From Clostridiales bacterium (GTDB lineage: Bacteria; Bacillota; Clostridia; Lachnospirales; Lachnospiraceae): a stretch of 64,000 nucleotides of DNA. How positions within the stretch are numbered: position 1 is the first letter of the stretch; each line of letters begins with the position of its first letter. A model generated the notes under the pieces. The model was not told where the DNA came from, made no database searches, and saw only the letters and a program-made list of their open reading frames with translations. This document shows positions 1-64,000 of the stretch, one piece after another. The stretch covers positions 1-64,000 of the forward strand of contig JAQXIP010000104.1 in assembly GCA_029007845.1 (NCBI GenBank), written 5' to 3'. The translations under genes and the position numbers were made by a program.

Positions 1-170
1 GGGATGCGATGTATTATGAAATACCCGCTTTCGCTATTTGAACACGTAACGGTACTAAGGTTTTGCATGTGCAAAACCAAGTGCCGACGTGTTCAAAAAG
101 TATTTCATAATACATCGCATCCCCTGCACGTCCCGGCATACCGCCTGATTCGCATATGCGAAGTTTGAGT
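1..170. repeat. Palindromic repeat element, copy 1 (left end cut by window start)
   Basis: gggatgcgatgtattatgaaatac ... gtatttcataatacatcgcatccc arms around the core GAACACGTAACGGTACTAAGGTTTTG-CATGTG-CAAAACCAAGTGCCGACGTGTTC; right end TTCGCATATGCGAAGTTTGAGT; nearly identical to copy 2. Confidence 0.93.
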
Positions 171-260
171 GACAAACTAGATGCAGAACATTGAATAGTT
201 GTGAGAGATTTGGTATGATAAAAGCACAATATATGAGACCTTAGGACGGGGGTAAGACTT

Positions 261-1457
261 ATGGAGAAGTTATCAATTCATGGCGGATATCCGGTGAGAA
301 ATGCAAAAATATTTTATGGAAGACAGTGGATTGAGCAGGATGATATTCAGGCAGTATGTGATACGTTATGCAGTGATTTTATTACTTGTGGACCGAAAGT
401 AGATGAACTGGAGCGGGAATTGTGCCGGTATACCGGGGCAAAGTATGCGGTAGCCGTCAGCAATGGAACGGCGGCACTTCATTGTGCCTGCATTGCGGCA
501 GGAATTCAGCCGGGGGATGAAGTGATTACTACCCCGATTACCTTTGCAGCCAGTGCAAACTGTGTATGCTACTGTGGAGGGACACCAGTGTTTGCAGACA
601 TTAATCCGGCCACCTATAACATTGATCCGGAAAGTATAGAAAAGCTTATTACTGATAAGACAAAAGCTGTCATTGCAGTTGATTTTACCGGACAGGTGGT
701 GGAGATGGACCGGATCCGGAAGATCTGCGAAGAACATCATTTAATTCTGATTGAGGACGCAGCCCATTCCCTTGGTTCGAAATATAACGGTGTAGAGGTC
801 GGCAATCTTGCTGACCTTACCTGTACAAGCTTTCATCCGGTAAAGACGATTACCGGAGGGGAAGGCGGAGTGATCCTTACAAACCGGGAAGACCTTTATA
901 AAAAGCTGGTGTTAGCCCACACTCACGGGATTACCCGTGATAGAACGGATATGAGTGTGGATATTCCGGAGGGACCGTGGTATTATGAGCAGATTAGTCT
1001 TGGTTATAATTACCGGATTACGGATATCCAGGCTTCCCTGCTTGTGAGCCAGTTAAAAAAGATTGACCGTTTTATTAAAAGACGGAAAGAAATCGTAAAA
1101 CAGTATAATGAAGCATTTTCCAGAATGCCGGAGATTATTGTACAGCAGGAGATTAAGGAATCGGATAGCTGCAGGCATCTGTACATTCTTCAGTTAAATC
1201 TGGATCGGCTGTCCTGCACAAGAAGAGAGTTTTTTGACGCACTTGCAGCGGAAAACGTCCAGCCACAGGTGCATTACATACCAGTCTACTGGTTCCCGTA
1301 TTATCAGAACAAAGGGTACCAGAAAGGCTTATGTCCAAATGCCGAGAGGCTCTATGAGCGGATGATGAGTATTCCATTGTATCCGAAGATGACCGATCAG
1401 GACGTAAAAGATGTCATTCATGCAGTGAAAAAAGTGGTGGAGTATTACCGGAAATAG
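261..1457 (+). CDS. DegT/DnrJ/EryC1/StrS-family PLP aminotransferase (PseC-like sugar aminotransferase)
   Basis: 398 aa ORF; SNGTAALHCA, GDEVITTPITFAASAN, EDAAHSLGSKYNG and SFHPVKTITGGEGG motifs of the family. Confidence 0.85.
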   Translation: MEKLSIHGGYPVRNAKIFYGRQWIEQDDIQAVCDTLCSDFITCGPKVDELERELCRYTGAKYAVAVSNGTAALHCACIAAGIQPGDEVITTPITFAASANCVCYCGGTPVFADINPATYNIDPESIEKLITDKTKAVIAVDFTGQVVEMDRIRKICEEHHLILIEDAAHSLGSKYNGVEVGNLADLTCTSFHPVKTITGGEGGVILTNREDLYKKLVLAHTHGITRDRTDMSVDIPEGPWYYEQISLGYNYRITDIQASLLVSQLKKIDRFIKRRKEIVKQYNEAFSRMPEIIVQQEIKESDSCRHLYILQLNLDRLSCTRREFFDALAAENVQPQVHYIPVYWFPYYQNKGYQKGLCPNAERLYERMMSIPLYPKMTDQDVKDVIHAVKKVVEYYRK

Positions 1458-1567
1458 CAGAGAGAATGCTGACCATCCGTTGTTACTATCGGGATTATTA
1501 CATGGATTTGCAAAGGCGTATAAAAGAAAGTGTGCCATTTGCAGAATAAGAAAGGGATAGAACACAT

Positions 1568-2242
1568 ATGGACATCATTGCAACGATACACACAGATTTT
1601 TCTACAAAATTCGGGCTTCCAAGACAAAGCGGTCTGGTGGAAGAATTAAAAGGACAGATTATATTCGAACCGGCATACCGTCAGCCGGAAGCCTTCCGGG
1701 GATTGGAAGAATTTTCTCATATCTGGGTGCTATGGCAATTCTCCAAGTCTAAGAAAAAAAACTGGGCCGCAACGGTTGCCCCGCCAAGACTTGGGGGGAG
1801 GGAACGGATGGGTGTCTTTGCCACAAGATCACCATTTCGCCCAAATGACATCGGATTATCCTGTGTCAGGCTTGAAAAAATAGAGTGGGATGAACAGCGG
1901 GGGCCTATTCTCTGTGTGTCAGGAATTGATATGGTTGACCAGACACCAATCTATGATATTAAGCCATATATTCCGTACACAGATTGCCATCCGGAGGCAT
2001 CGGAAGGGTTTACGAGCCGGACAAAGGAATATGCCCTGGAAGTAGATTTTCCATCGGAACTGCTAAATCAGCTGCCGGAGAATAAACGGGAGGCTATTAT
2101 AAAAGTGCTGAAGCAGGATCCAAGACCGGCTTACGACAATGATCCGGATCGTTTGTATGGTGTGGCCTATGCGGGATGGGATGTCCGGTTCCGCGTAAAA
2201 AAAGACCGGTTAACGGTGTATGAAGTGGAGGCATTGGATTAG
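1568..2242 (+). CDS. trmO: tRNA (N6-threonylcarbamoyladenosine(37)-N6)-methyltransferase TrmO (TsaA/YaeB family)
   Basis: 224 aa ORF; FGLPRQSGL, FSHIWVLWQF, RSPFRPNDIGLSCVRL, DIKPYIPYTDC motifs. Confidence 0.9.
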   Translation: MDIIATIHTDFSTKFGLPRQSGLVEELKGQIIFEPAYRQPEAFRGLEEFSHIWVLWQFSKSKKKNWAATVAPPRLGGRERMGVFATRSPFRPNDIGLSCVRLEKIEWDEQRGPILCVSGIDMVDQTPIYDIKPYIPYTDCHPEASEGFTSRTKEYALEVDFPSELLNQLPENKREAIIKVLKQDPRPAYDNDPDRLYGVAYAGWDVRFRVKKDRLTVYEVEALD

Positions 2243-2243
2243 A

Positions 2244-2756
2244 ATGGAAGAAATCAGATTATCCCCTGTTTTTTTGAAACAGTATAAAAATATGGTGCAG
2301 CAGATTCTGCATGCACCAGGATATGACAGGGGAAAACAATTGGAAATGACCCTGGTTGTTGACCATTGTCTCAGTAAAGAAGAAGTGAGCGCAATCATTC
2401 CCCAATTAACCGGGACATTAAAAAATATGGATGAGATTTTTCGGAATGTGCGGTTTAATCTGGCTGACTGGGAGAGAGCTGAAGTGGTAAAAAACCAGGT
2501 GTGTCCCATGATGATGACAATGATGTCTTCGTTCTATGAGGATTACCAGCAGGAAGTGGCAGAAAAGAAATGGGAGCTGCTGTTGTCCAATTTAAGACTG
2601 TACCATGCCCGGTCAAAATTGATTCTTGTTTTGACTGACAGGACATATGACAGGGAAAATGAGGAAGTCCGTCAGCTGATGCATCCATTTCTGGGGCGCA
2701 AGATGCTCATGATCCAATACCACAGGGAAGATGCATCTTTTGACGTGTACCGGTAA
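2244..2756 (+). CDS. hypothetical protein
   Basis: 170 aa from the ATG at 2244, immediately after the trmO stop; no recognised family. Confidence 0.6.
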   Translation: MEEIRLSPVFLKQYKNMVQQILHAPGYDRGKQLEMTLVVDHCLSKEEVSAIIPQLTGTLKNMDEIFRNVRFNLADWERAEVVKNQVCPMMMTMMSSFYEDYQQEVAEKKWELLLSNLRLYHARSKLILVLTDRTYDRENEEVRQLMHPFLGRKMLMIQYHREDASFDVYR

Positions 2757-2791
2757 AATCCTATACTCAAACTTCGCATTCCTTGTTTTTT

Positions 2792-4483
2792 TCAGGCTTT
2801 TTCTGACTGAATTACTTTCTGGAATTCTTTTACATCTCTTGCAATCTCACCGCTTAAGGCTAAAAGGCAGATCAGGTTTGGAATGGCCATAAGTGCGTTG
2901 GCAATATCGGAAAAGTCCCATACAATCTGCAGGGAAGTAGTGGCACCGATATATGCAATCAAAGAGAAGACCACACGGTAAACAATGTTGAACCGATGGG
3001 TGTTTAACAGGTATTCAAAAGCTTTCTCACCGTGGTATTCCCAGCCGAGAATTGTGGAGAAGGCAAACAGTGCAATACCGATGCATACAAGCCATCCTCC
3101 CAGTTTGCCAAGAACGGTCTCAAAGGCTGCAATGGTCAGGGAAGAACCAGTAAGAATCTCGGCATAGTGGAATTCTCCGGTAGCGCTGAACTCATACTCA
3201 TTATGGTCTGCATCTTCCCATTTTCCTACGATGGAATCCGGGGTAACATTGTCATTATCCCCTTTGTACGCAGTCAACACAGTTTTGTCTCCATTTTCAC
3301 CAGAAGTCAGTTGCAATGTGGTAATCTGGCTGTCTTCATCTTGGAAAAGAGAGATGTCGTAGGCTGTTTCGGTTCCATCCATAGTAATGATAATGCCCTG
3401 TCCGGCAGCCTGATAGGTTCCGTTTTGCGGTGTCCCTGTGCTTCCCAGTACTCCGGAACTTGCGATGCAAAGACCGGTAATGGTACATACTACGATGGTA
3501 TCCCAGAATGTTCCGGTCATGTTTATGTATCCCTGGCGGACCGGGTTATCGGTAGTAGCTGCAGCAGCGGTAATGGCAGCGGAACCCATGCCGGCTTCAT
3601 TGGAGAATACGCCGCGGGCTACGCCAAAACGCATCGCGTTCATCATGGAGGCTACGATGGAACCACATAGTCCGCCGCCCACTGCTTTCACACTGAATGC
3701 CATCTTAAAGATCATGGCGACACCGGCAGGTACATTTGCAATATTGCCGATAATAACGATAATTCCGGCAATGACATAGAAAATGGCCATAAACGGTACG
3801 ACAACCTGGGATACTTTGGATATATTTTTAATACCGCCAACAATGATGACAAGGGCAAGAACGGTTACCACCGCTCCGGTAATCCAGGTTGGAACATGGA
3901 AGGTGGAATTGATGGAGGTGGATATGGAGTTTGCCTGAGTCAGATTTCCGATACCAAAGGAAGCAACAACTGCGAACAGGGCAAACAGCCAGCCTAAAAT
4001 GCTGCCCAGCTTTTTGTGTTTAAATGCTTTCTTCATGGTGTACATAGGACCGCCGGACATTTCCCCTTTTTCGTTGACTTCCCGGTATTTGATGGCAAGC
4101 ATGCACTCACTGAACTTGGATGATAATCCGAAGCAGGCAGAAAGCCACATCCATACCAGTGCGCCAGGACCACCGGATACCATGGCGGTTGCCACACCCA
4201 CAATGTTACCGGTACCAATGGTTGCAGCAAGGGCGGTTGTTAGCGCGGAGAAGGGGGAAATGTCACCGGATCCCCGCTTTTTTGTTCTGGCTTCTTTGCT
4301 TAAGGTGCTTTTCAATGCATAGGGAAGATTACGCCAGGTTAAAAAGCCAAGACGGAATGTAAGAAAAATGCCGGTTCCCACCAGCAGCACTAACATCACT
4401 GGCCCCCATACGAAGGAATCAACTTTGGAAAGTATGTCAGACAAATGGGATAAAAGATTGGATGACTTCATTTTGAAGAACAC
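2792..4483 (-). CDS. alanine/glycine:cation symporter family protein (AGCS) with a large hydrophilic insertion
   Basis: 563 aa; GTGNIVGVATA, GGPGALVWMW, EMSGGPMYTMKKAF, GVFSNEAGMGSAAITAAAA motifs. Confidence 0.93.
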   Translation of the reverse strand: MFFKMKSSNLLSHLSDILSKVDSFVWGPVMLVLLVGTGIFLTFRLGFLTWRNLPYALKSTLSKEARTKKRGSGDISPFSALTTALAATIGTGNIVGVATAMVSGGPGALVWMWLSACFGLSSKFSECMLAIKYREVNEKGEMSGGPMYTMKKAFKHKKLGSILGWLFALFAVVASFGIGNLTQANSISTSINSTFHVPTWITGAVVTVLALVIIVGGIKNISKVSQVVVPFMAIFYVIAGIIVIIGNIANVPAGVAMIFKMAFSVKAVGGGLCGSIVASMMNAMRFGVARGVFSNEAGMGSAAITAAAATTDNPVRQGYINMTGTFWDTIVVCTITGLCIASSGVLGSTGTPQNGTYQAAGQGIIITMDGTETAYDISLFQDEDSQITTLQLTSGENGDKTVLTAYKGDNDNVTPDSIVGKWEDADHNEYEFSATGEFHYAEILTGSSLTIAAFETVLGKLGGWLVCIGIALFAFSTILGWEYHGEKAFEYLLNTHRFNIVYRVVFSLIAYIGATTSLQIVWDFSDIANALMAIPNLICLLALSGEIARDVKEFQKVIQSEKA

Positions 4484-4541
4484 TTCCTTTCGTAAAATAA
4501 TAATACCTGAAATTTATTGTGCGCTTTAATTTGCAGGAAAA

Positions 4542-4592
4542 CATAAAAAACTACAATAGCCTGGAGAAAGACACCATTGTCTATTGTAGTTT
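4542..4592 (-). terminator. candidate intrinsic terminator/attenuator hairpin upstream of the AGCS gene
   Basis: 12 bp perfect inverted repeat AAACTACAATAG / CTATTGTAGTTT; read on the - strand it ends in a T tract (CTATTGTAGTTTTTTATG). Confidence 0.5.
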
Positions 4593-4632
4593 CAGAGCTT
4601 GTTTGTATATTTCATTATATGATGCCAGAACC

Positions 4633-4691
4633 AAAAGGTCATACGTTTCATGCTTGCATGAAAAAGCATGTCCTTTTGACCCCAACATCAT
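4633..4691. repeat. small hairpin repeat ending in TTTTGACCCCAACATC (family B, copy 1)
   Basis: aaaaggtcatacgtttcatgc / gcatgaaaaagcatgtcctttt imperfect inverted repeat followed by gaccccaacatc; tail shared with 37285-37315. Confidence 0.55.
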
Positions 4692-4862
4692 TATATGTAC
4701 ATAAGCAAAAGAATTGCACTTCTATTCAGGAAAATATACCGAAAAAATGTTACTATATTCGCCAGAATCTGTCAAGTACCAGAGTTGTCATTGCGAAATG
4801 AAAGGCAATCTTCTATAATAAAGATACGCTAAAGATATTCGAAGTTTAGGAGGAAAATATGT

Positions 4863-5262
4863 ATGGAACCGATTGATGCAAGAGAGAAGCTTCCGTGCAT
4901 TGTGTATGTCCGTGGCTCTGTTTTTTATGAGCAGAATGTATAGGAACGGGTTCCCCAGCTTGCTTTTCTTGCACAGAAAGGATATGTGGCTGCCGCTCTG
5001 GAATACCGGGGGCGGAATATGCAGTATTTCCGGCACAGGCACTGGATGCCAAGGCTGGGGTATCATTTATGAAAGAACATTCCAGGGAGTACCATGTGAA
5101 TCCCGATTATATCATTTTTATGGGGGATTCTTCCCGTGCTTATGTTTTACGGAAGCAATGACGAACCGGTTCCATTTGGACAGAGCTGTGAGCTTTGCAA
5201 TGCTCTGACAGAAGCAGGAAAGGATGTTACATTTTATCAGATGGGTGCTTGGCATGGATGAC
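4863..5262 (+). pseudogene. degraded alpha/beta hydrolase
   Basis: AGGAGG-ATG start; peptide pieces in different frames join to MEPIDAREKLPCIVYVRGSVFYEQNVY / VPQLAFLAQKGYVAAALEY / AEYAVFPAQALDAKAGVSFMKEHSREYHVNPDYIIFMGDSSRAYVLRKQ*. Confidence 0.7.
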
Positions 5263-5306
5263 TGAGTTTTGCCATTCTTTTCTCCTTGTGGTATGATAAG
5301 TATATT

Positions 5307-5520
5307 GAAACTTCGCACATGTGAATCAGGCGGTATGCCGGGACGTGCAGGGGATGCGATGTATTATGAAATACTCGCTTTCGCTAGTTGAACACGTAAC
5401 GGTACTAAGGTTTTGTATGCGCAAAACCAAGTGCCGACGTGTTCAAAAAGTATTTCATAATACATCGCATCCCCTGCACGTCCCGGCATACCGCCCGATT
5501 CGCATGTGCGAAGTTTGAGT
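5307..5520. repeat. Palindromic repeat element, copy 2 (complete)
   Basis: gaaacttcgcacatgtgaatcaggcggtatgccgggacgtgcaggggatgcgatgtattatgaaatac ... reverse complement on the right side ... gcgaagtttgagt. Confidence 0.95.
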
Positions 5521-5564
5521 AAAAATAAAAAATGTAAGAATAAAGAAAGAGAGATGGAAACAAC

Positions 5565-6434
5565 ATGAAAATCGGAAGAAATGATCCGTGCTGGTGCGGC
5601 AGTGGTTTAAAATATAAAATCTGCCATGCGTCTATGGATGCAAAAATACAGATGTACAAGGATCAGGGAAAAAAAGTCCCAACCCATGAGATGAGAAAAA
5701 CAAAGGAGCAGATTGAAGGAATCCGCAGAGCAGGAGAATTGAATACGAAAGTGCTGGATGCAGTAACACCATATGTGAAAGAAGGGGTATCCACGGAAGA
5801 ATTAAACCGGATAGTCCATGAATTCACGGTAGAACATGGTGGAATTCCAGCAACACTAGGGTTTCAGGGGTATCCGAAAAGTGTATGTACTTCTATCAAT
5901 GAAGTAGTCTGCCATGGGATTCCTGATCCAGACCGGATTCTCAAGTCTGGTGATATTATTAACATTGACTGTACTACCATTCTGGACGGATACTATGGGG
6001 ATGCCTCCCGTATGTACTGCATTGGAGAGGTGGAGCCAGAGACAAAAAAACTGGTCGAGGTTGCGAAAGAATGTCTGGAACTTGGTCTGAAAGAAGTAAA
6101 ACCATGGGGATTTTTAGGTGATGTGGGGTATGTAATTAATGAACATGCTACTAAAAATGGATTTTCTATTGTCCGGGAAATCGGCGGACACGGGGTTGGC
6201 GTTGACTTTCATGAAGAACCGTGGGTGAGCCATATTGGAAAGCGCGGAACGGATTACCTCTTAGTGCCGGGAATGATCTTTACCATTGAGCCTATGGTAA
6301 ATATGGGGGTTGCCGACGTATACGAGGATGAGGAAGATGGCTGGACGATCTATACGGATGATGGAAAACCTTCCGCCCAGTGGGAGTATACGGTTCTTGT
6401 CACGGAAGATGGATACGAGGTGCTTTCCAGATAA
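5565..6434 (+). CDS. map: type I methionyl aminopeptidase with N-terminal SEC-C zinc motif
   Basis: 289 aa; NDPCWCGSGLKYKICH SEC-C motif; INEVVCHGIPD, GHGVGVDFHEEPWV, GMIFTIEPMV motifs. Confidence 0.95.
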   Translation: MKIGRNDPCWCGSGLKYKICHASMDAKIQMYKDQGKKVPTHEMRKTKEQIEGIRRAGELNTKVLDAVTPYVKEGVSTEELNRIVHEFTVEHGGIPATLGFQGYPKSVCTSINEVVCHGIPDPDRILKSGDIINIDCTTILDGYYGDASRMYCIGEVEPETKKLVEVAKECLELGLKEVKPWGFLGDVGYVINEHATKNGFSIVREIGGHGVGVDFHEEPWVSHIGKRGTDYLLVPGMIFTIEPMVNMGVADVYEDEEDGWTIYTDDGKPSAQWEYTVLVTEDGYEVLSR

Positions 6435-7626
6435 AGTACATGCCCATCAGGAAAACGAACAGGAAACGGAGCAGGTTTACAGCCAGCAGGGCAATGGCAA
6501 TTCCCCACAGTCTGTATATGATAACAGAAGGGAAAACAAGCAGGATAAAGGAAAAGGCATAGACGATGTTAATAATTAACTGGGACTGTTCTTTTGTAAA
6601 GTTCAATATAATAACCATCATTGTTCCGGATATAAAATAAAAGATCTGTCCTGCATTTGCAATTAGAAAAAATGGTTTTGCGGCCTCGTATACCTCCGGA
6701 TACATAATTGGAATAATGAGGTGGGAAGCCAGAGTAGATAGAAGTGTTGCAATGATACCGAGAAGCAGGCAGATTCCGGACAGGGAAAACAATAGTTCTT
6801 TTGTGAATTTCCCTTTGTAGCGGGAAAAATGCCCCATAAGTACACCCTCCAGCGGCAGAGTCAGCGTGGCGATGACTTTGCCGATTAAAGTTGCAGCGAA
6901 AAATACAGTTACTTCCTGGGAACCTACAAACTCTGCAATTAACAGCCGGTCTGCATTGAGAATCAGGCTGGCAATCAGGTTCGATAAAGAAAGCACCATA
7001 AAAGAACGGAAATTTCGGAAAGCGTGATCGGATCGGGCAAGCCATGGTTTGTCAAAGAGCGTGTCCCCAGCTAAAACGTAAATAAGGCACATGGCCTCTC
7101 CCAGGAGAACGATCATAATCCAGGAACGAAACAACGGATAAGTAAGAACACCAATCAGGTATCCGGCTGTTATGCACATGTAATAAATAAAATATTTTTT
7201 AAACTGGACGTGAATCCGGAAGTTTACATCCCCATAATAGCGCAGCATGCTGACGCTGGTTAACAGCCAGAAGCTAAGGCAGTACACCAGGGTAAAGTTT
7301 GACCGATCAAATTCGTGGACAAGAAAAAAGGACAACGGAAGAAAACAAAGAGAGATCCACAGTAAAAAGCGGTTGTAGTCTCCCTTTGGCTGGCTGCCCT
7401 GACGGCAGATTAGGATTCGTGAAAAATTGGCACCAGTGCCAAAAGTACTTCCCATGATACTGATTACGGAGATCAGCGCCAGTACATTTCCAAACTCTTC
7501 GGCACCCATTTTTCTGGTGAGAAAAGGATACACAATAATCTGAAGAGTGCCGGACATAATTGCCAGTGCCGAGATACTGTATACCAGATCCCCGGAAAGT
7601 TTTTTCAGCTTTTTCAACGGATTCAT
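6400..7626 (-). CDS. oligosaccharide flippase / polysaccharide biosynthesis membrane protein (Wzx-like)
   Basis: 408 aa polytopic protein; N-terminal YPFLTRKMGAEEFGNVLALISVISIM typical of Wzx/PST family. Confidence 0.8.
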   Translation of the reverse strand: MNPLKKLKKLSGDLVYSISALAIMSGTLQIIVYPFLTRKMGAEEFGNVLALISVISIMGSTFGTGANFSRILICRQGSQPKGDYNRFLLWISLCFLPLSFFLVHEFDRSNFTLVYCLSFWLLTSVSMLRYYGDVNFRIHVQFKKYFIYYMCITAGYLIGVLTYPLFRSWIMIVLLGEAMCLIYVLAGDTLFDKPWLARSDHAFRNFRSFMVLSLSNLIASLILNADRLLIAEFVGSQEVTVFFAATLIGKVIATLTLPLEGVLMGHFSRYKGKFTKELLFSLSGICLLLGIIATLLSTLASHLIIPIMYPEVYEAAKPFFLIANAGQIFYFISGTMMVIILNFTKEQSQLIINIVYAFSFILLVFPSVIIYRLWGIAIALLAVNLLRFLFVFLMGMYFIWKAPRIHLP

Positions 7627-7640
7627 ACGCAGGTTGCTCC

Positions 7641-7698
7641 TTTTTTCGTTTTATGTTGATGTCCGCAAGCGCACATCACCATAAAACTCATTATATCA
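7641..7698. repeat. hairpin-containing direct repeat, unit A
   Basis: ttttttcgttttatgttgatgtccgcaagcgcacatcaccataaaactcattatatca. Confidence 0.8.
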
Positions 7699-7718
7699 CG
7701 TCGACTGCGTCGCCGTGC

Positions 7719-7777
7719 TTTTTTTCGTCTTATGGTGATGTTCGCGAGCGCACATCACCGCAAAACTCATTATATCA
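7719..7777. repeat. hairpin-containing direct repeat, unit B
   Basis: tttttttcgtcttatggtgatgttcgcgagcgcacatcaccgcaaaactcattatatca; internal inverted repeat GGTGATGTtCGCgaGCGCACATCACC. Confidence 0.8.
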
Positions 7778-7943
7778 TATTGTGGGTGGAAAGTGGGTGG
7801 AAAATGTGTTACAGACCGATGCATTTTTGTATTGCATGATGGCTCTAAAAGAGGTAGGATAAATGATAAGTGGCTGCTATGTGCAGTCTGATAAGAATAA
7901 GAAGTATAAGATATCAAAATAAAAACATGAAAAGGGAGAGCTT

Positions 7944-8795
7944 ATGGAAACATTTTTATTCTGGCTGAAATCAATGATACTTGGAATTGTGGAAGGAATT
8001 ACCGAATTTTTACCGGTGTCTTCTACAGGACACTTAATTATCTTCGAGAATCTGCTTCGGTTTAGCGGGGATGAAGGATATGTGGAAATGTACAGTTATG
8101 TCATACAGCTTGGTGCAATTCTTGCGGTTATTATTCTGTTCCGGGAAAAAATATGGGAAACGATTATTCATCTGTTCCCAACTAAGAACAATGAAGTGAC
8201 TTATGAAAACTCCGGTTTCCGGTTCTGGCTGATGATTGTAATTGCCTGTATACCGGGTACCATTGCGGAATTTACAGTGGGTGATGCAATTGAAACCTAT
8301 CTGTTTAATCCATATTCTGTTGCGGGGGCGCTGGTACTTGGTGCGGTTCTGTTAATTATGCTGGAACAGAAATACTCAAAAAAGAATGGAAAGAAACTGA
8401 ATCTTATTGTTACGGTGAAGCAGGCATTGATCGTTGGATGCTTTCAATGTCTGGCGGTAATTCCGGGAATGTCCCGTTCTGCGTCTACGATCATGGGCGG
8501 TTGGGTTGCCGGTCTTTCCACTGTATCCGCTGCAGAGTTTTCGTTTTTCCTGGCAATCCCGGTTATGTTTGGAATGAGCTTTCTGAAGCTGGTTTCTTAT
8601 GGTGGCTTCGGTGCTATGACCGGGGCAGAATTAGGCGCACTGATCGTAGGTTTTGTTGTATCTTTCCTGGTGGCACTTGTTGTTGTAAAGTCTTTTATCA
8701 CTTATCTGAAGAAAAAACCAATGAAAGTATTTGCCTATTACCGGGTGATTTTTGCAGTAGTAGTTGTGATTGCCGGAATCGCCGGTCTGTTCTAA
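7944..8795 (+). CDS. uppP: undecaprenyl-diphosphatase UppP/BacA
   Basis: 283 aa; GIVEGITEFLPVSSTGHLI and IPGMSRSASTIMGG motifs. Confidence 0.97.
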   Translation: METFLFWLKSMILGIVEGITEFLPVSSTGHLIIFENLLRFSGDEGYVEMYSYVIQLGAILAVIILFREKIWETIIHLFPTKNNEVTYENSGFRFWLMIVIACIPGTIAEFTVGDAIETYLFNPYSVAGALVLGAVLLIMLEQKYSKKNGKKLNLIVTVKQALIVGCFQCLAVIPGMSRSASTIMGGWVAGLSTVSAAEFSFFLAIPVMFGMSFLKLVSYGGFGAMTGAELGALIVGFVVSFLVALVVVKSFITYLKKKPMKVFAYYRVIFAVVVVIAGIAGLF

Positions 8796-8846
8796 GAAAA
8801 CAGGAATTTTTCGCCAGTATGCAGGAAAACCGGACCATGCTTCTGC

Positions 8847-9443
8847 TTAGAAGGTAGAAAAGGAATCAAACGGGTAGATTCGTAGAACTACTTTTCCAAG
8901 AATGTTTTCCTTCGGAATGCAGCCTACTTCTTCATAGCGGCTGTCCCAGCTTTCTTCGTCTTTCCGGTTATCTCCCATTACGAAGTAACAGCCTTCCGGA
9001 ACCGTGTATGGTTCATTGGCAACTCCGGAAATATCAATCAGTGCATTCCCATAGACATCTTCGGTTAACTCTTTTCCATCAATAAAGACGGTTCCGTCTA
9101 TAATCTGAATGGTTTCGCCGGGAAGGGCAATCACCCGTTTTACCCATTCTTCTCCTGTGGCGGGACTGATGAATATAATCATGTCAAACCGTTTCGGATC
9201 CCCAAAATAATAGCTTACCCGTTCCCGAATCAGCCAATCCTGATTGTTCAGGGTGTTTTCCATGGATTCGCCGTTCACAATATTTCTGGCAAACACATAT
9301 TTCGGGATAACAACTAGTCCGAGTACAAGGATCAATCCATAGATGACAAGTTCTTTCGCAATCCGGATAAATCGTTTCTTTTTGCTGCCTGCCTGAGGCG
9401 TTGTCTCATCCGCTGAGGGCTGGTTTTCTAATTGTTCTTCCAT
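8847..9443 (-). CDS. lepB: signal peptidase I
   Basis: MEEQLEN start at 9443; GESMENTL catalytic Ser, WVKRVIALPGE catalytic Lys, GCYFVMGDNRKDEESWDSR. Confidence 0.95.
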   Translation of the reverse strand: MEEQLENQPSADETTPQAGSKKKRFIRIAKELVIYGLILVLGLVVIPKYVFARNIVNGESMENTLNNQDWLIRERVSYYFGDPKRFDMIIFISPATGEEWVKRVIALPGETIQIIDGTVFIDGKELTEDVYGNALIDISGVANEPYTVPEGCYFVMGDNRKDEESWDSRYEEVGCIPKENILGKVVLRIYPFDSFSTF

Positions 9444-9575
9444 ATGAAGACTCCTTTCAGAAGGTAAATCAATCATTTCTCTCTGCTGAATTGTATCATA
9501 TAGAAGGAAAAAAAGAAAGTTATTTAAAGCAAATGGACAAACGAAGCGCATCGTGGTACACTACAATAAGATAAG

Positions 9576-9605
9576 TTTCAAACTTTGCACATGCAAATCG
9601 GACGG
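9576..9605. repeat. solo end fragment of the palindromic element
   Basis: tcaaactttgcacatgcaaatcggacggaac resembles the left terminus gaaacttcgcacatgtgaatcaggcggtatg of copy 2. Confidence 0.45.
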
Positions 9606-9641
9606 AACACAGACAACATAATTCAGATTGGAGAGAATGAG

Positions 9642-10877
9642 ATGAAAGCAACACCAGTGAAGGGCACCAATGATTATCTGCCAAAGGAAGTCCGTATCCG
9701 GGATTATCTTCAGGAGGTAATATTAAAGACCTATCAGGAAGGCGGGTTTGAGCGGATTACAACCCCTATTCTGGAAGATATGGAGAACCTGGATAAAAGC
9801 GATGGCGGTGAGAACCTGGGGCTGATTTTTAAGATATTAAAACGGGGCGATAAGCTTACAAAGGCTCTGGATCAGAACCAGTATGACCAGCTGTCAGATA
9901 TCGGGCTTCGGTATGACCTGACTCTTCCGCTGAGCCGTTATTATGCCAATAACCGTGCAAAATTAGTTTTGCCGTTTAAATGTATCCAGATGGACCGGGT
10001 ATACCGGGCAGAGCGTCCGCAGAAAGGCCGTCTCCGGGAATTCATGCAGTGCGACATTGACATTGTAGGTACTTCCTCACCGGATGCAGAAGTTGAGTTA
10101 ATACACACGACAACAAAAGCACTGATGGCTTTGGGGTTAAAAGATTTCACGGTGAAGATTAACGACCGCAGAATTCTTCGCGGTATATTGTCTGGCGCCG
10201 GATTCCAGGAAGACGAACAGGACAGTGTCTGCATTGTATTTGATAAACTCGACAAGATCGGGGCAGAAGGTGTGGCAAAGGAGCTTCTTGAAAAAGGATT
10301 CGACAAAGAACCGGTGGACAACCTGATAAAGCTTCTTGATAAGGAAGAAATTACCCTTGATACAGTGGAAACCCTTTGCGGGGACAACCCGGGGATTGCA
10401 AATCTCCGTTATATTATGGATGCCGTGGAGAAGATTTCTTCTGGTGCTTACCAGGTCGTGTATGAGATGTCTCTTGTTCGTGGCCAGGGTTATTATACCG
10501 GAACGGTATTTGAAGTGGAAGCGAAAGGATTCCGGGGAGCCATCGCAGGCGGCGGACGATATGATAACCTGATTGGAAAATTTACAAAAGAGGATATTCC
10601 GGCGGTTGGCTTTTCCATTGGATTTGAGCGGCTGTTTGGAATTCTGATGGAACAGGACTATCAGATTCCGGAGGAGAAAAAAAGAGTGGCACTGCTTTAT
10701 GGAAGCGGGGAATTCCTCGATGCCATGAGTATGGCCGACAAGCTTCGGAATGACTATCAGGTGGCACTGTTTGAAAAACCAAAGAAAGTTGGAAAATATC
10801 TGGATAAATTAAAAGAACAGGGCTATGCTTATTTTTATATAATGAACCAGTCAGAAAAACTGAATGCGCTTGATTAA
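9642..10877 (+). CDS. hisS: histidine--tRNA ligase (divergent form)
   Basis: MKATPVKGTNDYLPKEVRIRDYLQEV; class II motifs; MDRVYRAERPQKGRLREFMQCDIDIVG; LVRGQGYYTGTVFE. Confidence 0.9.
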   Translation: MKATPVKGTNDYLPKEVRIRDYLQEVILKTYQEGGFERITTPILEDMENLDKSDGGENLGLIFKILKRGDKLTKALDQNQYDQLSDIGLRYDLTLPLSRYYANNRAKLVLPFKCIQMDRVYRAERPQKGRLREFMQCDIDIVGTSSPDAEVELIHTTTKALMALGLKDFTVKINDRRILRGILSGAGFQEDEQDSVCIVFDKLDKIGAEGVAKELLEKGFDKEPVDNLIKLLDKEEITLDTVETLCGDNPGIANLRYIMDAVEKISSGAYQVVYEMSLVRGQGYYTGTVFEVEAKGFRGAIAGGGRYDNLIGKFTKEDIPAVGFSIGFERLFGILMEQDYQIPEEKKRVALLYGSGEFLDAMSMADKLRNDYQVALFEKPKKVGKYLDKLKEQGYAYFYIMNQSEKLNALD

Positions 10878-10926
10878 TGTCTGGCATTCGATTTTTTAAA
10901 TATTTCGCATAATGGAGGAAAAACAA

Positions 10927-12126
10927 ATGAATATCTTAGTCATCAATTGTGGCAGCTCGTCATTAAAGTACCAGCTCATTGACAGCGAGTCGGAAGCGGT
11001 ACTTGCAAAAGGAGTTTGTGAGCGGATCGGAATGGAAGGAAGCCTTCTTACGCATGAAAAACAGGGAGAAGACAAAGTAAAAACCCCGATTGACATGCCA
11101 AATCACACGGTTGCTGTAAAAGTGGTTCTTGATAAGCTTACAGACAAAGAAGAAGGCGTGATTGCCTCTCTGGATGAGATTGGCGCAGTGGGACACCGGA
11201 TTGTACATGGCGGAGAAAAATTCTCCAGCGCTACGCTGTTAAATGATGAGGTATTAAAAGCGGTAGAGGAATGCAATGATCTGGCACCATTACATAACCC
11301 GGCAAACCTGATTGGAATTAATTCCTGCAAAGAGTTGATGCCGGATGTGCCGATGGTAGGTGTATTTGATACGGCATTCCATCAGACAATGCCGAAAAAA
11401 GCTTACATGTATGGACTTCCTTACGAATATTATGAGAAATATAAAGTAAGACGCTACGGCTTCCATGGAACCAGCCATGACTATGTATCCCACCGGGCAG
11501 CAAAGATTCTTGGAAAGAACATCGAAGACCTCCGGATTATCGTATGCCATCTTGGGAATGGAGCCAGCATTTCAGCGGTAAAATATGGAAAGTGCATCGA
11601 TACATCCATGGGACTTACCCCTCTCGAAGGCCTTATTATGGGTACCCGTTCCGGTGATCTTGACCCTGCCATCCTTAATTTTATTGCTCAGAAGGAACAT
11701 CTTTCTCTGGAAGAAATGATGGATGTATTAAATAAAAAATCCGGTGTGCTTGGACTATCCGATGGCTTGTCCAGCGATTTCCGTGATCTGGCACAGGCTT
11801 CCGAGGAGGGAAATGAAAAGGCAAAGACCGCACTGGATGCATATGCTTACCGGGTAGGAAAATATATTGGCGCTTATACGGCAGCAATGGGCGGTGTTGA
11901 TGTGATTGCCCTCACGGCAGGAGCTGGTGAGAATAATGCCTGCGTCCGTTCTTTAATCGGAGAATATATTGGTTATCTTGGAACGAATATTGATCCGGAG
12001 AAAAATAAAATCCGGGGAGAGGAAATCATTCTTTCTGATCCGGATGCGAAAGTAGTTACGATGGTAGTTCCAACGAATGAAGAATTATCCATTGCAAGAC
12101 AGACCGTTGCACTGGTTGAAAAATAA
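10927..12126 (+). CDS. ackA: acetate kinase
   Basis: MNILVINCGSSSLKYQLID; FHGTSHDYVSHRAA; GNGASISAVKYGKCIDTSMGLTPLEGLIMGTRSGDLDPAI. Confidence 0.98.
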   Translation: MNILVINCGSSSLKYQLIDSESEAVLAKGVCERIGMEGSLLTHEKQGEDKVKTPIDMPNHTVAVKVVLDKLTDKEEGVIASLDEIGAVGHRIVHGGEKFSSATLLNDEVLKAVEECNDLAPLHNPANLIGINSCKELMPDVPMVGVFDTAFHQTMPKKAYMYGLPYEYYEKYKVRRYGFHGTSHDYVSHRAAKILGKNIEDLRIIVCHLGNGASISAVKYGKCIDTSMGLTPLEGLIMGTRSGDLDPAILNFIAQKEHLSLEEMMDVLNKKSGVLGLSDGLSSDFRDLAQASEEGNEKAKTALDAYAYRVGKYIGAYTAAMGGVDVIALTAGAGENNACVRSLIGEYIGYLGTNIDPEKNKIRGEEIILSDPDAKVVTMVVPTNEELSIARQTVALVEK

Positions 12127-12147
12127 CAAGCAAAGGAGAGAGAGCAG

Positions 12148-12861
12148 ATGAAAAAATTATCTTTAGAACAAGAGTTAACGAGTAATTCCTATCCTGGCAG
12201 AGGTATTGTAATCGGCCGATCCGAAGATGGAAAGCATGCTGTAACCGCATATTTTATCATGGGACGCAGTGAGAATTCCAGAAACCGGGTATTTGTAGAA
12301 GATGGAGAAGGAATCCGTACACAGGCCTTTGACCCATCCAAGCTTACCGATCCAAGCCTGATTATCTATGCACCGGTGCGTGTCCTTGGTAATAAGACTA
12401 TCGTAACAAACGGTGACCAGACGGATACGATCTATGAATTGATGGACAAGCAGCAGACATTTGAGCAGGCACTGCGCACAAGGGAATTTGAGCCGGATGC
12501 ACCAAATTATACACCAAGGATCTCTGGTATCCTTCATGTGGAAAATGGAGCGTATAATTATGCTATGTCCATTTTAAAAAGCAATAATGGGAACCCGGAT
12601 TCCTGCAATCGTTATACATTTGCATACAGCAATGTACCAGCCGGTGAAGGACATTTTATCCATACTTATATGGGAGATGGCAATCCTCTGCCAAGCTTTG
12701 AAGGCGAGCCGAAATTAGTAGGGATTCCAAATGACATTGATGCATTTACCGATCTGATCTGGAACAGCCTCAATGATGATAATAAGGTTTCCCTTTTTGT
12801 ACGCTACATTAATATCGAAGATGGCACCTATGAAAGCCGGATTGTGAACAAGAATCAATAA
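12148..12861 (+). CDS. IMP cyclohydrolase, PurO-like
   Basis: 237 aa; YPGRGIVIGRSEDGKHAVTAYFIMGRSENSRNR start typical of PurO-like IMP cyclohydrolase; next to an AICAR transformylase. Confidence 0.85.
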   Translation: MKKLSLEQELTSNSYPGRGIVIGRSEDGKHAVTAYFIMGRSENSRNRVFVEDGEGIRTQAFDPSKLTDPSLIIYAPVRVLGNKTIVTNGDQTDTIYELMDKQQTFEQALRTREFEPDAPNYTPRISGILHVENGAYNYAMSILKSNNGNPDSCNRYTFAYSNVPAGEGHFIHTYMGDGNPLPSFEGEPKLVGIPNDIDAFTDLIWNSLNDDNKVSLFVRYINIEDGTYESRIVNKNQ

Positions 12862-12888
12862 TGACAGAAGAAAGGAATCGTTGAACAA

Positions 12889-14064
12889 ATGAAAGAATTA
12901 GAATTGAAATACGGTTGTAACCCGAATCAGAAACCTTCCCGGATCTATATGGAGGAAGGAGAACTGCCAATTAAAGTGCTGAATGGAAGACCGGGATATA
13001 TCAACTTTATGGATGCGTTTAATGGCTGGCAGCTTGTCAGGGAGTTAAAGAAGGCCACTGGCCTTCCGGCAGCAACTTCTTTCAAACATGTGTCTCCGGC
13101 AGGTGCTGCAGTGGGAACCCCATTAAGTGATACATTAAAGAAAATCTACTGGGTTGATGATCTGGGTGAGCTCTCACCATTGGCATGTGCTTATGCAAGA
13201 GCCAGAGGTGCAGACCGGATGTCTTCTTATGGGGATTTTATCGCATTATCAGATGTAGTGGATGTGCCTACCGCAAAAATGATTCAGCGGGAAGTGTCCG
13301 ATGGCGTGATTGCTCCGGGATATGAGCCGGAAGCCCTTGAGATCTTAAAGAGCAAACGGAAGGGAACCTATAACATTATTGAGATTGATCCTTCCTATGA
13401 ACCTGCACCGGTTGAGAGAAGAAATATTTTTGGCATTACGTTTGAGCAGGGTAGAAATGAATTAAAGATTGACGATGAACTGTTTGCCAATGTGGTAACA
13501 GAGAACAAAAACCTGCCAGAACAGGCGAAGAGAGATCTGGCAATTTCCATGATTACGTTAAAATATACCCAGTCCAATTCGGTGTGCTATGTAAAGGATG
13601 GACAGGCAATTGGAATTGGTGCCGGACAGCAGTCCAGAATCCACTGTACCCGTCTTGCCGGACAAAAAGCAGATAACTGGTGGCTCAGACAGTCCCCGCA
13701 GGTAATGGGACTTCAGTTTGTGGATTCCATCCGTCGGGCTGACCGGGATAATGCCATTGACCTGTATATCGGGGAAGATTACATGGACGTACTGGCAGAC
13801 GGTGCATGGGAGAGCATTTTTAAAGTAAAACCAGAGGTGTTTACAAAAGAGGAAAAACGTGCATGGCTTGATAAGAACACGGAAGTGTCTCTTGGCTCGG
13901 ATGCATTCTTCCCATTTGGGGATAATATTGAGCGGGCTCATAAGAGTGGTGTGCAGTATATTGCACAGCCAGGTGGTTCCATCCGTGATGACAATGTTAT
14001 TGAAACCTGCAACAAGTACAACATGGCAATGGCGTTCACAGGAATCCGCCTGTTCCATCATTAA
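12889..14064 (+). CDS. AICAR transformylase (phosphoribosylaminoimidazolecarboxamide formyltransferase, stand-alone)
   Basis: 391 aa; LKYGCNPNQKPSRIY, SFKHVSPAGAAVG, KYTQSNSVCYVKDGQAIGIGAGQQSRIHCTRLAG. Confidence 0.92.
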   Translation: MKELELKYGCNPNQKPSRIYMEEGELPIKVLNGRPGYINFMDAFNGWQLVRELKKATGLPAATSFKHVSPAGAAVGTPLSDTLKKIYWVDDLGELSPLACAYARARGADRMSSYGDFIALSDVVDVPTAKMIQREVSDGVIAPGYEPEALEILKSKRKGTYNIIEIDPSYEPAPVERRNIFGITFEQGRNELKIDDELFANVVTENKNLPEQAKRDLAISMITLKYTQSNSVCYVKDGQAIGIGAGQQSRIHCTRLAGQKADNWWLRQSPQVMGLQFVDSIRRADRDNAIDLYIGEDYMDVLADGAWESIFKVKPEVFTKEEKRAWLDKNTEVSLGSDAFFPFGDNIERAHKSGVQYIAQPGGSIRDDNVIETCNKYNMAMAFTGIRLFHH

Positions 14065-14085
14065 TTATTTCAGGAGGACATCAGG

Positions 14086-15672
14086 TTGTCTCAGTTAGAA
14101 CAGGAAATTAAAAAAAGAAGAACATTTGCGATTATTTCCCATCCGGATGCCGGCAAAACCACATTGACAGAAAAATTTCTTTTATACGGAGGTGCGATTA
14201 ATCTTGCAGGTTCCGTAAAAGGAAGGAAAGCGGCAAAACATGCGGTATCAGACTGGATGGAGATTGAAAAAGAAAGAGGAATTTCCGTCACCTCATCCGT
14301 GATGCAGTTTAACTATCAGGGATATTGTATCAATATTCTGGACACGCCGGGACATCAGGACTTTTCTGAGGATACGTACCGGACGTTGATGGCTGCCGAT
14401 TCGGCAGTCATGGTCATCGACGGATCAAAAGGTGTGGAGGCACAGACTATAAAATTATTTAAGGTCTGTGTCATGCGTGGAATTCCGATCTTTACCTTTA
14501 TCAATAAAATGGACCGGGAAGCCAATGATCCATTTGAACTGATTGATGAGATTGAAAATGTGCTTGGAATCCGCACTTGTCCGGTTAACTGGCCAATCGG
14601 TTCCGGCAAAAACTTTAAAGGGGTCTATGACCGCCAGACAAAGACGATTTCCCGCTTTTTTGCAGGGGATAACGGACATAAGGTGGCCACGGAAGACGTA
14701 GAGCTTGGCTCAAAGAAGCTGGATGAACTTATCGGCGAGGTGAACCACCAGAAGCTTCTCGAAGAAATTGAACTGTTAGACGGAGCAGCTGATGAGTATG
14801 ACCTGGAGCGGATTCAGGCAGGTAAGCTTTCACCGGTGTTTTTTGGTTCAGCGCTTACTAATTTTGGTGTGGAAACCTTTTTACAGCATTTTCTTGATAT
14901 GACTACGACACCCCTTCCAAGAAAATCTGACGAAGGGGAGATTAGTCCGTTTTCCGAAGATTTTTCCGCATTTGTCTTTAAAATACAGGCGAATATGAAT
15001 AAAGCCCACCGGGACCGCATTGCGTTTATGCGGATCTGTTCTGGAAAATTCGACGCGGGAATGGAAGTCTATCATGTACAGGGCGGGAAAAAGATCCGCC
15101 TGACCCAGCCGCAGCAGATGATGGCAGATGAGCGGCATCATGTGACCGAAGCCTATGCAGGGGACATTATTGGCGTATTTGACCCGGGAATCTTCTCCAT
15201 TGGCGATACCCTTTGTACGTCAAATCACAAATTTCAATATGAAGGAATTCCTACCTTTGCACCAGAGCATTTTGCAAAAGTGCGACAGGTGGATACGATG
15301 AAACGGAAACAGTTTATCAAAGGAATTGAGCAGATTGCCCAGGAAGGTGCGATCCAGATTTTCCAGGAGTATAATACCGGTATGGAGGAGATTATTGTGG
15401 GGGTAGTTGGCGTCCTCCAATTTGATGTGTTAAAGTTCCGGCTGGAAAATGAATACAATGTAGAGATCCGCCTGGAGCCGCTGCCATATGAGCATATCCG
15501 CTGGATTACGAACAAAGAGGTCGATGTGGCATCGTTAAGTGTCACTTCCGATACAAAGAAAATAAAAGATTTAAAAGGTAATCCGTTACTGATTTTCGCT
15601 CATCCATGGAGTATTAAAACCGTTGAGGAGCGTAATGAAGGATTACAGCTTAGTGAATTTGGCACAAATTAG
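14086..15672 (+). CDS. prfC: peptide chain release factor 3
   Basis: 528 aa, TTG start; RTFAIISHPDAGKTTLTEK, KERGISVTSSVMQF, DTPGHQDFSEDTYRTL. Confidence 0.97.
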   Translation: MSQLEQEIKKRRTFAIISHPDAGKTTLTEKFLLYGGAINLAGSVKGRKAAKHAVSDWMEIEKERGISVTSSVMQFNYQGYCINILDTPGHQDFSEDTYRTLMAADSAVMVIDGSKGVEAQTIKLFKVCVMRGIPIFTFINKMDREANDPFELIDEIENVLGIRTCPVNWPIGSGKNFKGVYDRQTKTISRFFAGDNGHKVATEDVELGSKKLDELIGEVNHQKLLEEIELLDGAADEYDLERIQAGKLSPVFFGSALTNFGVETFLQHFLDMTTTPLPRKSDEGEISPFSEDFSAFVFKIQANMNKAHRDRIAFMRICSGKFDAGMEVYHVQGGKKIRLTQPQQMMADERHHVTEAYAGDIIGVFDPGIFSIGDTLCTSNHKFQYEGIPTFAPEHFAKVRQVDTMKRKQFIKGIEQIAQEGAIQIFQEYNTGMEEIIVGVVGVLQFDVLKFRLENEYNVEIRLEPLPYEHIRWITNKEVDVASLSVTSDTKKIKDLKGNPLLIFAHPWSIKTVEERNEGLQLSEFGTN

Positions 15673-15686
15673 AAGGAGATGGTAGT

Positions 15687-16298
15687 ATGCAGAAAGTAAT
15701 TACAATCAGCAGACAGTATGGCAGTGGTGGACGTGAGATCGGACAGAAGCTGGCAGAAAGGCTTGGGGTACCTTTTTATGACAATGAGCTGATTACCCGT
15801 GCAGCCAGGGAAAGCGGTTTTGCAGAAAGCGCATTTGAGACCGCAGAAGACAAGGCCACTAACAGCCTTTTGTATTCCATTGCCATGGGGGTAAGTGCAT
15901 ACGGAAGCCATGATTTTTCCGGCGCAAGCCTGTCCATCGGCGATCGTATTTTTCTGGCTCAGTCCGATGTGATCCGGAAAGTTGCAGATGAAGGTCCTTG
16001 TGTCATTGTGGGACGCTGCGCCGATTATGTCTTAAAGGAGCGGGAGAATGTGATCAATCTGTTTATCCGGGCAGGACTGGATTTCCGGATTAAACGTGCG
16101 GTTGAAGAGTACCAGATACCGGTTGCAAAAGCAGGTGAAACGGTGCAGAAAAATGACAAGAGAAGGGCAAACTATTATAATTACCATACCTGTGAAAAAT
16201 GGGATAATCTGAATAATTATGATTTCGTCATCCGCAGTGACATTGCCGGAATTGACCAGAGTGTGAAAACAATTCTGACTTTTTTAGGCGAAATCTGA
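15687..16298 (+). CDS. cytidylate kinase-like family protein
   Basis: 203 aa; VITISRQYGSGGREIGQKLAERLGVPFYDNELI; IVGRCADYVL. Confidence 0.88.
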   Translation: MQKVITISRQYGSGGREIGQKLAERLGVPFYDNELITRAARESGFAESAFETAEDKATNSLLYSIAMGVSAYGSHDFSGASLSIGDRIFLAQSDVIRKVADEGPCVIVGRCADYVLKERENVINLFIRAGLDFRIKRAVEEYQIPVAKAGETVQKNDKRRANYYNYHTCEKWDNLNNYDFVIRSDIAGIDQSVKTILTFLGEI

Positions 16299-16340
16299 TT
16301 TTTGGGTGAAATCTGAATGGAAGGAAAGGACTTATAGATC

Positions 16341-17621
16341 ATGTGGGCATTTAAACATGAAAATAAAAAATATACCACAATTTCCATTTATGTCATTCTG
16401 ACCGCAGCAGCTATCTTCGGGCTGGGGCTGGTATTCCAGCATGCAACGGAGCTGATTACCAGTATTTTAGAAGGCACTAGTTGGTTACTTAAGGTTGTGA
16501 AGCCAGTTATTATCGGATTTGTTCTGGCATATATTTTAGATCCGGTTGTTGATTTGTTTCAGAAATGGCTTCAGAAAATAAAGTATTTTGATCGGCATAA
16601 AAAACGTGCCAGAGGTATTTCTATTCTGGTCACCTACCTGCTTGTTGTATTTTTTGTGGTAGCAATTATTTCCCTGCTTGTATTTAGTGTAACCGATCAG
16701 CTGCGGGTGGCAAACTTTGAAGATATTATTGCTGTGTGCAATTCCTATATCGGAAGTGTCAATGAGATGTACGGGCAGATTTTAAAATGGCTGAATGAGC
16801 TGAATATCCAGTCGGATGAGCTGTCTGCCTATGTAAAGGAAATCAGCGGACACCTGATCGAGTACTTAAAAGCAGTACTAGAAGGGGCTGCACTTTCGGT
16901 CGGAAATATATCTGGTTTTATGACGACCGCTGTCTTTGCCATCATTATCAGTATCTATTTTCTCGTAGATGGAAAAATGATTGGCTGCTTTCTTAGGAAG
17001 GTGTTCCGGGCATTTTTCAATGACAAAATAAATGATTGGGCGGGCACGGTAATCAGCGATGCGGATACGGTATTTTCCGGCTATATGCGTGGGCAGCTTA
17101 CGGATGCCTTTGTAATGATGATTTTGATTTCCCTTTCCCTGTCTCTGCTTGGTGTGAAATTCTCTGTACTGATCGGGGTAATGGCAGGGATTGGAAACCT
17201 GATTCCGTACTGCGGTCCGGTTGTGGCATATGGGCTTACGGCAATCGTTTGTCTGCTGAATGGAGACATTAAGAAGTTAGTGATCGGAATCATTGTGTTA
17301 TTTGTGATCCAGACGATTGATGGCAATCTGATTGGACCGAAGCTGTTAAGCCAGAGCATTGATATTCATCCACTGCTCGTTATTGTGTCCTTAATCTTCG
17401 GAAGCGCTGTGGGAGGCTTTCTTGGAATGCTCCTTGCAGTTCCGGTAGGCGCATTTTTAAAGGTTCGTTTTGTTTCCTACCTTGACCGGAAATTAGAGCT
17501 TAAGGGCATTAAGGTTGAGCCGTATTCAGAGCCGGTTGATGGTGATGGATTTGGACGGGAGCGCAAGGAGAACACGGAAGAAAAGAAAGAAAAAAATCGT
17601 ACCGATAAGAAAGAAAAGTAG
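16341..17621 (+). CDS. AI-2E family transporter
   Basis: 426 aa; multi-TM; GNLIPYCGPVVAYG, QTIDGNLIGPKLLSQSIDIHPLLVI motifs. Confidence 0.9.
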   Translation: MWAFKHENKKYTTISIYVILTAAAIFGLGLVFQHATELITSILEGTSWLLKVVKPVIIGFVLAYILDPVVDLFQKWLQKIKYFDRHKKRARGISILVTYLLVVFFVVAIISLLVFSVTDQLRVANFEDIIAVCNSYIGSVNEMYGQILKWLNELNIQSDELSAYVKEISGHLIEYLKAVLEGAALSVGNISGFMTTAVFAIIISIYFLVDGKMIGCFLRKVFRAFFNDKINDWAGTVISDADTVFSGYMRGQLTDAFVMMILISLSLSLLGVKFSVLIGVMAGIGNLIPYCGPVVAYGLTAIVCLLNGDIKKLVIGIIVLFVIQTIDGNLIGPKLLSQSIDIHPLLVIVSLIFGSAVGGFLGMLLAVPVGAFLKVRFVSYLDRKLELKGIKVEPYSEPVDGDGFGRERKENTEEKKEKNRTDKKEK

Positions 17622-17742
17622 CAGGAAACGTATGACAATTTGATGGAAATCATTGAAAAAACTGACAATGTTTTGTATAATAAAGACAAAGAAAAGAACT
17701 TTTTATGAGTGTATTATGACAGCGTGAAAAGGGGGATGCTTT

Positions 17743-18465
17743 ATGGTAAATGTTGTAAAACAATTAGTGGATCAAAGTGACCGCATTGTCGTATTAAGTG
17801 GATCAGCGATTGACCGTGAAGCAGGATTGTACGGAGCTTTTCAGGAAGAACGGGCTTATGATATTGAAGCCCGGTATCATTATTCCCCAGAGGAGATTGC
17901 AACGGAAAGGTTCTGGAGCACACGATCAGATTTATTTTACAAGTATTTCAGAGATTATATTGTAGACAAGGATAAGTTACAGCCACAGCCTTCCCATTGG
18001 GCGATCCGGAATCTGGAAAAAAGAGGAAAGCTGTCTACGGTTGTAACCAGATCCATATATGGTCTTCATCAGATGGCTGGTATCCATAATGTAATTGAAC
18101 TGCACGGCAGCATTCACCAGTGTTCCTGTCCAAGATGCGGGCGGGTATATCCGTTAGATTATATTCTGAACAGCCATGGAGCCGCCCACTGTGAGCAGTG
18201 CCGTATTGTACTGAAACCGGGATTTTCCATGTACGGTGATAACGTAGATAATGGGAAGATTTCCATGGTGGCAGAGGCAGTCAGCCACGCAGACATGCTG
18301 ATTATGGCAGGACCGAGCCCGGATTCCAGACTGGCTCAGTATGTGATCCAGTATTATCAGGGAGACCGGCTTGTGATGATTCATTCTCTGGAGCACAATG
18401 TCAGCAATGAAGTAGATTATGACATCTACGGATCTCCAAATGAGATTCTGCCAAAGATTTTTTAG
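17743..18465 (+). CDS. SIR2/sirtuin-like protein with degenerate NAD-pocket motifs
   Basis: 240 aa; IELHGS retained; zinc CSCPRCG..CEQC; GAGxS position reads SGSAI and QNID position reads RSIY. Confidence 0.8.
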   Translation: MVNVVKQLVDQSDRIVVLSGSAIDREAGLYGAFQEERAYDIEARYHYSPEEIATERFWSTRSDLFYKYFRDYIVDKDKLQPQPSHWAIRNLEKRGKLSTVVTRSIYGLHQMAGIHNVIELHGSIHQCSCPRCGRVYPLDYILNSHGAAHCEQCRIVLKPGFSMYGDNVDNGKISMVAEAVSHADMLIMAGPSPDSRLAQYVIQYYQGDRLVMIHSLEHNVSNEVDYDIYGSPNEILPKIF

Positions 18466-18490
18466 AAAGTAATGGAAACTGGAGGAAACC

Positions 18491-19954
18491 ATGAGTAAAA
18501 TAAGAACAAGATTTGCACCTAGTCCAACTGGTAAAATGCATGTAGGAAATCTGAGAACCGCTTTGTATGCTTATTTAATTGCAAAACATGAAGGCGGCGA
18601 TTTCCTGCTTCGGATCGAAGATACCGATCAGGAACGGTTTATGGAAGGTGCTCTTGATATCATCTATCGTACAATGGAGAAAGCCGGACTTGTACACGAT
18701 GAAGGTCCGGATAAGGATGGCGGATGTGGTCCTTATGTACAGTCTGAACGCCAGGCTAAGGGAATATATCTTGAATATGCAAAACAGCTGGTGGAAAAGG
18801 GAGAGGCTTATTACTGCTTTTGTACAAAAGAACGGCTGGACAGCTTAAGAAGCAAAGTGTCTGATGAAGAGGACAAGGAGATTGTGCGTTATGACAAGCA
18901 TTGTCTTAGCCTTTCGAAAGAAGAAGTCGAAGAAAAATTAAAAGCCGGGATTCCATATGTCATCCGTCAGAATAACCCGACAGAAGGAACGACCACTTTC
19001 CATGATGTCATCTATGGGGATATTACCGTAGAGAATGCAGAATTAGATGATATGATTCTAATCAAATCGGATGGTTTTCCGACCTACAATTTCGCAAATG
19101 TGGTAGATGACCACCTGATGGGAATTACCCATGTGGTGAGAGGAAATGAATACCTGTCTTCTTCTCCAAAGTATAACCGGTTATATGAAGCTTTTGGGTG
19201 GGAAGTACCGGTGTACGTTCACTGTCCAACCATTACCAATGAAGAACACAAGAAGCTCAGTAAGCGGTGTGGTCATGCATCCTTTGAGGATCTTCTGGAA
19301 CAGGGATTTGTAACAGAGGCTGTTGTGAATTTTGTGGCGCTGTTAGGCTGGTGCCCGGAGGATGATCAGGAGATCTTTACGATGGATGAACTGATCCAGA
19401 AGTTTGATTATCACAGAATTAACAAATCTCCAGCTGTTTTTGATATGGTAAAACTGAAATGGATGAATGGAGAATATCTGAAAGCAATGGAGTTTGACCG
19501 TTTCTATGAGATGGCAGAGCCTTATCTTTTAGAAGTCATCCACAAAGATCTGGATCTTAAGAAAATCGCAGCAATGGTAAAGACCAGAATTGAAATCTTC
19601 CCGGATATTAAGGAACATGTGGATTTCTTTGAGGAACTGCCGGAATACGATGTGGCAATGTATACCCACAAGAAGATGAAAACCAATGGGGAAACATCCC
19701 TTGCGGTATTAAAGGAGATTCTTCCGATTCTCGAAAAGCAGGAAGATTATTCCAATGACGCACTTTATGAAGTACTCTGCCAGTATGTGAAAGAAAAAGG
19801 TGTGAAGAACGGCTATGTGATGTGGCCAATCCGTACTGCGGTATCTGGAAAACAGATGACACCGGGCGGCGCAACCGAACTGATGGAAGTGCTTGGAAAA
19901 GAAGAAAGTCTTGCAAGAATCCGAAAGGGAATTGCAATGTTAGAGGCACAGTAG
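18491..19954 (+). CDS. gltX: glutamate--tRNA ligase
   Basis: 487 aa; [41 protein letters not shown]. Confidence 0.97.
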
Positions 19955-19976
19955 ATAAAAGGAGTTATAAAACAGA

Positions 19977-21998
19977 TTGCAAAAGGAAGTAACAAAAAAT
20001 CAGGATTTTACCATGAATCCGGCACAGAAGGAAGCGGTTACCTTTTATAAAGGAGCCGCTTTGGTTCTTGCAGGACCGGGGAGTGGAAAGACCGCCGTCA
20101 TTACCCGTCGCGTTCAGTATCTTATGGAGTATCAGGGAGTTGATCCAAGGGAAATTCTGGTTATAACATTTACAAAGGCCGCAGCCAGGGAAATGCAGGA
20201 ACGTTTTTACCGACTGATGGGCAGGGATGTCCCAGGAGTGACGTTTGGAACGTTTCATGCCGTGTTTTTTCAGATCTTAAAGCTGGCTTACGGCTATCGT
20301 GCAAGCAGCATTTTAAGAGAGGAAGAACAGTTTCAGCTTGTCCGGGAGCTGGTGGAAAAGGAACCACTGGAATACGAGGATGAGAAGGAGCTGGTTTCCT
20401 CTCTTTTGTCTGAAATCAGCCGGGTAAAAGGGGAGCACATGCAGATAGACAATTACTATTCCATGAACTGTGCCCAGGAGATTTTTACCCGGATCTATAA
20501 CGGATATGAGAGCAGGCTCCGGGCAATGGGAAAAATCGATTTTGATGATATGATGGTGCTTACCTATGAATTGTTTGAAAAACGTCCGGATATTCTTGCA
20601 ATGTGGCAGAAACGTTATCATTATCTGATGGTGGACGAGGCACAGGACAGTAACCGCCTGCAGTTTCTTCTCACCAGAATGCTGGCAGGGGAACATGGAA
20701 ACCTGATGTTAGTTGGAGATGACGATCAAAGCTTATATGGATTCCGTGGGGCAAGACCAGAACTTCTGCTTCATTTCAGCAGTGACTATCCAGAGGGAAA
20801 AAAGATTTATCTCAATAGGAATTACCGGTCTACCGGAAGTATCGTAGAGGCAGCATCCCGGGTAATTTCTCATAATCAAAAACGGTTTGAGAAAGAACTG
20901 AAGGCGGTAAAGGAAAAGGGGGATCCGGTTTTTGTACGGGCATTTGAGAACCGGAAGTTAGAGAACCAGTGGATTCTGTCACAGATTCGAAGCCGGCATG
21001 ACAAGGGTCAGTCCTATTCTTCTATGGCAGTTCTTACAAGAACCAATGTGGGACCAAGAGCACTTGTTAATCTGTTTATGGAATACCAGATTCCGTTCTG
21101 GGTAAAAGATATACTTCCAAATCTATATGAACACTGGATTGCAAAAGATCTGTTTGCCTATCAGAAGCTTGCCTGTGGGGAAAAATCCAGAGGGCTGATG
21201 CTTATGGTGGCCAACCGTCCAAAACGGTATCTGAAACGGGAGATTTTTGATGAACCGGTGATTTCCTTTGAACGGCTGAAAGGCTTTTATAAGGATAAGC
21301 CCTATATGATCAACCGGATTGAAAACTGGCAGAATGACCTGGATGCCCTGAATGGCATGGATCCGTATGCGACCATTTGTTACATCCGCAAAGCCATCGG
21401 CTATGATGATTTCTTAAAGGAATACGCCACATACCGACACATCAGTCTGGAGGAATTACAGGATGTTGTGGAGGAATTACAGGAAGATGCGAAAAACTAC
21501 CGGACATGGGATGATTGGTATGCTCATATGGAGCAATACAAAGAACAATTAAAAAAGAATGCCAGACGGAAGAATGACACTGGGGAAGACCAGGTTTCCT
21601 TTATGACTTACCACAGTGCAAAAGGCCTGGAATTTGATACGGTGTTTCTGCCGGATTCCAATGAAACAATTACCCCTCATCAGAAAGCGGTCAGTGAGGC
21701 AGATGTAGAGGAAGAGAGACGGATGTATTATGTGGCAATGACAAGGGCAAAAAAGGATCTGAATGTGACATTTGTCAAAGAACAGTATGGGAAGAAGCTG
21801 GATGTTTCCAGGTTTGTAGGTGAATTTTTATGGGATGACCAGAGATTCCAGGAAGGAGCCGTTGTCGTACACAAACAATATGGAAAGGGCACCATAGTAA
21901 AACGGGAAGAAGATAAGGTGACGATACGGTTTGAAAGGCAGACTCTTCCAAAAGTGTTAAGTTTGTCTTATTGTGTACAGCACCAGTTGTTTCAGTAA
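19977..21998 (+). CDS. UvrD/PcrA-type superfamily 1 ATP-dependent helicase
   Basis: 673 aa; GPGSGKTAVITRRVQYL, ITFTKAAAREMQERF, DEAQDSN, GDDDQSLYGFRGA, TYHSAKGLEFDTVFLPDSNE, YVAMTRAK; C-terminal VVVHKQYGKGTIV segment. Confidence 0.93.
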   Translation: MQKEVTKNQDFTMNPAQKEAVTFYKGAALVLAGPGSGKTAVITRRVQYLMEYQGVDPREILVITFTKAAAREMQERFYRLMGRDVPGVTFGTFHAVFFQILKLAYGYRASSILREEEQFQLVRELVEKEPLEYEDEKELVSSLLSEISRVKGEHMQIDNYYSMNCAQEIFTRIYNGYESRLRAMGKIDFDDMMVLTYELFEKRPDILAMWQKRYHYLMVDEAQDSNRLQFLLTRMLAGEHGNLMLVGDDDQSLYGFRGARPELLLHFSSDYPEGKKIYLNRNYRSTGSIVEAASRVISHNQKRFEKELKAVKEKGDPVFVRAFENRKLENQWILSQIRSRHDKGQSYSSMAVLTRTNVGPRALVNLFMEYQIPFWVKDILPNLYEHWIAKDLFAYQKLACGEKSRGLMLMVANRPKRYLKREIFDEPVISFERLKGFYKDKPYMINRIENWQNDLDALNGMDPYATICYIRKAIGYDDFLKEYATYRHISLEELQDVVEELQEDAKNYRTWDDWYAHMEQYKEQLKKNARRKNDTGEDQVSFMTYHSAKGLEFDTVFLPDSNETITPHQKAVSEADVEEERRMYYVAMTRAKKDLNVTFVKEQYGKKLDVSRFVGEFLWDDQRFQEGAVVVHKQYGKGTIVKREEDKVTIRFERQTLPKVLSLSYCVQHQLFQ

Positions 21999-22001
21999 TT
22001 G

Positions 22002-24416
22002 ATGCAGTCAGATTTGGTTATGGAGGAGAGAATGGCAGAGGAAAAAATATCGGTGCGCAATCTTGTGGAATTTATTTTAAGGCAGGGTGACCTGGATAAC
22101 CGGGAGGGCAGCACGGATGTGGATGCGATGCAAAAAGGCAGCCAGCTTCATAAAAAGATCCAGAAAGGGAAGGATAGCACATACCGCCCGGAAGTTTCGT
22201 TAAAGATGGAGATTCCGTTAGAATATGGAGATGATGTGATTATTCTAAAGTTAGAAGGCAGGGCGGATGGGATACAAACGCTTCCTTCTCTGGATGGATG
22301 TAAGAGGGCACTGATTGACGAGATTAAAACGGTAAAAAAAGATCTCGGAAAGATGGAAGCACCAGATCCTGTGCATGTTGCCCAGGCGAAATGTTATGCG
22401 TATATGTATGGTGAGGAAGAAGGAATTAGTTCTGGAATTGTGCGTCTTACTTACTGTCATCAGGAGACAGAGGAAATCCGGTATTTTGAGGAGCCATATG
22501 AGCTATCAGAGCTGAAGGAATGGTTTTATGCGCTGATTAAGGAATACTCTAAATGGGTGTTCTGGAAACGGGACTGGGTTAAGAAGCGGAATGAATCCAT
22601 TAAAAAAGTGGAATTTCCGTTTGAATACCGGCCGGGACAAAAAGAACTGGCAGTTGGGGTGTACCGTACCATTCTCCGGAAAAAGAAGCTGTATCTGGAA
22701 GCACCTACCGGGGTGGGAAAGACGCTGTCTACGGTTTTTCCTGCGGTAAAGGCCATGGGAGAAGAAATCTGTGAAAAGATATTTTATCTGACAGCAAAGA
22801 CGATTGCAAGAAGTGTGGCATCCGATACTTTTTCTCTGCTTAACGGGCAGGGACTTCTTATGAAAGTGCTTACCATTACTGCCAAAGAAAAAATCTGTAT
22901 TCTTGATAAGCCTGATTGTAATCCGGCGGCATGTATCCGGGCAAAAGGGCATTTTGACCGGATAAATGATGCCGTATTTGCCCTGCTCACTTCGGATGAG
23001 CTGCTGATAAGGGAAACGATTGAGCGGTATAGTGAGAAGTATCAGGTATGTCCGTTTGAACTGAGTCTGGATGTGGCAGTCTGGTGTGATGCCATAATCT
23101 GTGATTATAATTATGTCTTTGATCCAAATGTGGCGCTGAAACGTTTCTTTGATGGTGGAGCCAATAATTATGTGTTTCTCATCGACGAAGCCCATAATCT
23201 GGTGGAGCGTGCCCGGGAAATGTACAGTGCATCTCTTGTAAAGGAACAGTTTCTGAAAGTACGGCAGATCGTGAAAGGAAGCTGGAAGCGTGTGGAGAAA
23301 AGGCTTGGAGCCTGTAACAACATTCTGCTAAAGTATAAGAGAGAATGTGACGACATGCTTGTAGTGGAAGATGTTCATGAACTTGCGGTACAGCTTTTGC
23401 GCCTGTCCCAGGCATATGATGAACTCATGGAAGCAAAACCGGATTATGGGGCAGAAGAGATGAATGAAATTCTTACCTTGTACTTTGACCTCAAGCGCTT
23501 TCTCTCCATATATGAGCTGCTAGACGATAAGTATGAGATTTTATTCCAGTTTCTGGAAAATGGGGCATTCCAGGTAAAATTGCAATGCATGGATCCTTCG
23601 GAAAATTTAAAGAAATACTTGTCAAAAGGAAGAAGTGCCATATTTTTTTCTGCCACACTGTTGCCAGTATCTTATTACCGGCAGCAGCTTGCAGGAGAGC
23701 CGGAGGATTATGCCATCTATGCCCCGTCTCCTTTCCCAAAAGAAAACCGCAGGGTATTTCTTGCAAAGGGAGTCAGTACCGTATATAAACGCCGGACAAG
23801 GGAGGAATACCGGCGTATTCTTTCTTATATTCGGGCGTTTGTAGCAGGAAAAAAAGGAAATTATCTGGTGTTTTTTCCGTCTTACCGGATGATGGAGGAT
23901 GTGCTGGCAATCCTGGAAGAACCGGAATTTCAACCTTTCTATGAGATAGCAGAAATCTATGAACAGAAAGCCGGAATGACCGAACGGGAAAAAGAAGAAT
24001 TTTTGTCTTTGTTTTCCGAGGATGAAAAAGCGAACCGTTCAAAGGTTGGGATGTGTGTCTTAGGAGGCGTGTTTGGTGAGGGAATTGATCTTACCGGAGA
24101 CCGCCTCATTGGTGCTGTAGTTGTGGGAACCGGACTTCCGATGGTTGGACCGGCCAGAGAACTGTTCCGGAGTTATTATGATGAGAAAAAACAGATGGGA
24201 TTTGAATATGCGTATCTGTATCCCGGTATGAATAAAGTAATGCAGGCTGCCGGGCGGGTAATCCGCACGATGGAAGACCGGGGAGTTGTGCTGTTATTAG
24301 ACGAACGCTTCCAGTATTCCCAGTATCAGAAGCTGTTCCCAAGAGAATGGTTTCCGTGGGAGAGCGTGTCTCTTGAAGAGATGAAGGAAAAACTGAAAGC
24401 GTTCTGGAATGAATAA
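22002..24416 (+). CDS. PD-(D/E)XK nuclease fused to XPD/DinG-like superfamily 2 helicase
   Basis: N-term GSQLHKK, GRADGI, LIDEIKTVK, QAKCYAYM (RecB-type nuclease motifs); GVGKTLSTVFPA Walker A; C-x6-C-x4-C and YQVCPFE FeS-like cysteines; LIDEAHNLVERAREM; AAGRVIRTMEDRG. Confidence 0.87.
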   Translation: MQSDLVMEERMAEEKISVRNLVEFILRQGDLDNREGSTDVDAMQKGSQLHKKIQKGKDSTYRPEVSLKMEIPLEYGDDVIILKLEGRADGIQTLPSLDGCKRALIDEIKTVKKDLGKMEAPDPVHVAQAKCYAYMYGEEEGISSGIVRLTYCHQETEEIRYFEEPYELSELKEWFYALIKEYSKWVFWKRDWVKKRNESIKKVEFPFEYRPGQKELAVGVYRTILRKKKLYLEAPTGVGKTLSTVFPAVKAMGEEICEKIFYLTAKTIARSVASDTFSLLNGQGLLMKVLTITAKEKICILDKPDCNPAACIRAKGHFDRINDAVFALLTSDELLIRETIERYSEKYQVCPFELSLDVAVWCDAIICDYNYVFDPNVALKRFFDGGANNYVFLIDEAHNLVERAREMYSASLVKEQFLKVRQIVKGSWKRVEKRLGACNNILLKYKRECDDMLVVEDVHELAVQLLRLSQAYDELMEAKPDYGAEEMNEILTLYFDLKRFLSIYELLDDKYEILFQFLENGAFQVKLQCMDPSENLKKYLSKGRSAIFFSATLLPVSYYRQQLAGEPEDYAIYAPSPFPKENRRVFLAKGVSTVYKRRTREEYRRILSYIRAFVAGKKGNYLVFFPSYRMMEDVLAILEEPEFQPFYEIAEIYEQKAGMTEREKEEFLSLFSEDEKANRSKVGMCVLGGVFGEGIDLTGDRLIGAVVVGTGLPMVGPARELFRSYYDEKKQMGFEYAYLYPGMNKVMQAAGRVIRTMEDRGVVLLLDERFQYSQYQKLFPREWFPWESVSLEEMKEKLKAFWNE

Positions 24417-24419
24417 AGC

Positions 24420-25628
24420 TTATTGCAGTTCATTTAACGTATCGGAACCTTTTAAGGTAACAGTAACCGATTCTTCTTCATAACTGCCGTTTAGATTACG
24501 GGAAAAAGTCACTTGGATTTTTGTCCCGGCACTGTAGGAGTTCACAAGCTCCTGCAGATGTTCGATCGTTTTCACATCCCGTCCACTAATCTTTGTAATA
24601 ATATCTCCTTTCTTGAGACCGGCTTCTTTTGCTGCTCCAGATTCGGAAACTTCCCCTATATAGACGCCCACCGGCATATTATAAGCCTGTGAAAGGCTTT
24701 CAGAGATCGTTCTTCCGCTAATGCCAAGATAACCTTCTTCTCCTTCTTTCACTTCTTTTTTTGTCTTAATGTCAGAAAGAATCGGAGTCGCAGAATCGAT
24801 TGGGATGGCAAATCCCATTCCTTCTACCGAATCATCGGAATACTTGGCAGAATTAATGCCGATTACCTCGCCGTTCATGTTTAGCAGGGCACCGCCGCTG
24901 TTTCCCGGATTAATGGCGGCATCTGTCTGTATCAGCGTCATAGTCGTGCTGTCAATGGTTACTTCCCGGTTTAAGGCACTGACGCAGCCAACGGTTACCG
25001 ACTGGCCGTACCCCAGGGAATTTCCAATGGCAATGACACCCTGGCCGGTTTCCATCTCGCTGCTTTTGCCAAAGGTGGCAGTGGTAATGGCATTTTGTGT
25101 ATCAGAATCCAGTTTGTCAAGAGACAGGGTTACCAGTGCAAGATCCGCGGTGGAATCGGTTCCTTTTACCGATGCATTCACACTTTTTCCATCAATAAAC
25201 GTAACGGTAATACTGGTGGCATCTTTCACAACATGTTTGTTGGTAGCAATACTTAACGTATCCCCGGTTTTGTCAATGATTATGCCGGAACCACACCCGG
25301 TATACTGCTCGGTTGTGCCATAGAACGGATTGGTCTGCTGGTACGTACTGGAAATAGATACAATGGAGGACATGGCTTTTTTTGCAACAGTCGAAACATT
25401 TGAGTGGTCGGCGGTTGTATCTAGTGTTTTGGTTTTGCCTAAGGTAACCTCCGGCTGTTTGGATTCCTCTTTGTTGGAGTCGAGTACTTTTTTTATATCC
25501 ATTGCGCCGGAAAGATACTGGAATGTCGTATAAGCAGCGGCTGAGATGCCGCCAACGAGCAAACCGGCGGTGAGGGTAATCAGGACAAGCTTTGCCCCAA
25601 ATGGAACTTTCTTTTTTTGCTGATTCAT
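24420..25628 (-). CDS. HtrA/DegP-like trypsin-PDZ serine protease
   Basis: MNQQKKKVPF start at 25628; TNKHVV, ADLALV, PGNSGGALLN triad contexts; C-terminal PDZ GLKKGDIITKISGRDV. Confidence 0.95.
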   Translation of the reverse strand: MNQQKKKVPFGAKLVLITLTAGLLVGGISAAAYTTFQYLSGAMDIKKVLDSNKEESKQPEVTLGKTKTLDTTADHSNVSTVAKKAMSSIVSISSTYQQTNPFYGTTEQYTGCGSGIIIDKTGDTLSIATNKHVVKDATSITVTFIDGKSVNASVKGTDSTADLALVTLSLDKLDSDTQNAITTATFGKSSEMETGQGVIAIGNSLGYGQSVTVGCVSALNREVTIDSTTMTLIQTDAAINPGNSGGALLNMNGEVIGINSAKYSDDSVEGMGFAIPIDSATPILSDIKTKKEVKEGEEGYLGISGRTISESLSQAYNMPVGVYIGEVSESGAAKEAGLKKGDIITKISGRDVKTIEHLQELVNSYSAGTKIQVTFSRNLNGSYEEESVTVTLKGSDTLNELQ

Positions 25629-25804
25629 AAAAATCAGACTCCTTTCTTTTACTCTGCTTTTCACATAGTATAACACAGGTTTGTGTTTTGTTTGTGAAAA
25701 TCCGTTTATTTTTGTTGCCAGTTTGGAAGAAGAGGGAGTATAATAAGGAAGCTGTTAGTGAGGAAAGAATCACCGAAAGACAGGACAGGAAAGGTTGGAA
25801 GAAA

Positions 25805-26761
25805 ATGGGACAGGAACAGATCTTGTATGTTGTGATTCCTTGTTATAATGAGGAAGAAGTTCTAAAGAAAACTTCCAAACGTCTGGAAGAAAAACTAACC
25901 AGTCTGATTCAAAACCACCGAATCGGAAAAGAAAGCCGGGTATTTTTTGTAGATGATGGATCAAAGGATGATACATGGCAGATGATAAAAAAACTACACC
26001 AGGATAGTCCTTTGTTTAGCGGGATTTGCCTGACAAGAAACCGGGGACATCAAAATGCCCTGCTCGCAGGTCTTCTTACGGCAAAAGATAAGGCAGATAT
26101 TATGATTTCCATGGACGCAGACCTGCAGGATGATGTGGATGCCATAGATGCTATGCTGGATGCCTATGAAACGGGATGTGATATCGTATATGGTGTCCGT
26201 AATAACCGGGATAGTGATTCCTTTTTTAAGAGAAATACAGCGCAGCTTTTTTACCGCCTGACGAATCTTCTTGGCGGGGAGCTTGTTTATAATCATGCAG
26301 ACTTCCGCCTGATGAGCAGGCGGGCAGTAAAAGCGCTGGAAGAATACCGGGAAGTGAATCTCTTTCTTCGTGGAATTGTTCCTATGATCGGATATAAAAC
26401 GACGGTTGTAGAATACTCCCGTTCTCCCCGTGCGGCAGGAAAAAGCAAGTATCCCCTTAAAAAAATGGTCTCGTTTGCCATGGAAGGCATTACTTCTTTA
26501 AGTATAAAGCCAATGCAGGTGCTTACGTGGCTTGGGGTAGCCGTGTTTACCTTAAGCCTGTTTATGCTTGTGTATATTTTTGCAAGGCATTTGACGGGGC
26601 ATACCGTAGTCGGCTGGTCCAGCGTTGCGGTATCGGTATGGGCCATCGGAGGATTGCAGCTTCTTGGACTGGGACTGATTGGGGAATATATTGGAAAAAT
26701 CTATTTGGAAGTAAAGGCACGTCCTCGTTATCTCATCGAAGAAAATTTAGAAGAGGAATAG
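25805..26761 (+). CDS. family 2 glycosyltransferase (membrane-anchored, polyprenyl-phosphate type)
   Basis: VVIPCYNEEEVLKKT, MDADLQDDVDAI, C-terminal TM pair, LGLIGEYIGKIYLEVKARPRYLIEE. Confidence 0.93.
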   Translation: MGQEQILYVVIPCYNEEEVLKKTSKRLEEKLTSLIQNHRIGKESRVFFVDDGSKDDTWQMIKKLHQDSPLFSGICLTRNRGHQNALLAGLLTAKDKADIMISMDADLQDDVDAIDAMLDAYETGCDIVYGVRNNRDSDSFFKRNTAQLFYRLTNLLGGELVYNHADFRLMSRRAVKALEEYREVNLFLRGIVPMIGYKTTVVEYSRSPRAAGKSKYPLKKMVSFAMEGITSLSIKPMQVLTWLGVAVFTLSLFMLVYIFARHLTGHTVVGWSSVAVSVWAIGGLQLLGLGLIGEYIGKIYLEVKARPRYLIEENLEEE

Positions 26762-26827
26762 TTGTAGGAACAAAAAGAATCGTGTATAATGGTGGGAATG
26801 TAAAAGACAAGGTAACAGGAGGAACAC

Positions 26828-28252
26828 ATGATTAAAGATAACCAGAAATTATTAAACCGGTTTCATGTATTAATTGATGCCGTTTTGATTGCAATTTCTT
26901 TTTTATTGACTTATTATATCCGTTTTGAGAGTATTCTGGCATACCGGATCTACTGGCTTCATCCAAGTAATTACTGGGATGATATTGCTACCTTCTCCCG
27001 GATGCTTTTCTTTGTCATTCCGGGGTATCTGATCAGCTATGCGTTCTGTAACATGTATGGCTCAAAACGCTCAAAGAGCAAACGCCTGGAATTATGGAAT
27101 ATCGTTAAGGCAAATGTAATCGGACTTGCTTATTTTACCATTGTACTTGTTATTCTGAAAAAAAGTATGGAGTACATGCGGGCATTCTTCTTAATCTTTT
27201 TTATTGTGAATACCCTGTTGGATTATGTTTTCCGCCTCGTTGTAAAAGCAATATTAAAGAGTATGCGTAAGCGGGGATATAATCTAAAACATGTGATTTT
27301 AGTCGGATATTCCAGAACAACAGAGAAATATATTAACCGGATTCTTGCTAATCCGGAATGGGGTTATCATATTCATGGAATTCTGGATGATAACCACAAA
27401 AAAGGATTTGCCTATAAAGGCATCAAGGTAATGGATACGATAAACGAGCTTCCATCGTATCTTGAGACGAATGAGTTTGATGAGATTGCCATTACCTTAA
27501 GCATTGATGAGTATGGAAAATTAGAACGCATTGTAAACGAATGTGAAAAGTCCGGCGTGCATACCCAGTTTATTCCAGACTACAATAATATTATTCCAAC
27601 CCGTCCTTATACAGAAGACTATAATGGACTGCCGGTCATTAATATCCGGCGTGTACCGCTGTCAAACGGATGGAATGCCTTTATTAAGCGGATGATGGAT
27701 ATTGCCGGCTCCCTTGTGTGCATCGTTTTATTCTCCATTCCAATGCTTGTTACTGCTATTATTATAAAAGCAACCTCGAAAGGACCGCTTATTTTTAAGC
27801 AGACAAGGGTGGGTCTTCACAACCGGGAATTCTCCATGTATAAGTTCCGTTCCATGGAAGTACAGAACGAGGCAAAAGAGAAAAAGGCATGGACAACCAA
27901 AAATGATCCACGGGTCACACCGATTGGCCGGTTTATCCGCAAGACAAGCATTGACGAGCTTCCACAGCTTTTTAATGTGTTAAAAGGAGATATGAGTCTG
28001 GTGGGGCCAAGACCGGAACGGCCGTTTTTTGTGGAGAAATTCAAAGAGGAGATTCCCCGTTATATGATTAAACACCAGGTGCGTCCTGGAATTACCGGAT
28101 GGGCGCAGGTGAATGGATACCGGGGGGATACTTCGATCCGTCTCCGGATTGAGCATGATTTGTTCTATATTGAAAACTGGACCATAGGATTTGATATTAA
28201 AATATTGTTTTTGACGATATTTAAAGGATTTGTGAATAAAAATGCATATTAA
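26828..28252 (+). CDS. undecaprenyl-phosphate sugar-1-phosphate transferase (exopolysaccharide polyprenyl glycosylphosphotransferase)
   Basis: 474 aa; [57 protein letters not shown]. Confidence 0.95.
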
Positions 28253-28306
28253 GCTAAGCATTTAACGCTGGAAGGACTATGACAGAACTAGACAGGAGGC
28301 AGAGAG

Positions 28307-29332
28307 ATGTCGACAAAGAAGAAAAAGCTTAAGAAGAAGCGCCGTCGTCTGCGGATTCTTTTTGCACTGGAGCTTTTGTTAATTGCAATATTAGCGGTTG
28401 GAGCAGTTGCAATCTATCAGATTAGCAGGATACAGACCTGTACCGTTGACCTGGAGGGTATCCGGGCAAATGATGTAAATGATCCGAATATAAAGGATTA
28501 TGAAACCTTTGTAGTGTTCGGCGTGGACTCCCGTGCCAATGAGCTTCAAAAAAATACCCGGAGTGATTCGATCATTCTGGTTAGCATTCATAAGAAGACA
28601 AAAGAGGCGAAGATTTTATCTGTTTACCGTGATACGTATGTGAATGTAGAAGATCATGGTTATACAAAAATGACACATGCTTATGCCTATGGAGGTCCAC
28701 AGCTGGCAATCAGTACACTCAATACCAATTTTGACCTGAATATCCAGAATTTCGTCACCGTGAATTTCAGTGCGGTAACGAATCTGGTAGATAAAGTGGG
28801 CGGTGTAGAGATCGATATAAAAGAAGAGGAATTGAACTATGTAAACAGTTATGCAAAGGATGTTGCCAAAATTAATGGAACAAAGTACCATAAGTTAACG
28901 AAAGCCGGCGTGCAGACACTGGACGGAACCCAGGCAACGGGTTACTGCCGGGTGCGGTATACAGCAGGCGGGGATTTTACCCGGGCTGAGCGTCAGAGAA
29001 CGGTGCTTACAGGGGTATTCGGGAAAATGAAGCAATCATCCCCGGTTGTGTGGTATCAGGTGGCAGATGAGATGATGCCGCAGATTTATACCAGTTATTC
29101 TTCTAAGGAGATTATCCGGATGGGAACCTGGTTTCCGTCTCTGGATATTAAAGACAGCCAGGGATTTCCATTTGAGAAGGAAACACCTACGATTAACCGG
29201 ATGTCGGTTGTTACCCCGGAGGATCTCTCTTCGAATGTAACAAAGATGCATGAATACCTATATGGAACGAAGGATTATGTCCCGACCGACACTGTTAAGG
29301 CTTACAGCAATGAGATTGCCGCACGCCATTAG
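28307..29332 (+). CDS. LytR-CpsA-Psr (LCP) family protein
   Basis: 341 aa; FGVDSRANELQKNTRSDSIILVSI, SVYRDTYVNVEDHGYTKMTHAYAYGG, ATGYCRVRYTAGGDFTRAERQR. Confidence 0.95.
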   Translation: MSTKKKKLKKKRRRLRILFALELLLIAILAVGAVAIYQISRIQTCTVDLEGIRANDVNDPNIKDYETFVVFGVDSRANELQKNTRSDSIILVSIHKKTKEAKILSVYRDTYVNVEDHGYTKMTHAYAYGGPQLAISTLNTNFDLNIQNFVTVNFSAVTNLVDKVGGVEIDIKEEELNYVNSYAKDVAKINGTKYHKLTKAGVQTLDGTQATGYCRVRYTAGGDFTRAERQRTVLTGVFGKMKQSSPVVWYQVADEMMPQIYTSYSSKEIIRMGTWFPSLDIKDSQGFPFEKETPTINRMSVVTPEDLSSNVTKMHEYLYGTKDYVPTDTVKAYSNEIAARH

Positions 29333-29353
29333 AAAAGACTGGAGGAGCATTCT

Positions 29354-30748
29354 ATGAGTGATGAAATAAACCGGAACACAAACGAATATGAAGAGATCTG
29401 TTATCTCTGCCGCCGTCCCGAGAGCAAGGCTGGCAAGATGATTCATATACCGAACAATATCTGCATCTGTTCAGATTGTATGCAGAAAACCTTTGACAGT
29501 ATGAACAGTTCAGGATTCTCAAATCCATACATGGATATGATGAATTTCCCACCGAATATGATGGGGGGAATGGAGATCCCGAATAACCAGAAGATAAAGA
29601 AAACGAAGCCGAAGGAAGAAAAGCCGGTGGAAAAACTGGACCGGAAAAATCTTCCGGCACCTCATATCATTAAGGAAACCCTGGATCAGTATGTAATTGG
29701 CCAGGAGCAGGCAAAAAAAGTGATATCGGTTGCCGTATATAACCACTACAAACGAATAGCCTGCATGCAGGATGATCTGGACATGGAGATTGAGAAATCG
29801 AACATGCTGATGCTTGGACCTACCGGATGTGGTAAGACGTATCTCGTTCAGACACTGGCGCGGATTCTTAAGGTACCCCTTGCTATTACCGATGCTACTA
29901 CCCTTACGGAAGCCGGATATATTGGAGATGATGTGGAAAGCGTATTATCCAAATTGCTTGCAGCAGCGGATAACGATGTAGAGCGGGCCGAGCAGGGAAT
30001 CATTTTCATTGATGAGATTGACAAGATTGCCAAGAAGAAGAGTACGACCAACCGTGACGTAAGCGGGGAATCCGTTCAGCAGGGGCTGTTAAAATTATTA
30101 GAAGGCAGTGAAGTGGAAGTGCCGGTAGGGGCTACCAATAAAAATGCCATGGTGCCAATGACTACGATGAACACCCGGAATATCCTGTTTATCTGCTCGG
30201 GTGCATTTCCAACGTTAGGCGAGATTATCAAAAACCGTCTGAATAAACAAAGTTCCATCGGGTTCCGGGCGGATCTGAAGGATAAATACGATAAGGATAA
30301 AAATATACTGTCCAAAGTAACGGTGGAAGATCTGAGGGAATACGGTATGATTCCGGAATTCTTAGGACGTCTTCCAATTGTATTTTCGCTGGAAGAACTG
30401 GACAAAGATATGCTTGTCCGTATATTAAAAGAGCCAAAGTATGCCATATTAAAACAGTACCAGCGTCTGCTTCTGATGGATGAGGTGGATCTGGTCTTTG
30501 AGCCGGAAGCACTGGAGGTTATCGCCGAGAAAGCACTGGAGAAAAAGACCGGAGCCAGGGCACTTCGCGCGATTATTGAAGAGTTTATGCTGGATATCAT
30601 GTATGAGATTCCGAAGGATGACAACATCGGACGGGTAACCATTACAAAGAGTTATCTGGAAAATAAGGGTGCTCCGATTATTGAGATGCGGGGTGTTTGT
30701 GCACTGCCGGAGAGAGATCAGGAAACAATTGAAAAGAAAGAAGGTTAG
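29354..30748 (+). CDS. clpX: ATP-dependent Clp protease ATP-binding subunit ClpX
   Basis: 464 aa; CYLCRR..CSDC zinc domain; LGPTGCGKTYLVQTLARIL, IIFIDEIDKIAKK, GRLPIVFSLEEL. Confidence 0.96.
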   Translation: MSDEINRNTNEYEEICYLCRRPESKAGKMIHIPNNICICSDCMQKTFDSMNSSGFSNPYMDMMNFPPNMMGGMEIPNNQKIKKTKPKEEKPVEKLDRKNLPAPHIIKETLDQYVIGQEQAKKVISVAVYNHYKRIACMQDDLDMEIEKSNMLMLGPTGCGKTYLVQTLARILKVPLAITDATTLTEAGYIGDDVESVLSKLLAAADNDVERAEQGIIFIDEIDKIAKKKSTTNRDVSGESVQQGLLKLLEGSEVEVPVGATNKNAMVPMTTMNTRNILFICSGAFPTLGEIIKNRLNKQSSIGFRADLKDKYDKDKNILSKVTVEDLREYGMIPEFLGRLPIVFSLEELDKDMLVRILKEPKYAILKQYQRLLLMDEVDLVFEPEALEVIAEKALEKKTGARALRAIIEEFMLDIMYEIPKDDNIGRVTITKSYLENKGAPIIEMRGVCALPERDQETIEKKEG

Positions 30749-30751
30749 GAC

Positions 30752-31822
30752 ATGAAAACATGGGAAAGCTATATCCGGAAGGTTGATCCATATGTACCGG
30801 GTGAACAGCCAAAAGAGAAAAATGTAATCAAATTAAATACCAATGAAAACCCATATCCACCTGCACCGGGAGTTGTAAAGGCACTCGAAGCGTTTGATAC
30901 GGATTATTTAAGACGCTACCCGGATCCGGCCGTGAGCCGGCTTACAAGCGCACTTGCACAGAATTACGGATTGAAGCAAGAGCAGGTGTTTGTGGGAGTC
31001 GGTTCGGATGATGTGCTTGCCATGAGCTTTCTCACCTTTTTTAACTCAGAGAAACCGATTCTGTTTCCGGACATTACGTATTCCTTTTATGATGTCTGGG
31101 CAAAGCTTTACCGGATACCGTATGAGACCCCTGCGGTAGATGAGTCGTTTCATATCCGGAAAGAGGATTATTATAAGGAAAATGGCGGCGTGGTGATTGC
31201 CAATCCGAATGCACCGACTTCCATCTATGAAAATCTGGATTTTATCCGGGATATCTTAGATCATAACCGGGATGTCATTGTGATCGTAGATGAGGCATAT
31301 ATTGATTTTGGCGGTGAATCTGCCATTTCCCTTCTGCCGGAGTATGAGAATCTGTTAGTCGTGCAGACGTTCTCAAAATCCCGTTCCATGGCAGGAATGC
31401 GGATTGGATATGCTATGGGAAATGAAAAACTGATCAAGGCACTTTCTGATGTAAAATATTCCTTTAACTCCTATACGATGAATCAGACTTCCATCTCTCT
31501 TGGTGTGGAAGCGGTAAAAGATGTGGACTATTTTAACAAGACGAGAAACCAGATTATAAGCACCCGGGAAAAAAGCAAGGAACGTTTGAAAGAATTTGGT
31601 TTTTCATTCCCAGATTCTAAGTCCAACTTTATTTTTGCTACTCATGAAATGATTGATGCCGGGGAATTATTTGAGGCATTAAAGAAGGAACATATTTTTG
31701 TACGTCATTTTACGGGAGAACGGATTAAAGATTACTTAAGGATCACCATTGGCACGGAGGAAGAAATGGATGCATTTTTTTCCTTTGTCGAAGGTTATTT
31801 GAAGGAAAAAGGAGGAAAATAA
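30752..31822 (+). CDS. hisC: histidinol-phosphate aminotransferase
   Basis: 356 aa; KLNTNENPYPPAPGV, VDEAYIDFGGESA, QTFSKSRSMAGMRIGYA. Confidence 0.93.
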   Translation: MKTWESYIRKVDPYVPGEQPKEKNVIKLNTNENPYPPAPGVVKALEAFDTDYLRRYPDPAVSRLTSALAQNYGLKQEQVFVGVGSDDVLAMSFLTFFNSEKPILFPDITYSFYDVWAKLYRIPYETPAVDESFHIRKEDYYKENGGVVIANPNAPTSIYENLDFIRDILDHNRDVIVIVDEAYIDFGGESAISLLPEYENLLVVQTFSKSRSMAGMRIGYAMGNEKLIKALSDVKYSFNSYTMNQTSISLGVEAVKDVDYFNKTRNQIISTREKSKERLKEFGFSFPDSKSNFIFATHEMIDAGELFEALKKEHIFVRHFTGERIKDYLRITIGTEEEMDAFFSFVEGYLKEKGGK

Positions 31823-31826
31823 ACCG

Positions 31827-32876
31827 TTGCTTCTTGAGAAGTTTTTAGAACAGGGTTGTCTAAAGGAAGAGGAATTCAAAGAACTTTTGGATCAGTTTGA
31901 CCAGGGAAGCCTTACCAGGGAAGCACTTTTGACCCTTACGAAAAAAGCGGTAGCTTTAAGAGAATGCTATTATGGGAAAAAGGTATATACCCGCGGCTTG
32001 ATTGAATTTACGAATTATTGTAAGAATAACTGCTACTACTGTGGTATTCAGGCGAAAAACTCCAATGTAACAAGGTACCGCCTTTCTATGGAAGAGATTC
32101 TGTCCTGTTGTGAGAGTGGATATGATCTGGGGTTCCGTACGTTTGTGCTTCAGGGAGGAGAAGATCCGTATTATACAAAGGAACGCATGACAGAGATTAT
32201 AAAGGAGATCCGGTGCCGTTATCCGGATTGTGCAATTACCCTTTCGGTAGGGGAGAAAGACCATGACACATATGCGGCATGGAAGGAAGCGGGGGCAGAC
32301 CGGTATCTTCTCCGCCATGAAACGGCAGATGAAGCGCATTACCGGAAGCTTCATCCGGAAGGGATGACATTTGAACACCGGAAGGCCTGTCTATATGATT
32401 TAAAAAGCCTGGGATACCAGGTGGGAGCAGGGTTCATGGTTGGTTCCCCTTATCAGACGAACAAAAGTCTTGCGAAAGATCTTTTGTTCTTAAAAGAACT
32501 GAAACCGGATATGGTTGGAATTGGACCATTTATTTCCCATCATGATACCTGCTTTAAAGACATGCCAAACGGTACGGCTGAAAAAACAGTTTTTCTGCTT
32601 TCTGTGATAAGGGTGCTGCTTCCGAATGTGCTGCTTCCGGCAACAACTGCTCTTGGAACGGTTGATCCGCAAGGCAGGGAAAAAGGAATAAAGGCAGGAG
32701 CGAATGTGGTCATGCCGAACCTCTCACCGGTGGCAGTCCGCAAACAATATGAATTATATGATTCGAAAATCTGTACCGGGGAAGAGGCAGCAGAGTGCAG
32801 AGGCTGTCTGGAACGTAGAATTGCGTCTACCGGCTATGAGATGGTATCCATGAGGGGCGATGTTGCAAAGCGGTAA
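31827..32876 (+). CDS. hydE: [FeFe] hydrogenase H-cluster radical SAM maturase HydE
   Basis: 349 aa; FTNYCKNNCYYCGIQAKNSNVTRYRLS; LQGGEDPYYT; HETADEAHYRKLHP. Confidence 0.92.
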   Translation: MLLEKFLEQGCLKEEEFKELLDQFDQGSLTREALLTLTKKAVALRECYYGKKVYTRGLIEFTNYCKNNCYYCGIQAKNSNVTRYRLSMEEILSCCESGYDLGFRTFVLQGGEDPYYTKERMTEIIKEIRCRYPDCAITLSVGEKDHDTYAAWKEAGADRYLLRHETADEAHYRKLHPEGMTFEHRKACLYDLKSLGYQVGAGFMVGSPYQTNKSLAKDLLFLKELKPDMVGIGPFISHHDTCFKDMPNGTAEKTVFLLSVIRVLLPNVLLPATTALGTVDPQGREKGIKAGANVVMPNLSPVAVRKQYELYDSKICTGEEAAECRGCLERRIASTGYEMVSMRGDVAKR

Positions 32877-32894
32877 AGAAAGGAAGGAAAAAAC

Positions 32895-33755
32895 GTGAAG
32901 TTTGTGATTGATTTATTAAAGGGAATGGTAATTGGACTTGCCAATATTATTCCCGGAGTCAGCGGTGGAACAATGATGGTATCCATGGGAATCTATGATA
33001 ACATCATATCGTCTATCACCCATATTTTTAAAGAATTTAAAAAGAGTGTTCTTACACTGCTTCCGTATTTCATCGGAATGGGAGCCGGCATCGTAGGGCT
33101 TTCTTTTCTGATCACCTATTTGTTTGAACATTTTCCACTTCCGACAGCCCTTCTGTTTATTGGGCTGATTATTGGAGGAATTCCATTGATCTATGGTAAA
33201 ATGAAACACGGGATGAAGAAGTTTTCCTTTGTTCATGTAGTTCTGTTTGTCTTGTTATTCGTTATGGTGATTCTTTTACAGGTATTTGGAAGCCGGAGTT
33301 CAGGAAATGTGGTACTAGAGCCCGGGATTGTTACAATGCTCCTTCTGCTTATCATTGGGGTCATAGCTTCTGCAACAATGGTCATTCCGGGAGTAAGTGG
33401 TTCTATGGTACTGATGCTTCTTGGATTCTATAATCCAATTCTGGAAGAAGTAACAGCGTTTATTACCGCTTTGGTGCATCTGGATTTCGAACGGCTGCTG
33501 AGGGGAATTGCGCTTCTGCTCCCTTTTGGAATCGGGGTGCTTCTTGGAATCTTTTTTGTGGCAAAGCTGATCGAATGGCTGCTGTCAAAGTACGAGTCCT
33601 ATACTTATAGCGGGATTCTTGGGCTGGTTGTCGCTTCTCCGGTGGTCATCTTTTTACAGATCGGCGCAGGCAATGTGACCGTCCTTTCTTTTTTTGCTGG
33701 AGTTGCTGCTCTGGCGGCGGGATGTGTGGCTGCCTATTTTCTTGGAAGGGAATGA
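32895..33755 (+). CDS. DUF368 family membrane protein (undecaprenyl-phosphate translocase PopT family)
   Basis: 286 aa; MVIGLANIIPGVSGGTMMVSMGIYD and VIPGVSGSMVLMLLGFYNPI duplicated motifs. Confidence 0.92.
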   Translation: MKFVIDLLKGMVIGLANIIPGVSGGTMMVSMGIYDNIISSITHIFKEFKKSVLTLLPYFIGMGAGIVGLSFLITYLFEHFPLPTALLFIGLIIGGIPLIYGKMKHGMKKFSFVHVVLFVLLFVMVILLQVFGSRSSGNVVLEPGIVTMLLLLIIGVIASATMVIPGVSGSMVLMLLGFYNPILEEVTAFITALVHLDFERLLRGIALLLPFGIGVLLGIFFVAKLIEWLLSKYESYTYSGILGLVVASPVVIFLQIGAGNVTVLSFFAGVAALAAGCVAAYFLGRE

Positions 33756-33799
33756 TGGATGGCTGATGTAGGATAGTGATTAAAAAGGAGGATTCACAA

Positions 33800-34939
33800 A
33801 TGAGACATAAAGATCAATATCCAAAAATACTGGCACATTATCTGGTTGCTATTTTTGTAATTTTGTTTTTTTGTTTTGTTTTTCCAAAGCTAATCCGTTT
33901 TTTTATGCCGATTGTCATTGGATGGTGTATTTCCATTCTGGCCAATCCGATTGTGCAGTTTATGGAGAAGAGGATCCGGATACTGAGAAAACACAGTTCT
34001 GTCCTGATTATGATTCTGGCACTGGCAGCGGTAATTGGCGTATTGTATGGAACGATATCCGTTCTTGTAAAAGAGGGAATACAGTTTATTAACGATCTTC
34101 CGGAACTATATGAAGAAATCAGTGCGGAAATGATGATTCTGGGGGACCGGCTTCAGGGGTTTACCGGTCACCTCCCGTCCGGTATCCAGACTGGTATTCA
34201 GGAAATTACAGCCAATATGGGAAAATACATGTCGGGTCTTCTGCAGGGGTTGGAGCTTCCAAGTGTTTCCCAGGCAGGAAAGATGGTGAAAGGAGTGGCA
34301 GAGACGGCATTTATGGTAATTATTGCCATTCTGTCCGCTTATTTCTTTCTTGCTGAAAGGGAGAGTATGTTAAGGGTTTACCGGAAACTGGTTCCGGAGT
34401 CCTTCCAGAAAAAAATCTCTTTTATATCAAAAAGCCTGAAAAGAGCAGTTGGGGGCTATTTTAAGGCACAGATAAAAATAATGATACTAGTTGCTGTTAT
34501 TTTATTCGTTTTTTTTGAATTCCTGGATGTACACTATTCTTTCCTGCTGGCACTTGCCATTGCGTTTCTTGACCTGCTTCCGTTCTTTGGAACCGGTGCC
34601 ATCTTGTGGCCGTGGATGGCATATGCATTTGTAACAGGGGATTATCGGATGGGAATTGTACTTTTGGCAGCTTATGTGGTATGCCAGATCGTCCGGCAGG
34701 TTGTGCAGCCGAAGATGGTGGGAGACAGCATTGGTGTCAGCCCGTTTATGACACTGATCTTTATGTTTATCGGGTACCGGATCAAAGGAGTGCTTGGATT
34801 AATCATTGGTATTCCCGTCGGAATGGTTCTCATTGGATTTTATAAAAGCGGCGTATTTGATTCTCTTATATCCGGAGGAAAAATCATTGGAGAGGATATA
34901 CAGGAATACTTATCAAGACCGTTTGAGAAAGAATCCTGA
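33800..34939 (+). CDS. AI-2E/YtvI-family integral membrane protein
   Basis: about 379 aa; FLDLLPFFGTGAILWPWMAYAF, VRQVVQPKMVGDSIGVSPFMTLIFMFIGYR. Confidence 0.85.
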   Translation: MRHKDQYPKILAHYLVAIFVILFFCFVFPKLIRFFMPIVIGWCISILANPIVQFMEKRIRILRKHSSVLIMILALAAVIGVLYGTISVLVKEGIQFINDLPELYEEISAEMMILGDRLQGFTGHLPSGIQTGIQEITANMGKYMSGLLQGLELPSVSQAGKMVKGVAETAFMVIIAILSAYFFLAERESMLRVYRKLVPESFQKKISFISKSLKRAVGGYFKAQIKIMILVAVILFVFFEFLDVHYSFLLALAIAFLDLLPFFGTGAILWPWMAYAFVTGDYRMGIVLLAAYVVCQIVRQVVQPKMVGDSIGVSPFMTLIFMFIGYRIKGVLGLIIGIPVGMVLIGFYKSGVFDSLISGGKIIGEDIQEYLSRPFEKES

Positions 34940-34978
34940 CACACGTTCGTTCTGCCCGTCATGACCCGGTGGCTTGAG

Positions 34979-35854
34979 TTATAATTTGTAGTATACATTT
35001 GTGTAGAAGGAGTGGGATTTGCGCTCATCCATAAAATTCACACCGGTGTAGTGAAGATAAATGTTATTCCAGAGCTGGTACAGTGCAATGCCTAAGAGGG
35101 CACCTAAAAAGCCAAATATGATATGATCCACCTGAAATGGGTGTTTGAGAAGGATGCGGATCAGTTCTGCAGCAATGGATAGAGCCAAAGCTGACAGAAC
35201 GGAAACCATCCTTCTTTTTTTTCGCATTAGAATTGAAAAAAGGATACCAGCTGGCAAAAAAGCGAACAGATAAATCAATGCATAACAAATAATCGGCTCC
35301 AGTTTTTCCTGGCCGAGAGAAAAGCTGCTGATATGGGAGATCAGATGGTAAAACGGGATATAATTTGGCTGGATATCCACAACCAGACTATATAAGTACA
35401 TTTTCTTGGATAATATGGCAATGGCAAAAAACCAGGCGTAATATACCGTAAAGAAAATGGAAACCTTCCGGAAGAAGGAACGGAATCCTACAAAACGGGG
35501 ACCTGCATCCAGCATGTTCCGGATACAGAGATAAAATGTAGGAACAAGCCAGTTCAATAAAAGAATGAGAAGTACATAATGATGGTAATGTACCAGAGGA
35601 CTGCTTCGGTAAAAATAGAGGAGTATGATTAGCAGTGCACTAATCAGTGTACTGATTCCTACCTGAAGGGTTCCCTGATCGTAGCTGCAGGAAAACTCCA
35701 GTCCGGCGTGGGCAAGAAGAAATGCCCCGGATATGGTTGCCAGGAAGACCGCCAGTGGCAGATCCAGAAAATAAAAAAGCAAAAATTCAATTCCAGTTAA
35801 CAGGATCGTGCAAAGAACGGTAAAAGTATGGATTGGAATCGATGTTCGTTTCAT
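34979..35854 (-). CDS. VanZ-like membrane protein
   Basis: 291 aa polytopic; C-terminal LIRILLKHPFQVDHIIFGFLGALLGIALYQLW. Confidence 0.7.
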   Translation of the reverse strand: MKRTSIPIHTFTVLCTILLTGIEFLLFYFLDLPLAVFLATISGAFLLAHAGLEFSCSYDQGTLQVGISTLISALLIILLYFYRSSPLVHYHHYVLLILLLNWLVPTFYLCIRNMLDAGPRFVGFRSFFRKVSIFFTVYYAWFFAIAILSKKMYLYSLVVDIQPNYIPFYHLISHISSFSLGQEKLEPIICYALIYLFAFLPAGILFSILMRKKRRMVSVLSALALSIAAELIRILLKHPFQVDHIIFGFLGALLGIALYQLWNNIYLHYTGVNFMDERKSHSFYTNVYYKL

Positions 35855-35946
35855 GAAACAGACCTCCTATTATGGGGGCAGGATTGATCCTGCCCCCGGT
35901 ATCTGCCAATCATTATAGCACAGAAAAGCGTTACTGTACACCAGCA

Positions 35947-36163
35947 GTAATAGTTCAGCCGTAACGAGCGCAAAGCCGCCGGAAACATGCAGAATACCAG
36001 GGACCATGAAATACCCGCTTTTGCTTCATTGAACACGTAGCGGTACTAAGGTTTTGCAAAAAACCGCAAAACCAAGTGCCGGCGTGTTCAAAGGGATATT
36101 TCATGGTACCTGGTATTCTGCGTGCTTCCGGCGGCTGTGCGCTCGTTACGGCTGAACTGTTAC
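35947..36163. repeat. Palindromic repeat element, copy 3 (same core, unrelated arms)
   Basis: gtaatagttcagccgtaacgagcgcaaagccgccggaaacatgcagaataccagggaccatgaaatac ... gatatttcatggtacctggtattctgcgtgcttccggcggctgtgcgctcgttacggctgaactgttac. Confidence 0.95.
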
Positions 36164-36191
36164 AGGTTTTGCAAAAAAATAAAAAAGGTGC

Positions 36192-36220
36192 TTGACAAAT
36201 TCGTAGAATCCTCCTATAAT
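36192..36220 (+). promoter_or_regulatory. sigma-70/sigma-A type promoter for the tRNA pair
   Basis: TTGACA (36192-36197), 17 nt spacer, TATAAT (36215-36220). Confidence 0.9.
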
Positions 36221-36257
36221 ATCACTTGTGTCAACTGCGAGAGAGCAGTGAGCCGAT

Positions 36258-36330
36258 GGGATCTTAGCTCAGCTGGGAGAGCATCTGCCTTACAAGCAGA
36301 GGGTCACAGGTTCGAGCCCTGTAGGTCCCA
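36258..36330 (+). tRNA. tRNA-Val (anticodon TAC)
   Basis: 73 nt cloverleaf; acceptor GGGATCT/AGGTCCC, anticodon loop CTTACAA, T-loop GGTTCGAGCCC. Confidence 0.97.
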
Positions 36331-36363
36331 TTAACTGGCATATTGACACATAACCAAATATAT

Positions 36364-36437
36364 GGCGGAATAGCTCAGTTGGCTAGAGCACACGGTTCAT
36401 ACCCGTGGTGTCGAGGGTTCAAATCCCCCTTCCGCTA
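36364..36437 (+). tRNA. tRNA-Met (anticodon CAT)
   Basis: 74 nt cloverleaf; anticodon stem CACGG/CCGTG with loop TTCATAC; T-arm GAGGGTTCAAATCCCC. Confidence 0.95.
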
Positions 36438-36445
36438 CGCATAGA

Positions 36446-36481
36446 AAACTCTGGAAAGAATTATTTTCAGGGTTTTTTTTT
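36446..36481 (+). terminator. intrinsic terminator after the tRNA pair
   Basis: aaactctggaaagaattattttcagggttttttttt hairpin plus T tract. Confidence 0.75.
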
Positions 36482-36563
36482 GAAAATTAGACAAATGGAC
36501 GGAAATAGAGTATAATAGGTTCACTTGGTGAAAAGAAACCATTTTGGCAGTCGGAGGAAAAAG

Positions 36564-37241
36564 ATGTTAGGCACAATTGTGAATACAGCGGCGATACTGG
36601 TGGGAAGTACCATTGGAAGCATATTAAAAAAAGGGATTCAGAAAGAATACCAGGACGCAATGTATACCGCCATGGGACTGTCTGCTATTGGAATTGGAAT
36701 GAATGCAGTAGTATCGAATATGTCAGACAGCCGCTATCCGGTGCTGTTTATTGTAAGCCTTGCTGCTGGCAGCCTGTTTGGGACGGCACTTAACCTGGAT
36801 GGACGGTTTCAGCGGATGGTAAACCGCCACTCAGACGGGAATCTGGGGCAGGGACTTGCCACTGCTGTTTTGATGTTCTGCATTGGAACCCTGTCGATTC
36901 TTGGACCGGTTCAAAGTGCCTTAAAAGGAGATAATACCTATTTGTTTACAAATGCTACTCTGGATTTTGTTACCTCTATGGTACTTTCTTCTACTTACGG
37001 AATTGGCATCGCGTTTGCAGCCTTGATTCTTTTTTGGTGGCAGGGAACCATCTATCTGTTTGCCTCCTCCTTGTCAGGTCTGTTCCAGAATGGCCTCATG
37101 ACAGAACTTTCCATTGTGGGAGGTTTTTTGATTGCTGCATCAGGAATTGGAATATTAAAGATCAAAGATTGCAAAACATTGAACATGCTGCCTGCACTGC
37201 TGGTTCCGCCGGTATTCTTTTGGATCTGTTCCATGTTTTAG
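36564..37241 (+). CDS. DUF554 family membrane protein
   Basis: MLGTIVNTAAILVGSTIGSILKKGI start; AMGLSAIGIGM; GPVQSALKGDNTYLFTNATLDFVTSM. Confidence 0.92.
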   Translation: MLGTIVNTAAILVGSTIGSILKKGIQKEYQDAMYTAMGLSAIGIGMNAVVSNMSDSRYPVLFIVSLAAGSLFGTALNLDGRFQRMVNRHSDGNLGQGLATAVLMFCIGTLSILGPVQSALKGDNTYLFTNATLDFVTSMVLSSTYGIGIAFAALILFWWQGTIYLFASSLSGLFQNGLMTELSIVGGFLIAASGIGILKIKDCKTLNMLPALLVPPVFFWICSMF

Positions 37242-37284
37242 AATTGCGAGAACACGAAGTGCGCAGCAATTCGCAGGCAGCATG

Positions 37285-37315
37285 GGGTCAAAAGACCTTT
37301 TGATCCCAACATCTT
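37285..37315. repeat. small hairpin repeat (family B, copy 2)
   Basis: ggggtcaaaagaccttttgatcccaacatct; shares the TTTTGA.CCCAACATC tail with 4673-4691. Confidence 0.5.
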
Positions 37316-37317
37316 TT

Positions 37318-37380
37318 TATGCACATGCAAATCAGTCGGAATGCGGATTAGTCCAAGGGATGCGTGTGCGAAGTTTGGGT
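37318..37380. repeat. collapsed remnant of the palindromic element
   Basis: tatgcacatgcaaatcagtcggaatgc (left-end like) directly followed by ggatgcgtgtgcgaagtttgggt (right-end like), core missing. Confidence 0.55.
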
Positions 37381-37442
37381 ACATAAAACAATCGGCATAC
37401 ATAATTTGTATGTGAAAATAGAAAAGAATGGAGAGATGAAAT

Positions 37443-38780
37443 ATGAGAAAAAAACTGATTGCATTAGGATTGACTTTTGTAATGGCCACCGGTCTGTTAA
37501 CCGGCTGCGGTGGTGGAGAAAGTAAGTCAGAAGTGTATTTTTTGAATTTTAAACCAGAAGTTACGGATGTCTATAAAGACATTGCAAATACTTATGAAAA
37601 AGAGACTGGTGTAAAAGTGAAAGTGGTAACGGCTGCATCTGGGGAATATGAATCCACCTTAAAGGCAGAGCTGGCAAAAACGGATGCACCAACGATTTTT
37701 CAGATTAATGGACCGGTTGGTTATGAGACATGGAAGGATTATTGTCTTGATCTGATCAGCACAAATCTGTATTCCCAGCTTACTATGCCGGAGCTTGCAG
37801 TAAACAGCGGGGCTGGTGTGTATGGTGTTCCGTATGCGGTTGAAGGTTATGGAATTATCTACAATAAGAAGATAACGGATCAGTATTTTGCACTGCCGGA
37901 TAAAAAGAGTGAATGCAAATCCATGAAGGATGTGAAAGGTTTTGAACAATTCCGGGTGATTGTAGAAGATATGACCGAACATGCAAATGAACTGGGCATT
38001 GAAGGCGTATTTGCCTCTACTTCCCTTGCAGCAGGACAGCAGTGGAGATGGCAGACGCATCTTGCAAATGTTCCATTCTACTACGAATTTGCTAAGAAAA
38101 CCGATTATTCCACACCGCTTCTTGCCGGACTTGCTTCAAATGAGATTGAGTTTACCTATTCGGATCAGTTCCGCAACATATTTGATTTATATATCAATAA
38201 TTCGGTAAGCAATCCAAAGCTGCTTTCTTCCAAATCAGTAGAGGATTCCATGGCTGAATTTGCCCTTGGAAAATGTGCGATGGTTCAGAATGGAAGCTGG
38301 GCATGGGATCAGATTAAAGATGTTGATGGCAACGTTGTCAAAGCGAAAAATGTGAAATTCATGCCAATTTTTACCGGAATCAGCGGGGAACAGAATCAGG
38401 GAATCTGTATTGGAACAGAGAATTACTTCGCAATCAATTCCCAGGTAGACAGCGAACAGCAGGAGAAATCCATTGCATTTCTGGAATGGCTGTTTAGCAG
38501 CGAAGAAGGTATTAAATATGTAAAAGATGATCTTGGATTTATTGCGCCGTTTAAATCCTTTGAAGATGTAGATTATGATAATCCGCTTGTTTCCCAGACG
38601 AATGACTGGATGCAGAATGAAAAGGTAAATAATCTGCCTTGGGTATTCGCAAGCTTTCCAGATACAGTATTCAAGGATGAATTCGGTCAGGCATTGTTAG
38701 ATTATACCCAGGATAATGCAGGCTGGAATCAGGTAGTAGAACGTGTGAAAGAATCCTGGAAGACAGAAAAAGCAAAATAG
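37443..38780 (+). CDS. ABC transporter extracellular solute-binding lipoprotein
   Basis: 445 aa; lipobox LLTGC; KDIANTYEKETGVKVKVVTA; GVPYAVEGYGIIYNKKI. Confidence 0.9.
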   Translation: MRKKLIALGLTFVMATGLLTGCGGGESKSEVYFLNFKPEVTDVYKDIANTYEKETGVKVKVVTAASGEYESTLKAELAKTDAPTIFQINGPVGYETWKDYCLDLISTNLYSQLTMPELAVNSGAGVYGVPYAVEGYGIIYNKKITDQYFALPDKKSECKSMKDVKGFEQFRVIVEDMTEHANELGIEGVFASTSLAAGQQWRWQTHLANVPFYYEFAKKTDYSTPLLAGLASNEIEFTYSDQFRNIFDLYINNSVSNPKLLSSKSVEDSMAEFALGKCAMVQNGSWAWDQIKDVDGNVVKAKNVKFMPIFTGISGEQNQGICIGTENYFAINSQVDSEQQEKSIAFLEWLFSSEEGIKYVKDDLGFIAPFKSFEDVDYDNPLVSQTNDWMQNEKVNNLPWVFASFPDTVFKDEFGQALLDYTQDNAGWNQVVERVKESWKTEKAK

Positions 38781-38802
38781 AGAAGGAATAGGGGAAAAAG
38801 TG

Positions 38803-41800
38803 ATGACACAAGACCGTATTTGGGAAATACTGCAGATTGAACCAACTATGGATGAACAGGTAATACAGAGTGCCTACCGGGCATTGCTGCCAACGGTTAA
38901 CCCGGAAGATGATGCGGAGGGCTTTCGCAATTTAAGAGAAGCTTATGAAGCGGCACAGAAGCTTATACGGGAAAAAAAGCAGGAAAGCCTTGAACAGGAG
39001 AGAAACGAGACAAATCCAGAAGAGTTGTCCGAGATAGACCGTTTTATGGAAAAAGTGGAAGCATTATACGAATCGGTTCCCGGACGCTGTGATGTATCTG
39101 CGTGGAATGAACTGTTAAATGAACCGGTGTGTCAGGCTTTGGATACCTCTCTGGAAGTGCGGGAAAAAGTACTTGCTTATCTGATGGATCATTTTTATCT
39201 GCCGTCAGAAGTGTTCCGGAGGCTTGATAAAGAATTCCATTTTGTAGAAGAAAAGGAAGATCTGCTGGAGATGTTTCCACGGGATTTTCTGGCCTATCTG
39301 GAGCGTCAGGTAAATAATGAGAACTTTTTTCCATATGAATTATTAGAAGTCGTGTCGGTGGAGAAGGAAAATGATGACGCAGACACTTATATCCGTACAT
39401 ACTTTGATTTAAAGAATTCCCTGGATCAGGAGCAGACAGAAGGGGTAGAAGAAAAAATAAAACAGCTTTCCTCAGCAAGCGTCCGTCATCCATATCTGAA
39501 TGTGGAGAAGATGCGTTACGAGATGCTGAATGGGCATAAAAAGGAAGCCGGGGAGCTTTCTGAAAAACTGATGCAGAAGTGGAGCAGCAACGATTACGTG
39601 GCGTTTCAGTGTGCCCAGGTCTGGTTTGATCTTGGACAGACAGAGAAAGCGTTCGAAACATGGAATGACCTCCTTGTGAAGAATCCGGAGCATTACGGAG
39701 CTAAATATGGTCTTGCCCTTTGTTACCAGAAAAATGGTGATGCCCAGAAAGCCAAAGAGGCTTCCGTTGACATTCTTGAGCGGAACGGCCAGGATGAGAA
39801 GATGAATGAGGTCATGCATTGGGCAAATGAGATTCTTATCAGGGATTATGAGAAGAAGCTTCAGGAGGAGCCGGACAATGTGGGTGACGCATTGGAGATG
39901 GGATGGTGTCTGTTTCAGAATGAGAGAGACCAGGATACCATTGACCTTCTTGACCGGACACATCCGGATAATGAAGAACATGAGCGGGATTATTGCAATC
40001 TGAGAGGCCGCTGCCTTTACAATATGAAACACTATGAAGAGGCAATTCCATTTCTAAAAAAATGGCTTCTTATTATGGATCAACTGGTGGAAAACGGCGG
40101 AGAGCCCAAAAAGACAAGACGCCGTGGATATGCCGCTTTTTTACTGGCTATGTGCTATCAGGAACTATCGGGCAAGACCGAGGATGGAAAAAAAGTAAGG
40201 AACCAGAATGAGGCAGAAGAGTTCTTTCATCGTTCCATTGAGACGGAAGAAAATGATTTTGCAAGGCTGTCTTATGAAAATAACCTGGCTGTATTTTATA
40301 ATGAATGCCGCCAGTATGAAAAGGCGGTGGATGTGTGTGACCGTATTCTAAAGGAAGACAGCGGATATTACCCGGCATACCTCCAGCGACAGAAAGCCTT
40401 TTTTGAGTTGAAAAACGCACAGGGGGTAGTGGACGACTACCATGCGGCAGTAGAAATTGTTCCAAATTATTTTGTGCCATATGTATTGGCAGCAAAAGTG
40501 TTTAGTATATTTAACCAGTACGAAGATGTGAAAGATGTGGTAACCCGGGCAAAGGAAGCCGGAGCATGGTCTTGTGCCCTTGCGCTGTATGAGATTAAGG
40601 CTGGAAGAATGCTGGCGGAGTCTGAAAAAGAACGGGTGAGTGTTCTGGCACTGGCAGATGAACTGGAGTTTCACAGGGATGAACTGGAAGACGATGTGGA
40701 AGACTGGTCGGAGTTCTATGCAGAACGGGCGATTTTGTGTCTGGACACAGGAAATTACGAAGAAGGTCTGGAAAAAATCCAGAAGGCCATCGAGCTGAAT
40801 CCATCAAAGTATTATTATGAATGGATCCGGGCAGATCTGGTGAAAGGTCAGGGAAAACTGGAAGAAGCCCTGGCGCTCTATCAGGAACTTGAGAAAAAGA
40901 TGCCGGATAACCCGGGTATTAATTATGATATGGCCCGCTGCTACATGAGTGTTGGAAATGAGGAAGCTGCAATTGTGCAGTTTGAGAAAACGCTTGAGAA
41001 AGATCCGGAGCACAGACGGGTGCATAATGAACTGATGAATATTTACCAGAGAAAATATAATCAGACTTACCAGAAAAAGTATTATGTGCTTGCTATGGAG
41101 CATGCGGACAAACAGATTGATAACCTGGATAATTCCTTTTACCGGATTGAACGGGCGATTTTAAAGCTGGATGGTTACGAAACAGAGGAAGCCAGGGAAG
41201 ATCTGGAAGAAAGCTTAAAGACAGAGCCGGATAATCTATATGCGTATAATAACCTTGGCTTTGCTTATCGTCTGGAGAAAAAATGGGATCTTGCCATTGA
41301 GAATTTCCGCAAGGCTGCCCAGTTAATGGAGACGCCGGAAACAATACTTCCTTATAGTAATCTTGCAGACTGTTATGAGATTACCGGGGAATATGAAAAA
41401 GCGATCGAATGCCTTAAGAAAAATCTGTCCATGTTTCCAAAGAACCTGTCCATTTATACCGATATGGCTCATCTATATATAAAGATGGGGCAGTATGAAA
41501 AGGCAATTTCGTGTTTTGAAAAATTCTGTGAGTGTTCGGATGGTGACTGTACGAGGGAGAAAAGCTGGATTGCCAGATGCTATGTGAAACTGAATAATGA
41601 CAAACAGGCAGAGAAATGTCTTGCACAGATGGTTAAGGACAACCCGCTGAAAGGTTCTCTGGCTTGTATGGAATTTTATAAAGTGGTAAAGAGAAATTAC
41701 CGGAAAGCATGGAAATATGCTTCAAAAGTAGCAAGATTATGTGTATGGCGTGAAGAACCGCTTCTTGGCGGTGAGTATCTGGATCTGGCAGAGACCTGTT

Positions 41801-42183
41801 TTTTGTGCGATAAAAAGAAAAAAGCAAAAGAGTACGCAGAGAAAGCCTTGGAACAGCTTTTAAAATGCGGTGTGACTCTGGAGGAATATATAAACTATCC
41901 AAACAGAGGACCATTAAACCGCGCCCAGATTGGAAGATACTATCATTTTTGCGGAGATCTTGATAAGGCTGAGGAGCTTTTATTATCTGCCGCTTCCATG
42001 GACTTATGCTGTGACTGTAAACAGAGGGAGTGCCAGGATGTATACTGTTATCTTGGCAGGCTGTATGAGGCAATGGGGGATTATGACAAGGCATATAAGA
42101 GTTTCCTGAAAGTAAAGGAAATCAACCCGACAGACACGGAACTGCCAGCTGCATTTGAAGCGATTCGCAAGAAACAGAAATGA
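38803..42183 (+). CDS. giant TPR-repeat protein with N-terminal J-domain-like segment
   Basis: about 1126 aa; IWEILQIEPTMDEQVIQSAYRALLPTVNPEDDAEGFRNLREAYEAAQ; many TPR-like A/G/Y helical repeats. Confidence 0.87.
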   Translation: MTQDRIWEILQIEPTMDEQVIQSAYRALLPTVNPEDDAEGFRNLREAYEAAQKLIREKKQESLEQERNETNPEELSEIDRFMEKVEALYESVPGRCDVSAWNELLNEPVCQALDTSLEVREKVLAYLMDHFYLPSEVFRRLDKEFHFVEEKEDLLEMFPRDFLAYLERQVNNENFFPYELLEVVSVEKENDDADTYIRTYFDLKNSLDQEQTEGVEEKIKQLSSASVRHPYLNVEKMRYEMLNGHKKEAGELSEKLMQKWSSNDYVAFQCAQVWFDLGQTEKAFETWNDLLVKNPEHYGAKYGLALCYQKNGDAQKAKEASVDILERNGQDEKMNEVMHWANEILIRDYEKKLQEEPDNVGDALEMGWCLFQNERDQDTIDLLDRTHPDNEEHERDYCNLRGRCLYNMKHYEEAIPFLKKWLLIMDQLVENGGEPKKTRRRGYAAFLLAMCYQELSGKTEDGKKVRNQNEAEEFFHRSIETEENDFARLSYENNLAVFYNECRQYEKAVDVCDRILKEDSGYYPAYLQRQKAFFELKNAQGVVDDYHAAVEIVPNYFVPYVLAAKVFSIFNQYEDVKDVVTRAKEAGAWSCALALYEIKAGRMLAESEKERVSVLALADELEFHRDELEDDVEDWSEFYAERAILCLDTGNYEEGLEKIQKAIELNPSKYYYEWIRADLVKGQGKLEEALALYQELEKKMPDNPGINYDMARCYMSVGNEEAAIVQFEKTLEKDPEHRRVHNELMNIYQRKYNQTYQKKYYVLAMEHADKQIDNLDNSFYRIERAILKLDGYETEEAREDLEESLKTEPDNLYAYNNLGFAYRLEKKWDLAIENFRKAAQLMETPETILPYSNLADCYEITGEYEKAIECLKKNLSMFPKNLSIYTDMAHLYIKMGQYEKAISCFEKFCECSDGDCTREKSWIARCYVKLNNDKQAEKCLAQMVKDNPLKGSLACMEFYKVVKRNYRKAWKYASKVARLCVWREEPLLGGEYLDLAETCFLCDKKKKAKEYAEKALEQLLKCGVTLEEYINYPNRGPLNRAQIGRYYHFCGDLDKAEELLLSAASMDLCCDCKQRECQDVYCYLGRLYEAMGDYDKAYKSFLKVKEINPTDTELPAAFEAIRKKQK

Positions 42184-42199
42184 GGTTAAGAGAAAGATC

Positions 42200-43891
42200 A
42201 TGATTATTGGAATTGATTTAGGAACCACCAATAGTCTGGCGGCTTATTTTACAGAAGATGGGCCAAAGATGATTCCGAATCGTCTTGGCAGCCATCTGAC
42301 TCCGTCAGTTGTGAGCATAGATGAAGAAGGCCAGGTATATGTGGGAGAAACAGCCCGTGAGAGGATGCTTTTGCACCCGGAGAGTACCGCCAGCGTATTC
42401 AAAAGAAGCATGGGAACGGATAAGAAGTACATTCTGAATGGAAAAAAGTATTCGGCAGAAGAATTATCTTCGTTTGTTCTGCGCTCTTTAAAAGAAGATG
42501 CCGAAGTGTATCTGAAGGAGCCGGTAACAGAGGCAGTTATCAGTGTGCCAGCTTATTTTAATGACGCCAGAAGAAAAGCGACAAAACGTGCCGGGGAACT
42601 GGCAGGACTAAAGGTTGAGCGGATCATTAGTGAGCCGACTGCCGCTGCTGTAGCATATGGTTTATATGAGGCAAAAGAAAATGCCAAATTTCTTGTCTTT
42701 GACTTGGGCGGTGGAACCTTTGATGTGTCGATTCTCGAACTGTTTCACCCGATCCTTGAGGTACGGGCTGTTGCCGGAGATAACTTCCTTGGAGGAGAAG
42801 ACTTTACAAAAGTAATCGAGGATCTGTTCTATGAGAAAAATAAAGAGCTGGATCCAATGCTTTTAGATGCCAAGACACTGCGGCATATTCATAAGCAGGC
42901 AGAACTGTGTAAACTGAGTTTTACAGATGAAAAGGATGCCACTATGACTTGTGTAATCCAGGATAAAAAATATGAGTTAAAATTAGACCTTGACGAATAT
43001 ACAAAAGCATGCGAAGATTTGCTTGAACGAATCCGGATTCCGGTTAAGAGAAGCCTTGCAGATTCCAATACCCGCTTATCGGATATTAGTAAAGTAGTGC
43101 TGGTAGGAGGCGCAACCAAGTCTCCTGTGGTCCGGAAGTTTGTCAGCCGTCTGTTTAAGTTCATACCGGATACGAATATTAATCCGGATGAGGCGGTTGC
43201 GCTGGGAGCGGCGGTTCAGGCAGCCATGAAAGAACGCAAGGATGCCATCCGGGAAGTGATTCTTACCGATGTGTGCCCGTTTACGCTTGGTACTGAAGTA
43301 GTAGTAGAAAGGGAAAACGGCAGATTTGAGGCAGGACATTTCTGTCCGATTATCGAGAGAAACACGGTCATTCCGGCAAGCCGGACGGAGACGTTATATA
43401 CCGTCCGGGACAACCAGACAAAGCTCCGGGTGAATGTGCTGCAGGGAGAAAGCCGTTTTGCAGCCAATAATGTCAGTCTTGGGGAACTCGAGATTGATGT
43501 GCCGAAGGCAAAAGCTGGGGAAGAAGCCATTGAAGTGACGTATACCTATGATGTGAATGCAATTCTGGAAGTGGAAGTCCGGGTTGTGTCAACGGACAAA
43601 AAGGTAAAACAAGTGATTAAAAACCAGGAAACGGATATGACCGATGAGGAGATTGCAAAGCGGTTTGAAGAATTATCCTATCTGAAAATACACCCGAGAG
43701 ACCAGGAAGAAAATCACCTTCTTTTGATAAAAGGGGAACGAATCTACGAAGAGAGTCTCGGAGATGAACGGCAGCTTATTGAGATTGCCATGAGAAAATT
43801 TGAAGATGCACTCAGCACCCAGGATCCAAAAAAGATTGAAAGTGCCAGAAGAGAATTCAAAGAGTTTTTAGAGGAGATGGATCAGTTATAA
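42200..43891 (+). CDS. Hsp70 family chaperone (HscC-like)
   Basis: MIIGIDLGTTNSLAAYF; VISVPAYFNDARRKATKRAGELAGL; VFDLGGGTFDVSILEL; VLVGGATKSPVVR. Confidence 0.95.
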   Translation: MIIGIDLGTTNSLAAYFTEDGPKMIPNRLGSHLTPSVVSIDEEGQVYVGETARERMLLHPESTASVFKRSMGTDKKYILNGKKYSAEELSSFVLRSLKEDAEVYLKEPVTEAVISVPAYFNDARRKATKRAGELAGLKVERIISEPTAAAVAYGLYEAKENAKFLVFDLGGGTFDVSILELFHPILEVRAVAGDNFLGGEDFTKVIEDLFYEKNKELDPMLLDAKTLRHIHKQAELCKLSFTDEKDATMTCVIQDKKYELKLDLDEYTKACEDLLERIRIPVKRSLADSNTRLSDISKVVLVGGATKSPVVRKFVSRLFKFIPDTNINPDEAVALGAAVQAAMKERKDAIREVILTDVCPFTLGTEVVVERENGRFEAGHFCPIIERNTVIPASRTETLYTVRDNQTKLRVNVLQGESRFAANNVSLGELEIDVPKAKAGEEAIEVTYTYDVNAILEVEVRVVSTDKKVKQVIKNQETDMTDEEIAKRFEELSYLKIHPRDQEENHLLLIKGERIYEESLGDERQLIEIAMRKFEDALSTQDPKKIESARREFKEFLEEMDQL

Positions 43892-43909
43892 AAGAGGAGT
43901 GGAGAAGTT

Positions 43910-44914
43910 ATGATTTTACTGACGGGTGGAACCGGATATATTGGAAGCCATACTGCGGTAGAACTGCTGCAGTCGGGCGAAGAGATTGTCATCGCGGATG
44001 ATTTTTCCAACAGTAATGAAGAAGTGTTAAAACGGATGGAAACCCTTACCGGGAAGAAGATTCCATTTTACCAGATTGATGTAAAAGACAAGAAGGCACT
44101 AAAGAAGGTGTTTGAAGACCAGGCAGAGCCTATCCGGTGTGTCATTCATTTTGCAGGGTTTAAGGCAGTCGGGGAATCGGTAAAGGAACCGGTGAAATAT
44201 TACCGGAATAACCTGGACACCACGTTGTCACTTCTGGAAGTGATGCAGGAAAAACAAGTAAAGCAGTTTATATTCAGTTCTTCTGCCACCCTTTATGGAA
44301 AATCAAAAGGAAAGGCACCATTCACGGAAGATGAACCGGATACCGGCTGCACCAATCCGTATGGCTGGACAAAATGGATGATTGAGCAGATTCTTCAGGA
44401 TGTATGTGTGGCAGATCCGGAGTTTTCTGCCGTCATGCTCCGTTATTTTAATCCGATCGGTGCCCATGAAAGTGGCTTGCTGGGAGAGCGTCCAAACGGA
44501 ATCCCGAATAATCTGATGCCTTATATTACTCAGGTCGCAATTGGAAAATTAGACCACCTGAGGGTATTTGGCGATGATTATGATACGCCGGATGGTACCG
44601 GGGTACGGGATTACATTCATGTAGTGGATCTGGCAAAAGGGCATGTAGCTGCCTGTGACTATATAAAAGAGCATAAGGGTGCCGAGGTGATTAACCTTGG
44701 AACGGGCGTAGGTTATAGTGTGTTAGACATTGTTCATGCGTTCGAGGAAGCAAATGGCATCCGGATCCCATATGAGATTGTGGAACGCAGAGCCGGTGAT
44801 GTGGCAACGATGTATGCGGATGCCTCAAAAGCCAGACGGCTTCTTGACTGGAAGGCAGAAAAGGACTTAACCCAGATGTGCCGGGATTCCTGGCGTTTTG
44901 AGCAGATGTTATAA
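43910..44914 (+). CDS. galE: UDP-glucose 4-epimerase
   Basis: 334 aa; LTGGTGYIGSHTAVELL; FSSSATLYG; NPYGWTKWMIEQIL. Confidence 0.97.
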   Translation: MILLTGGTGYIGSHTAVELLQSGEEIVIADDFSNSNEEVLKRMETLTGKKIPFYQIDVKDKKALKKVFEDQAEPIRCVIHFAGFKAVGESVKEPVKYYRNNLDTTLSLLEVMQEKQVKQFIFSSSATLYGKSKGKAPFTEDEPDTGCTNPYGWTKWMIEQILQDVCVADPEFSAVMLRYFNPIGAHESGLLGERPNGIPNNLMPYITQVAIGKLDHLRVFGDDYDTPDGTGVRDYIHVVDLAKGHVAACDYIKEHKGAEVINLGTGVGYSVLDIVHAFEEANGIRIPYEIVERRAGDVATMYADASKARRLLDWKAEKDLTQMCRDSWRFEQML

Positions 44915-44921
44915 CAGAAAG

Positions 44922-44946
44922 GGGACAGACCAATCTGGTTTGTCCC
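44922..44946 (+). terminator. stem-loop after galE
   Basis: GGGACAgACCAatcTGGTtTGTCCC inverted repeat; no strong T tract. Confidence 0.45.
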
Positions 44947-44982
44947 TCATCGGATGAATATAGATTGAAATGAGTGAGTCGT

Positions 44983-46431
44983 ATGCAGAAATTTACCCAG
45001 GAGGATACTCCGATCTTTCAGGCTTTAAACCAGCAGAGACTAAACCGGCTGGTGCATTTTGATGTTCCGGGGCACAAAGGAGGACGCGGCAATAAAGAGC
45101 TGCGGGACTGCCTCGGAGAGAATATTATTAAGCTTGATATGAATTCCATGAAACCACTGGATAATCTGTGCCACCCATCATCGGTGATACAGGAAGCACA
45201 GCGCCTGGCAGCGGAGGCATTTTGCGCGGATGAGGCATTTTTTATTGTGAATGGCACTACTGCGGCAGTACAGGCGATGATTATGTCAGTGTGCAAAGAA
45301 GGGGAAGAGATTATTATGCCCCGGAATGTTCACCGTAGTGCCATCAATGCCTTAGTTGTCAACGGAGCGATTCCGGTTTATGTTAATCCCGGAGTGAACA
45401 AGCATCTGGGGATCCCTCTTGGAATGAGCATCCAGGCGGTAAAGGAAGCCATGCAGGAACATCCGGATGCAAAGGCTATTCTTGTGAATAATCCGACCTA
45501 CTATGGAATCTGTTCCGATTTAAGGCAGATTGTAGAGCTTGCACATGAACGTGGGATGCGGGTGCTGGTAGACGAGGCTCATGGAACTCATTTTTATTTT
45601 GGGGATGGAATGCCGATAAGCGCCATGGAAGCGGGAGCAGACATGGCAGCCATCAGTATCCATAAGACGGGCGGATCCTTAACCCAGAGTTCGCTGCTGT
45701 TGACGAGAAATACCGTAAACGGAGATTATGTCCGCCAGGTGATTAACCTGACCCAGACGACCAGTGCATCTTATCTGCTGCTTTCCTCTCTGGATATTGC
45801 CAGAAAGAACCTGTACCTGCATGGAAAAGATATGTTCCGCAAAACAGTGGATCACGCGTTATATGCCAGAAAGGAAGTCAATAAGCTTGGAGGGTATTAT
45901 GCCTTTGGAGAGGAACTGATTGACGGAGATGAAGTATACCAGTTTGATCCTACCAAGCTGTCGATCCACACCAGGGATATTGGTCTTGCGGGAATTGAAG
46001 TTTACGATCTTCTGCGGGATGATTACGGGATTCAGATTGAGTTTGGTGATATTGGAAATATTCTTGCAATTCTCACAAGCGGAGACCGGGACTTGGAGAT
46101 TGAGAGACTGATTGCCGCCCTCTCTGAGATCAAACGGCTTCATGCAAAAGATAAAGCGGGACTATTCGATCATGAATATATTAATCCACAGATTGTCATG
46201 CCTCCCCAGAAGGCATTTTACAGTGAGAAGGAATCCTTGTTGTTTGAAGACAGCTGTGACCGCATCTGTGGAGAGTTTGTGATGTGTTATCCTCCGGGGA
46301 TTCCGATTCTGGCTCCTGGAGAGCGGATTACAAAAGATATTCTCCGCTATATCGCTTATGCGAAAGAAAAAGGCTGCTTTATGACGGGAACAGAGGATAT
46401 GCGGATTGAGCATATCAATGTGGTGAAATAA
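44983..46431 (+). CDS. Orn/Lys/Arg decarboxylase family (PLP fold I; likely arginine decarboxylase by context)
   Basis: HFDVPGHKGGRGNKELRD; AISIHKTGGSLTQSSLLL; followed by an agmatinase gene. Confidence 0.9.
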   Translation: MQKFTQEDTPIFQALNQQRLNRLVHFDVPGHKGGRGNKELRDCLGENIIKLDMNSMKPLDNLCHPSSVIQEAQRLAAEAFCADEAFFIVNGTTAAVQAMIMSVCKEGEEIIMPRNVHRSAINALVVNGAIPVYVNPGVNKHLGIPLGMSIQAVKEAMQEHPDAKAILVNNPTYYGICSDLRQIVELAHERGMRVLVDEAHGTHFYFGDGMPISAMEAGADMAAISIHKTGGSLTQSSLLLTRNTVNGDYVRQVINLTQTTSASYLLLSSLDIARKNLYLHGKDMFRKTVDHALYARKEVNKLGGYYAFGEELIDGDEVYQFDPTKLSIHTRDIGLAGIEVYDLLRDDYGIQIEFGDIGNILAILTSGDRDLEIERLIAALSEIKRLHAKDKAGLFDHEYINPQIVMPPQKAFYSEKESLLFEDSCDRICGEFVMCYPPGIPILAPGERITKDILRYIAYAKEKGCFMTGTEDMRIEHINVVK

Positions 46432-46444
46432 AGGAAGGTGCGCG

Positions 46445-47302
46445 ATGGAATTATGGTATACCGATATGCACACGGAGAATGTGCGGTTCTCAATGAAGGT
46501 GGAGAAACAGCTTGTGACGATGGAAAGCTATTATCAGCGGATTGACGTATTACAAACCTATGATTATGGGAAAGTATTAGTGTTAGACGGCGAGCTGATG
46601 ATTACCGAGCGGGATGAGTTTATCTACCATGAGATGGCAGTACATGTGCCTATGGCAGTGCATCCGGCGGCAAAGAGGGTACTGGTAATCGGCGGTGGAG
46701 ACGGCGGTTCCGTAAGAGAACTTTCCAAGTATGATTCCATCGAAAAGATTGATCTGGTTGAGATTGACCAGTCTTTGGTTGACATCTGCAAAAAGCATTT
46801 TAAAGAGACGGCATGTGGTTTGGAAGACCCAAGAGTCAGTGTCTGTTTTGATGAGGGAATCCGGTTTGTCCGGGGAGTAAATGCAGAGTACGATCTGATT
46901 ATTGTAGACTGCTCTGACCCATATGGTCCGGCTGAAGGATTATTTACCAGGGAATTCTATGGAAACTGCTTTAAAGCATTAAAGGAAGATGGCATCTTAA
47001 TTAACCAGCATGAGAGCCCATACTATAAGGAACATTCCCGGAGTGTGCAGCTTGCCCATAAAAATATCGGTGCATCATTCCCATTTAGCACTGTATATCA
47101 GTGCCATATTCCGTCCTATCCGTCAGGACACTGGCTGTTTGGGTTTGCATCGAAAAAGTATGATCCGATCGCAGATTTGTCGGACGAGAGATGGAATGCC
47201 CTTGGAATTCAGACGAAGTATTATAATACCGATATTCATAAGGGAGCCTTTTATCTCCCGAATTATGTAAAGGAGCTTTTGAAGATCGATGAAGCGAAAT
47301 GA
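46445..47302 (+). CDS. speE: polyamine aminopropyltransferase (spermidine synthase)
   Basis: 285 aa; LVLDGELMITERDEFIYHEM; VLVIGGGDGGSVRELSKYDSIEKIDLVEID. Confidence 0.96.
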   Translation: MELWYTDMHTENVRFSMKVEKQLVTMESYYQRIDVLQTYDYGKVLVLDGELMITERDEFIYHEMAVHVPMAVHPAAKRVLVIGGGDGGSVRELSKYDSIEKIDLVEIDQSLVDICKKHFKETACGLEDPRVSVCFDEGIRFVRGVNAEYDLIIVDCSDPYGPAEGLFTREFYGNCFKALKEDGILINQHESPYYKEHSRSVQLAHKNIGASFPFSTVYQCHIPSYPSGHWLFGFASKKYDPIADLSDERWNALGIQTKYYNTDIHKGAFYLPNYVKELLKIDEAK

Positions 47303-48134
47303 AAGTACGATAATTGCCTGTGATGCTCCATACGAAGAGAGCCGGATTGTGCTGTTTGGCGCCCCGTATGACAGTACCACGTCTTTCCGTCCGGGCACCC
47401 GGTTTGCAAGCCAGGCGATTCGAAGTGAAAGCTTTGGCATTGAGACATACAGCCCATACCAGAAGAAAGATATGACAGACTACCGTTATTTTGATTCGGG
47501 AGATCTGGAACTGCCCTTTGGGGACGTGATGATGGCACTCGACGAGATTTCAAGCCGGACAAAGGAGATTCTAAGGGATGGAAAGCTTCCTTTCATGATT
47601 GGAGGAGAGCATCTGGTCACTTATGGAGCCGTGCGGGAAGTGGTGAAAAAATATCCGGAACTTCATATCATTCATTTTGATGCACATGCAGACTTAAGGG
47701 AAGAATACCTTGGGGTGCGGTTTTCCCACGCGTCGGTTCTAAGACGCTGCCATGATCTTTTAGGAGATGGCAGAATCTTTCAGTTTGGAATCCGGAGTGG
47801 AGACCGGAGTGAACTGGAATGGGGAGAAAAGCATGTGTGTACCCATTTTTTTGACTTTGCAACACTAGAAGATGTGGTGGAACAGTTAAAGGGTAAGCCG
47901 GTGTATTTTACCCTTGACCTGGATGTACTCGACCCTTCGGTTTTTCCGGGAACCGGTACGCCAGAAGCTGGAGGTGTTACTTTTATGCAGCTTATGGAAG
48001 CTATGAAGAAAGTGACATCCCTTAACATTGTGGGACTCGATATGAATGAACTGTCACCGGTGTACGACCAGAGTGGCTGCTCTACGGCAACAGCCTGCAA
48101 GATTTTAAGAGAACTTTTATTATTTTTATCATAA
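47289..48134 (+). CDS. speB: agmatinase
   Basis: 281 aa; MIGGEHLVTYGAV, HFDAHADLREEYLG, LDLDVLDPSVFPGTGTPEAGG. Confidence 0.95.
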   Translation: MKRNESTIIACDAPYEESRIVLFGAPYDSTTSFRPGTRFASQAIRSESFGIETYSPYQKKDMTDYRYFDSGDLELPFGDVMMALDEISSRTKEILRDGKLPFMIGGEHLVTYGAVREVVKKYPELHIIHFDAHADLREEYLGVRFSHASVLRRCHDLLGDGRIFQFGIRSGDRSELEWGEKHVCTHFFDFATLEDVVEQLKGKPVYFTLDLDVLDPSVFPGTGTPEAGGVTFMQLMEAMKKVTSLNIVGLDMNELSPVYDQSGCSTATACKILRELLLFLS

Positions 48135-48154
48135 GAATACGGAGGTTAACAGAC

Positions 48155-49354
48155 ATGGGAAAAGCGTTAATTATTGGCTGCGGTGGTGTGGCAAGTGTAG
48201 TGATTCATAAATGCTGCCAGAATTCAGATGTATTTTCTGAGATCTGTATCGCAAGCCGGACAAAATCCAAATGTGATGCCTTAAAGGAAAAGCTTTCAGG
48301 CGGAAAAACAAAGATTGAAACAGCCCAGGTGAATGCAGATCATGTGGATGAACTGATTGCATTAATCGAGAGAGTAAAACCGGATATTGTAATTAATGTG
48401 GCTCTTCCTTACCAGGATCTGACCATTATGGATGCCTGTCTTGCCACTAAGACCAATTATATGGATACGGCAAATTATGAGCCGGAGGATACGGCAAAGT
48501 TTGAATACAAATGGCAGTGGGATTACCGGGAGCGTTTTGAAAAAGCAGGCATTATGGCATTGCTCGGCTGTGGATTTGATCCTGGAGTGACAGGTGTGTT
48601 TTCCGCTTATGCACAAAAGCATTATTTTGATGAGATCAAATACATCGATATATTAGATTGTAACGGTGGAGACCACGGTTATCCATTTGCCACCAATTTT
48701 AATCCGGAGATTAACATCCGGGAAGTGTCTGCCAAAGGAAGCTACTGGGAAAAAGGAAAATGGGTTGAGACAGAGCCAATGGAAATTAAGCGGGAATATG
48801 ATTTCGACCAGGTTGGGAAAAAGGATATGTATCTTCTTCACCATGAGGAACTCGAATCACTGGGGCAGAACATCAAAGGAATTGAGAGAATCCGTTTCTT
48901 TATGACATTTGGACAAAGCTACCTGACACATTTGAAATGTCTGGAAAATGTGGGAATGACCTCAATTGAGCCAATTGAATATGAAGGAAAGCAGATTGTT
49001 CCGCTTCAGTTTTTGAAAGCGGTACTTCCGGATCCGGCAAGTCTTGGACCTCGTACGGTAGGAAAGACGAATATCGGATGCATTTTCCAGGGAAGCAAAG
49101 ATGGAAAACCGGTAAACTATTAAGTCTACAAATTCTGTGACCATCAGGAATGCTATAAAGAGGTGGGTTCCCAGGCAGTCTCTTATACAACCGGAGTTCC
49201 GGCTATGATTGGTGCCATGATGGTGATGACTGGAAAATGGTTCCGTCCGGGGGTATACAATGTGGAAGAATTTGATCCGGATCCATTTATGGAAGCATTG
49301 AATACATGGGGGCTTCCATGGATAGAAAACTTTGATCCGGTACTGGTGGACTAA
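48155..49354 (+). pseudogene. carboxynorspermidine synthase (saccharopine dehydrogenase family), interrupted by in-frame TAA at 49121-49123
   Basis: GKALIIGCGGVASVVIHKCCQNSD ... GKPVNY*VYKFCDHQECYKEVGSQAVSYTTGVPAMIGAMMVMTGKWFRPGVYNVEEFDPDPFMEALN in the same frame on both sides of the stop. Confidence 0.85.
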
Positions 49355-49355
49355 T

Positions 49356-50537
49356 ATGACTCAGAATATCAATACGATACACACTCCGTGCTATGTCGTT
49401 CAGGAAGAAAAGCTGATTGAGAATTTAAAGGTGCTCTCTTATGTGCAGAAAAAAAGCGGTGCGCATGTGCTGTTAGCCCAGAAAGCGTTTTCCATGTATA
49501 AAGAATATCCGCTGATTGGCAGATACCTTTCCGGCACAACAGCCAGTGGACTTTACGAGGCCAGGCTTGGAAGGGAAGAGATGCCGGGACGGGAAGTTCA
49601 TGTGTATAGCCCTGCATACCGAAAAGAGGATATGGAGGAGATCTTTTTTACCTGCGACCATGTGATCTTTAACACTCCAAACCAGTGGAAGCAATACAAA
49701 GCGCTGGCACAGACCGTCCGGGCAAAAAAAGAAAAACAGGGAGAGTCGTTAAGCTGTGGTATCCGGGTAAATCCCGGATATTCGGAGATTGAAACGGATC
49801 TTTATAATCCCTGTATTTCCGGTTCGAGACTGGGTACTCCTACGGGTCAGTTTCTGGAAGCATGGGAATCAGGCGATCTGGAAGGAATCGAAGGAATCCA
49901 TTTCCACACATTGTGTGAACAGGGAGCCGATGTGCTGGAGCGTACTCTTGAGGTGGTAAAACGGGATTATACCCCGGTGCTAAAACAATTAAAATGGCTG
50001 AATATGGGTGGCGGACATCATATAACCCGCAAGGATTATGATGTGGAACGTCTGATTCGTCTGATTAACCAGTTAAGAGAAGCATGTTCGGAAGCATCCC
50101 CACTTACGATCTACTTAGAGCCAGGGGAAGCGGTGGCGCTTCAGGCAGGAATTCTTGTCACTTCTGTTTTGGACATCATGGAAAATGGAAAAAAACTGGC
50201 AATTCTTGATACATCTGCTGCCTGTCATATGCCGGATGTTCTGGAGATGCCTTACCGTCCGGAAATCCTTGGAGCCGGAATGCCAGGGGAAAAGCCTTAT
50301 GAGTATACATTTGGCGGTCCAACCTGCCTTGCAGGCGACGTAATCGGAACTTATTCGTTTGACCGGGAATTACAAATTGGCGACCGTCTTGTATTTTGTG
50401 ACATGGCAATTTATTCTTTGGTGAAAAATAATACGTTTAACGGGATGCCGCTTCCGGATATTGCAATTGAGCGGAACGGAACGATAGAATGCATAAAACA
50501 GTTTGGATATGATGATTTTAAAGGGCGTTTATCCTAA
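49356..50537 (+). CDS. nspC: carboxynorspermidine decarboxylase
   Basis: TPCYVVQEEKLIENLKVL; LAQKAFSMYKEYPLI; HFHTLCEQGADVLERTL; GGGHHITRKDYD. Confidence 0.93.
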   Translation: MTQNINTIHTPCYVVQEEKLIENLKVLSYVQKKSGAHVLLAQKAFSMYKEYPLIGRYLSGTTASGLYEARLGREEMPGREVHVYSPAYRKEDMEEIFFTCDHVIFNTPNQWKQYKALAQTVRAKKEKQGESLSCGIRVNPGYSEIETDLYNPCISGSRLGTPTGQFLEAWESGDLEGIEGIHFHTLCEQGADVLERTLEVVKRDYTPVLKQLKWLNMGGGHHITRKDYDVERLIRLINQLREACSEASPLTIYLEPGEAVALQAGILVTSVLDIMENGKKLAILDTSAACHMPDVLEMPYRPEILGAGMPGEKPYEYTFGGPTCLAGDVIGTYSFDRELQIGDRLVFCDMAIYSLVKNNTFNGMPLPDIAIERNGTIECIKQFGYDDFKGRLS

Positions 50538-50555
50538 ACGCCCCTTTCTTTTACA
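50519..50555 (+). terminator. intrinsic terminator at the end of the polyamine operon
   Basis: aaagggcgtttatcctaaacgcccctttctttt hairpin plus T-rich tail, overlapping the nspC stop. Confidence 0.85.
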
Positions 50556-50659
50556 CATATTGGCAGATTAGAACCGTTTTGCCACGGTGCTGACAAAGAT
50601 TGGGAGCAAAATAATACTAACTATCACACAATCGTAGTATCAGAAATGGAGCGAAGAAA

Positions 50660-52657
50660 ATGAGAAAAAAAGGAATTGCGTGGATTCTTGCCGTTATTAT
50701 GACTGCAACCTCTGTATGTGGGATGGGAACGGTCAGTTATGCGAAAGAACCGGTGGAGCTTGAGAGCACACAAGAGGTGTCCGAGGAAGAACAAAAAGCA
50801 TATGAGGAATCAGGGGAAATGATTGTAAAGGTGGATTCCCAGGACGATATGGAAGCATTAGAGGAAAGCCTGGAATCAGATGCCACGGTGACCCCGATAT
50901 CCGATGACTATGCACTGGTTGAGGTAACCGATTCCGAGAATGTGATGGAGACGGTATCAGAACTTCAGGACAGCCCGTATGCAGGGCAGGTACAGCCGAA
51001 TATTGTCTACCAGATCCAGGATGAGGGGGGTTCTGCCCAGGCGTTAAGTTTTGATGCAGATACACTGAATGACAAATATTATAAATATGAGTGGTGGGCA
51101 AGTGGAGAGTCATTTACCGTAAAATATAGGGATGGCTCAGAAGAAACGATATCTGTTAATCCAAATGCCGCCATGAATCTGAAAGAGGCATGGGCATCTT
51201 ATGTTGGCATCAAGCCGGTGACCGTTGCGGTTATTGATACCGGAATCGACATCGGACATGAGGATCTTACCGGAGTGATCTGGACAAATCAGGGGGAAAT
51301 CCCGGATAATGGTCTGGATGATGATGGAAATGGTTATGTGGATGATGTCTATGGCTGGGATTTTTACAAGGATGATAATACCGTAAATGACAAACGGAAG
51401 TTTACCTATTATGATGAAGAAACAAACAAATCTTATCAGGCATACGAAGATGATCATGGAACCCATGTGGCAGGGATTATTGCAGCAAATGCCAATAACT
51501 CGGTTGGAATTGCAGGGGTGGCAAGTAATTGCAATGTAAAGATTATGCCGGTAAAGGCTCTTGGTGGAAAAAACGGGACAACCAATACAGCGAAACTCAT
51601 TAATGCGATTCAATACGCGGAAAATATGGGAGCCGATGTGGTAAATGCAAGCTGGGCAGGAGAGAGTGGAATGTTACTCGTTGATGAGGCACTCTATGAT
51701 ACCGTTAAAAATTGCGGAATGCTGTTTGTCTGTGCGGCAGGAAATGAAGGTAAGAATCTGGATTCCAAGCGGGTGATACCGGCATGCTATTCGAATCTTT
51801 CCAATGTCATTACCGTTGGTGCCATAGACCCGGACGGAACGAAAGCTAGTTATTCCAATTATGGCTCCTATGTAAACTTGTTTGCACCAGGAACAGATAT
51901 TACCAGTTCGGTAGTGGAAGAATGGAATCTGATGAGTGGAACTTCCATGGCTTCTCCTATGGTAGCCGGAATTGCAGCCATGATCTACTCATACCGGGAT
52001 GATTTGTCTCCATCTGTTGTGAAGAAGTATTTACTATCCCATACAAAGAGCCTGTCAACGCTTGCGGCCGGTTCAGCAAAAATCACCGGTGTTCCGGATG
52101 CCAAAGCGGTTGTAGATGATTTCTCCACGCTGGATGGTGCAAAGGATATGACAGCACCAGTGATTGGCTATTTAAGGGCAAACTATAAAGGCGTGGTTAC
52201 AGCAACTGTAAAGGATAACGGAACTGGTGTTGCCAGAATGCGCATCGCCAAGGGAGAACGGACGGCTTCCTATTTTAAAAACGGAATGAAGGGCAGCAAA
52301 TTTAGTGGAAGTTTCCAGGTGAAATCATCTGGAACCTATACGCTCTATGCGATGGATTACAGCAGAAATGAAACCGTGAAATCCATTCGGGTGACAGTAG
52401 ATAAAACGGCACCGAATGTAGGAATCAAGGTAAATGGAAAGAAGGCAGTGATTACGGTAAAAGACAATGCCTCCGGGGTATCGAAGGTGCGTTATGCAAA
52501 AGGAAAACACGGCACTACTTATTTTAGTGCCAGCGGGAAAAACGTATCCCTTTCTTCCTCAAAGGCAACACTGCGAAATCTGGCAAAAGGGACTTATACG
52601 TTATATGCCGAAGATAAAGTCGGAAATGAGAAGGTAAAAACTTTCACAATTAATTAG
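50660..52657 (+). CDS. secreted subtilisin-like (S8) serine peptidase with C-terminal Ig-like repeats
   Basis: 665 aa; signal peptide; VAVIDTGIDIGHEDL (Asp), DDHGTHVAGIIAAN (His), SGTSMASPMVAGIAA (Ser). Confidence 0.95.
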   Translation: MRKKGIAWILAVIMTATSVCGMGTVSYAKEPVELESTQEVSEEEQKAYEESGEMIVKVDSQDDMEALEESLESDATVTPISDDYALVEVTDSENVMETVSELQDSPYAGQVQPNIVYQIQDEGGSAQALSFDADTLNDKYYKYEWWASGESFTVKYRDGSEETISVNPNAAMNLKEAWASYVGIKPVTVAVIDTGIDIGHEDLTGVIWTNQGEIPDNGLDDDGNGYVDDVYGWDFYKDDNTVNDKRKFTYYDEETNKSYQAYEDDHGTHVAGIIAANANNSVGIAGVASNCNVKIMPVKALGGKNGTTNTAKLINAIQYAENMGADVVNASWAGESGMLLVDEALYDTVKNCGMLFVCAAGNEGKNLDSKRVIPACYSNLSNVITVGAIDPDGTKASYSNYGSYVNLFAPGTDITSSVVEEWNLMSGTSMASPMVAGIAAMIYSYRDDLSPSVVKKYLLSHTKSLSTLAAGSAKITGVPDAKAVVDDFSTLDGAKDMTAPVIGYLRANYKGVVTATVKDNGTGVARMRIAKGERTASYFKNGMKGSKFSGSFQVKSSGTYTLYAMDYSRNETVKSIRVTVDKTAPNVGIKVNGKKAVITVKDNASGVSKVRYAKGKHGTTYFSASGKNVSLSSSKATLRNLAKGTYTLYAEDKVGNEKVKTFTIN

Positions 52658-52659
52658 TA

Positions 52660-52876
52660 ACTCAAACTTCCCACACCCGTATCAGACGGAATGCCTGGCG
52701 TACAGGGGAATGCGATGGATTATAAAATACCCGCTTCCGCTATTTGAACACGTAGCGGTACTAAGGTTTTGCTTGCGCAAAACCAAGTGCCGACGTGTTC
52801 AAAAAGTATTTTATAATCTATCGCATCCCCCTGTACGCCAGGCATTCCGTCTGATACGGGCGTGGGAAGTTTTAGT
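52660..52876. repeat. Palindromic repeat element, copy 4
   Basis: actcaaacttcccacacccgtatcagacggaatgcctggcgtacaggggaatgcgatggattataaaatac ... gtattttataatctatcgcatccccctgtacgccaggcattccgtctgatacgggcgtgggaagttttagt. Confidence 0.94.
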
Positions 52877-52905
52877 ACATTTTTTAGTCAATTATAGCCA
52901 AAACA

Positions 52906-52951
52906 GCACAAGATGTAGTACGAGGAAAAAAATAGTCACTATATTTTGTAG
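52906..52951 (+). promoter_or_regulatory. candidate tandem NrdR boxes upstream of nrdD
   Basis: gcaCAAGATGTAGtac (52906-52921) and tcaCTATATTTTGtag (52936-52951), 30 bp apart, compared with consensus acaCwAtATaTwGwgt. Confidence 0.55.
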
Positions 52952-53027
52952 ACAGAGAAGTGATGTTATGTTATAATCGACTTCGGCGGCAGGTTTATGC
53001 CACAACGAACATGTGAATGGAGAGAGA

Positions 53028-55160
53028 ATGATGAAGAAGGTAATAAAGCGTGATGGCCGTGTTGTTGATTATGACCGGAATAAGATATTAATTGCAATCC
53101 GGAAGGCGAATCTGGAAGTAGATGACCTGGAAAAGATTTCGGAGGAAAAAATTGAGGGAATCGTAGCCGGCATTGAAAATGTGAAACGGGATACGATGCA
53201 GGTGGAGGAAATTCAGGATCTGATTGAACAGAAGCTGGTAGCCGAGGGAAAATATGTACTGGCAAAGACCTATATTATTTATCGTTACTCCAGAGAACTG
53301 GTGCGCAAGGCGAATACGACGGACGAATCCATTATGAGTCTGATAAAAAACAGTAACAAAGACGTGATGGAGGAAAATTCCAATAAAAATGCTACGATTG
53401 CATCGACCCAGCGGGATCTCATTGCAGGGGAAGTATCCAAGGATCTGACAAAGCGCCTGCTTCTCCCAGAGAAGATTGCAAAAGCACATGAAGAAGGAAT
53501 CCTTCATTTCCACGATGCCGATTATTTTGTGCAGCCAATCTTTAACTGCTGTCTGATTAACATTGGGGACATGCTGGATAACGGAACCGTTATGAACGGA
53601 AAACTGATTGAAAGTCCAAAAAGCTTCCAGGTGGCATGTACCGTCGTTACCCAGATTATTGCCGCAGTTGCCAGTAGCCAGTATGGTGGACAGTCTGTGG
53701 ATGTGCGTCATCTTGGAAAATATTTAAGAAAAAGTTATGAAAAATATAGAAGACATTATGAAGAAAAATACAGTGGACAGATTTCAGAGGAACTGATTGA
53801 CCAGTTTATCCATGACCGCCTGTATGATGAATTGAAATCCGGTGTACAGACGATCCAGTATCAGATTAATACACTGATGACGACCAATGGACAGAGTCCT
53901 TTTGTTACTTTATTTTTAAATCTTGACAAGAATGATGAGTATATCAAAGAGAATGCCATGATTATCGAGGAGATTCTCCGTCAGCGCATCGAGGGAATCA
54001 AGAACGAAAAAGGTGTTTATGTGACACCGGCATTCCCGAAACTGATTTATGTGCTGGATGAACATAACTGCCTGAAGGGCGGAGAGTATGATTACCTTAC
54101 AAGACTTGCAATCCGCTGCTCAGCCAAAAGAATGTATCCGGATTATATTTCCGCTAAAAAGATGCGGGAAAACTATGAAGGAAATGTATTCAGCTGTATG
54201 GGCTGCAGAAGTTTTCTGACTCCTTGGAAAGATGAAAATGGGAATTACAAATTTGAAGGCCGTTTTAACCAGGGGGTTGTAAGTATTAATCTTCCGCAGA
54301 TTGGAATTATTGCAGACGGTGATGAGGAAATGTTCTGGCAGCTGTTAGAAGAACGTCTGGGACTCTGCTTTGAGGCGCTGATGTGCCGCCACAGGGCATT
54401 GGAGGGAACTCTTTCGGATGCCAGTCCGATTCACTGGCAGTACGGAGCCATTGCAAGGCTGAAAAAAGGAGAGAAGATTGATAAGCTGCTGCATGGCGGT
54501 TATTCTACCATCTCCCTTGGATACATTGGGTTATATGAAGTGACAAAGCTCATGACCGGATGTTCCCACACCGAGCCTAAGGGGCTGGATTTTGCCCTTC
54601 GTCTGATGAAACGGCTCCGCCGTGCGACCGATACCTGGAAGGAAGAAACCGGTATTGGGTTTGGTTTATACGGCACACCGGCAGAATCCCTGTGCTACCG
54701 GTTCGCCAATATTGATAAGAAGAAATATGGAAGTATTCCGGATATTACCGATAAAGGGTATTACACGAACTCCTACCATGTGGATGTACGGGAGAAAATA
54801 GATGCTTTTGAAAAATTCCGTTTTGAGAGCCAGTTCCAGACCATCTCATCTGGTGGTGCCATCTCTTATGTAGAGATTCCGAATCTCAGAAATAATCTGG
54901 AAGCTCTTGAGGAAGTTGTGAAATTTATCTATGAGAATATTCAGTATGCGGAGTTTAATACAAAATCCGATTACTGTCATGTATGTGGTTATGATGGAGA
55001 GATTATCATCAATGATGATTTTGAGTGGGAATGCCCACAGTGTCACAATAAAGACCATAATAAAATGAATGTTACAAGAAGAACCTGCGGCTATCTTGGG
55101 GAAAACTTCTGGAATGTCGGTAAGACAAAAGAAATTAAAGCCAGAGTGCTTCATTTATAG
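53028..55160 (+). CDS. nrdD: anaerobic ribonucleoside-triphosphate reductase
   Basis: N-terminal ATP-cone KVIKRDGRVVDYDRNKI; LMTTNGQSPFVTLFLNL; C-terminal CHVCGYDGEI..CPQCH and glycyl-radical RRTCGYLG. Confidence 0.97.
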   Translation: MMKKVIKRDGRVVDYDRNKILIAIRKANLEVDDLEKISEEKIEGIVAGIENVKRDTMQVEEIQDLIEQKLVAEGKYVLAKTYIIYRYSRELVRKANTTDESIMSLIKNSNKDVMEENSNKNATIASTQRDLIAGEVSKDLTKRLLLPEKIAKAHEEGILHFHDADYFVQPIFNCCLINIGDMLDNGTVMNGKLIESPKSFQVACTVVTQIIAAVASSQYGGQSVDVRHLGKYLRKSYEKYRRHYEEKYSGQISEELIDQFIHDRLYDELKSGVQTIQYQINTLMTTNGQSPFVTLFLNLDKNDEYIKENAMIIEEILRQRIEGIKNEKGVYVTPAFPKLIYVLDEHNCLKGGEYDYLTRLAIRCSAKRMYPDYISAKKMRENYEGNVFSCMGCRSFLTPWKDENGNYKFEGRFNQGVVSINLPQIGIIADGDEEMFWQLLEERLGLCFEALMCRHRALEGTLSDASPIHWQYGAIARLKKGEKIDKLLHGGYSTISLGYIGLYEVTKLMTGCSHTEPKGLDFALRLMKRLRRATDTWKEETGIGFGLYGTPAESLCYRFANIDKKKYGSIPDITDKGYYTNSYHVDVREKIDAFEKFRFESQFQTISSGGAISYVEIPNLRNNLEALEEVVKFIYENIQYAEFNTKSDYCHVCGYDGEIIINDDFEWECPQCHNKDHNKMNVTRRTCGYLGENFWNVGKTKEIKARVLHL

Positions 55161-55191
55161 TCAGACAGGGGTAAAAAAGGAACGAATCAAA

Positions 55192-55725
55192 ATGAATTAT
55201 GCAGATATAAAGCGAATTGATGTTGCAAATGGTCCCGGTGTACGGGTATCCCTTTTTGTAAGTGGCTGCACCCATCACTGCAAAGGCTGCTTTAATGAAG
55301 TTACCTGGGATTTTCATTATGGGAAGCCATTTACCGAAGCAGAGGAACAACAGATTCTTTCTTATCTGGATCATGATTATATCAAAGGGCTCTCACTTCT
55401 TGGAGGGGAGCCCTTTGAGCATGTGAACCAGCAGGGACTGCTTCCGCTGCTTCGAAGTGTCAGGAAAAAATATCCGCAAAAGACGGTCTGGTGTTATACG
55501 GGGTATGACTTTGAGAAAGATATTTTAGGCCGGATGGTTCTGGAGTGGGAAGAGACAAAAGAGATGCTTTCCTATCTTGATGTGCTGGTAGATGGAGAAT
55601 TTGTGGAAGAAAAGAAGAATCTAAGCCTGGTATTCAGGGGCTCTTCAAATCAGAGGATTATCCGGGTTCCGGAGTCGTTAGAGACCGGCTCGGTTGTGCT
55701 CTGGGAGCCGGAGACTTACCAGTAA
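55192..55725 (+). CDS. nrdG: anaerobic ribonucleotide reductase activating protein
   Basis: MNYADIKRIDVANGPGVRVSLFVSGCTHHCKGCFNEVTWDF; LLGGEPF. Confidence 0.96.
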   Translation: MNYADIKRIDVANGPGVRVSLFVSGCTHHCKGCFNEVTWDFHYGKPFTEAEEQQILSYLDHDYIKGLSLLGGEPFEHVNQQGLLPLLRSVRKKYPQKTVWCYTGYDFEKDILGRMVLEWEETKEMLSYLDVLVDGEFVEEKKNLSLVFRGSSNQRIIRVPESLETGSVVLWEPETYQ

Positions 55726-55741
55726 CGTAAAGGAGTTTCAT

Positions 55742-56188
55742 ATGATAAAAAAAGAAGTCGCAATTAAAAAATTACAGGACAATGCCCGGATTCCGACTTA
55801 TGGAACGGAATATGCGGCGGGTGCCGATCTGTATGCGTGCATGGAAGATTGTGTGACCATTCAGCCGGGGGAAACCACGCTGATCCATACCGGGATTGCT
55901 ATGGAGATTCCGGAGGGCTATGCGGGACTGATTTATGCGCGAAGCGGGCTGGCTTCAAAAAAAGGGCTGGCGCCGGCTAATAAGGTAGGGGTAGTGGACG
56001 CAGATTACCGTGGAGAAATCATGGTAGCCCTTCACAATCACTCCAATATGCCTCAGACATTAGAATCTGGGGAGCGGATCGCCCAGATGGTCATCACTCC
56101 GTTTCTTACTGCCTCGTATGTGGAAGTACCGGAGCTTTCCGAAACCGTCCGGGGAGAAGGCGGCTTTGGCTCCACTGGAACAAAATAA
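55742..56188 (+). CDS. dut: dUTP diphosphatase
   Basis: YGTEYAAGADLYAC; YARSGLASKKGLAPANKVGVVDADYRGEI; GFGSTG motif V. Confidence 0.96.
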   Translation: MIKKEVAIKKLQDNARIPTYGTEYAAGADLYACMEDCVTIQPGETTLIHTGIAMEIPEGYAGLIYARSGLASKKGLAPANKVGVVDADYRGEIMVALHNHSNMPQTLESGERIAQMVITPFLTASYVEVPELSETVRGEGGFGSTGTK

Positions 56189-56189
56189 A

Positions 56190-56352
56190 TGTTACAACGT
56201 TACAGTTTGAATCTTCGGATGGCGCAAACAGGCGATGTACAAGAGATGCCCTGTGTCATGAAATACCCGCTTTCGCTATTTGAACACGTAGCGGTACTAA
56301 GATTTTGTAACGTTGTAACAGAAATTTCATAATGTAACAGAAATTTCATAAT
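56190..56352. repeat. Palindromic repeat element, copy 5 (internal-deletion derivative) plus 19-bp tandem duplication
   Basis: TGTTACAACGTTAC (56190-56203) and GTAACGTTGTAACA (56307-56320) flank the left half arm and left half core; right half missing; gtaacagaaatttcataat x2 at 56315-56352. Confidence 0.85.
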
Positions 56353-56466
56353 TTTTTATATCTCTGTAATTGCATTTTGTTGACAAACATGCGATTATAT
56401 CATTCGGATATGGAGTATCCTATGATTAGATCAAAAACATGCAACAGCAGTGAGGAAGGAAAAATT

Positions 56467-57873
56467 ATGGTTTTCAGCAGCATTACGTTTATTTTCTATT
56501 TTCTGCCTATTTTTCTGGCAATCTATTATCTGATACCTAAGCGGTTGAAAAACGTGGTGCTGTTTATTGGAAGTCTGGTTTTCTATTATTTCGGAGTGAA
56601 AGACCGACCGGTCTATGTACTTCTCATGATAATTTCCGTTTTCGTGAATTATATAACAGCAATACAGATGGATAAAACGGAAGAGAAAGCTGTCCGGAAA
56701 CGCTGGCTGGCAGTGGGGCTTTTTTATAATTTTGGATGGCTGTTTGTATTTAAATATATGGACTTTTTTAGTGGGAATCTCAATGCCCTGGCTGGTCTTT
56801 TTGGAAAAGAAATCCAGATTCCTTATGCCAATCTGGTTCTGCCAATCGGAATCAGTTTTTATACGTTTCAGATCAGTTCGTATCTCATTGATGTGTACTG
56901 GGAAAAGATTAAAGCAGAGCGGTCCATTCTTTCTCTTGGAACATACCTGTGTATGTTTCCCCAGTTAATTGCAGGCCCGATTGTAACCTATTCATCTGTA
57001 AAGAAACAATTGAAAAAGCGTTCCCATTCCTTTTTTAAGCTGGAGCAGGGACTCCGGGAGTTTACGATTGGACTTGGTCTAAAGGTTCTGATTGCCAATC
57101 AGGCGGGCAGTCTCTGGAACCAGGTAAATGCGATTGGATTTGAAAGCATCTCTACCCCTCTTGCCTGGCTTGGAATCTGGGCCTATACATTTCAGATCTA
57201 TTTTGATTTTTATGGTTATTCTCTGATGGCAAAAGGGCTTGGGCAGATGCTGGGTTTCCGCTTTCCGGATAATTTCCACAATCCATATCTGGCACTAAGC
57301 ATGACTGATTTCTGGCGGCGCTGGCATATCACCCTGGGAAGCTGGTTCCGGGAATATGTCTATATTCCCATGGGGGGCAACCGGCGGCATATGTTGATAA
57401 ATACTTTTGTTGTGTGGATGCTGACCGGATTCTGGCATGGGGCAAGCTGGAACTTCATTCTATGGGGATTTTTGCTCTTCTTGTTGATTATCACCGAGAA
57501 AAAAGGGCTTGGCAAATTTCTGGAAAAATATCCGGCGGCAGGCCATCTGTACATGATGTTTGTAATTCCCCTGTCCTGGCTGGTTTTTTCCATTACCGAT
57601 CTGGGACAGATGCGGCTATATCTTACCAGGTTGTTTCCATTTTTGGGGTCGGGTGGAAACACTGTTTTTCAAGGTGATTTTATCAAGTATGGGAAAATGT
57701 ACCTGATCTCTTTGCTGGCAGCTGTAATCTGCTGTACCGGGTATCCAAGAAAATTGTATGAAAAGAAAAAGTACCATTTTCTTACCGGACTGTTTTTAGT
57801 AGCAGTCTTTTGGGCGTGTGTTTACTGTATGTATATTGGCATGGATGACCCGTTCTTGTATTTTCAGTTTTAA
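56467..57873 (+). CDS. MBOAT family O-acyltransferase (AlgI/DltB-like)
   Basis: MVFSSITFIFYFLPIFLAIYYL; SFYTFQISSYLIDVYW; MTDFWRRWHITLGSWFREYVYIPMGG; TGFWHGASWNFILWG. Confidence 0.95.
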   Translation: MVFSSITFIFYFLPIFLAIYYLIPKRLKNVVLFIGSLVFYYFGVKDRPVYVLLMIISVFVNYITAIQMDKTEEKAVRKRWLAVGLFYNFGWLFVFKYMDFFSGNLNALAGLFGKEIQIPYANLVLPIGISFYTFQISSYLIDVYWEKIKAERSILSLGTYLCMFPQLIAGPIVTYSSVKKQLKKRSHSFFKLEQGLREFTIGLGLKVLIANQAGSLWNQVNAIGFESISTPLAWLGIWAYTFQIYFDFYGYSLMAKGLGQMLGFRFPDNFHNPYLALSMTDFWRRWHITLGSWFREYVYIPMGGNRRHMLINTFVVWMLTGFWHGASWNFILWGFLLFLLIITEKKGLGKFLEKYPAAGHLYMMFVIPLSWLVFSITDLGQMRLYLTRLFPFLGSGGNTVFQGDFIKYGKMYLISLLAAVICCTGYPRKLYEKKKYHFLTGLFLVAVFWACVYCMYIGMDDPFLYFQF

Positions 57874-57934
57874 CGGAAATGTCCGGCTTTGCGCATGGCG
57901 CGGGCTGAACGTTTACTGTGGATTGGAGGAAAAA

Positions 57935-58732
57935 ATGAGAAGATATTCCTATACCACAATGCTGGCGGCAAGTCTTTGCTTAGCCTTGGCGGCCTGGGGG
58001 ATCTTGTCGATTGTGAAAAATAGCACGAAGGAACCGTGGACGGTATCGGTAGCAGATGCAGCGATATCAGGAGAGATTGGAAGCGGTCAGAAGACCTTGG
58101 CAGGAATGTGTGGAGATATCCAAGGAAAAAAATGGAAGAAAAAGAAGAAAGCTACCAGAGCATATTTTGATGATGCGCTGTTTATCGGGGATTCCCGGAC
58201 AGTGGGATTATCCGAATATGGAAATTTGGGAAAGGCAGATGTCTTTGCAGATTCGGGTATGAGCGTTTACAAAATATTTGATACAAAAATTCAGGTGCAT
58301 TCCGGAAAAAAGACAGATCTGGAATCGCTTCTTAAAAAGAAGAACTATGGCAAAATCTATATTATGCTTGGCATTAATGAGATGGGATATTCCTATGATA
58401 AAACCATGGACAAATATGAAGAACTGGTAAATAAAGTACACAAAATGCAGCCTGACGCGCTGATGTATCTGGAAGCAAACCTTCATGTCACCAAGAAAAA
58501 GTCGAAGGCAAACCGGATCTATAGCAATAAGAAAATTGACCGGATGAACCAGGCAATCAAAAAGCTGGCAAATGATACAGACATTTTTTATATTGACGTC
58601 AATGAGCGGTTTGACGATGGGAAAGGAAATCTGGATAAAAAGTATACTGCAGATGATTCCCATCCCCTTGGAAAATACTATGCCGACTGGGTAGACTGGA
58701 TTTTGTCAGAGGCGGTGGAGGATGGAGTTTGA
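57935..58732 (+). CDS. secreted SGNH/GDSL-family hydrolase-like protein
   Basis: DALFIGDSRTVGLSEYG; IYIMLGINEMGYSYD; DDSHPLGKYYADWVDWIL. Confidence 0.88.
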   Translation: MRRYSYTTMLAASLCLALAAWGILSIVKNSTKEPWTVSVADAAISGEIGSGQKTLAGMCGDIQGKKWKKKKKATRAYFDDALFIGDSRTVGLSEYGNLGKADVFADSGMSVYKIFDTKIQVHSGKKTDLESLLKKKNYGKIYIMLGINEMGYSYDKTMDKYEELVNKVHKMQPDALMYLEANLHVTKKKSKANRIYSNKKIDRMNQAIKKLANDTDIFYIDVNERFDDGKGNLDKKYTADDSHPLGKYYADWVDWILSEAVEDGV

Positions 58733-58837
58733 ATATTTTCAATTATCTGCTATAATAACACCATAAATAGAAACCACAGTCATGTTCATCTTAGTTAAGA
58801 TGAAAGGTGGCGGAAAGAACAGAAGGAGGTAACTGTC

Positions 58838-60103
58838 ATGGGAATGACAATGACACAGAAAATTCTGGCTGCGCATGCAGGACTGGAATCCGTTGAGGCA
58901 GGACAGTTAATTGAAGCAGACCTGGATATGGTGCTGGCAAACGATATTACCGGGCCGGTGGCAATTCATGAAGTACAGAAATTAAATAAGAAGACAGTAT
59001 TTGATAAAGATAAGGTTGCATTGGTACCGGATCATTTTGCACCAAATAAGGATATCAAATCGGCAGAACACTGCAAATGTGTCCGGGAATACGCAAAGGA
59101 ACAGGGCATTACCAACTATTTTGAAGTGGGACAGATGGGAATTGAACATGCACTGCTTCCGGAAAAAGGCCTGATTGTTGCGGGAGAAACCTGTATTGGT
59201 GCAGACTCCCATACATGTACTTACGGTGCGCTTGGTGCATTTTCCACTGGTGTGGGAAGCACAGATATGGGCGCAGGTATGATTACCGGAAAAGCATGGT
59301 TTAAAGTGCCGGCTGCCATTCGGTTTGTATTAACCGGAAAACCATCTAAGTGGGTAAGCGGTAAAGATGTAATCTTACATATTATCGGAATGATTGGAGT
59401 GGATGGGGCACTGTATAAATCCATGGAATTTACCGGGGATGGTATTGCCAATCTGTCCATGGATGACCGTTTTACCATTGCCAACATGGCTATCGAGGCA
59501 GGTGCCAAAAATGGTATTTTCCCAGTGGACGAAAAGACCATTGCCTATATGAAAGAGCATTCTGTGAAGGAATATAAAGTGTACGAGCCAGATGAAGATG
59601 CGGTATATGATGAGACTTATACCATTGATCTTTCCAAGCTGGAGCCTACGGTTGCATTCCCACATTTACCAGAGAACACAAAAACGGTGAAGGAATCAGG
59701 CGAAGTGGCCATTGACCAGGTTGTGATCGGCTCCTGTACCAATGGACGGATCAGTGATATGCGTGTGGCAGCAGAAGTGCTGAAGGGAAGAAAGGTAAAA
59801 GAAGGGCTTCGTGTCATTATTATCCCGGCAACCCAGGCTGTTTATCTTCAGGCTATGGAAGAGGGACTGTTGAAAACCTTTATCGAAGCAGGTGCCATTG
59901 TCAGTACACCGACCTGCGGACCTTGTCTTGGGGGACATATGGGAATTCTGGCAGAAGGCGAGCGTGCGGTATCCACTACAAACCGTAACTTTGTAGGACG
60001 GATGGGACATATTGATTCTGAGATCTACCTGGCAAGTCCTGCCGTGGCAGCAGCCAGTGCCGTAACCGGTAAGATTTCTGAGCCGTCAGAACTTGGTTTA
60101 TAA
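58838..60103 (+). CDS. leuC: 3-isopropylmalate dehydratase large subunit / homoaconitase family
   Basis: 421 aa; [58 protein letters not shown]. Confidence 0.92.
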
Positions 60104-60115
60104 GGAGGAACACAC

Positions 60116-60601
60116 ATGAAAGCAAATGGACATGTTTTTAAATATGGTGACAATGTAGATACGGATGTAATTATTCCGGCAAGATATCTGAATTCTTCCG
60201 ATGGTGCAGAATTAGCCCAGCACTGTATGGAAGATATTGACAAGGATTTTGTAAAAAAGGTTCAGAAGGGTGATATTATCGTGGCAGATAAAAACTTTGG
60301 ATGCGGTTCTTCCAGAGAACATGCTCCTTTGGCGATTAAGTGTGCGGGGGTAAGTTGTGTCATTGCAGAAACCTTTGCCCGGATTTTTTATCGGAATGCC
60401 ATCAACATCGGTCTGCCGATTATTGAGTGCCCGGAGGCAGCAAAAGGAATCGAAGCCGGGGATGAAGTGGAAGTGGATTTTGACAGTGGAATCATTACCA
60501 ATGTAACAAAAGGTACCACATTCAAAGGCCAGCCTTTCCCTGAATTTATGCAGAAGATTATTTCCTGCGGCGGATTGATGAACTATATTAATGAAAAATA
60601 A
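60116..60601 (+). CDS. leuD: 3-isopropylmalate dehydratase small subunit
   Basis: 161 aa; [33 protein letters not shown]. Confidence 0.95.
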
Positions 60602-60656
60602 TGTGCTCTCTGCAGGGCGAACAGTACATCATAAAAAATAGGATGGAGGCGTAACT

Positions 60657-61076
60657 ATGGAGATCAAGCCATATATCCGGCAGGCAAACTATTATGAAAC
60701 GGACCAGATGGGAGTGATCCATCATTCCAACTATATCCGCTGGTTCGAGGAAGCGAGACTGGATTATATGAATCAGGCGGGGCTTTCTTACCGGAAAATG
60801 GAGGAGCTTGGGATTATCATTCCGGTTTTGTCCGCATCCTGTCAGTACCGGCAGTCGGTATACTTTGGGGATGTGGTGGAGATCACTCTTACACCGGTGC
60901 AGTTTACAGGAGTAAAGTTTGCGTTTACCTACAACATCACCAATCAGAAAACAGGCCAGTTATGTACCACCGGAGAGACTTCCCACTGCTTTTTAAACCG
61001 GGACATGAAACCACTTCGTTTAAAGAGGGATTATCCGGAGATTTATGAACGGTTTGAAGCAGCGATGAAGAACTGA
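60657..61076 (+). CDS. acyl-CoA thioesterase (4HBT, YbgC/FadM-like)
   Basis: 139 aa; YYETDQMGVIHHSNYIRWFEEARLDYM. Confidence 0.92.
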   Translation: MEIKPYIRQANYYETDQMGVIHHSNYIRWFEEARLDYMNQAGLSYRKMEELGIIIPVLSASCQYRQSVYFGDVVEITLTPVQFTGVKFAFTYNITNQKTGQLCTTGETSHCFLNRDMKPLRLKRDYPEIYERFEAAMKN

Positions 61077-61095
61077 TGCTGGATTTTTATAATGG

Positions 61096-61150
61096 AAACA
61101 CACCCATGCGTTTTGTAATAATAAAACGTATGCGTGTGTTTTTTTGTTTT
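61096..61150 (+). terminator. intrinsic terminator after the thioesterase gene
   Basis: AAACACACccATGCGTTTT ... AAAACGtATGCGTGTGTTT followed by TTTTTTGTTTTTT. Confidence 0.85.
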
Positions 61151-61303
61151 TTGGGAACCGGTAAGGCCATCTGGCAGTCTAATAAGTGTAAGGCCTTACA
61201 ACAAAATAACTTAGGCTTCCTGCATGACAATTGGTGCGGGCTGAACGGTTACAATATGTGGGAAGTTTGGGAAAATAATGGTAAGAGGAAGGTGAAAAAG
61301 AAA

Positions 61304-61687
61304 ATGAACAGGATAACAAAGGATGAATTTGTCCGGCTTGTTTCGAAATACCGGTCTGGTATGTACCGGATGTCGTACAGTCTTTTGAAAAATCAGGCAG
61401 ATGCAGAAGATGCGGTGAGTGAAGCAATCCTCAAAGCATATGAGAATCTGGAGCAGTTAAAGAAACCGTCAAAATTTAAGGCATGGATGATGCAGATTGT
61501 TGTAAACACATCAAAAACGATGCTGGAACTGAAGGACGAATTCCGGGAAGTACTTGTCCTGTTTTATTATGATTGTTTCACGGTAAAAGAAATCAGCAGG
61601 ATTCTTGGAATACCTGAAGGAACTGTGAAATCCCGGCTGTCAAGAGGCAGGGAGTGCATGAAAAAAGAGATTTCGTTCACCAGGTAG
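61304..61687 (+). CDS. short ECF-type RNA polymerase sigma factor (region 2 and region 4, very short linker)
   Basis: 127 aa from the ATG at 61304; LVSKYRSGMYRMSYSLLKNQADAEDAVSEAILKAYENL (sigma2); EFREVLVLFYYDCFTVKEISRILGIPEGTVKSRLSRGR (sigma4). Confidence 0.88.
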   Translation: MNRITKDEFVRLVSKYRSGMYRMSYSLLKNQADAEDAVSEAILKAYENLEQLKKPSKFKAWMMQIVVNTSKTMLELKDEFREVLVLFYYDCFTVKEISRILGIPEGTVKSRLSRGRECMKKEISFTR

Positions 61688-61700
61688 AAAGGAGCAGATT

Positions 61701-62867
61701 ATGTTCAATTTTATTTATGACTATAAAATAAGAAAGCAGTGTAAAAAGTCACATGTGATATTAAGTGAAGAGTTTAAAAGGCGTACTGATACGCTACTAA
61801 GCCATTTACCAAAGGAGAATGGAATATATAAAGAAAATAAAAGGAGAATGGTTGTTTTACCTGCACTGATAGCGGTGTTGCTGATTTCCATTCCGGCGGC
61901 GGCAGCAGTCAATTATTATCAGCAGCGAATGGAGGCAATGAGTCAACAAAAGATAGATGGATACTATGAGGATTTGGCAGAGTCCAAAGCAAATGGAGAT
62001 TCATTTTCAAGGAGTTTTACAGAGACAGAGTCAGCACGGAAACAAGTGTTGGAAAAAGAATATGAAACCGAAGGGAAGTTTCCCGAAAAGGAATTGCTTC
62101 AGGTTTCATCAGAAGAAGAAAGAACGAAAGACCAGCTATGTTTTGTGACGGAAACGAGTACATTTTATTTGCCAGACAGGGAGTTAAGCGAAGAAGAGTT
62201 GCTGGAACTGATTGATTTTTATCACAAAAGAGACTATGCGTTAAGTGAAATCAATCAAGACACGAAGGAACAAGGCAGCCAGCAAAACACCGGTTTTTCT
62301 AAGGAAGAAGCCATGAAAAAGGCAGAAGAATGGGTCTACAAAATCTATATGGAAGATGTCACTGCTTACGAGAACAATGTGGTTATATTAGAACATGAGA
62401 ATCATCAGGTTGGCGTTTATGAAATTGAATTTGAGAACACAAAGGATCAAATCACATACAAGGTAATGATATCGAATGACAATGAAAACTTTGATGCAAT
62501 CTGGCGTAAGAGGAAAAACTGCTCACAGAGTGATGGTTCTGTGTTGGTGGATAAAAAACGTTATCAGGCAGAATACAACAACATAAAAAGGTTTTTGACG
62601 GAGAGAATTGACTCTGGCAATACAGTGAAAGCTGCTGTCTGCCAATACAGTGTGCAGGATGAAAACAATCTGGTGCGGGGCAGTGTTAGTTATCAATTCC
62701 AAATGTCGGATGGAAGTGGATATTGGATTCGGTATTATCCAGAGACGGATGAAATATATAATATTTCCTACGCCCGCGATTACCGCGTATTTTGGGATGG
62801 TGAAGAGAACGATGCAAAGAAGATGCCAGACGGCGTGATAAGAGAACGGATTGTGATGGAAGAGTAA
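61701..62867 (+). CDS. probable membrane anti-sigma factor
   Basis: 388 aa; short cytoplasmic N-terminus, one TM (VVLPALIAVLLISIPAAAAV), large extracytoplasmic domain; directly downstream of the sigma gene. Confidence 0.65.
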   Translation: MFNFIYDYKIRKQCKKSHVILSEEFKRRTDTLLSHLPKENGIYKENKRRMVVLPALIAVLLISIPAAAAVNYYQQRMEAMSQQKIDGYYEDLAESKANGDSFSRSFTETESARKQVLEKEYETEGKFPEKELLQVSSEEERTKDQLCFVTETSTFYLPDRELSEEELLELIDFYHKRDYALSEINQDTKEQGSQQNTGFSKEEAMKKAEEWVYKIYMEDVTAYENNVVILEHENHQVGVYEIEFENTKDQITYKVMISNDNENFDAIWRKRKNCSQSDGSVLVDKKRYQAEYNNIKRFLTERIDSGNTVKAAVCQYSVQDENNLVRGSVSYQFQMSDGSGYWIRYYPETDEIYNISYARDYRVFWDGEENDAKKMPDGVIRERIVMEE

Positions 62868-63040
62868 GAAAGCAATACAGTACAAAAGGAAGGATACTGA
62901 GGGACTATCGGGAGTGAACTGTTACTGGTTTTATGTAAATGTTTCATTGTCGAATTGATTTCGCTGTCTGGATAGATTATAATAGGAATACTTAGAAATC
63001 TTTGTTAATAAGTCGGAGATTATATAAAAAGAGGTAAATT

Positions 63041-64000
63041 ATGTTTACAACAATTGAGTTATTTGCAGGTGCAGGCGGATTGGCATTAGGAGTTGAAAAA
63101 GCTGGATTTAATACAATTGGCTTGGTGGAATTTGATAAAGATGCATGTGATACTTTACGAAAAAATAGGCCGAATTGGAATGTAATATGTGATGATATAG
63201 CAAATGTATCTGGTCAGGATTTGGAGCAATTATTTGGCGTAAAAAAAGGAGAACTAGATTTGCTGTCTGGTGGTGCTCCTTGTCAGGCTTTTTCTTATGC
63301 TGGTAAACGACTTGGCTTAGAGGATGCAAGAGGAACCTTGTTTTATCACTATGCTGTATTTCTTGAGAAATTGCAGCCAAAGATGTTTTTGTTTGAAAAT
63401 GTAAGAGGTTTGTTAACACATGATAAAGGAAAGACATATAGTACAATTCTTGATATTTTTGAAAAAGCCGGATATGAAATACAGAAGGAGGTATTAAATG
63501 CATGGGATTATGGGGTTGCTCAAAAAAGAGAACGTTTAATGACTGTCGGAATTAGGAAAGACCTTGTGGGTAAGATAAAATATATGTTTCCGAAGCCACA
63601 TGAGTATAAACCGGTTTTAAGAGATGTATTACAGAATGTACCGGAAAGCGTTGGAGTGCCCTATGGTGAAAGCAAGAGAAAAATATTTGAGTTAGTACCG
63701 CCAGGTGGATATTGGAGAGATATTGATCCGGAGATTGCAAAATCATATATGAAGAGTTGCTGGAATATGGAAGGAGGAAGAACTGGAATATTACGGAGGA
63801 TGAGTATGGATGAACCATCATTGACAGTATTAACTTCCCCGTCTCAAAAACAGACAGAACGTTGTCATCCATTGGAAGCAAGACCATTTACAGTTAGAGA
63901 AAATGCACGATGCCAGAGCTTTCCGGATGAATGGGAATTTTGTGGTAGTGCCATGTCACAGTATAAACAAGTTGGTAATGCAGTACCTGTTAATTTGGCA
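63041..64000 (+). CDS. DNA (cytosine-5-)-methyltransferase, 5' portion (runs off window end)
   Basis: Open to 64000; TIELFAGAGGLALGVEKAGF, DLLSGGAPCQAFSYAGKR, LFENVRGLL, NAWDYGVAQKRERLMTVGIR, QVGNAVPVNLA. Not in the ORF track because there is no stop in the window. Confidence 0.95.
   Translation, partial: MFTTIELFAGAGGLALGVEKAGFNTIGLVEFDKDACDTLRKNRPNWNVICDDIANVSGQDLEQLFGVKKGELDLLSGGAPCQAFSYAGKRLGLEDARGTLFYHYAVFLEKLQPKMFLFENVRGLLTHDKGKTYSTILDIFEKAGYEIQKEVLNAWDYGVAQKRERLMTVGIRKDLVGKIKYMFPKPHEYKPVLRDVLQNVPESVGVPYGESKRKIFELVPPGGYWRDIDPEIAKSYMKSCWNMEGGRTGILRRMSMDEPSLTVLTSPSQKQTERCHPLEARPFTVRENARCQSFPDEWEFCGSAMSQYKQVGNAVPVNLA

Follow-up and report, generated by a model that had tools for sequence, protein, structure and literature searches.

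A palindrome family in the 64 kb window

The window, by which we mean the whole 64,000-nucleotide stretch of DNA that was analysed, contains five copies of a long palindrome (Table 1). Four are near-complete and one is a half copy. All are on the + strand of the window. Two arm subfamilies can be distinguished: the copies beginning at 1, 5307 and 52660 are of type B, and the copy at 35947, which has different arms, is of type A. The latter lies immediately upstream of tRNA-Val and tRNA-Met. The core pattern found no match in any of 100 shuffles of the window. The copy at 5307-5520 folds as one long 214-bp hairpin, with z of approximately -20 as DNA and -21 as RNA. A promoter and terminator scan of this copy alone identified neither inside the element.

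The right half of the copy at 56190-56352 has been lost. Similarly, other half copies (L089, L096, L125 and L112) consist of the left half only. The half copies break off at the terminal loop or close to it, as though snapped at the hairpin tip.

Table 1. Palindrome copies in the window and the parts of the copy at 5307-5520.
Feature	Position	Strand	Details
Type B copy, left arm cut by contig start	1-170	+	core 24-100
Full type B copy	5307-5520	+	
Full type A copy	35947-36163	+	ends GTAAT...GTTAC; core 36014-36095
Full type B copy	52660-52876	+	core 52730-52806
Half copy, left arm and left core half only	56190-56352	+	core part 56266-56325
Left arm	5307-5373	+	carries GGACG motif
Conserved asymmetric bulge	5374-5387	+	CTCGCTTTCGCTAG, with mini-hairpin GC-TTTC-GC
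Stem P1, 5' side	5388-5397	+	TTGAACACGT; partner 5437-5446
Conserved 2-nt bulge	5398-5399	+	A-R
Stem P2, 5' side	5400-5405	+	CGGTAC; partner GTGCCG at 5431-5436
Internal loop	5406-5408	+	TAA; faces AA at 5429-5430
Terminal hairpin P3	5409-5428	+	GGTTTTG...GCAAAACC; six of six model pairs change on both sides across copies
Right arm	5451-5520	+	

An asymmetric core between variable arms

Briefly, each element is ~150-290 bp long and consists of an asymmetric hairpin core (75-90 nt) between paired arms of 25-70 bp, the sequence of which varies by copy and species. The variable paired arm is outermost. Next is a bulge of the type C(A/G)CGCT(T/C)TCGCT, 12-14 nt long, with a mini-hairpin. Inside the bulge are P1 (~10 bp, ending ACGY/RCGT), a 2-base bulge (A-R) and P2 (CGGTAC/GTRCCG). 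Inside P2, a TAA (or ATAA) loop faces AA and encloses P3, which is variable in both sequence and length. Of 172 distinct copies, 46 have GGACG to the left (5') of the arm, usually at 30-39 nt from the core, and five have its reverse complement on the right side. The right arm is often followed by CTG at the 3' foot.

The sequence-only reading had listed the same five copies, all of which were found at the positions it gave, and had correctly called 56190-56352 a deletion derivative. It had also described an unpaired bulge on the left strand, a 2-nt bulge and a TAA/AA internal loop. All three held and recur across a list of ~40 copies, drawn from different genomes, whose arms are unrelated. The first was refined. 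Since TT-AA pairs lengthen the GAACACGT stem proposed in that reading to TTGAACACGT/ACGTGTTCAA, the main unpaired bulge measures 12-14 nt and includes a mini-hairpin of 2 bp.

Base pairing in the core covaries

We assessed pairing using 78 distinct sequences. Standard pairs filled 90.5% of pair cells, compared with 31-42% when partners were slid. The covariation score was 0.414, against 0.136 in shuffles, and changes on both sides were evident at 18 of 24 pairs. Pairs of the mini-hairpin were 99.4% intact. These counts are biased in favour of the model, to which the alignment was fitted, and they include related sequences, which are not independent of one another.

Arms and terminal hairpins also differ between copies with compensating changes. 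Across all copies, arm mismatches comprised 328 GT and 284 AC. By zone, there were 73 GT and 85 AC in the inner arms, and 125 GT and 85 AC in the middle. Hence, the arms lack the large excess of G-U that RNA stems would be expected to show; A-C mismatches are about as frequent as G-T, which fits homogenisation of the arms at the level of the duplex. One P2 pair behaves differently, with T-G in 47 cases and C-A in none. Homogenisation of arms at the DNA level could conceivably add to the covariation signal. Hairpins can arise and be maintained by template switching between their arms (PMC8794818). If this mechanism acts here it would erase unselected bulges, and we infer that selection is required for the core to stay asymmetric.

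The core is widespread in the Lachnospiraceae

The genome containing the window (2.28 Mb in 115 contigs, 88% complete) has ~99 core matches, 56 and 43 on the two strands, with up to three mismatches allowed. A reversed control pattern had no match in this genome. Of these matches, 13 begin no more than 110 bases from a contig start, and others are located at contig ends. Hence, the repeat breaks the assembly. At position ~3030 of L127, the left half of a copy is type A and the right half type B; this is either a recombinant or a contig-end assembly chimera. Head-to-tail arrays of two to four copies were also seen (L159:1501-1953, L360:2001-2571, L378 and L379; spacings of 187, 164, 231 and 222 bp).

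Distribution was determined using a covariance model of the core. Of 397 genomes of the same family, 131 were positive for the core, corresponding to 117 of 334 genera, and E-values in other genera fell to about 1e-15 to 1e-19. All 53 positive genomes in a sample of the order, and all four positives in a phylum sample of 400, belong to that family. The names of matching records, among them Eisenbergiella tayi, Robinsoniella, Blautia, Butyrivibrio and [Clostridium] symbiosum, identify it as the Lachnospiraceae. A cultured strain, Eisenbergiella tayi DSM 26961, is among the carriers. Many other genomes have at least ten copies. This is a lower bound; at most 12 matches were scored per genome and many genomes of the family reached that ceiling.

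Gene surroundings do not identify a partner protein

Copies are mostly intergenic and lie among ordinary genes. Their orientation relative to neighbouring genes is near random (++79, --57, -+46, +-39). In the G000 genome copies tend to be upstream of co-oriented genes (51 vs 22), a tendency not repeated in other sets. We rejected a strong gene-orientation bias, as the effect is weak overall. With crude gene calls, a mild bias to the G-rich strand was apparent (169 vs 105).

Inspection of 1100 neighbouring ORFs revealed no recurrent transposase, and no other recurrent gene family except ordinary host genes. The Pfam model for the IS66 transposase detected nothing in the element's own genome, the assembly of which is 88% complete. 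The Y1 transposase (PF01797) was not detected in G000, G061, G117, G671 or G385, a set that takes in the element's own genome; all five have many copies or repeats of the palindrome family, although some assemblies are incomplete. Hence, no recognising or mobilising protein was identified using the IS66 profile in the own genome or the Y1 profile in five carriers.

The palindromes are mobile

Type A elements have the ends GTAACAGTTCAGCC...GGCTGAACTGTTAC and are flanked by 8-bp target duplications. At least seven of the eight flanking bases are duplicated in 13 of 23 copies; shuffling gave a mean of 0.56 and a maximum of 3. In another genome, L215 has type-A-like ends and the duplication GTAAAAAA. 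The G117 family has ends AGGCGATTGCG and target duplications of 9-11 bp.

Empty sites were also found. Two insertions in G230, of 183 bp at L372 and 290 bp at L371, are cleanly absent from the sister genome G455 or other congeners. Both arms arrive with the insertion. No target duplication was seen at either locus and, beyond the core and ~10 arm bases, neither insertion had a match in G230 or seven congeners. Older copies common to G230 and G455 mostly retain their inner arms. Hence, fast arm divergence does not explain the unmatched arms at L371 and L372. Lacking a target duplication and a parent copy with the same arms, these two insertions are not explained by plain copy-and-paste. Their arms may derive from an unsampled source or from new arm synthesis.

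Two other origins were considered for these insertions. A pre-existing palindromic target was rejected, since both arms are missing from the empty sites. Copying of the arms from elsewhere in the genome was not supported; no source was found for L371 or L372. We conclude that the elements are dispersed, short, multicopy and mobile, and that they have no protein-coding capacity. Separately, element ends at L349-L356 (G061) and L363-L366 (G348) begin with TAA or TAG, which in several insertions is seemingly the stop codon of the upstream gene.

Conservation of the core at orthologous sites

Three orthologous sites have core identities of 95-98%, compared with 47-78% in one adjoining flank. Of the six such sites examined, three (L370, L373 and L374) show clearly stronger conservation of the core than of noncoding flank. 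The L375/L454 pair shows the reverse. Here, the flanks are 90-99% identical and the core, with five compensated pairs, is 78% identical, so the core changed more than its flanks. One possibility is that the element was replaced in place. Because the whole element could have been replaced, the five compensating changes are not proof of slow co-evolution. The flank of L370 contains a different dispersed short palindromic repeat, of the GGACCACTAACCCCGTCCCCCAGGTCC type, with many matches in G455 and its relatives.

The core in phage contigs

The core also occurs, with the same set of bulges, in five IMG/VR tailed-phage contigs of 62-66% GC (L302, L486, L487, L488 and L489). In L488 the core is between the genes for the terminase large subunit and the portal, and both neighbours were confirmed. 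In L302, L486 and L487 a similar protein is encoded downstream of the core. The location in L488 hints at a fixed position in these phages, which remains only a possibility. Further pattern matches in viral contigs L303, L304 and L306 were discarded; the fold is absent, and they are likely chance matches in one related sequence. The window element itself had no match when compared with plasmids and phages.

Comparison with known systems

We found no credible match in Rfam. The whole window was searched at gathering thresholds, and relaxed thresholds gave only sub-threshold, chance-like matches. The resemblance to structured RNAs in Rfam is that of a covarying hairpin with conserved unpaired nucleotides. 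No description of the palindrome family was found in the literature searched, mostly without subscription journals or supplementary candidate-RNA lists (e.g. PMC8040213).

Like the bacterial MITEs QMITE2, RUP and ERIC (PMC10969869), the palindromes are small, non-coding, mostly intergenic and form a hairpin that is stable when single-stranded. Amplified families also share with MITEs their terminal repeats and target duplications. However, members of a MITE family normally share one set of terminal repeats around a variable middle. In the Lachnospiraceae palindromes it is the middle that is conserved family-wide, whereas arms and ends change from genome to genome and even among copies.

REPs, and palindromes tagged with GTAG or CGTC (PMC3733652), are likewise dispersed extragenic palindromes with a short unpaired foot tag; the reverse complement of GGACG is CGTCC. 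REPs measure 20-40 bp and have stems of 5-13 bp, whereas the palindromes described here span 150-290 bp and contain a long bulged core. Hence, the REP/RAYT criterion of a 20-40 bp hairpin with a GTAG or CGTC tag is unmet. The text of PMC3733652 does not mention Clostridi, Firmicutes or Lachnospiraceae.

IS66 family elements have ends starting GTAA and duplicate 8 bp of target. Type A ends also start GTAA, with 8 bp duplicated, but the ends of other subfamilies differ and their duplications are 9-11 bp. The description "IS-derived MITE" is thus partly true of the outermost ends of subfamily A, which resemble an IS66-type element.

Interpretation

On balance, we lean towards the view that these are MITE-like palindromes, found across the Lachnospiraceae, with a core that is recognised as a folded single strand. 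The recogniser and the function of the core are inferred. In this scheme, amplified families would move in trans via their outer terminal repeats, by the action of a DDE-type transposase; this is inferred from the terminal repeats and duplications. The core would be kept because a protein recognises the folded single strand, either DNA during replication or transposition, or an RNA copy. Arm symmetry would be maintained by template-switch repair of DNA, which would also erase bulges not under selection. Both of the latter steps are also inferences.

Much of this had been anticipated. The sequence-only reading argued that conserved bulges between varying arms indicate a recognised structure and not a terminator, which is supported by occurrence in 117 genera and by covarying pairs. 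Its suggestion of a non-autonomous element mobilised in trans is supported by target duplications, empty sites and the absence of coding capacity or a linked gene. It recognised no named family, consistent with our Rfam and literature searches. The observation that would have refuted it, core bulges not conserved outside the window, was looked for and did not occur. It left open a structured RNA or a single-stranded DNA hairpin, and our evidence does not separate the two.

The palindromes appear to be an undescribed and widespread repeat class in a dominant family of gut and rumen bacteria. They break metagenome assemblies and insert beside genes. It is unusual for a bulged core to be conserved while its arms change freely; in ordinary MITEs the ends are what is retained, and in REPs a short stem. 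A bolder reading, which we consider possible, is that only the asymmetric core is inherited. Each insertion would then gain unrelated palindromic arms, by fold-back synthesis or from an unsampled source. The core would be the true genetic unit, with terminal-repeat families being secondary MITE amplifications of single insertions. Recent insertions without parental arms make the origin of such long palindromes testable.

Alternative explanations

The strongest rival to a MITE-like element with a recognised core is a structured non-coding RNA, trans-acting or involved in mRNA processing, that is spread by transposition and has its core kept by host selection on the RNA. We consider this unlikely. 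In its favour are the strong covariation, the RNA-like asymmetry of one P2 pair (47 T-G, no C-A), core identity of 95-98% beside one flank at 47-78% at three orthologous sites, and the location of the core in phage contigs, close to the terminase gene and, in L488, flanked by the terminase and portal genes. Against it, orientation to neighbouring genes is near random, the inner arms have no G-U excess (73 GT vs 85 AC) and no promoter or terminator was found inside the 5307 copy, the only one scanned.

It is very doubtful that the palindromes are ordinary MITEs, with a core that has no role and is conserved by common descent alone. This explanation fits the terminal repeats of amplified families and their 8-bp duplications. 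However, one core occurs with unrelated arms in 117 genera, all six modelled P3 pairs show compensating changes, and the bulges persist though the arms stay symmetric.

There is even less to recommend a giant REP-like hairpin, with foot tag and bulged stem, cut in trans by a Y1 HUH transposase. The GGACG foot tag, the CTG at the 3' foot, insertions without target duplication and the mild G-rich-strand bias (169 vs 105) would agree with this. Conversely, PF01797 was undetected in five carrier genomes and type A has 8-bp duplications.

Finally, the idea that arms are captured phage or plasmid sequence, as in an RNAi- or CRISPR-like memory, draws on the arms of new copies being unique in the genome and genus sample, but is all but ruled out because arms matched none of 50,697 phage records (INPHARED) and arm GC content tracks that of the host locus (r = 0.49).

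Follow-up and report, generated by a model that had tools for sequence, protein, structure and literature searches.

The palindromic repeat at positions 52660 to 52876 of the window, i.e. the whole stretch of 64,000 nucleotides analyzed here from a Clostridiales bacterium of the Lachnospiraceae, is a MITE-like element, a short non-autonomous transposon with conserved ends, 8-bp target duplications, and no gene. Our results suggest that it is probably a Lachnospiraceae palindrome made of two conserved modules, the ends and a tip of ~85 nt, with arms that drift while being kept matched in the source copy. Copies transpose with an 8-bp target duplication, their arms differ in a paired manner between subfamilies and decay single-sidedly in place, and the tip evolves by compensatory change and carries a GNRA tetraloop on one strand. 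The real selection on the fold sits in this tip, which a preliminary description of the element had not singled out.

The 52660 copy (subfamily A2, no strand assigned) is one of ~102 core-bearing copies in the genome. Its left arm (52660 to 52730, plus strand) has at its outer end CTCAAACTTCCCAC, the terminal inverted repeat of subfamily A, which is also visible in the copies compared, and its right arm (52806 to 52876, plus strand) is 94% complementary to the left arm over 71 nt. The element as a whole folds as a single long hairpin, far beyond chance (z = -22.3 as RNA and -22.7 as DNA). It lies between a subtilase gene (50660 to 52657, PF00082), the stop codon of which is 3 nt upstream, and an anaerobic ribonucleotide reductase gene (53031 to 55160, PF13597) starting 155 nt after it. 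Elsewhere in the window, and likewise without assigned strand, are an A1 copy with its left arm cut by the contig start (1 to 170), a second A-type copy, also of subfamily A1 (5303 to 5521), a subfamily B copy with the same tip and unrelated arms (35947 to 36163), and a half copy (56232 to 56307) that is truncated at the tip and has an arm of yet another type, subfamily C. Across the genome, the core was matched 96 times by its left half, 93 times by its right half, and 87 times by both, giving the ~102 copies, which were taken with their flanks as loci L132 to L233 (the 52660 copy being L217, which starts at window position 51446). The arms of these copies fall into kinds A, B, and C plus single copies; the kinds are mutually dissimilar and each is self-complementary, and the tip is nearly invariant. 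An unrelated second hairpin repeat is present at 7641 to 7777 of the window, as two 58-nt copies that are 79 nt apart and 90% identical.

Subfamily B copies start and finish with GTAACAGTTCAGCC, and their terminal repeat GTAACAGTTCAGCCGT, the end of which was matched 158 times in the genome, is conserved among copies. Direct target duplications of 8 bp scored at least 6 of 8 in 18 of the 31 subfamily B copies with both arms, as compared with 2.2% for mismatched flanks. The element ranges in size from 41 to ~220 nt and is gene-free throughout; no recurrent protein family was found in the flanks, and a gene travelling with the element was rejected because the neighbors of the copies are unrelated housekeeping genes. 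Shorter derivatives of 41 to 128 bp keep both ends, and six deletion derivatives (L386, L387, L388, L389, L391, and L397) are bordered by perfect 8-bp repeats. The internal junction, at short homologies, differs from one deletion derivative to the next, which is what deletion within an unstable palindrome would be expected to leave. Given these separate microhomology junctions, the derivatives lacking the core look like deletions made in place and were not accepted as evidence that mobility can do without the tip. Among the matches listed, no long element shared the B ends. IS66, suggested as the mobilizing family by the GTAA ends and the 8-bp duplications, is absent from this genome, and the Y1/RAYT family gave no PF01797 match with positive controls, so that a search of the IS66 and Y1 families in this 88% complete assembly yielded neither a transposase nor a source copy. 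BLAST searches against phages and plasmids and a search for the core pattern in viral contigs gave no match.

Some features of the insertions may be noted alongside. Subfamily A copies (e.g. at 52650-52662, and at loci L167, L179, L190, L217, and L229) often start 0-8 nt past a stop codon, and their insertion sites resemble TTAGTAA, possibly a target preference. Several of the one-ended half copies (L394, L398 to L405, and window 56232-56307) break off right at the tip or close to it, as though the hairpin had been cleaved at that point. In some copies (the right flank of L206 and the left end of L182), one arm has been swapped for unrelated sequence with the tip left intact.

The sequence letters quoted in the preliminary description are all present in the window: the copies at 1-170 and 5303-5521 carry CGGTATGCC/GGCATACCG and ATGAAATA/TATTTCAT, and the 52660 copy carries CGGAATGCC/GGCATTCCG and ATAAAATA/TATTTTAT at the same arm sites. 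The site proposed as a wobble, GATGGATT/AATCTATC, is a G-U pair on the plus strand only; on the strand bearing the GNRA tip it is an A.C mismatch, unpaired in the predicted fold. Three more arm mismatches of the 52660 copy had been passed over, namely ACTC/ACTA, near the element end, CACAC/CACGC, within what had been called the outer segment, and GGGGA/GGGGG. At the level of subfamily consensus sequences, the arms of A1 and A2 differ by 9 paired substitutions and 2 paired gap columns, with no single-sided difference; A1 and A4 show 8 paired and 1 single-sided substitutions and A2 and A4 show 7 paired and 1 single-sided. Transversions make up 5 of the 9, 6 of the 8, and 4 of the 7 fixed paired substitutions, respectively, and paired transversions allow no passage through a G-U step.

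Within copies, the picture is different. Over 2046 cells of the subfamily B arms, 63 are paired changes, 164 are single-sided, and 6 have both arms differing; shuffling the right arms among B copies gives 20.1 +- 5.0 paired cells. Among variants private to a single copy, B has 7 paired and 29 single-sided ones, and A has 1 paired and 13 single-sided. The comparison of at least 10 same-site insertions common to two species of one genus (genomes G230 and G595) gave, outside the core, 56 single changes versus 2 pair-preserving double changes, with 17 of 63 changed arm pairs remaining paired, in 60-nt arm windows that include some chance pairs from flanking DNA. The statement that the arms diverge together is therefore true between subfamilies, with all A1/A2 differences paired, and pairing within copies exceeds the shuffled level, but most changes within copies are single-sided. 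Mostly unpaired arm substitutions, which had been named as evidence against the original proposal, are largely what individual copies show (164 versus 63 in B, 56 versus 2 in orthologs) and not what is seen between subfamilies. Together, the paired fixed differences and the single-sided decay in place indicate that copies receive their arm pairing from the source and that it decays afterwards.

These counts bear on other explanations of the arms. Paired arms and chimeric copies could be assembly artifacts, as the palindrome has 100 copies and the draft genome is fragmented. Its 115 contigs, many ending within a copy, and a copy palindromic into its flanks at a contig end (L159) give some reason for caution; yet the B copies with a target duplication, a restriction which excludes wrong assembler joins, agree with the full set (35 paired and 82 single-sided), and the family is present in other assemblies, including a single-contig genome, making an artifact very improbable. 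Another possibility is that RNA-level selection acts on the fold of the entire hairpin, including its arms, in which case the arm changes would be compensatory mutations. This would account for the excess of paired arm cells over shuffling, the very stable predicted fold, and the covariation of the tip, but half or more of the fixed paired differences are transversions and the orthologous arms change on one side. A strand bias in wobble-compatible arm mismatches, proposed at the outset as a check for RNA selection, is also lacking, the counts by strand being 59/49 in B, 30/28 in B copies with a target duplication, 12/11 in A, and 109/100 in 100 copies from other genomes and genera. The data thus lend no support to RNA-level selection on the arms, which we regard as decidedly unlikely. 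The arms of resident copies might instead be continually corrected in place by hairpin-templated repair or replication, since template switching of this sort is documented (PMC3820800, PMC8604942) and chance would yield almost none of the 7 private paired variants of subfamily B. On the other hand, the same copies hold the 29 private single-sided variants, the orthologs show the small share of pair-preserving changes given above, and the private paired variants are equally explicable by inheritance from unsampled source copies, so that in-place correction appears improbable, if slightly less so than selection on the arms. Of the two causes first put forward, selection on the fold or re-copying of one arm from the other, RNA selection on the arms is hence unsupported and frequent repair in place is disfavored, whereas re-copying or selection may act in the propagating lineage.

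We favor an origin of the arm pairing in that lineage. The transposon would need its ends and its tip and would accept arms of any sequence as long as they match in the source, leaving the arms between ends and tip free to drift while the source copy stays self-complementary. Paired arm differences would most likely arise when the folded hairpin lets one arm serve as the template for the other, by quasi-palindrome template switching or by repair of a hairpin intermediate, and daughter copies would inherit matched arms that then decay. We infer such re-templating in the source lineage because the differences that became fixed fall on both arms, extend to gap columns and transversions, and have no single-sided residue. 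The data thereby separate two look-alikes within one sequence, inherited matching of arms and true compensatory evolution.

The latter is found in the tip. In the 52660 copy, the conserved structured tip, an RNA-like core matched by model R1 over its full length with 95 bits, occupies 52726 to 52810 on the minus strand. On that strand, it comprises the mini-hairpin P5 (52733 to 52740, GC-GGAA-GC, with the GNRA tetraloop), helix P2 (first side 52746 to 52753, GAACACGT on plus; second side 52793 to 52800, ACGTGTTC on plus), helix P3 (52757 to 52761, GGTAC on plus, with its partner GTGCC at 52787-52791), and the apical helix P4 with its loop (52765 to 52784, GGTTTTGC TTGC GCAAAACC on plus). In 106 aligned hits, 26 of the 28 tip pairs show double changes, and the covariation score of 0.450, as compared with 0.063-0.110 when partners are slid, was reached by none of 500 shuffles, in an alignment that was fitted to the structure and for which the ortholog comparison serves as the independent check. 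The two-pair mini-hairpin has a GNRA loop on the minus strand in 103 of the 106 hits, and its pairs switch from G-C to A-U and from C-G to U-A across hits. Covariation, the GNRA loop, and pair switching speak for an RNA. The rarity of G-U in P2, where 751 pairs are Watson-Crick, 4 are G-U, and 5 are A.C, and the middle pair of P3, which is C.A on the GNRA strand in 50 of the 106 hits, speak against it and would suit a role at the DNA level, or the opposite strand, better.

The ortholog comparison supports constraint on the tip. Of 13 changed tip pairs, 12 remain paired versus the 17 of 63 in the arms (Fisher p = 1.6e-5, or p = 5.0e-4 with the other species folded), although half of these tip changes, including 4 of the 6 double ones, come from one locus (L415/L429); when this locus is left out, the other 6 tip changes all still keep pairing. 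Identity is 0.959 in orthologous cores versus 0.866-0.901 in the 160 nt around them, and at several loci the cores are identical even though their flanks can no longer be aligned. Copying between loci is no explanation because every locus retains its own P2 and P4 sequence. Old copies in the genus of G230 are thus constrained in place. In the window's genome, non-consensus cells amount to 2.8% in the tip, 2.9% in the outer 16 nt, and 6-10% in the inner arms, and variants private to a single copy occur equally often in the tip (1.5%) and in the arms (1.6-1.8%). This indicates that during this recent burst, constraint acted on the ends and tip of the propagating lineage but not on single copies; here, the tip shows no constraint once it has been inserted.

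Whether the tip acts as RNA or DNA can be weighed on the same data. It might work as a folded DNA single strand to which a transposase or another structure-specific protein binds, in the manner of REP or IS200/IS605 hairpins, and the almost strictly Watson-Crick covariation of P2, the conserved C.A/G.T mismatch of P3, and the GTAG and CGTC motifs close to the helix would be in agreement with this. So would the genus of G230, in which copies have no preferred orientation relative to genes; a right-hand bias (56 versus 21), obtained with crude ORF calls for the window's genome, is not found in that genus, and no conclusion on copy orientation is therefore drawn. However, the third tetraloop position is a purine in 103 of 106 hits, which points to an RNA GNRA loop, single tip changes between orthologs lead to G-U 6 times and to A.C once on the GNRA strand, and the Y1 transposases, absent from this genome, do not make 8-bp target duplications. 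A DNA tip is on balance unlikely, although it deserves to be kept in view. We favor a structured RNA read from the minus strand, which the propagating element would need and which some hosts would have retained in place; its likeliest role would be that of a protein-bound or processed hairpin.

The covariance model built for the tip matched 138 of 397 sampled Lachnospiraceae genomes, and all 10 genomes matched in a class-wide sample of 391 were Lachnospiraceae. Named records bearing it include Lachnospiraceae, Butyrivibrio, Pseudobutyrivibrio, Agathobacter, and metagenome bins, with a few labelled otherwise. In about a third of the family, true compensatory mutations maintain the fold of the tip. 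It is present in a third of the species sampled from this dominant gut family, cultured Butyrivibrio and Pseudobutyrivibrio among them, which makes its expression, mobility, and binding accessible to direct tests. Its constancy, while ends and arms are exchanged around it, suggests that propagation or retention acts on the tip itself. More tentatively, and with somewhat less than even confidence, the sequence comparisons would allow for a new structured RNA of the Lachnospiraceae that palindromic transposons with unrelated ends carry and have spread across the family, that they require in order to propagate, and that some hosts have kept in place as a functional RNA. The element matches no known RNA family; at Rfam gathering thresholds, the window matches tRNAs only, and at loose thresholds, the strongest of the weak hits are to microRNA models with long hairpins, at scores far short of the respective cut-offs. 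No description of it was found in the literature searched, the supplements of one microbiome-RNA catalogue (PMC8040213) lying outside the comparison.

Several known systems share some of these properties. Repeats of the ERIC and BOX type are long imperfect intergenic palindromes with RNA-like conserved folds and a modular build. The element described here, compared at sequence level with Rfam and the BLAST collections, resembles them in kind only, and they belong to other lineages. Like bacterial MITEs (reviewed in PMC10969869), it is short and gene-free, has terminal inverted repeats and direct target duplications, and occurs in ~100 dispersed copies with deletion derivatives; unlike them, it has a structured center that is conserved across genera despite wholly different arms and ends, and its parent IS was not found among the IS66 and Y1 families searched here. 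Quasi-palindrome template switching (PMC3820800, PMC8604942) would copy any type of substitution as well as indels between arms, as seen between subfamilies, but here it would have to be at work in the lineage that propagates and not often in copies already in place. Resemblance to the REP/REPIN and RAYT system (PMC3733652, PMC3116915) lies in high-copy hairpins, conserved mismatches, GTAG/CGTC motifs by an inner hairpin, and frequent divergent close pairs. The element differs in that these motifs sit at the P2-P3 junction inside a longer helix, paired or in a loop within a 217-nt palindrome, with no unpaired tag at the hairpin foot, and in its 8-bp target duplications and the absence of a RAYT-type Y1 transposase from the genome.

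The close pairs, which recall REPIN doublets, consist of tips at most ~500 nt apart in divergent order, minus then plus, as at L035, L243, L247, L250, L254, L262, L272, L313, and L316 and near positions 110135, 515285, and 2852164 of contig G414:C1; convergent close pairs of tips were not seen. In another genome of the family, three tips stand in tandem, 187 nt apart (G133:C21:12438-12897).
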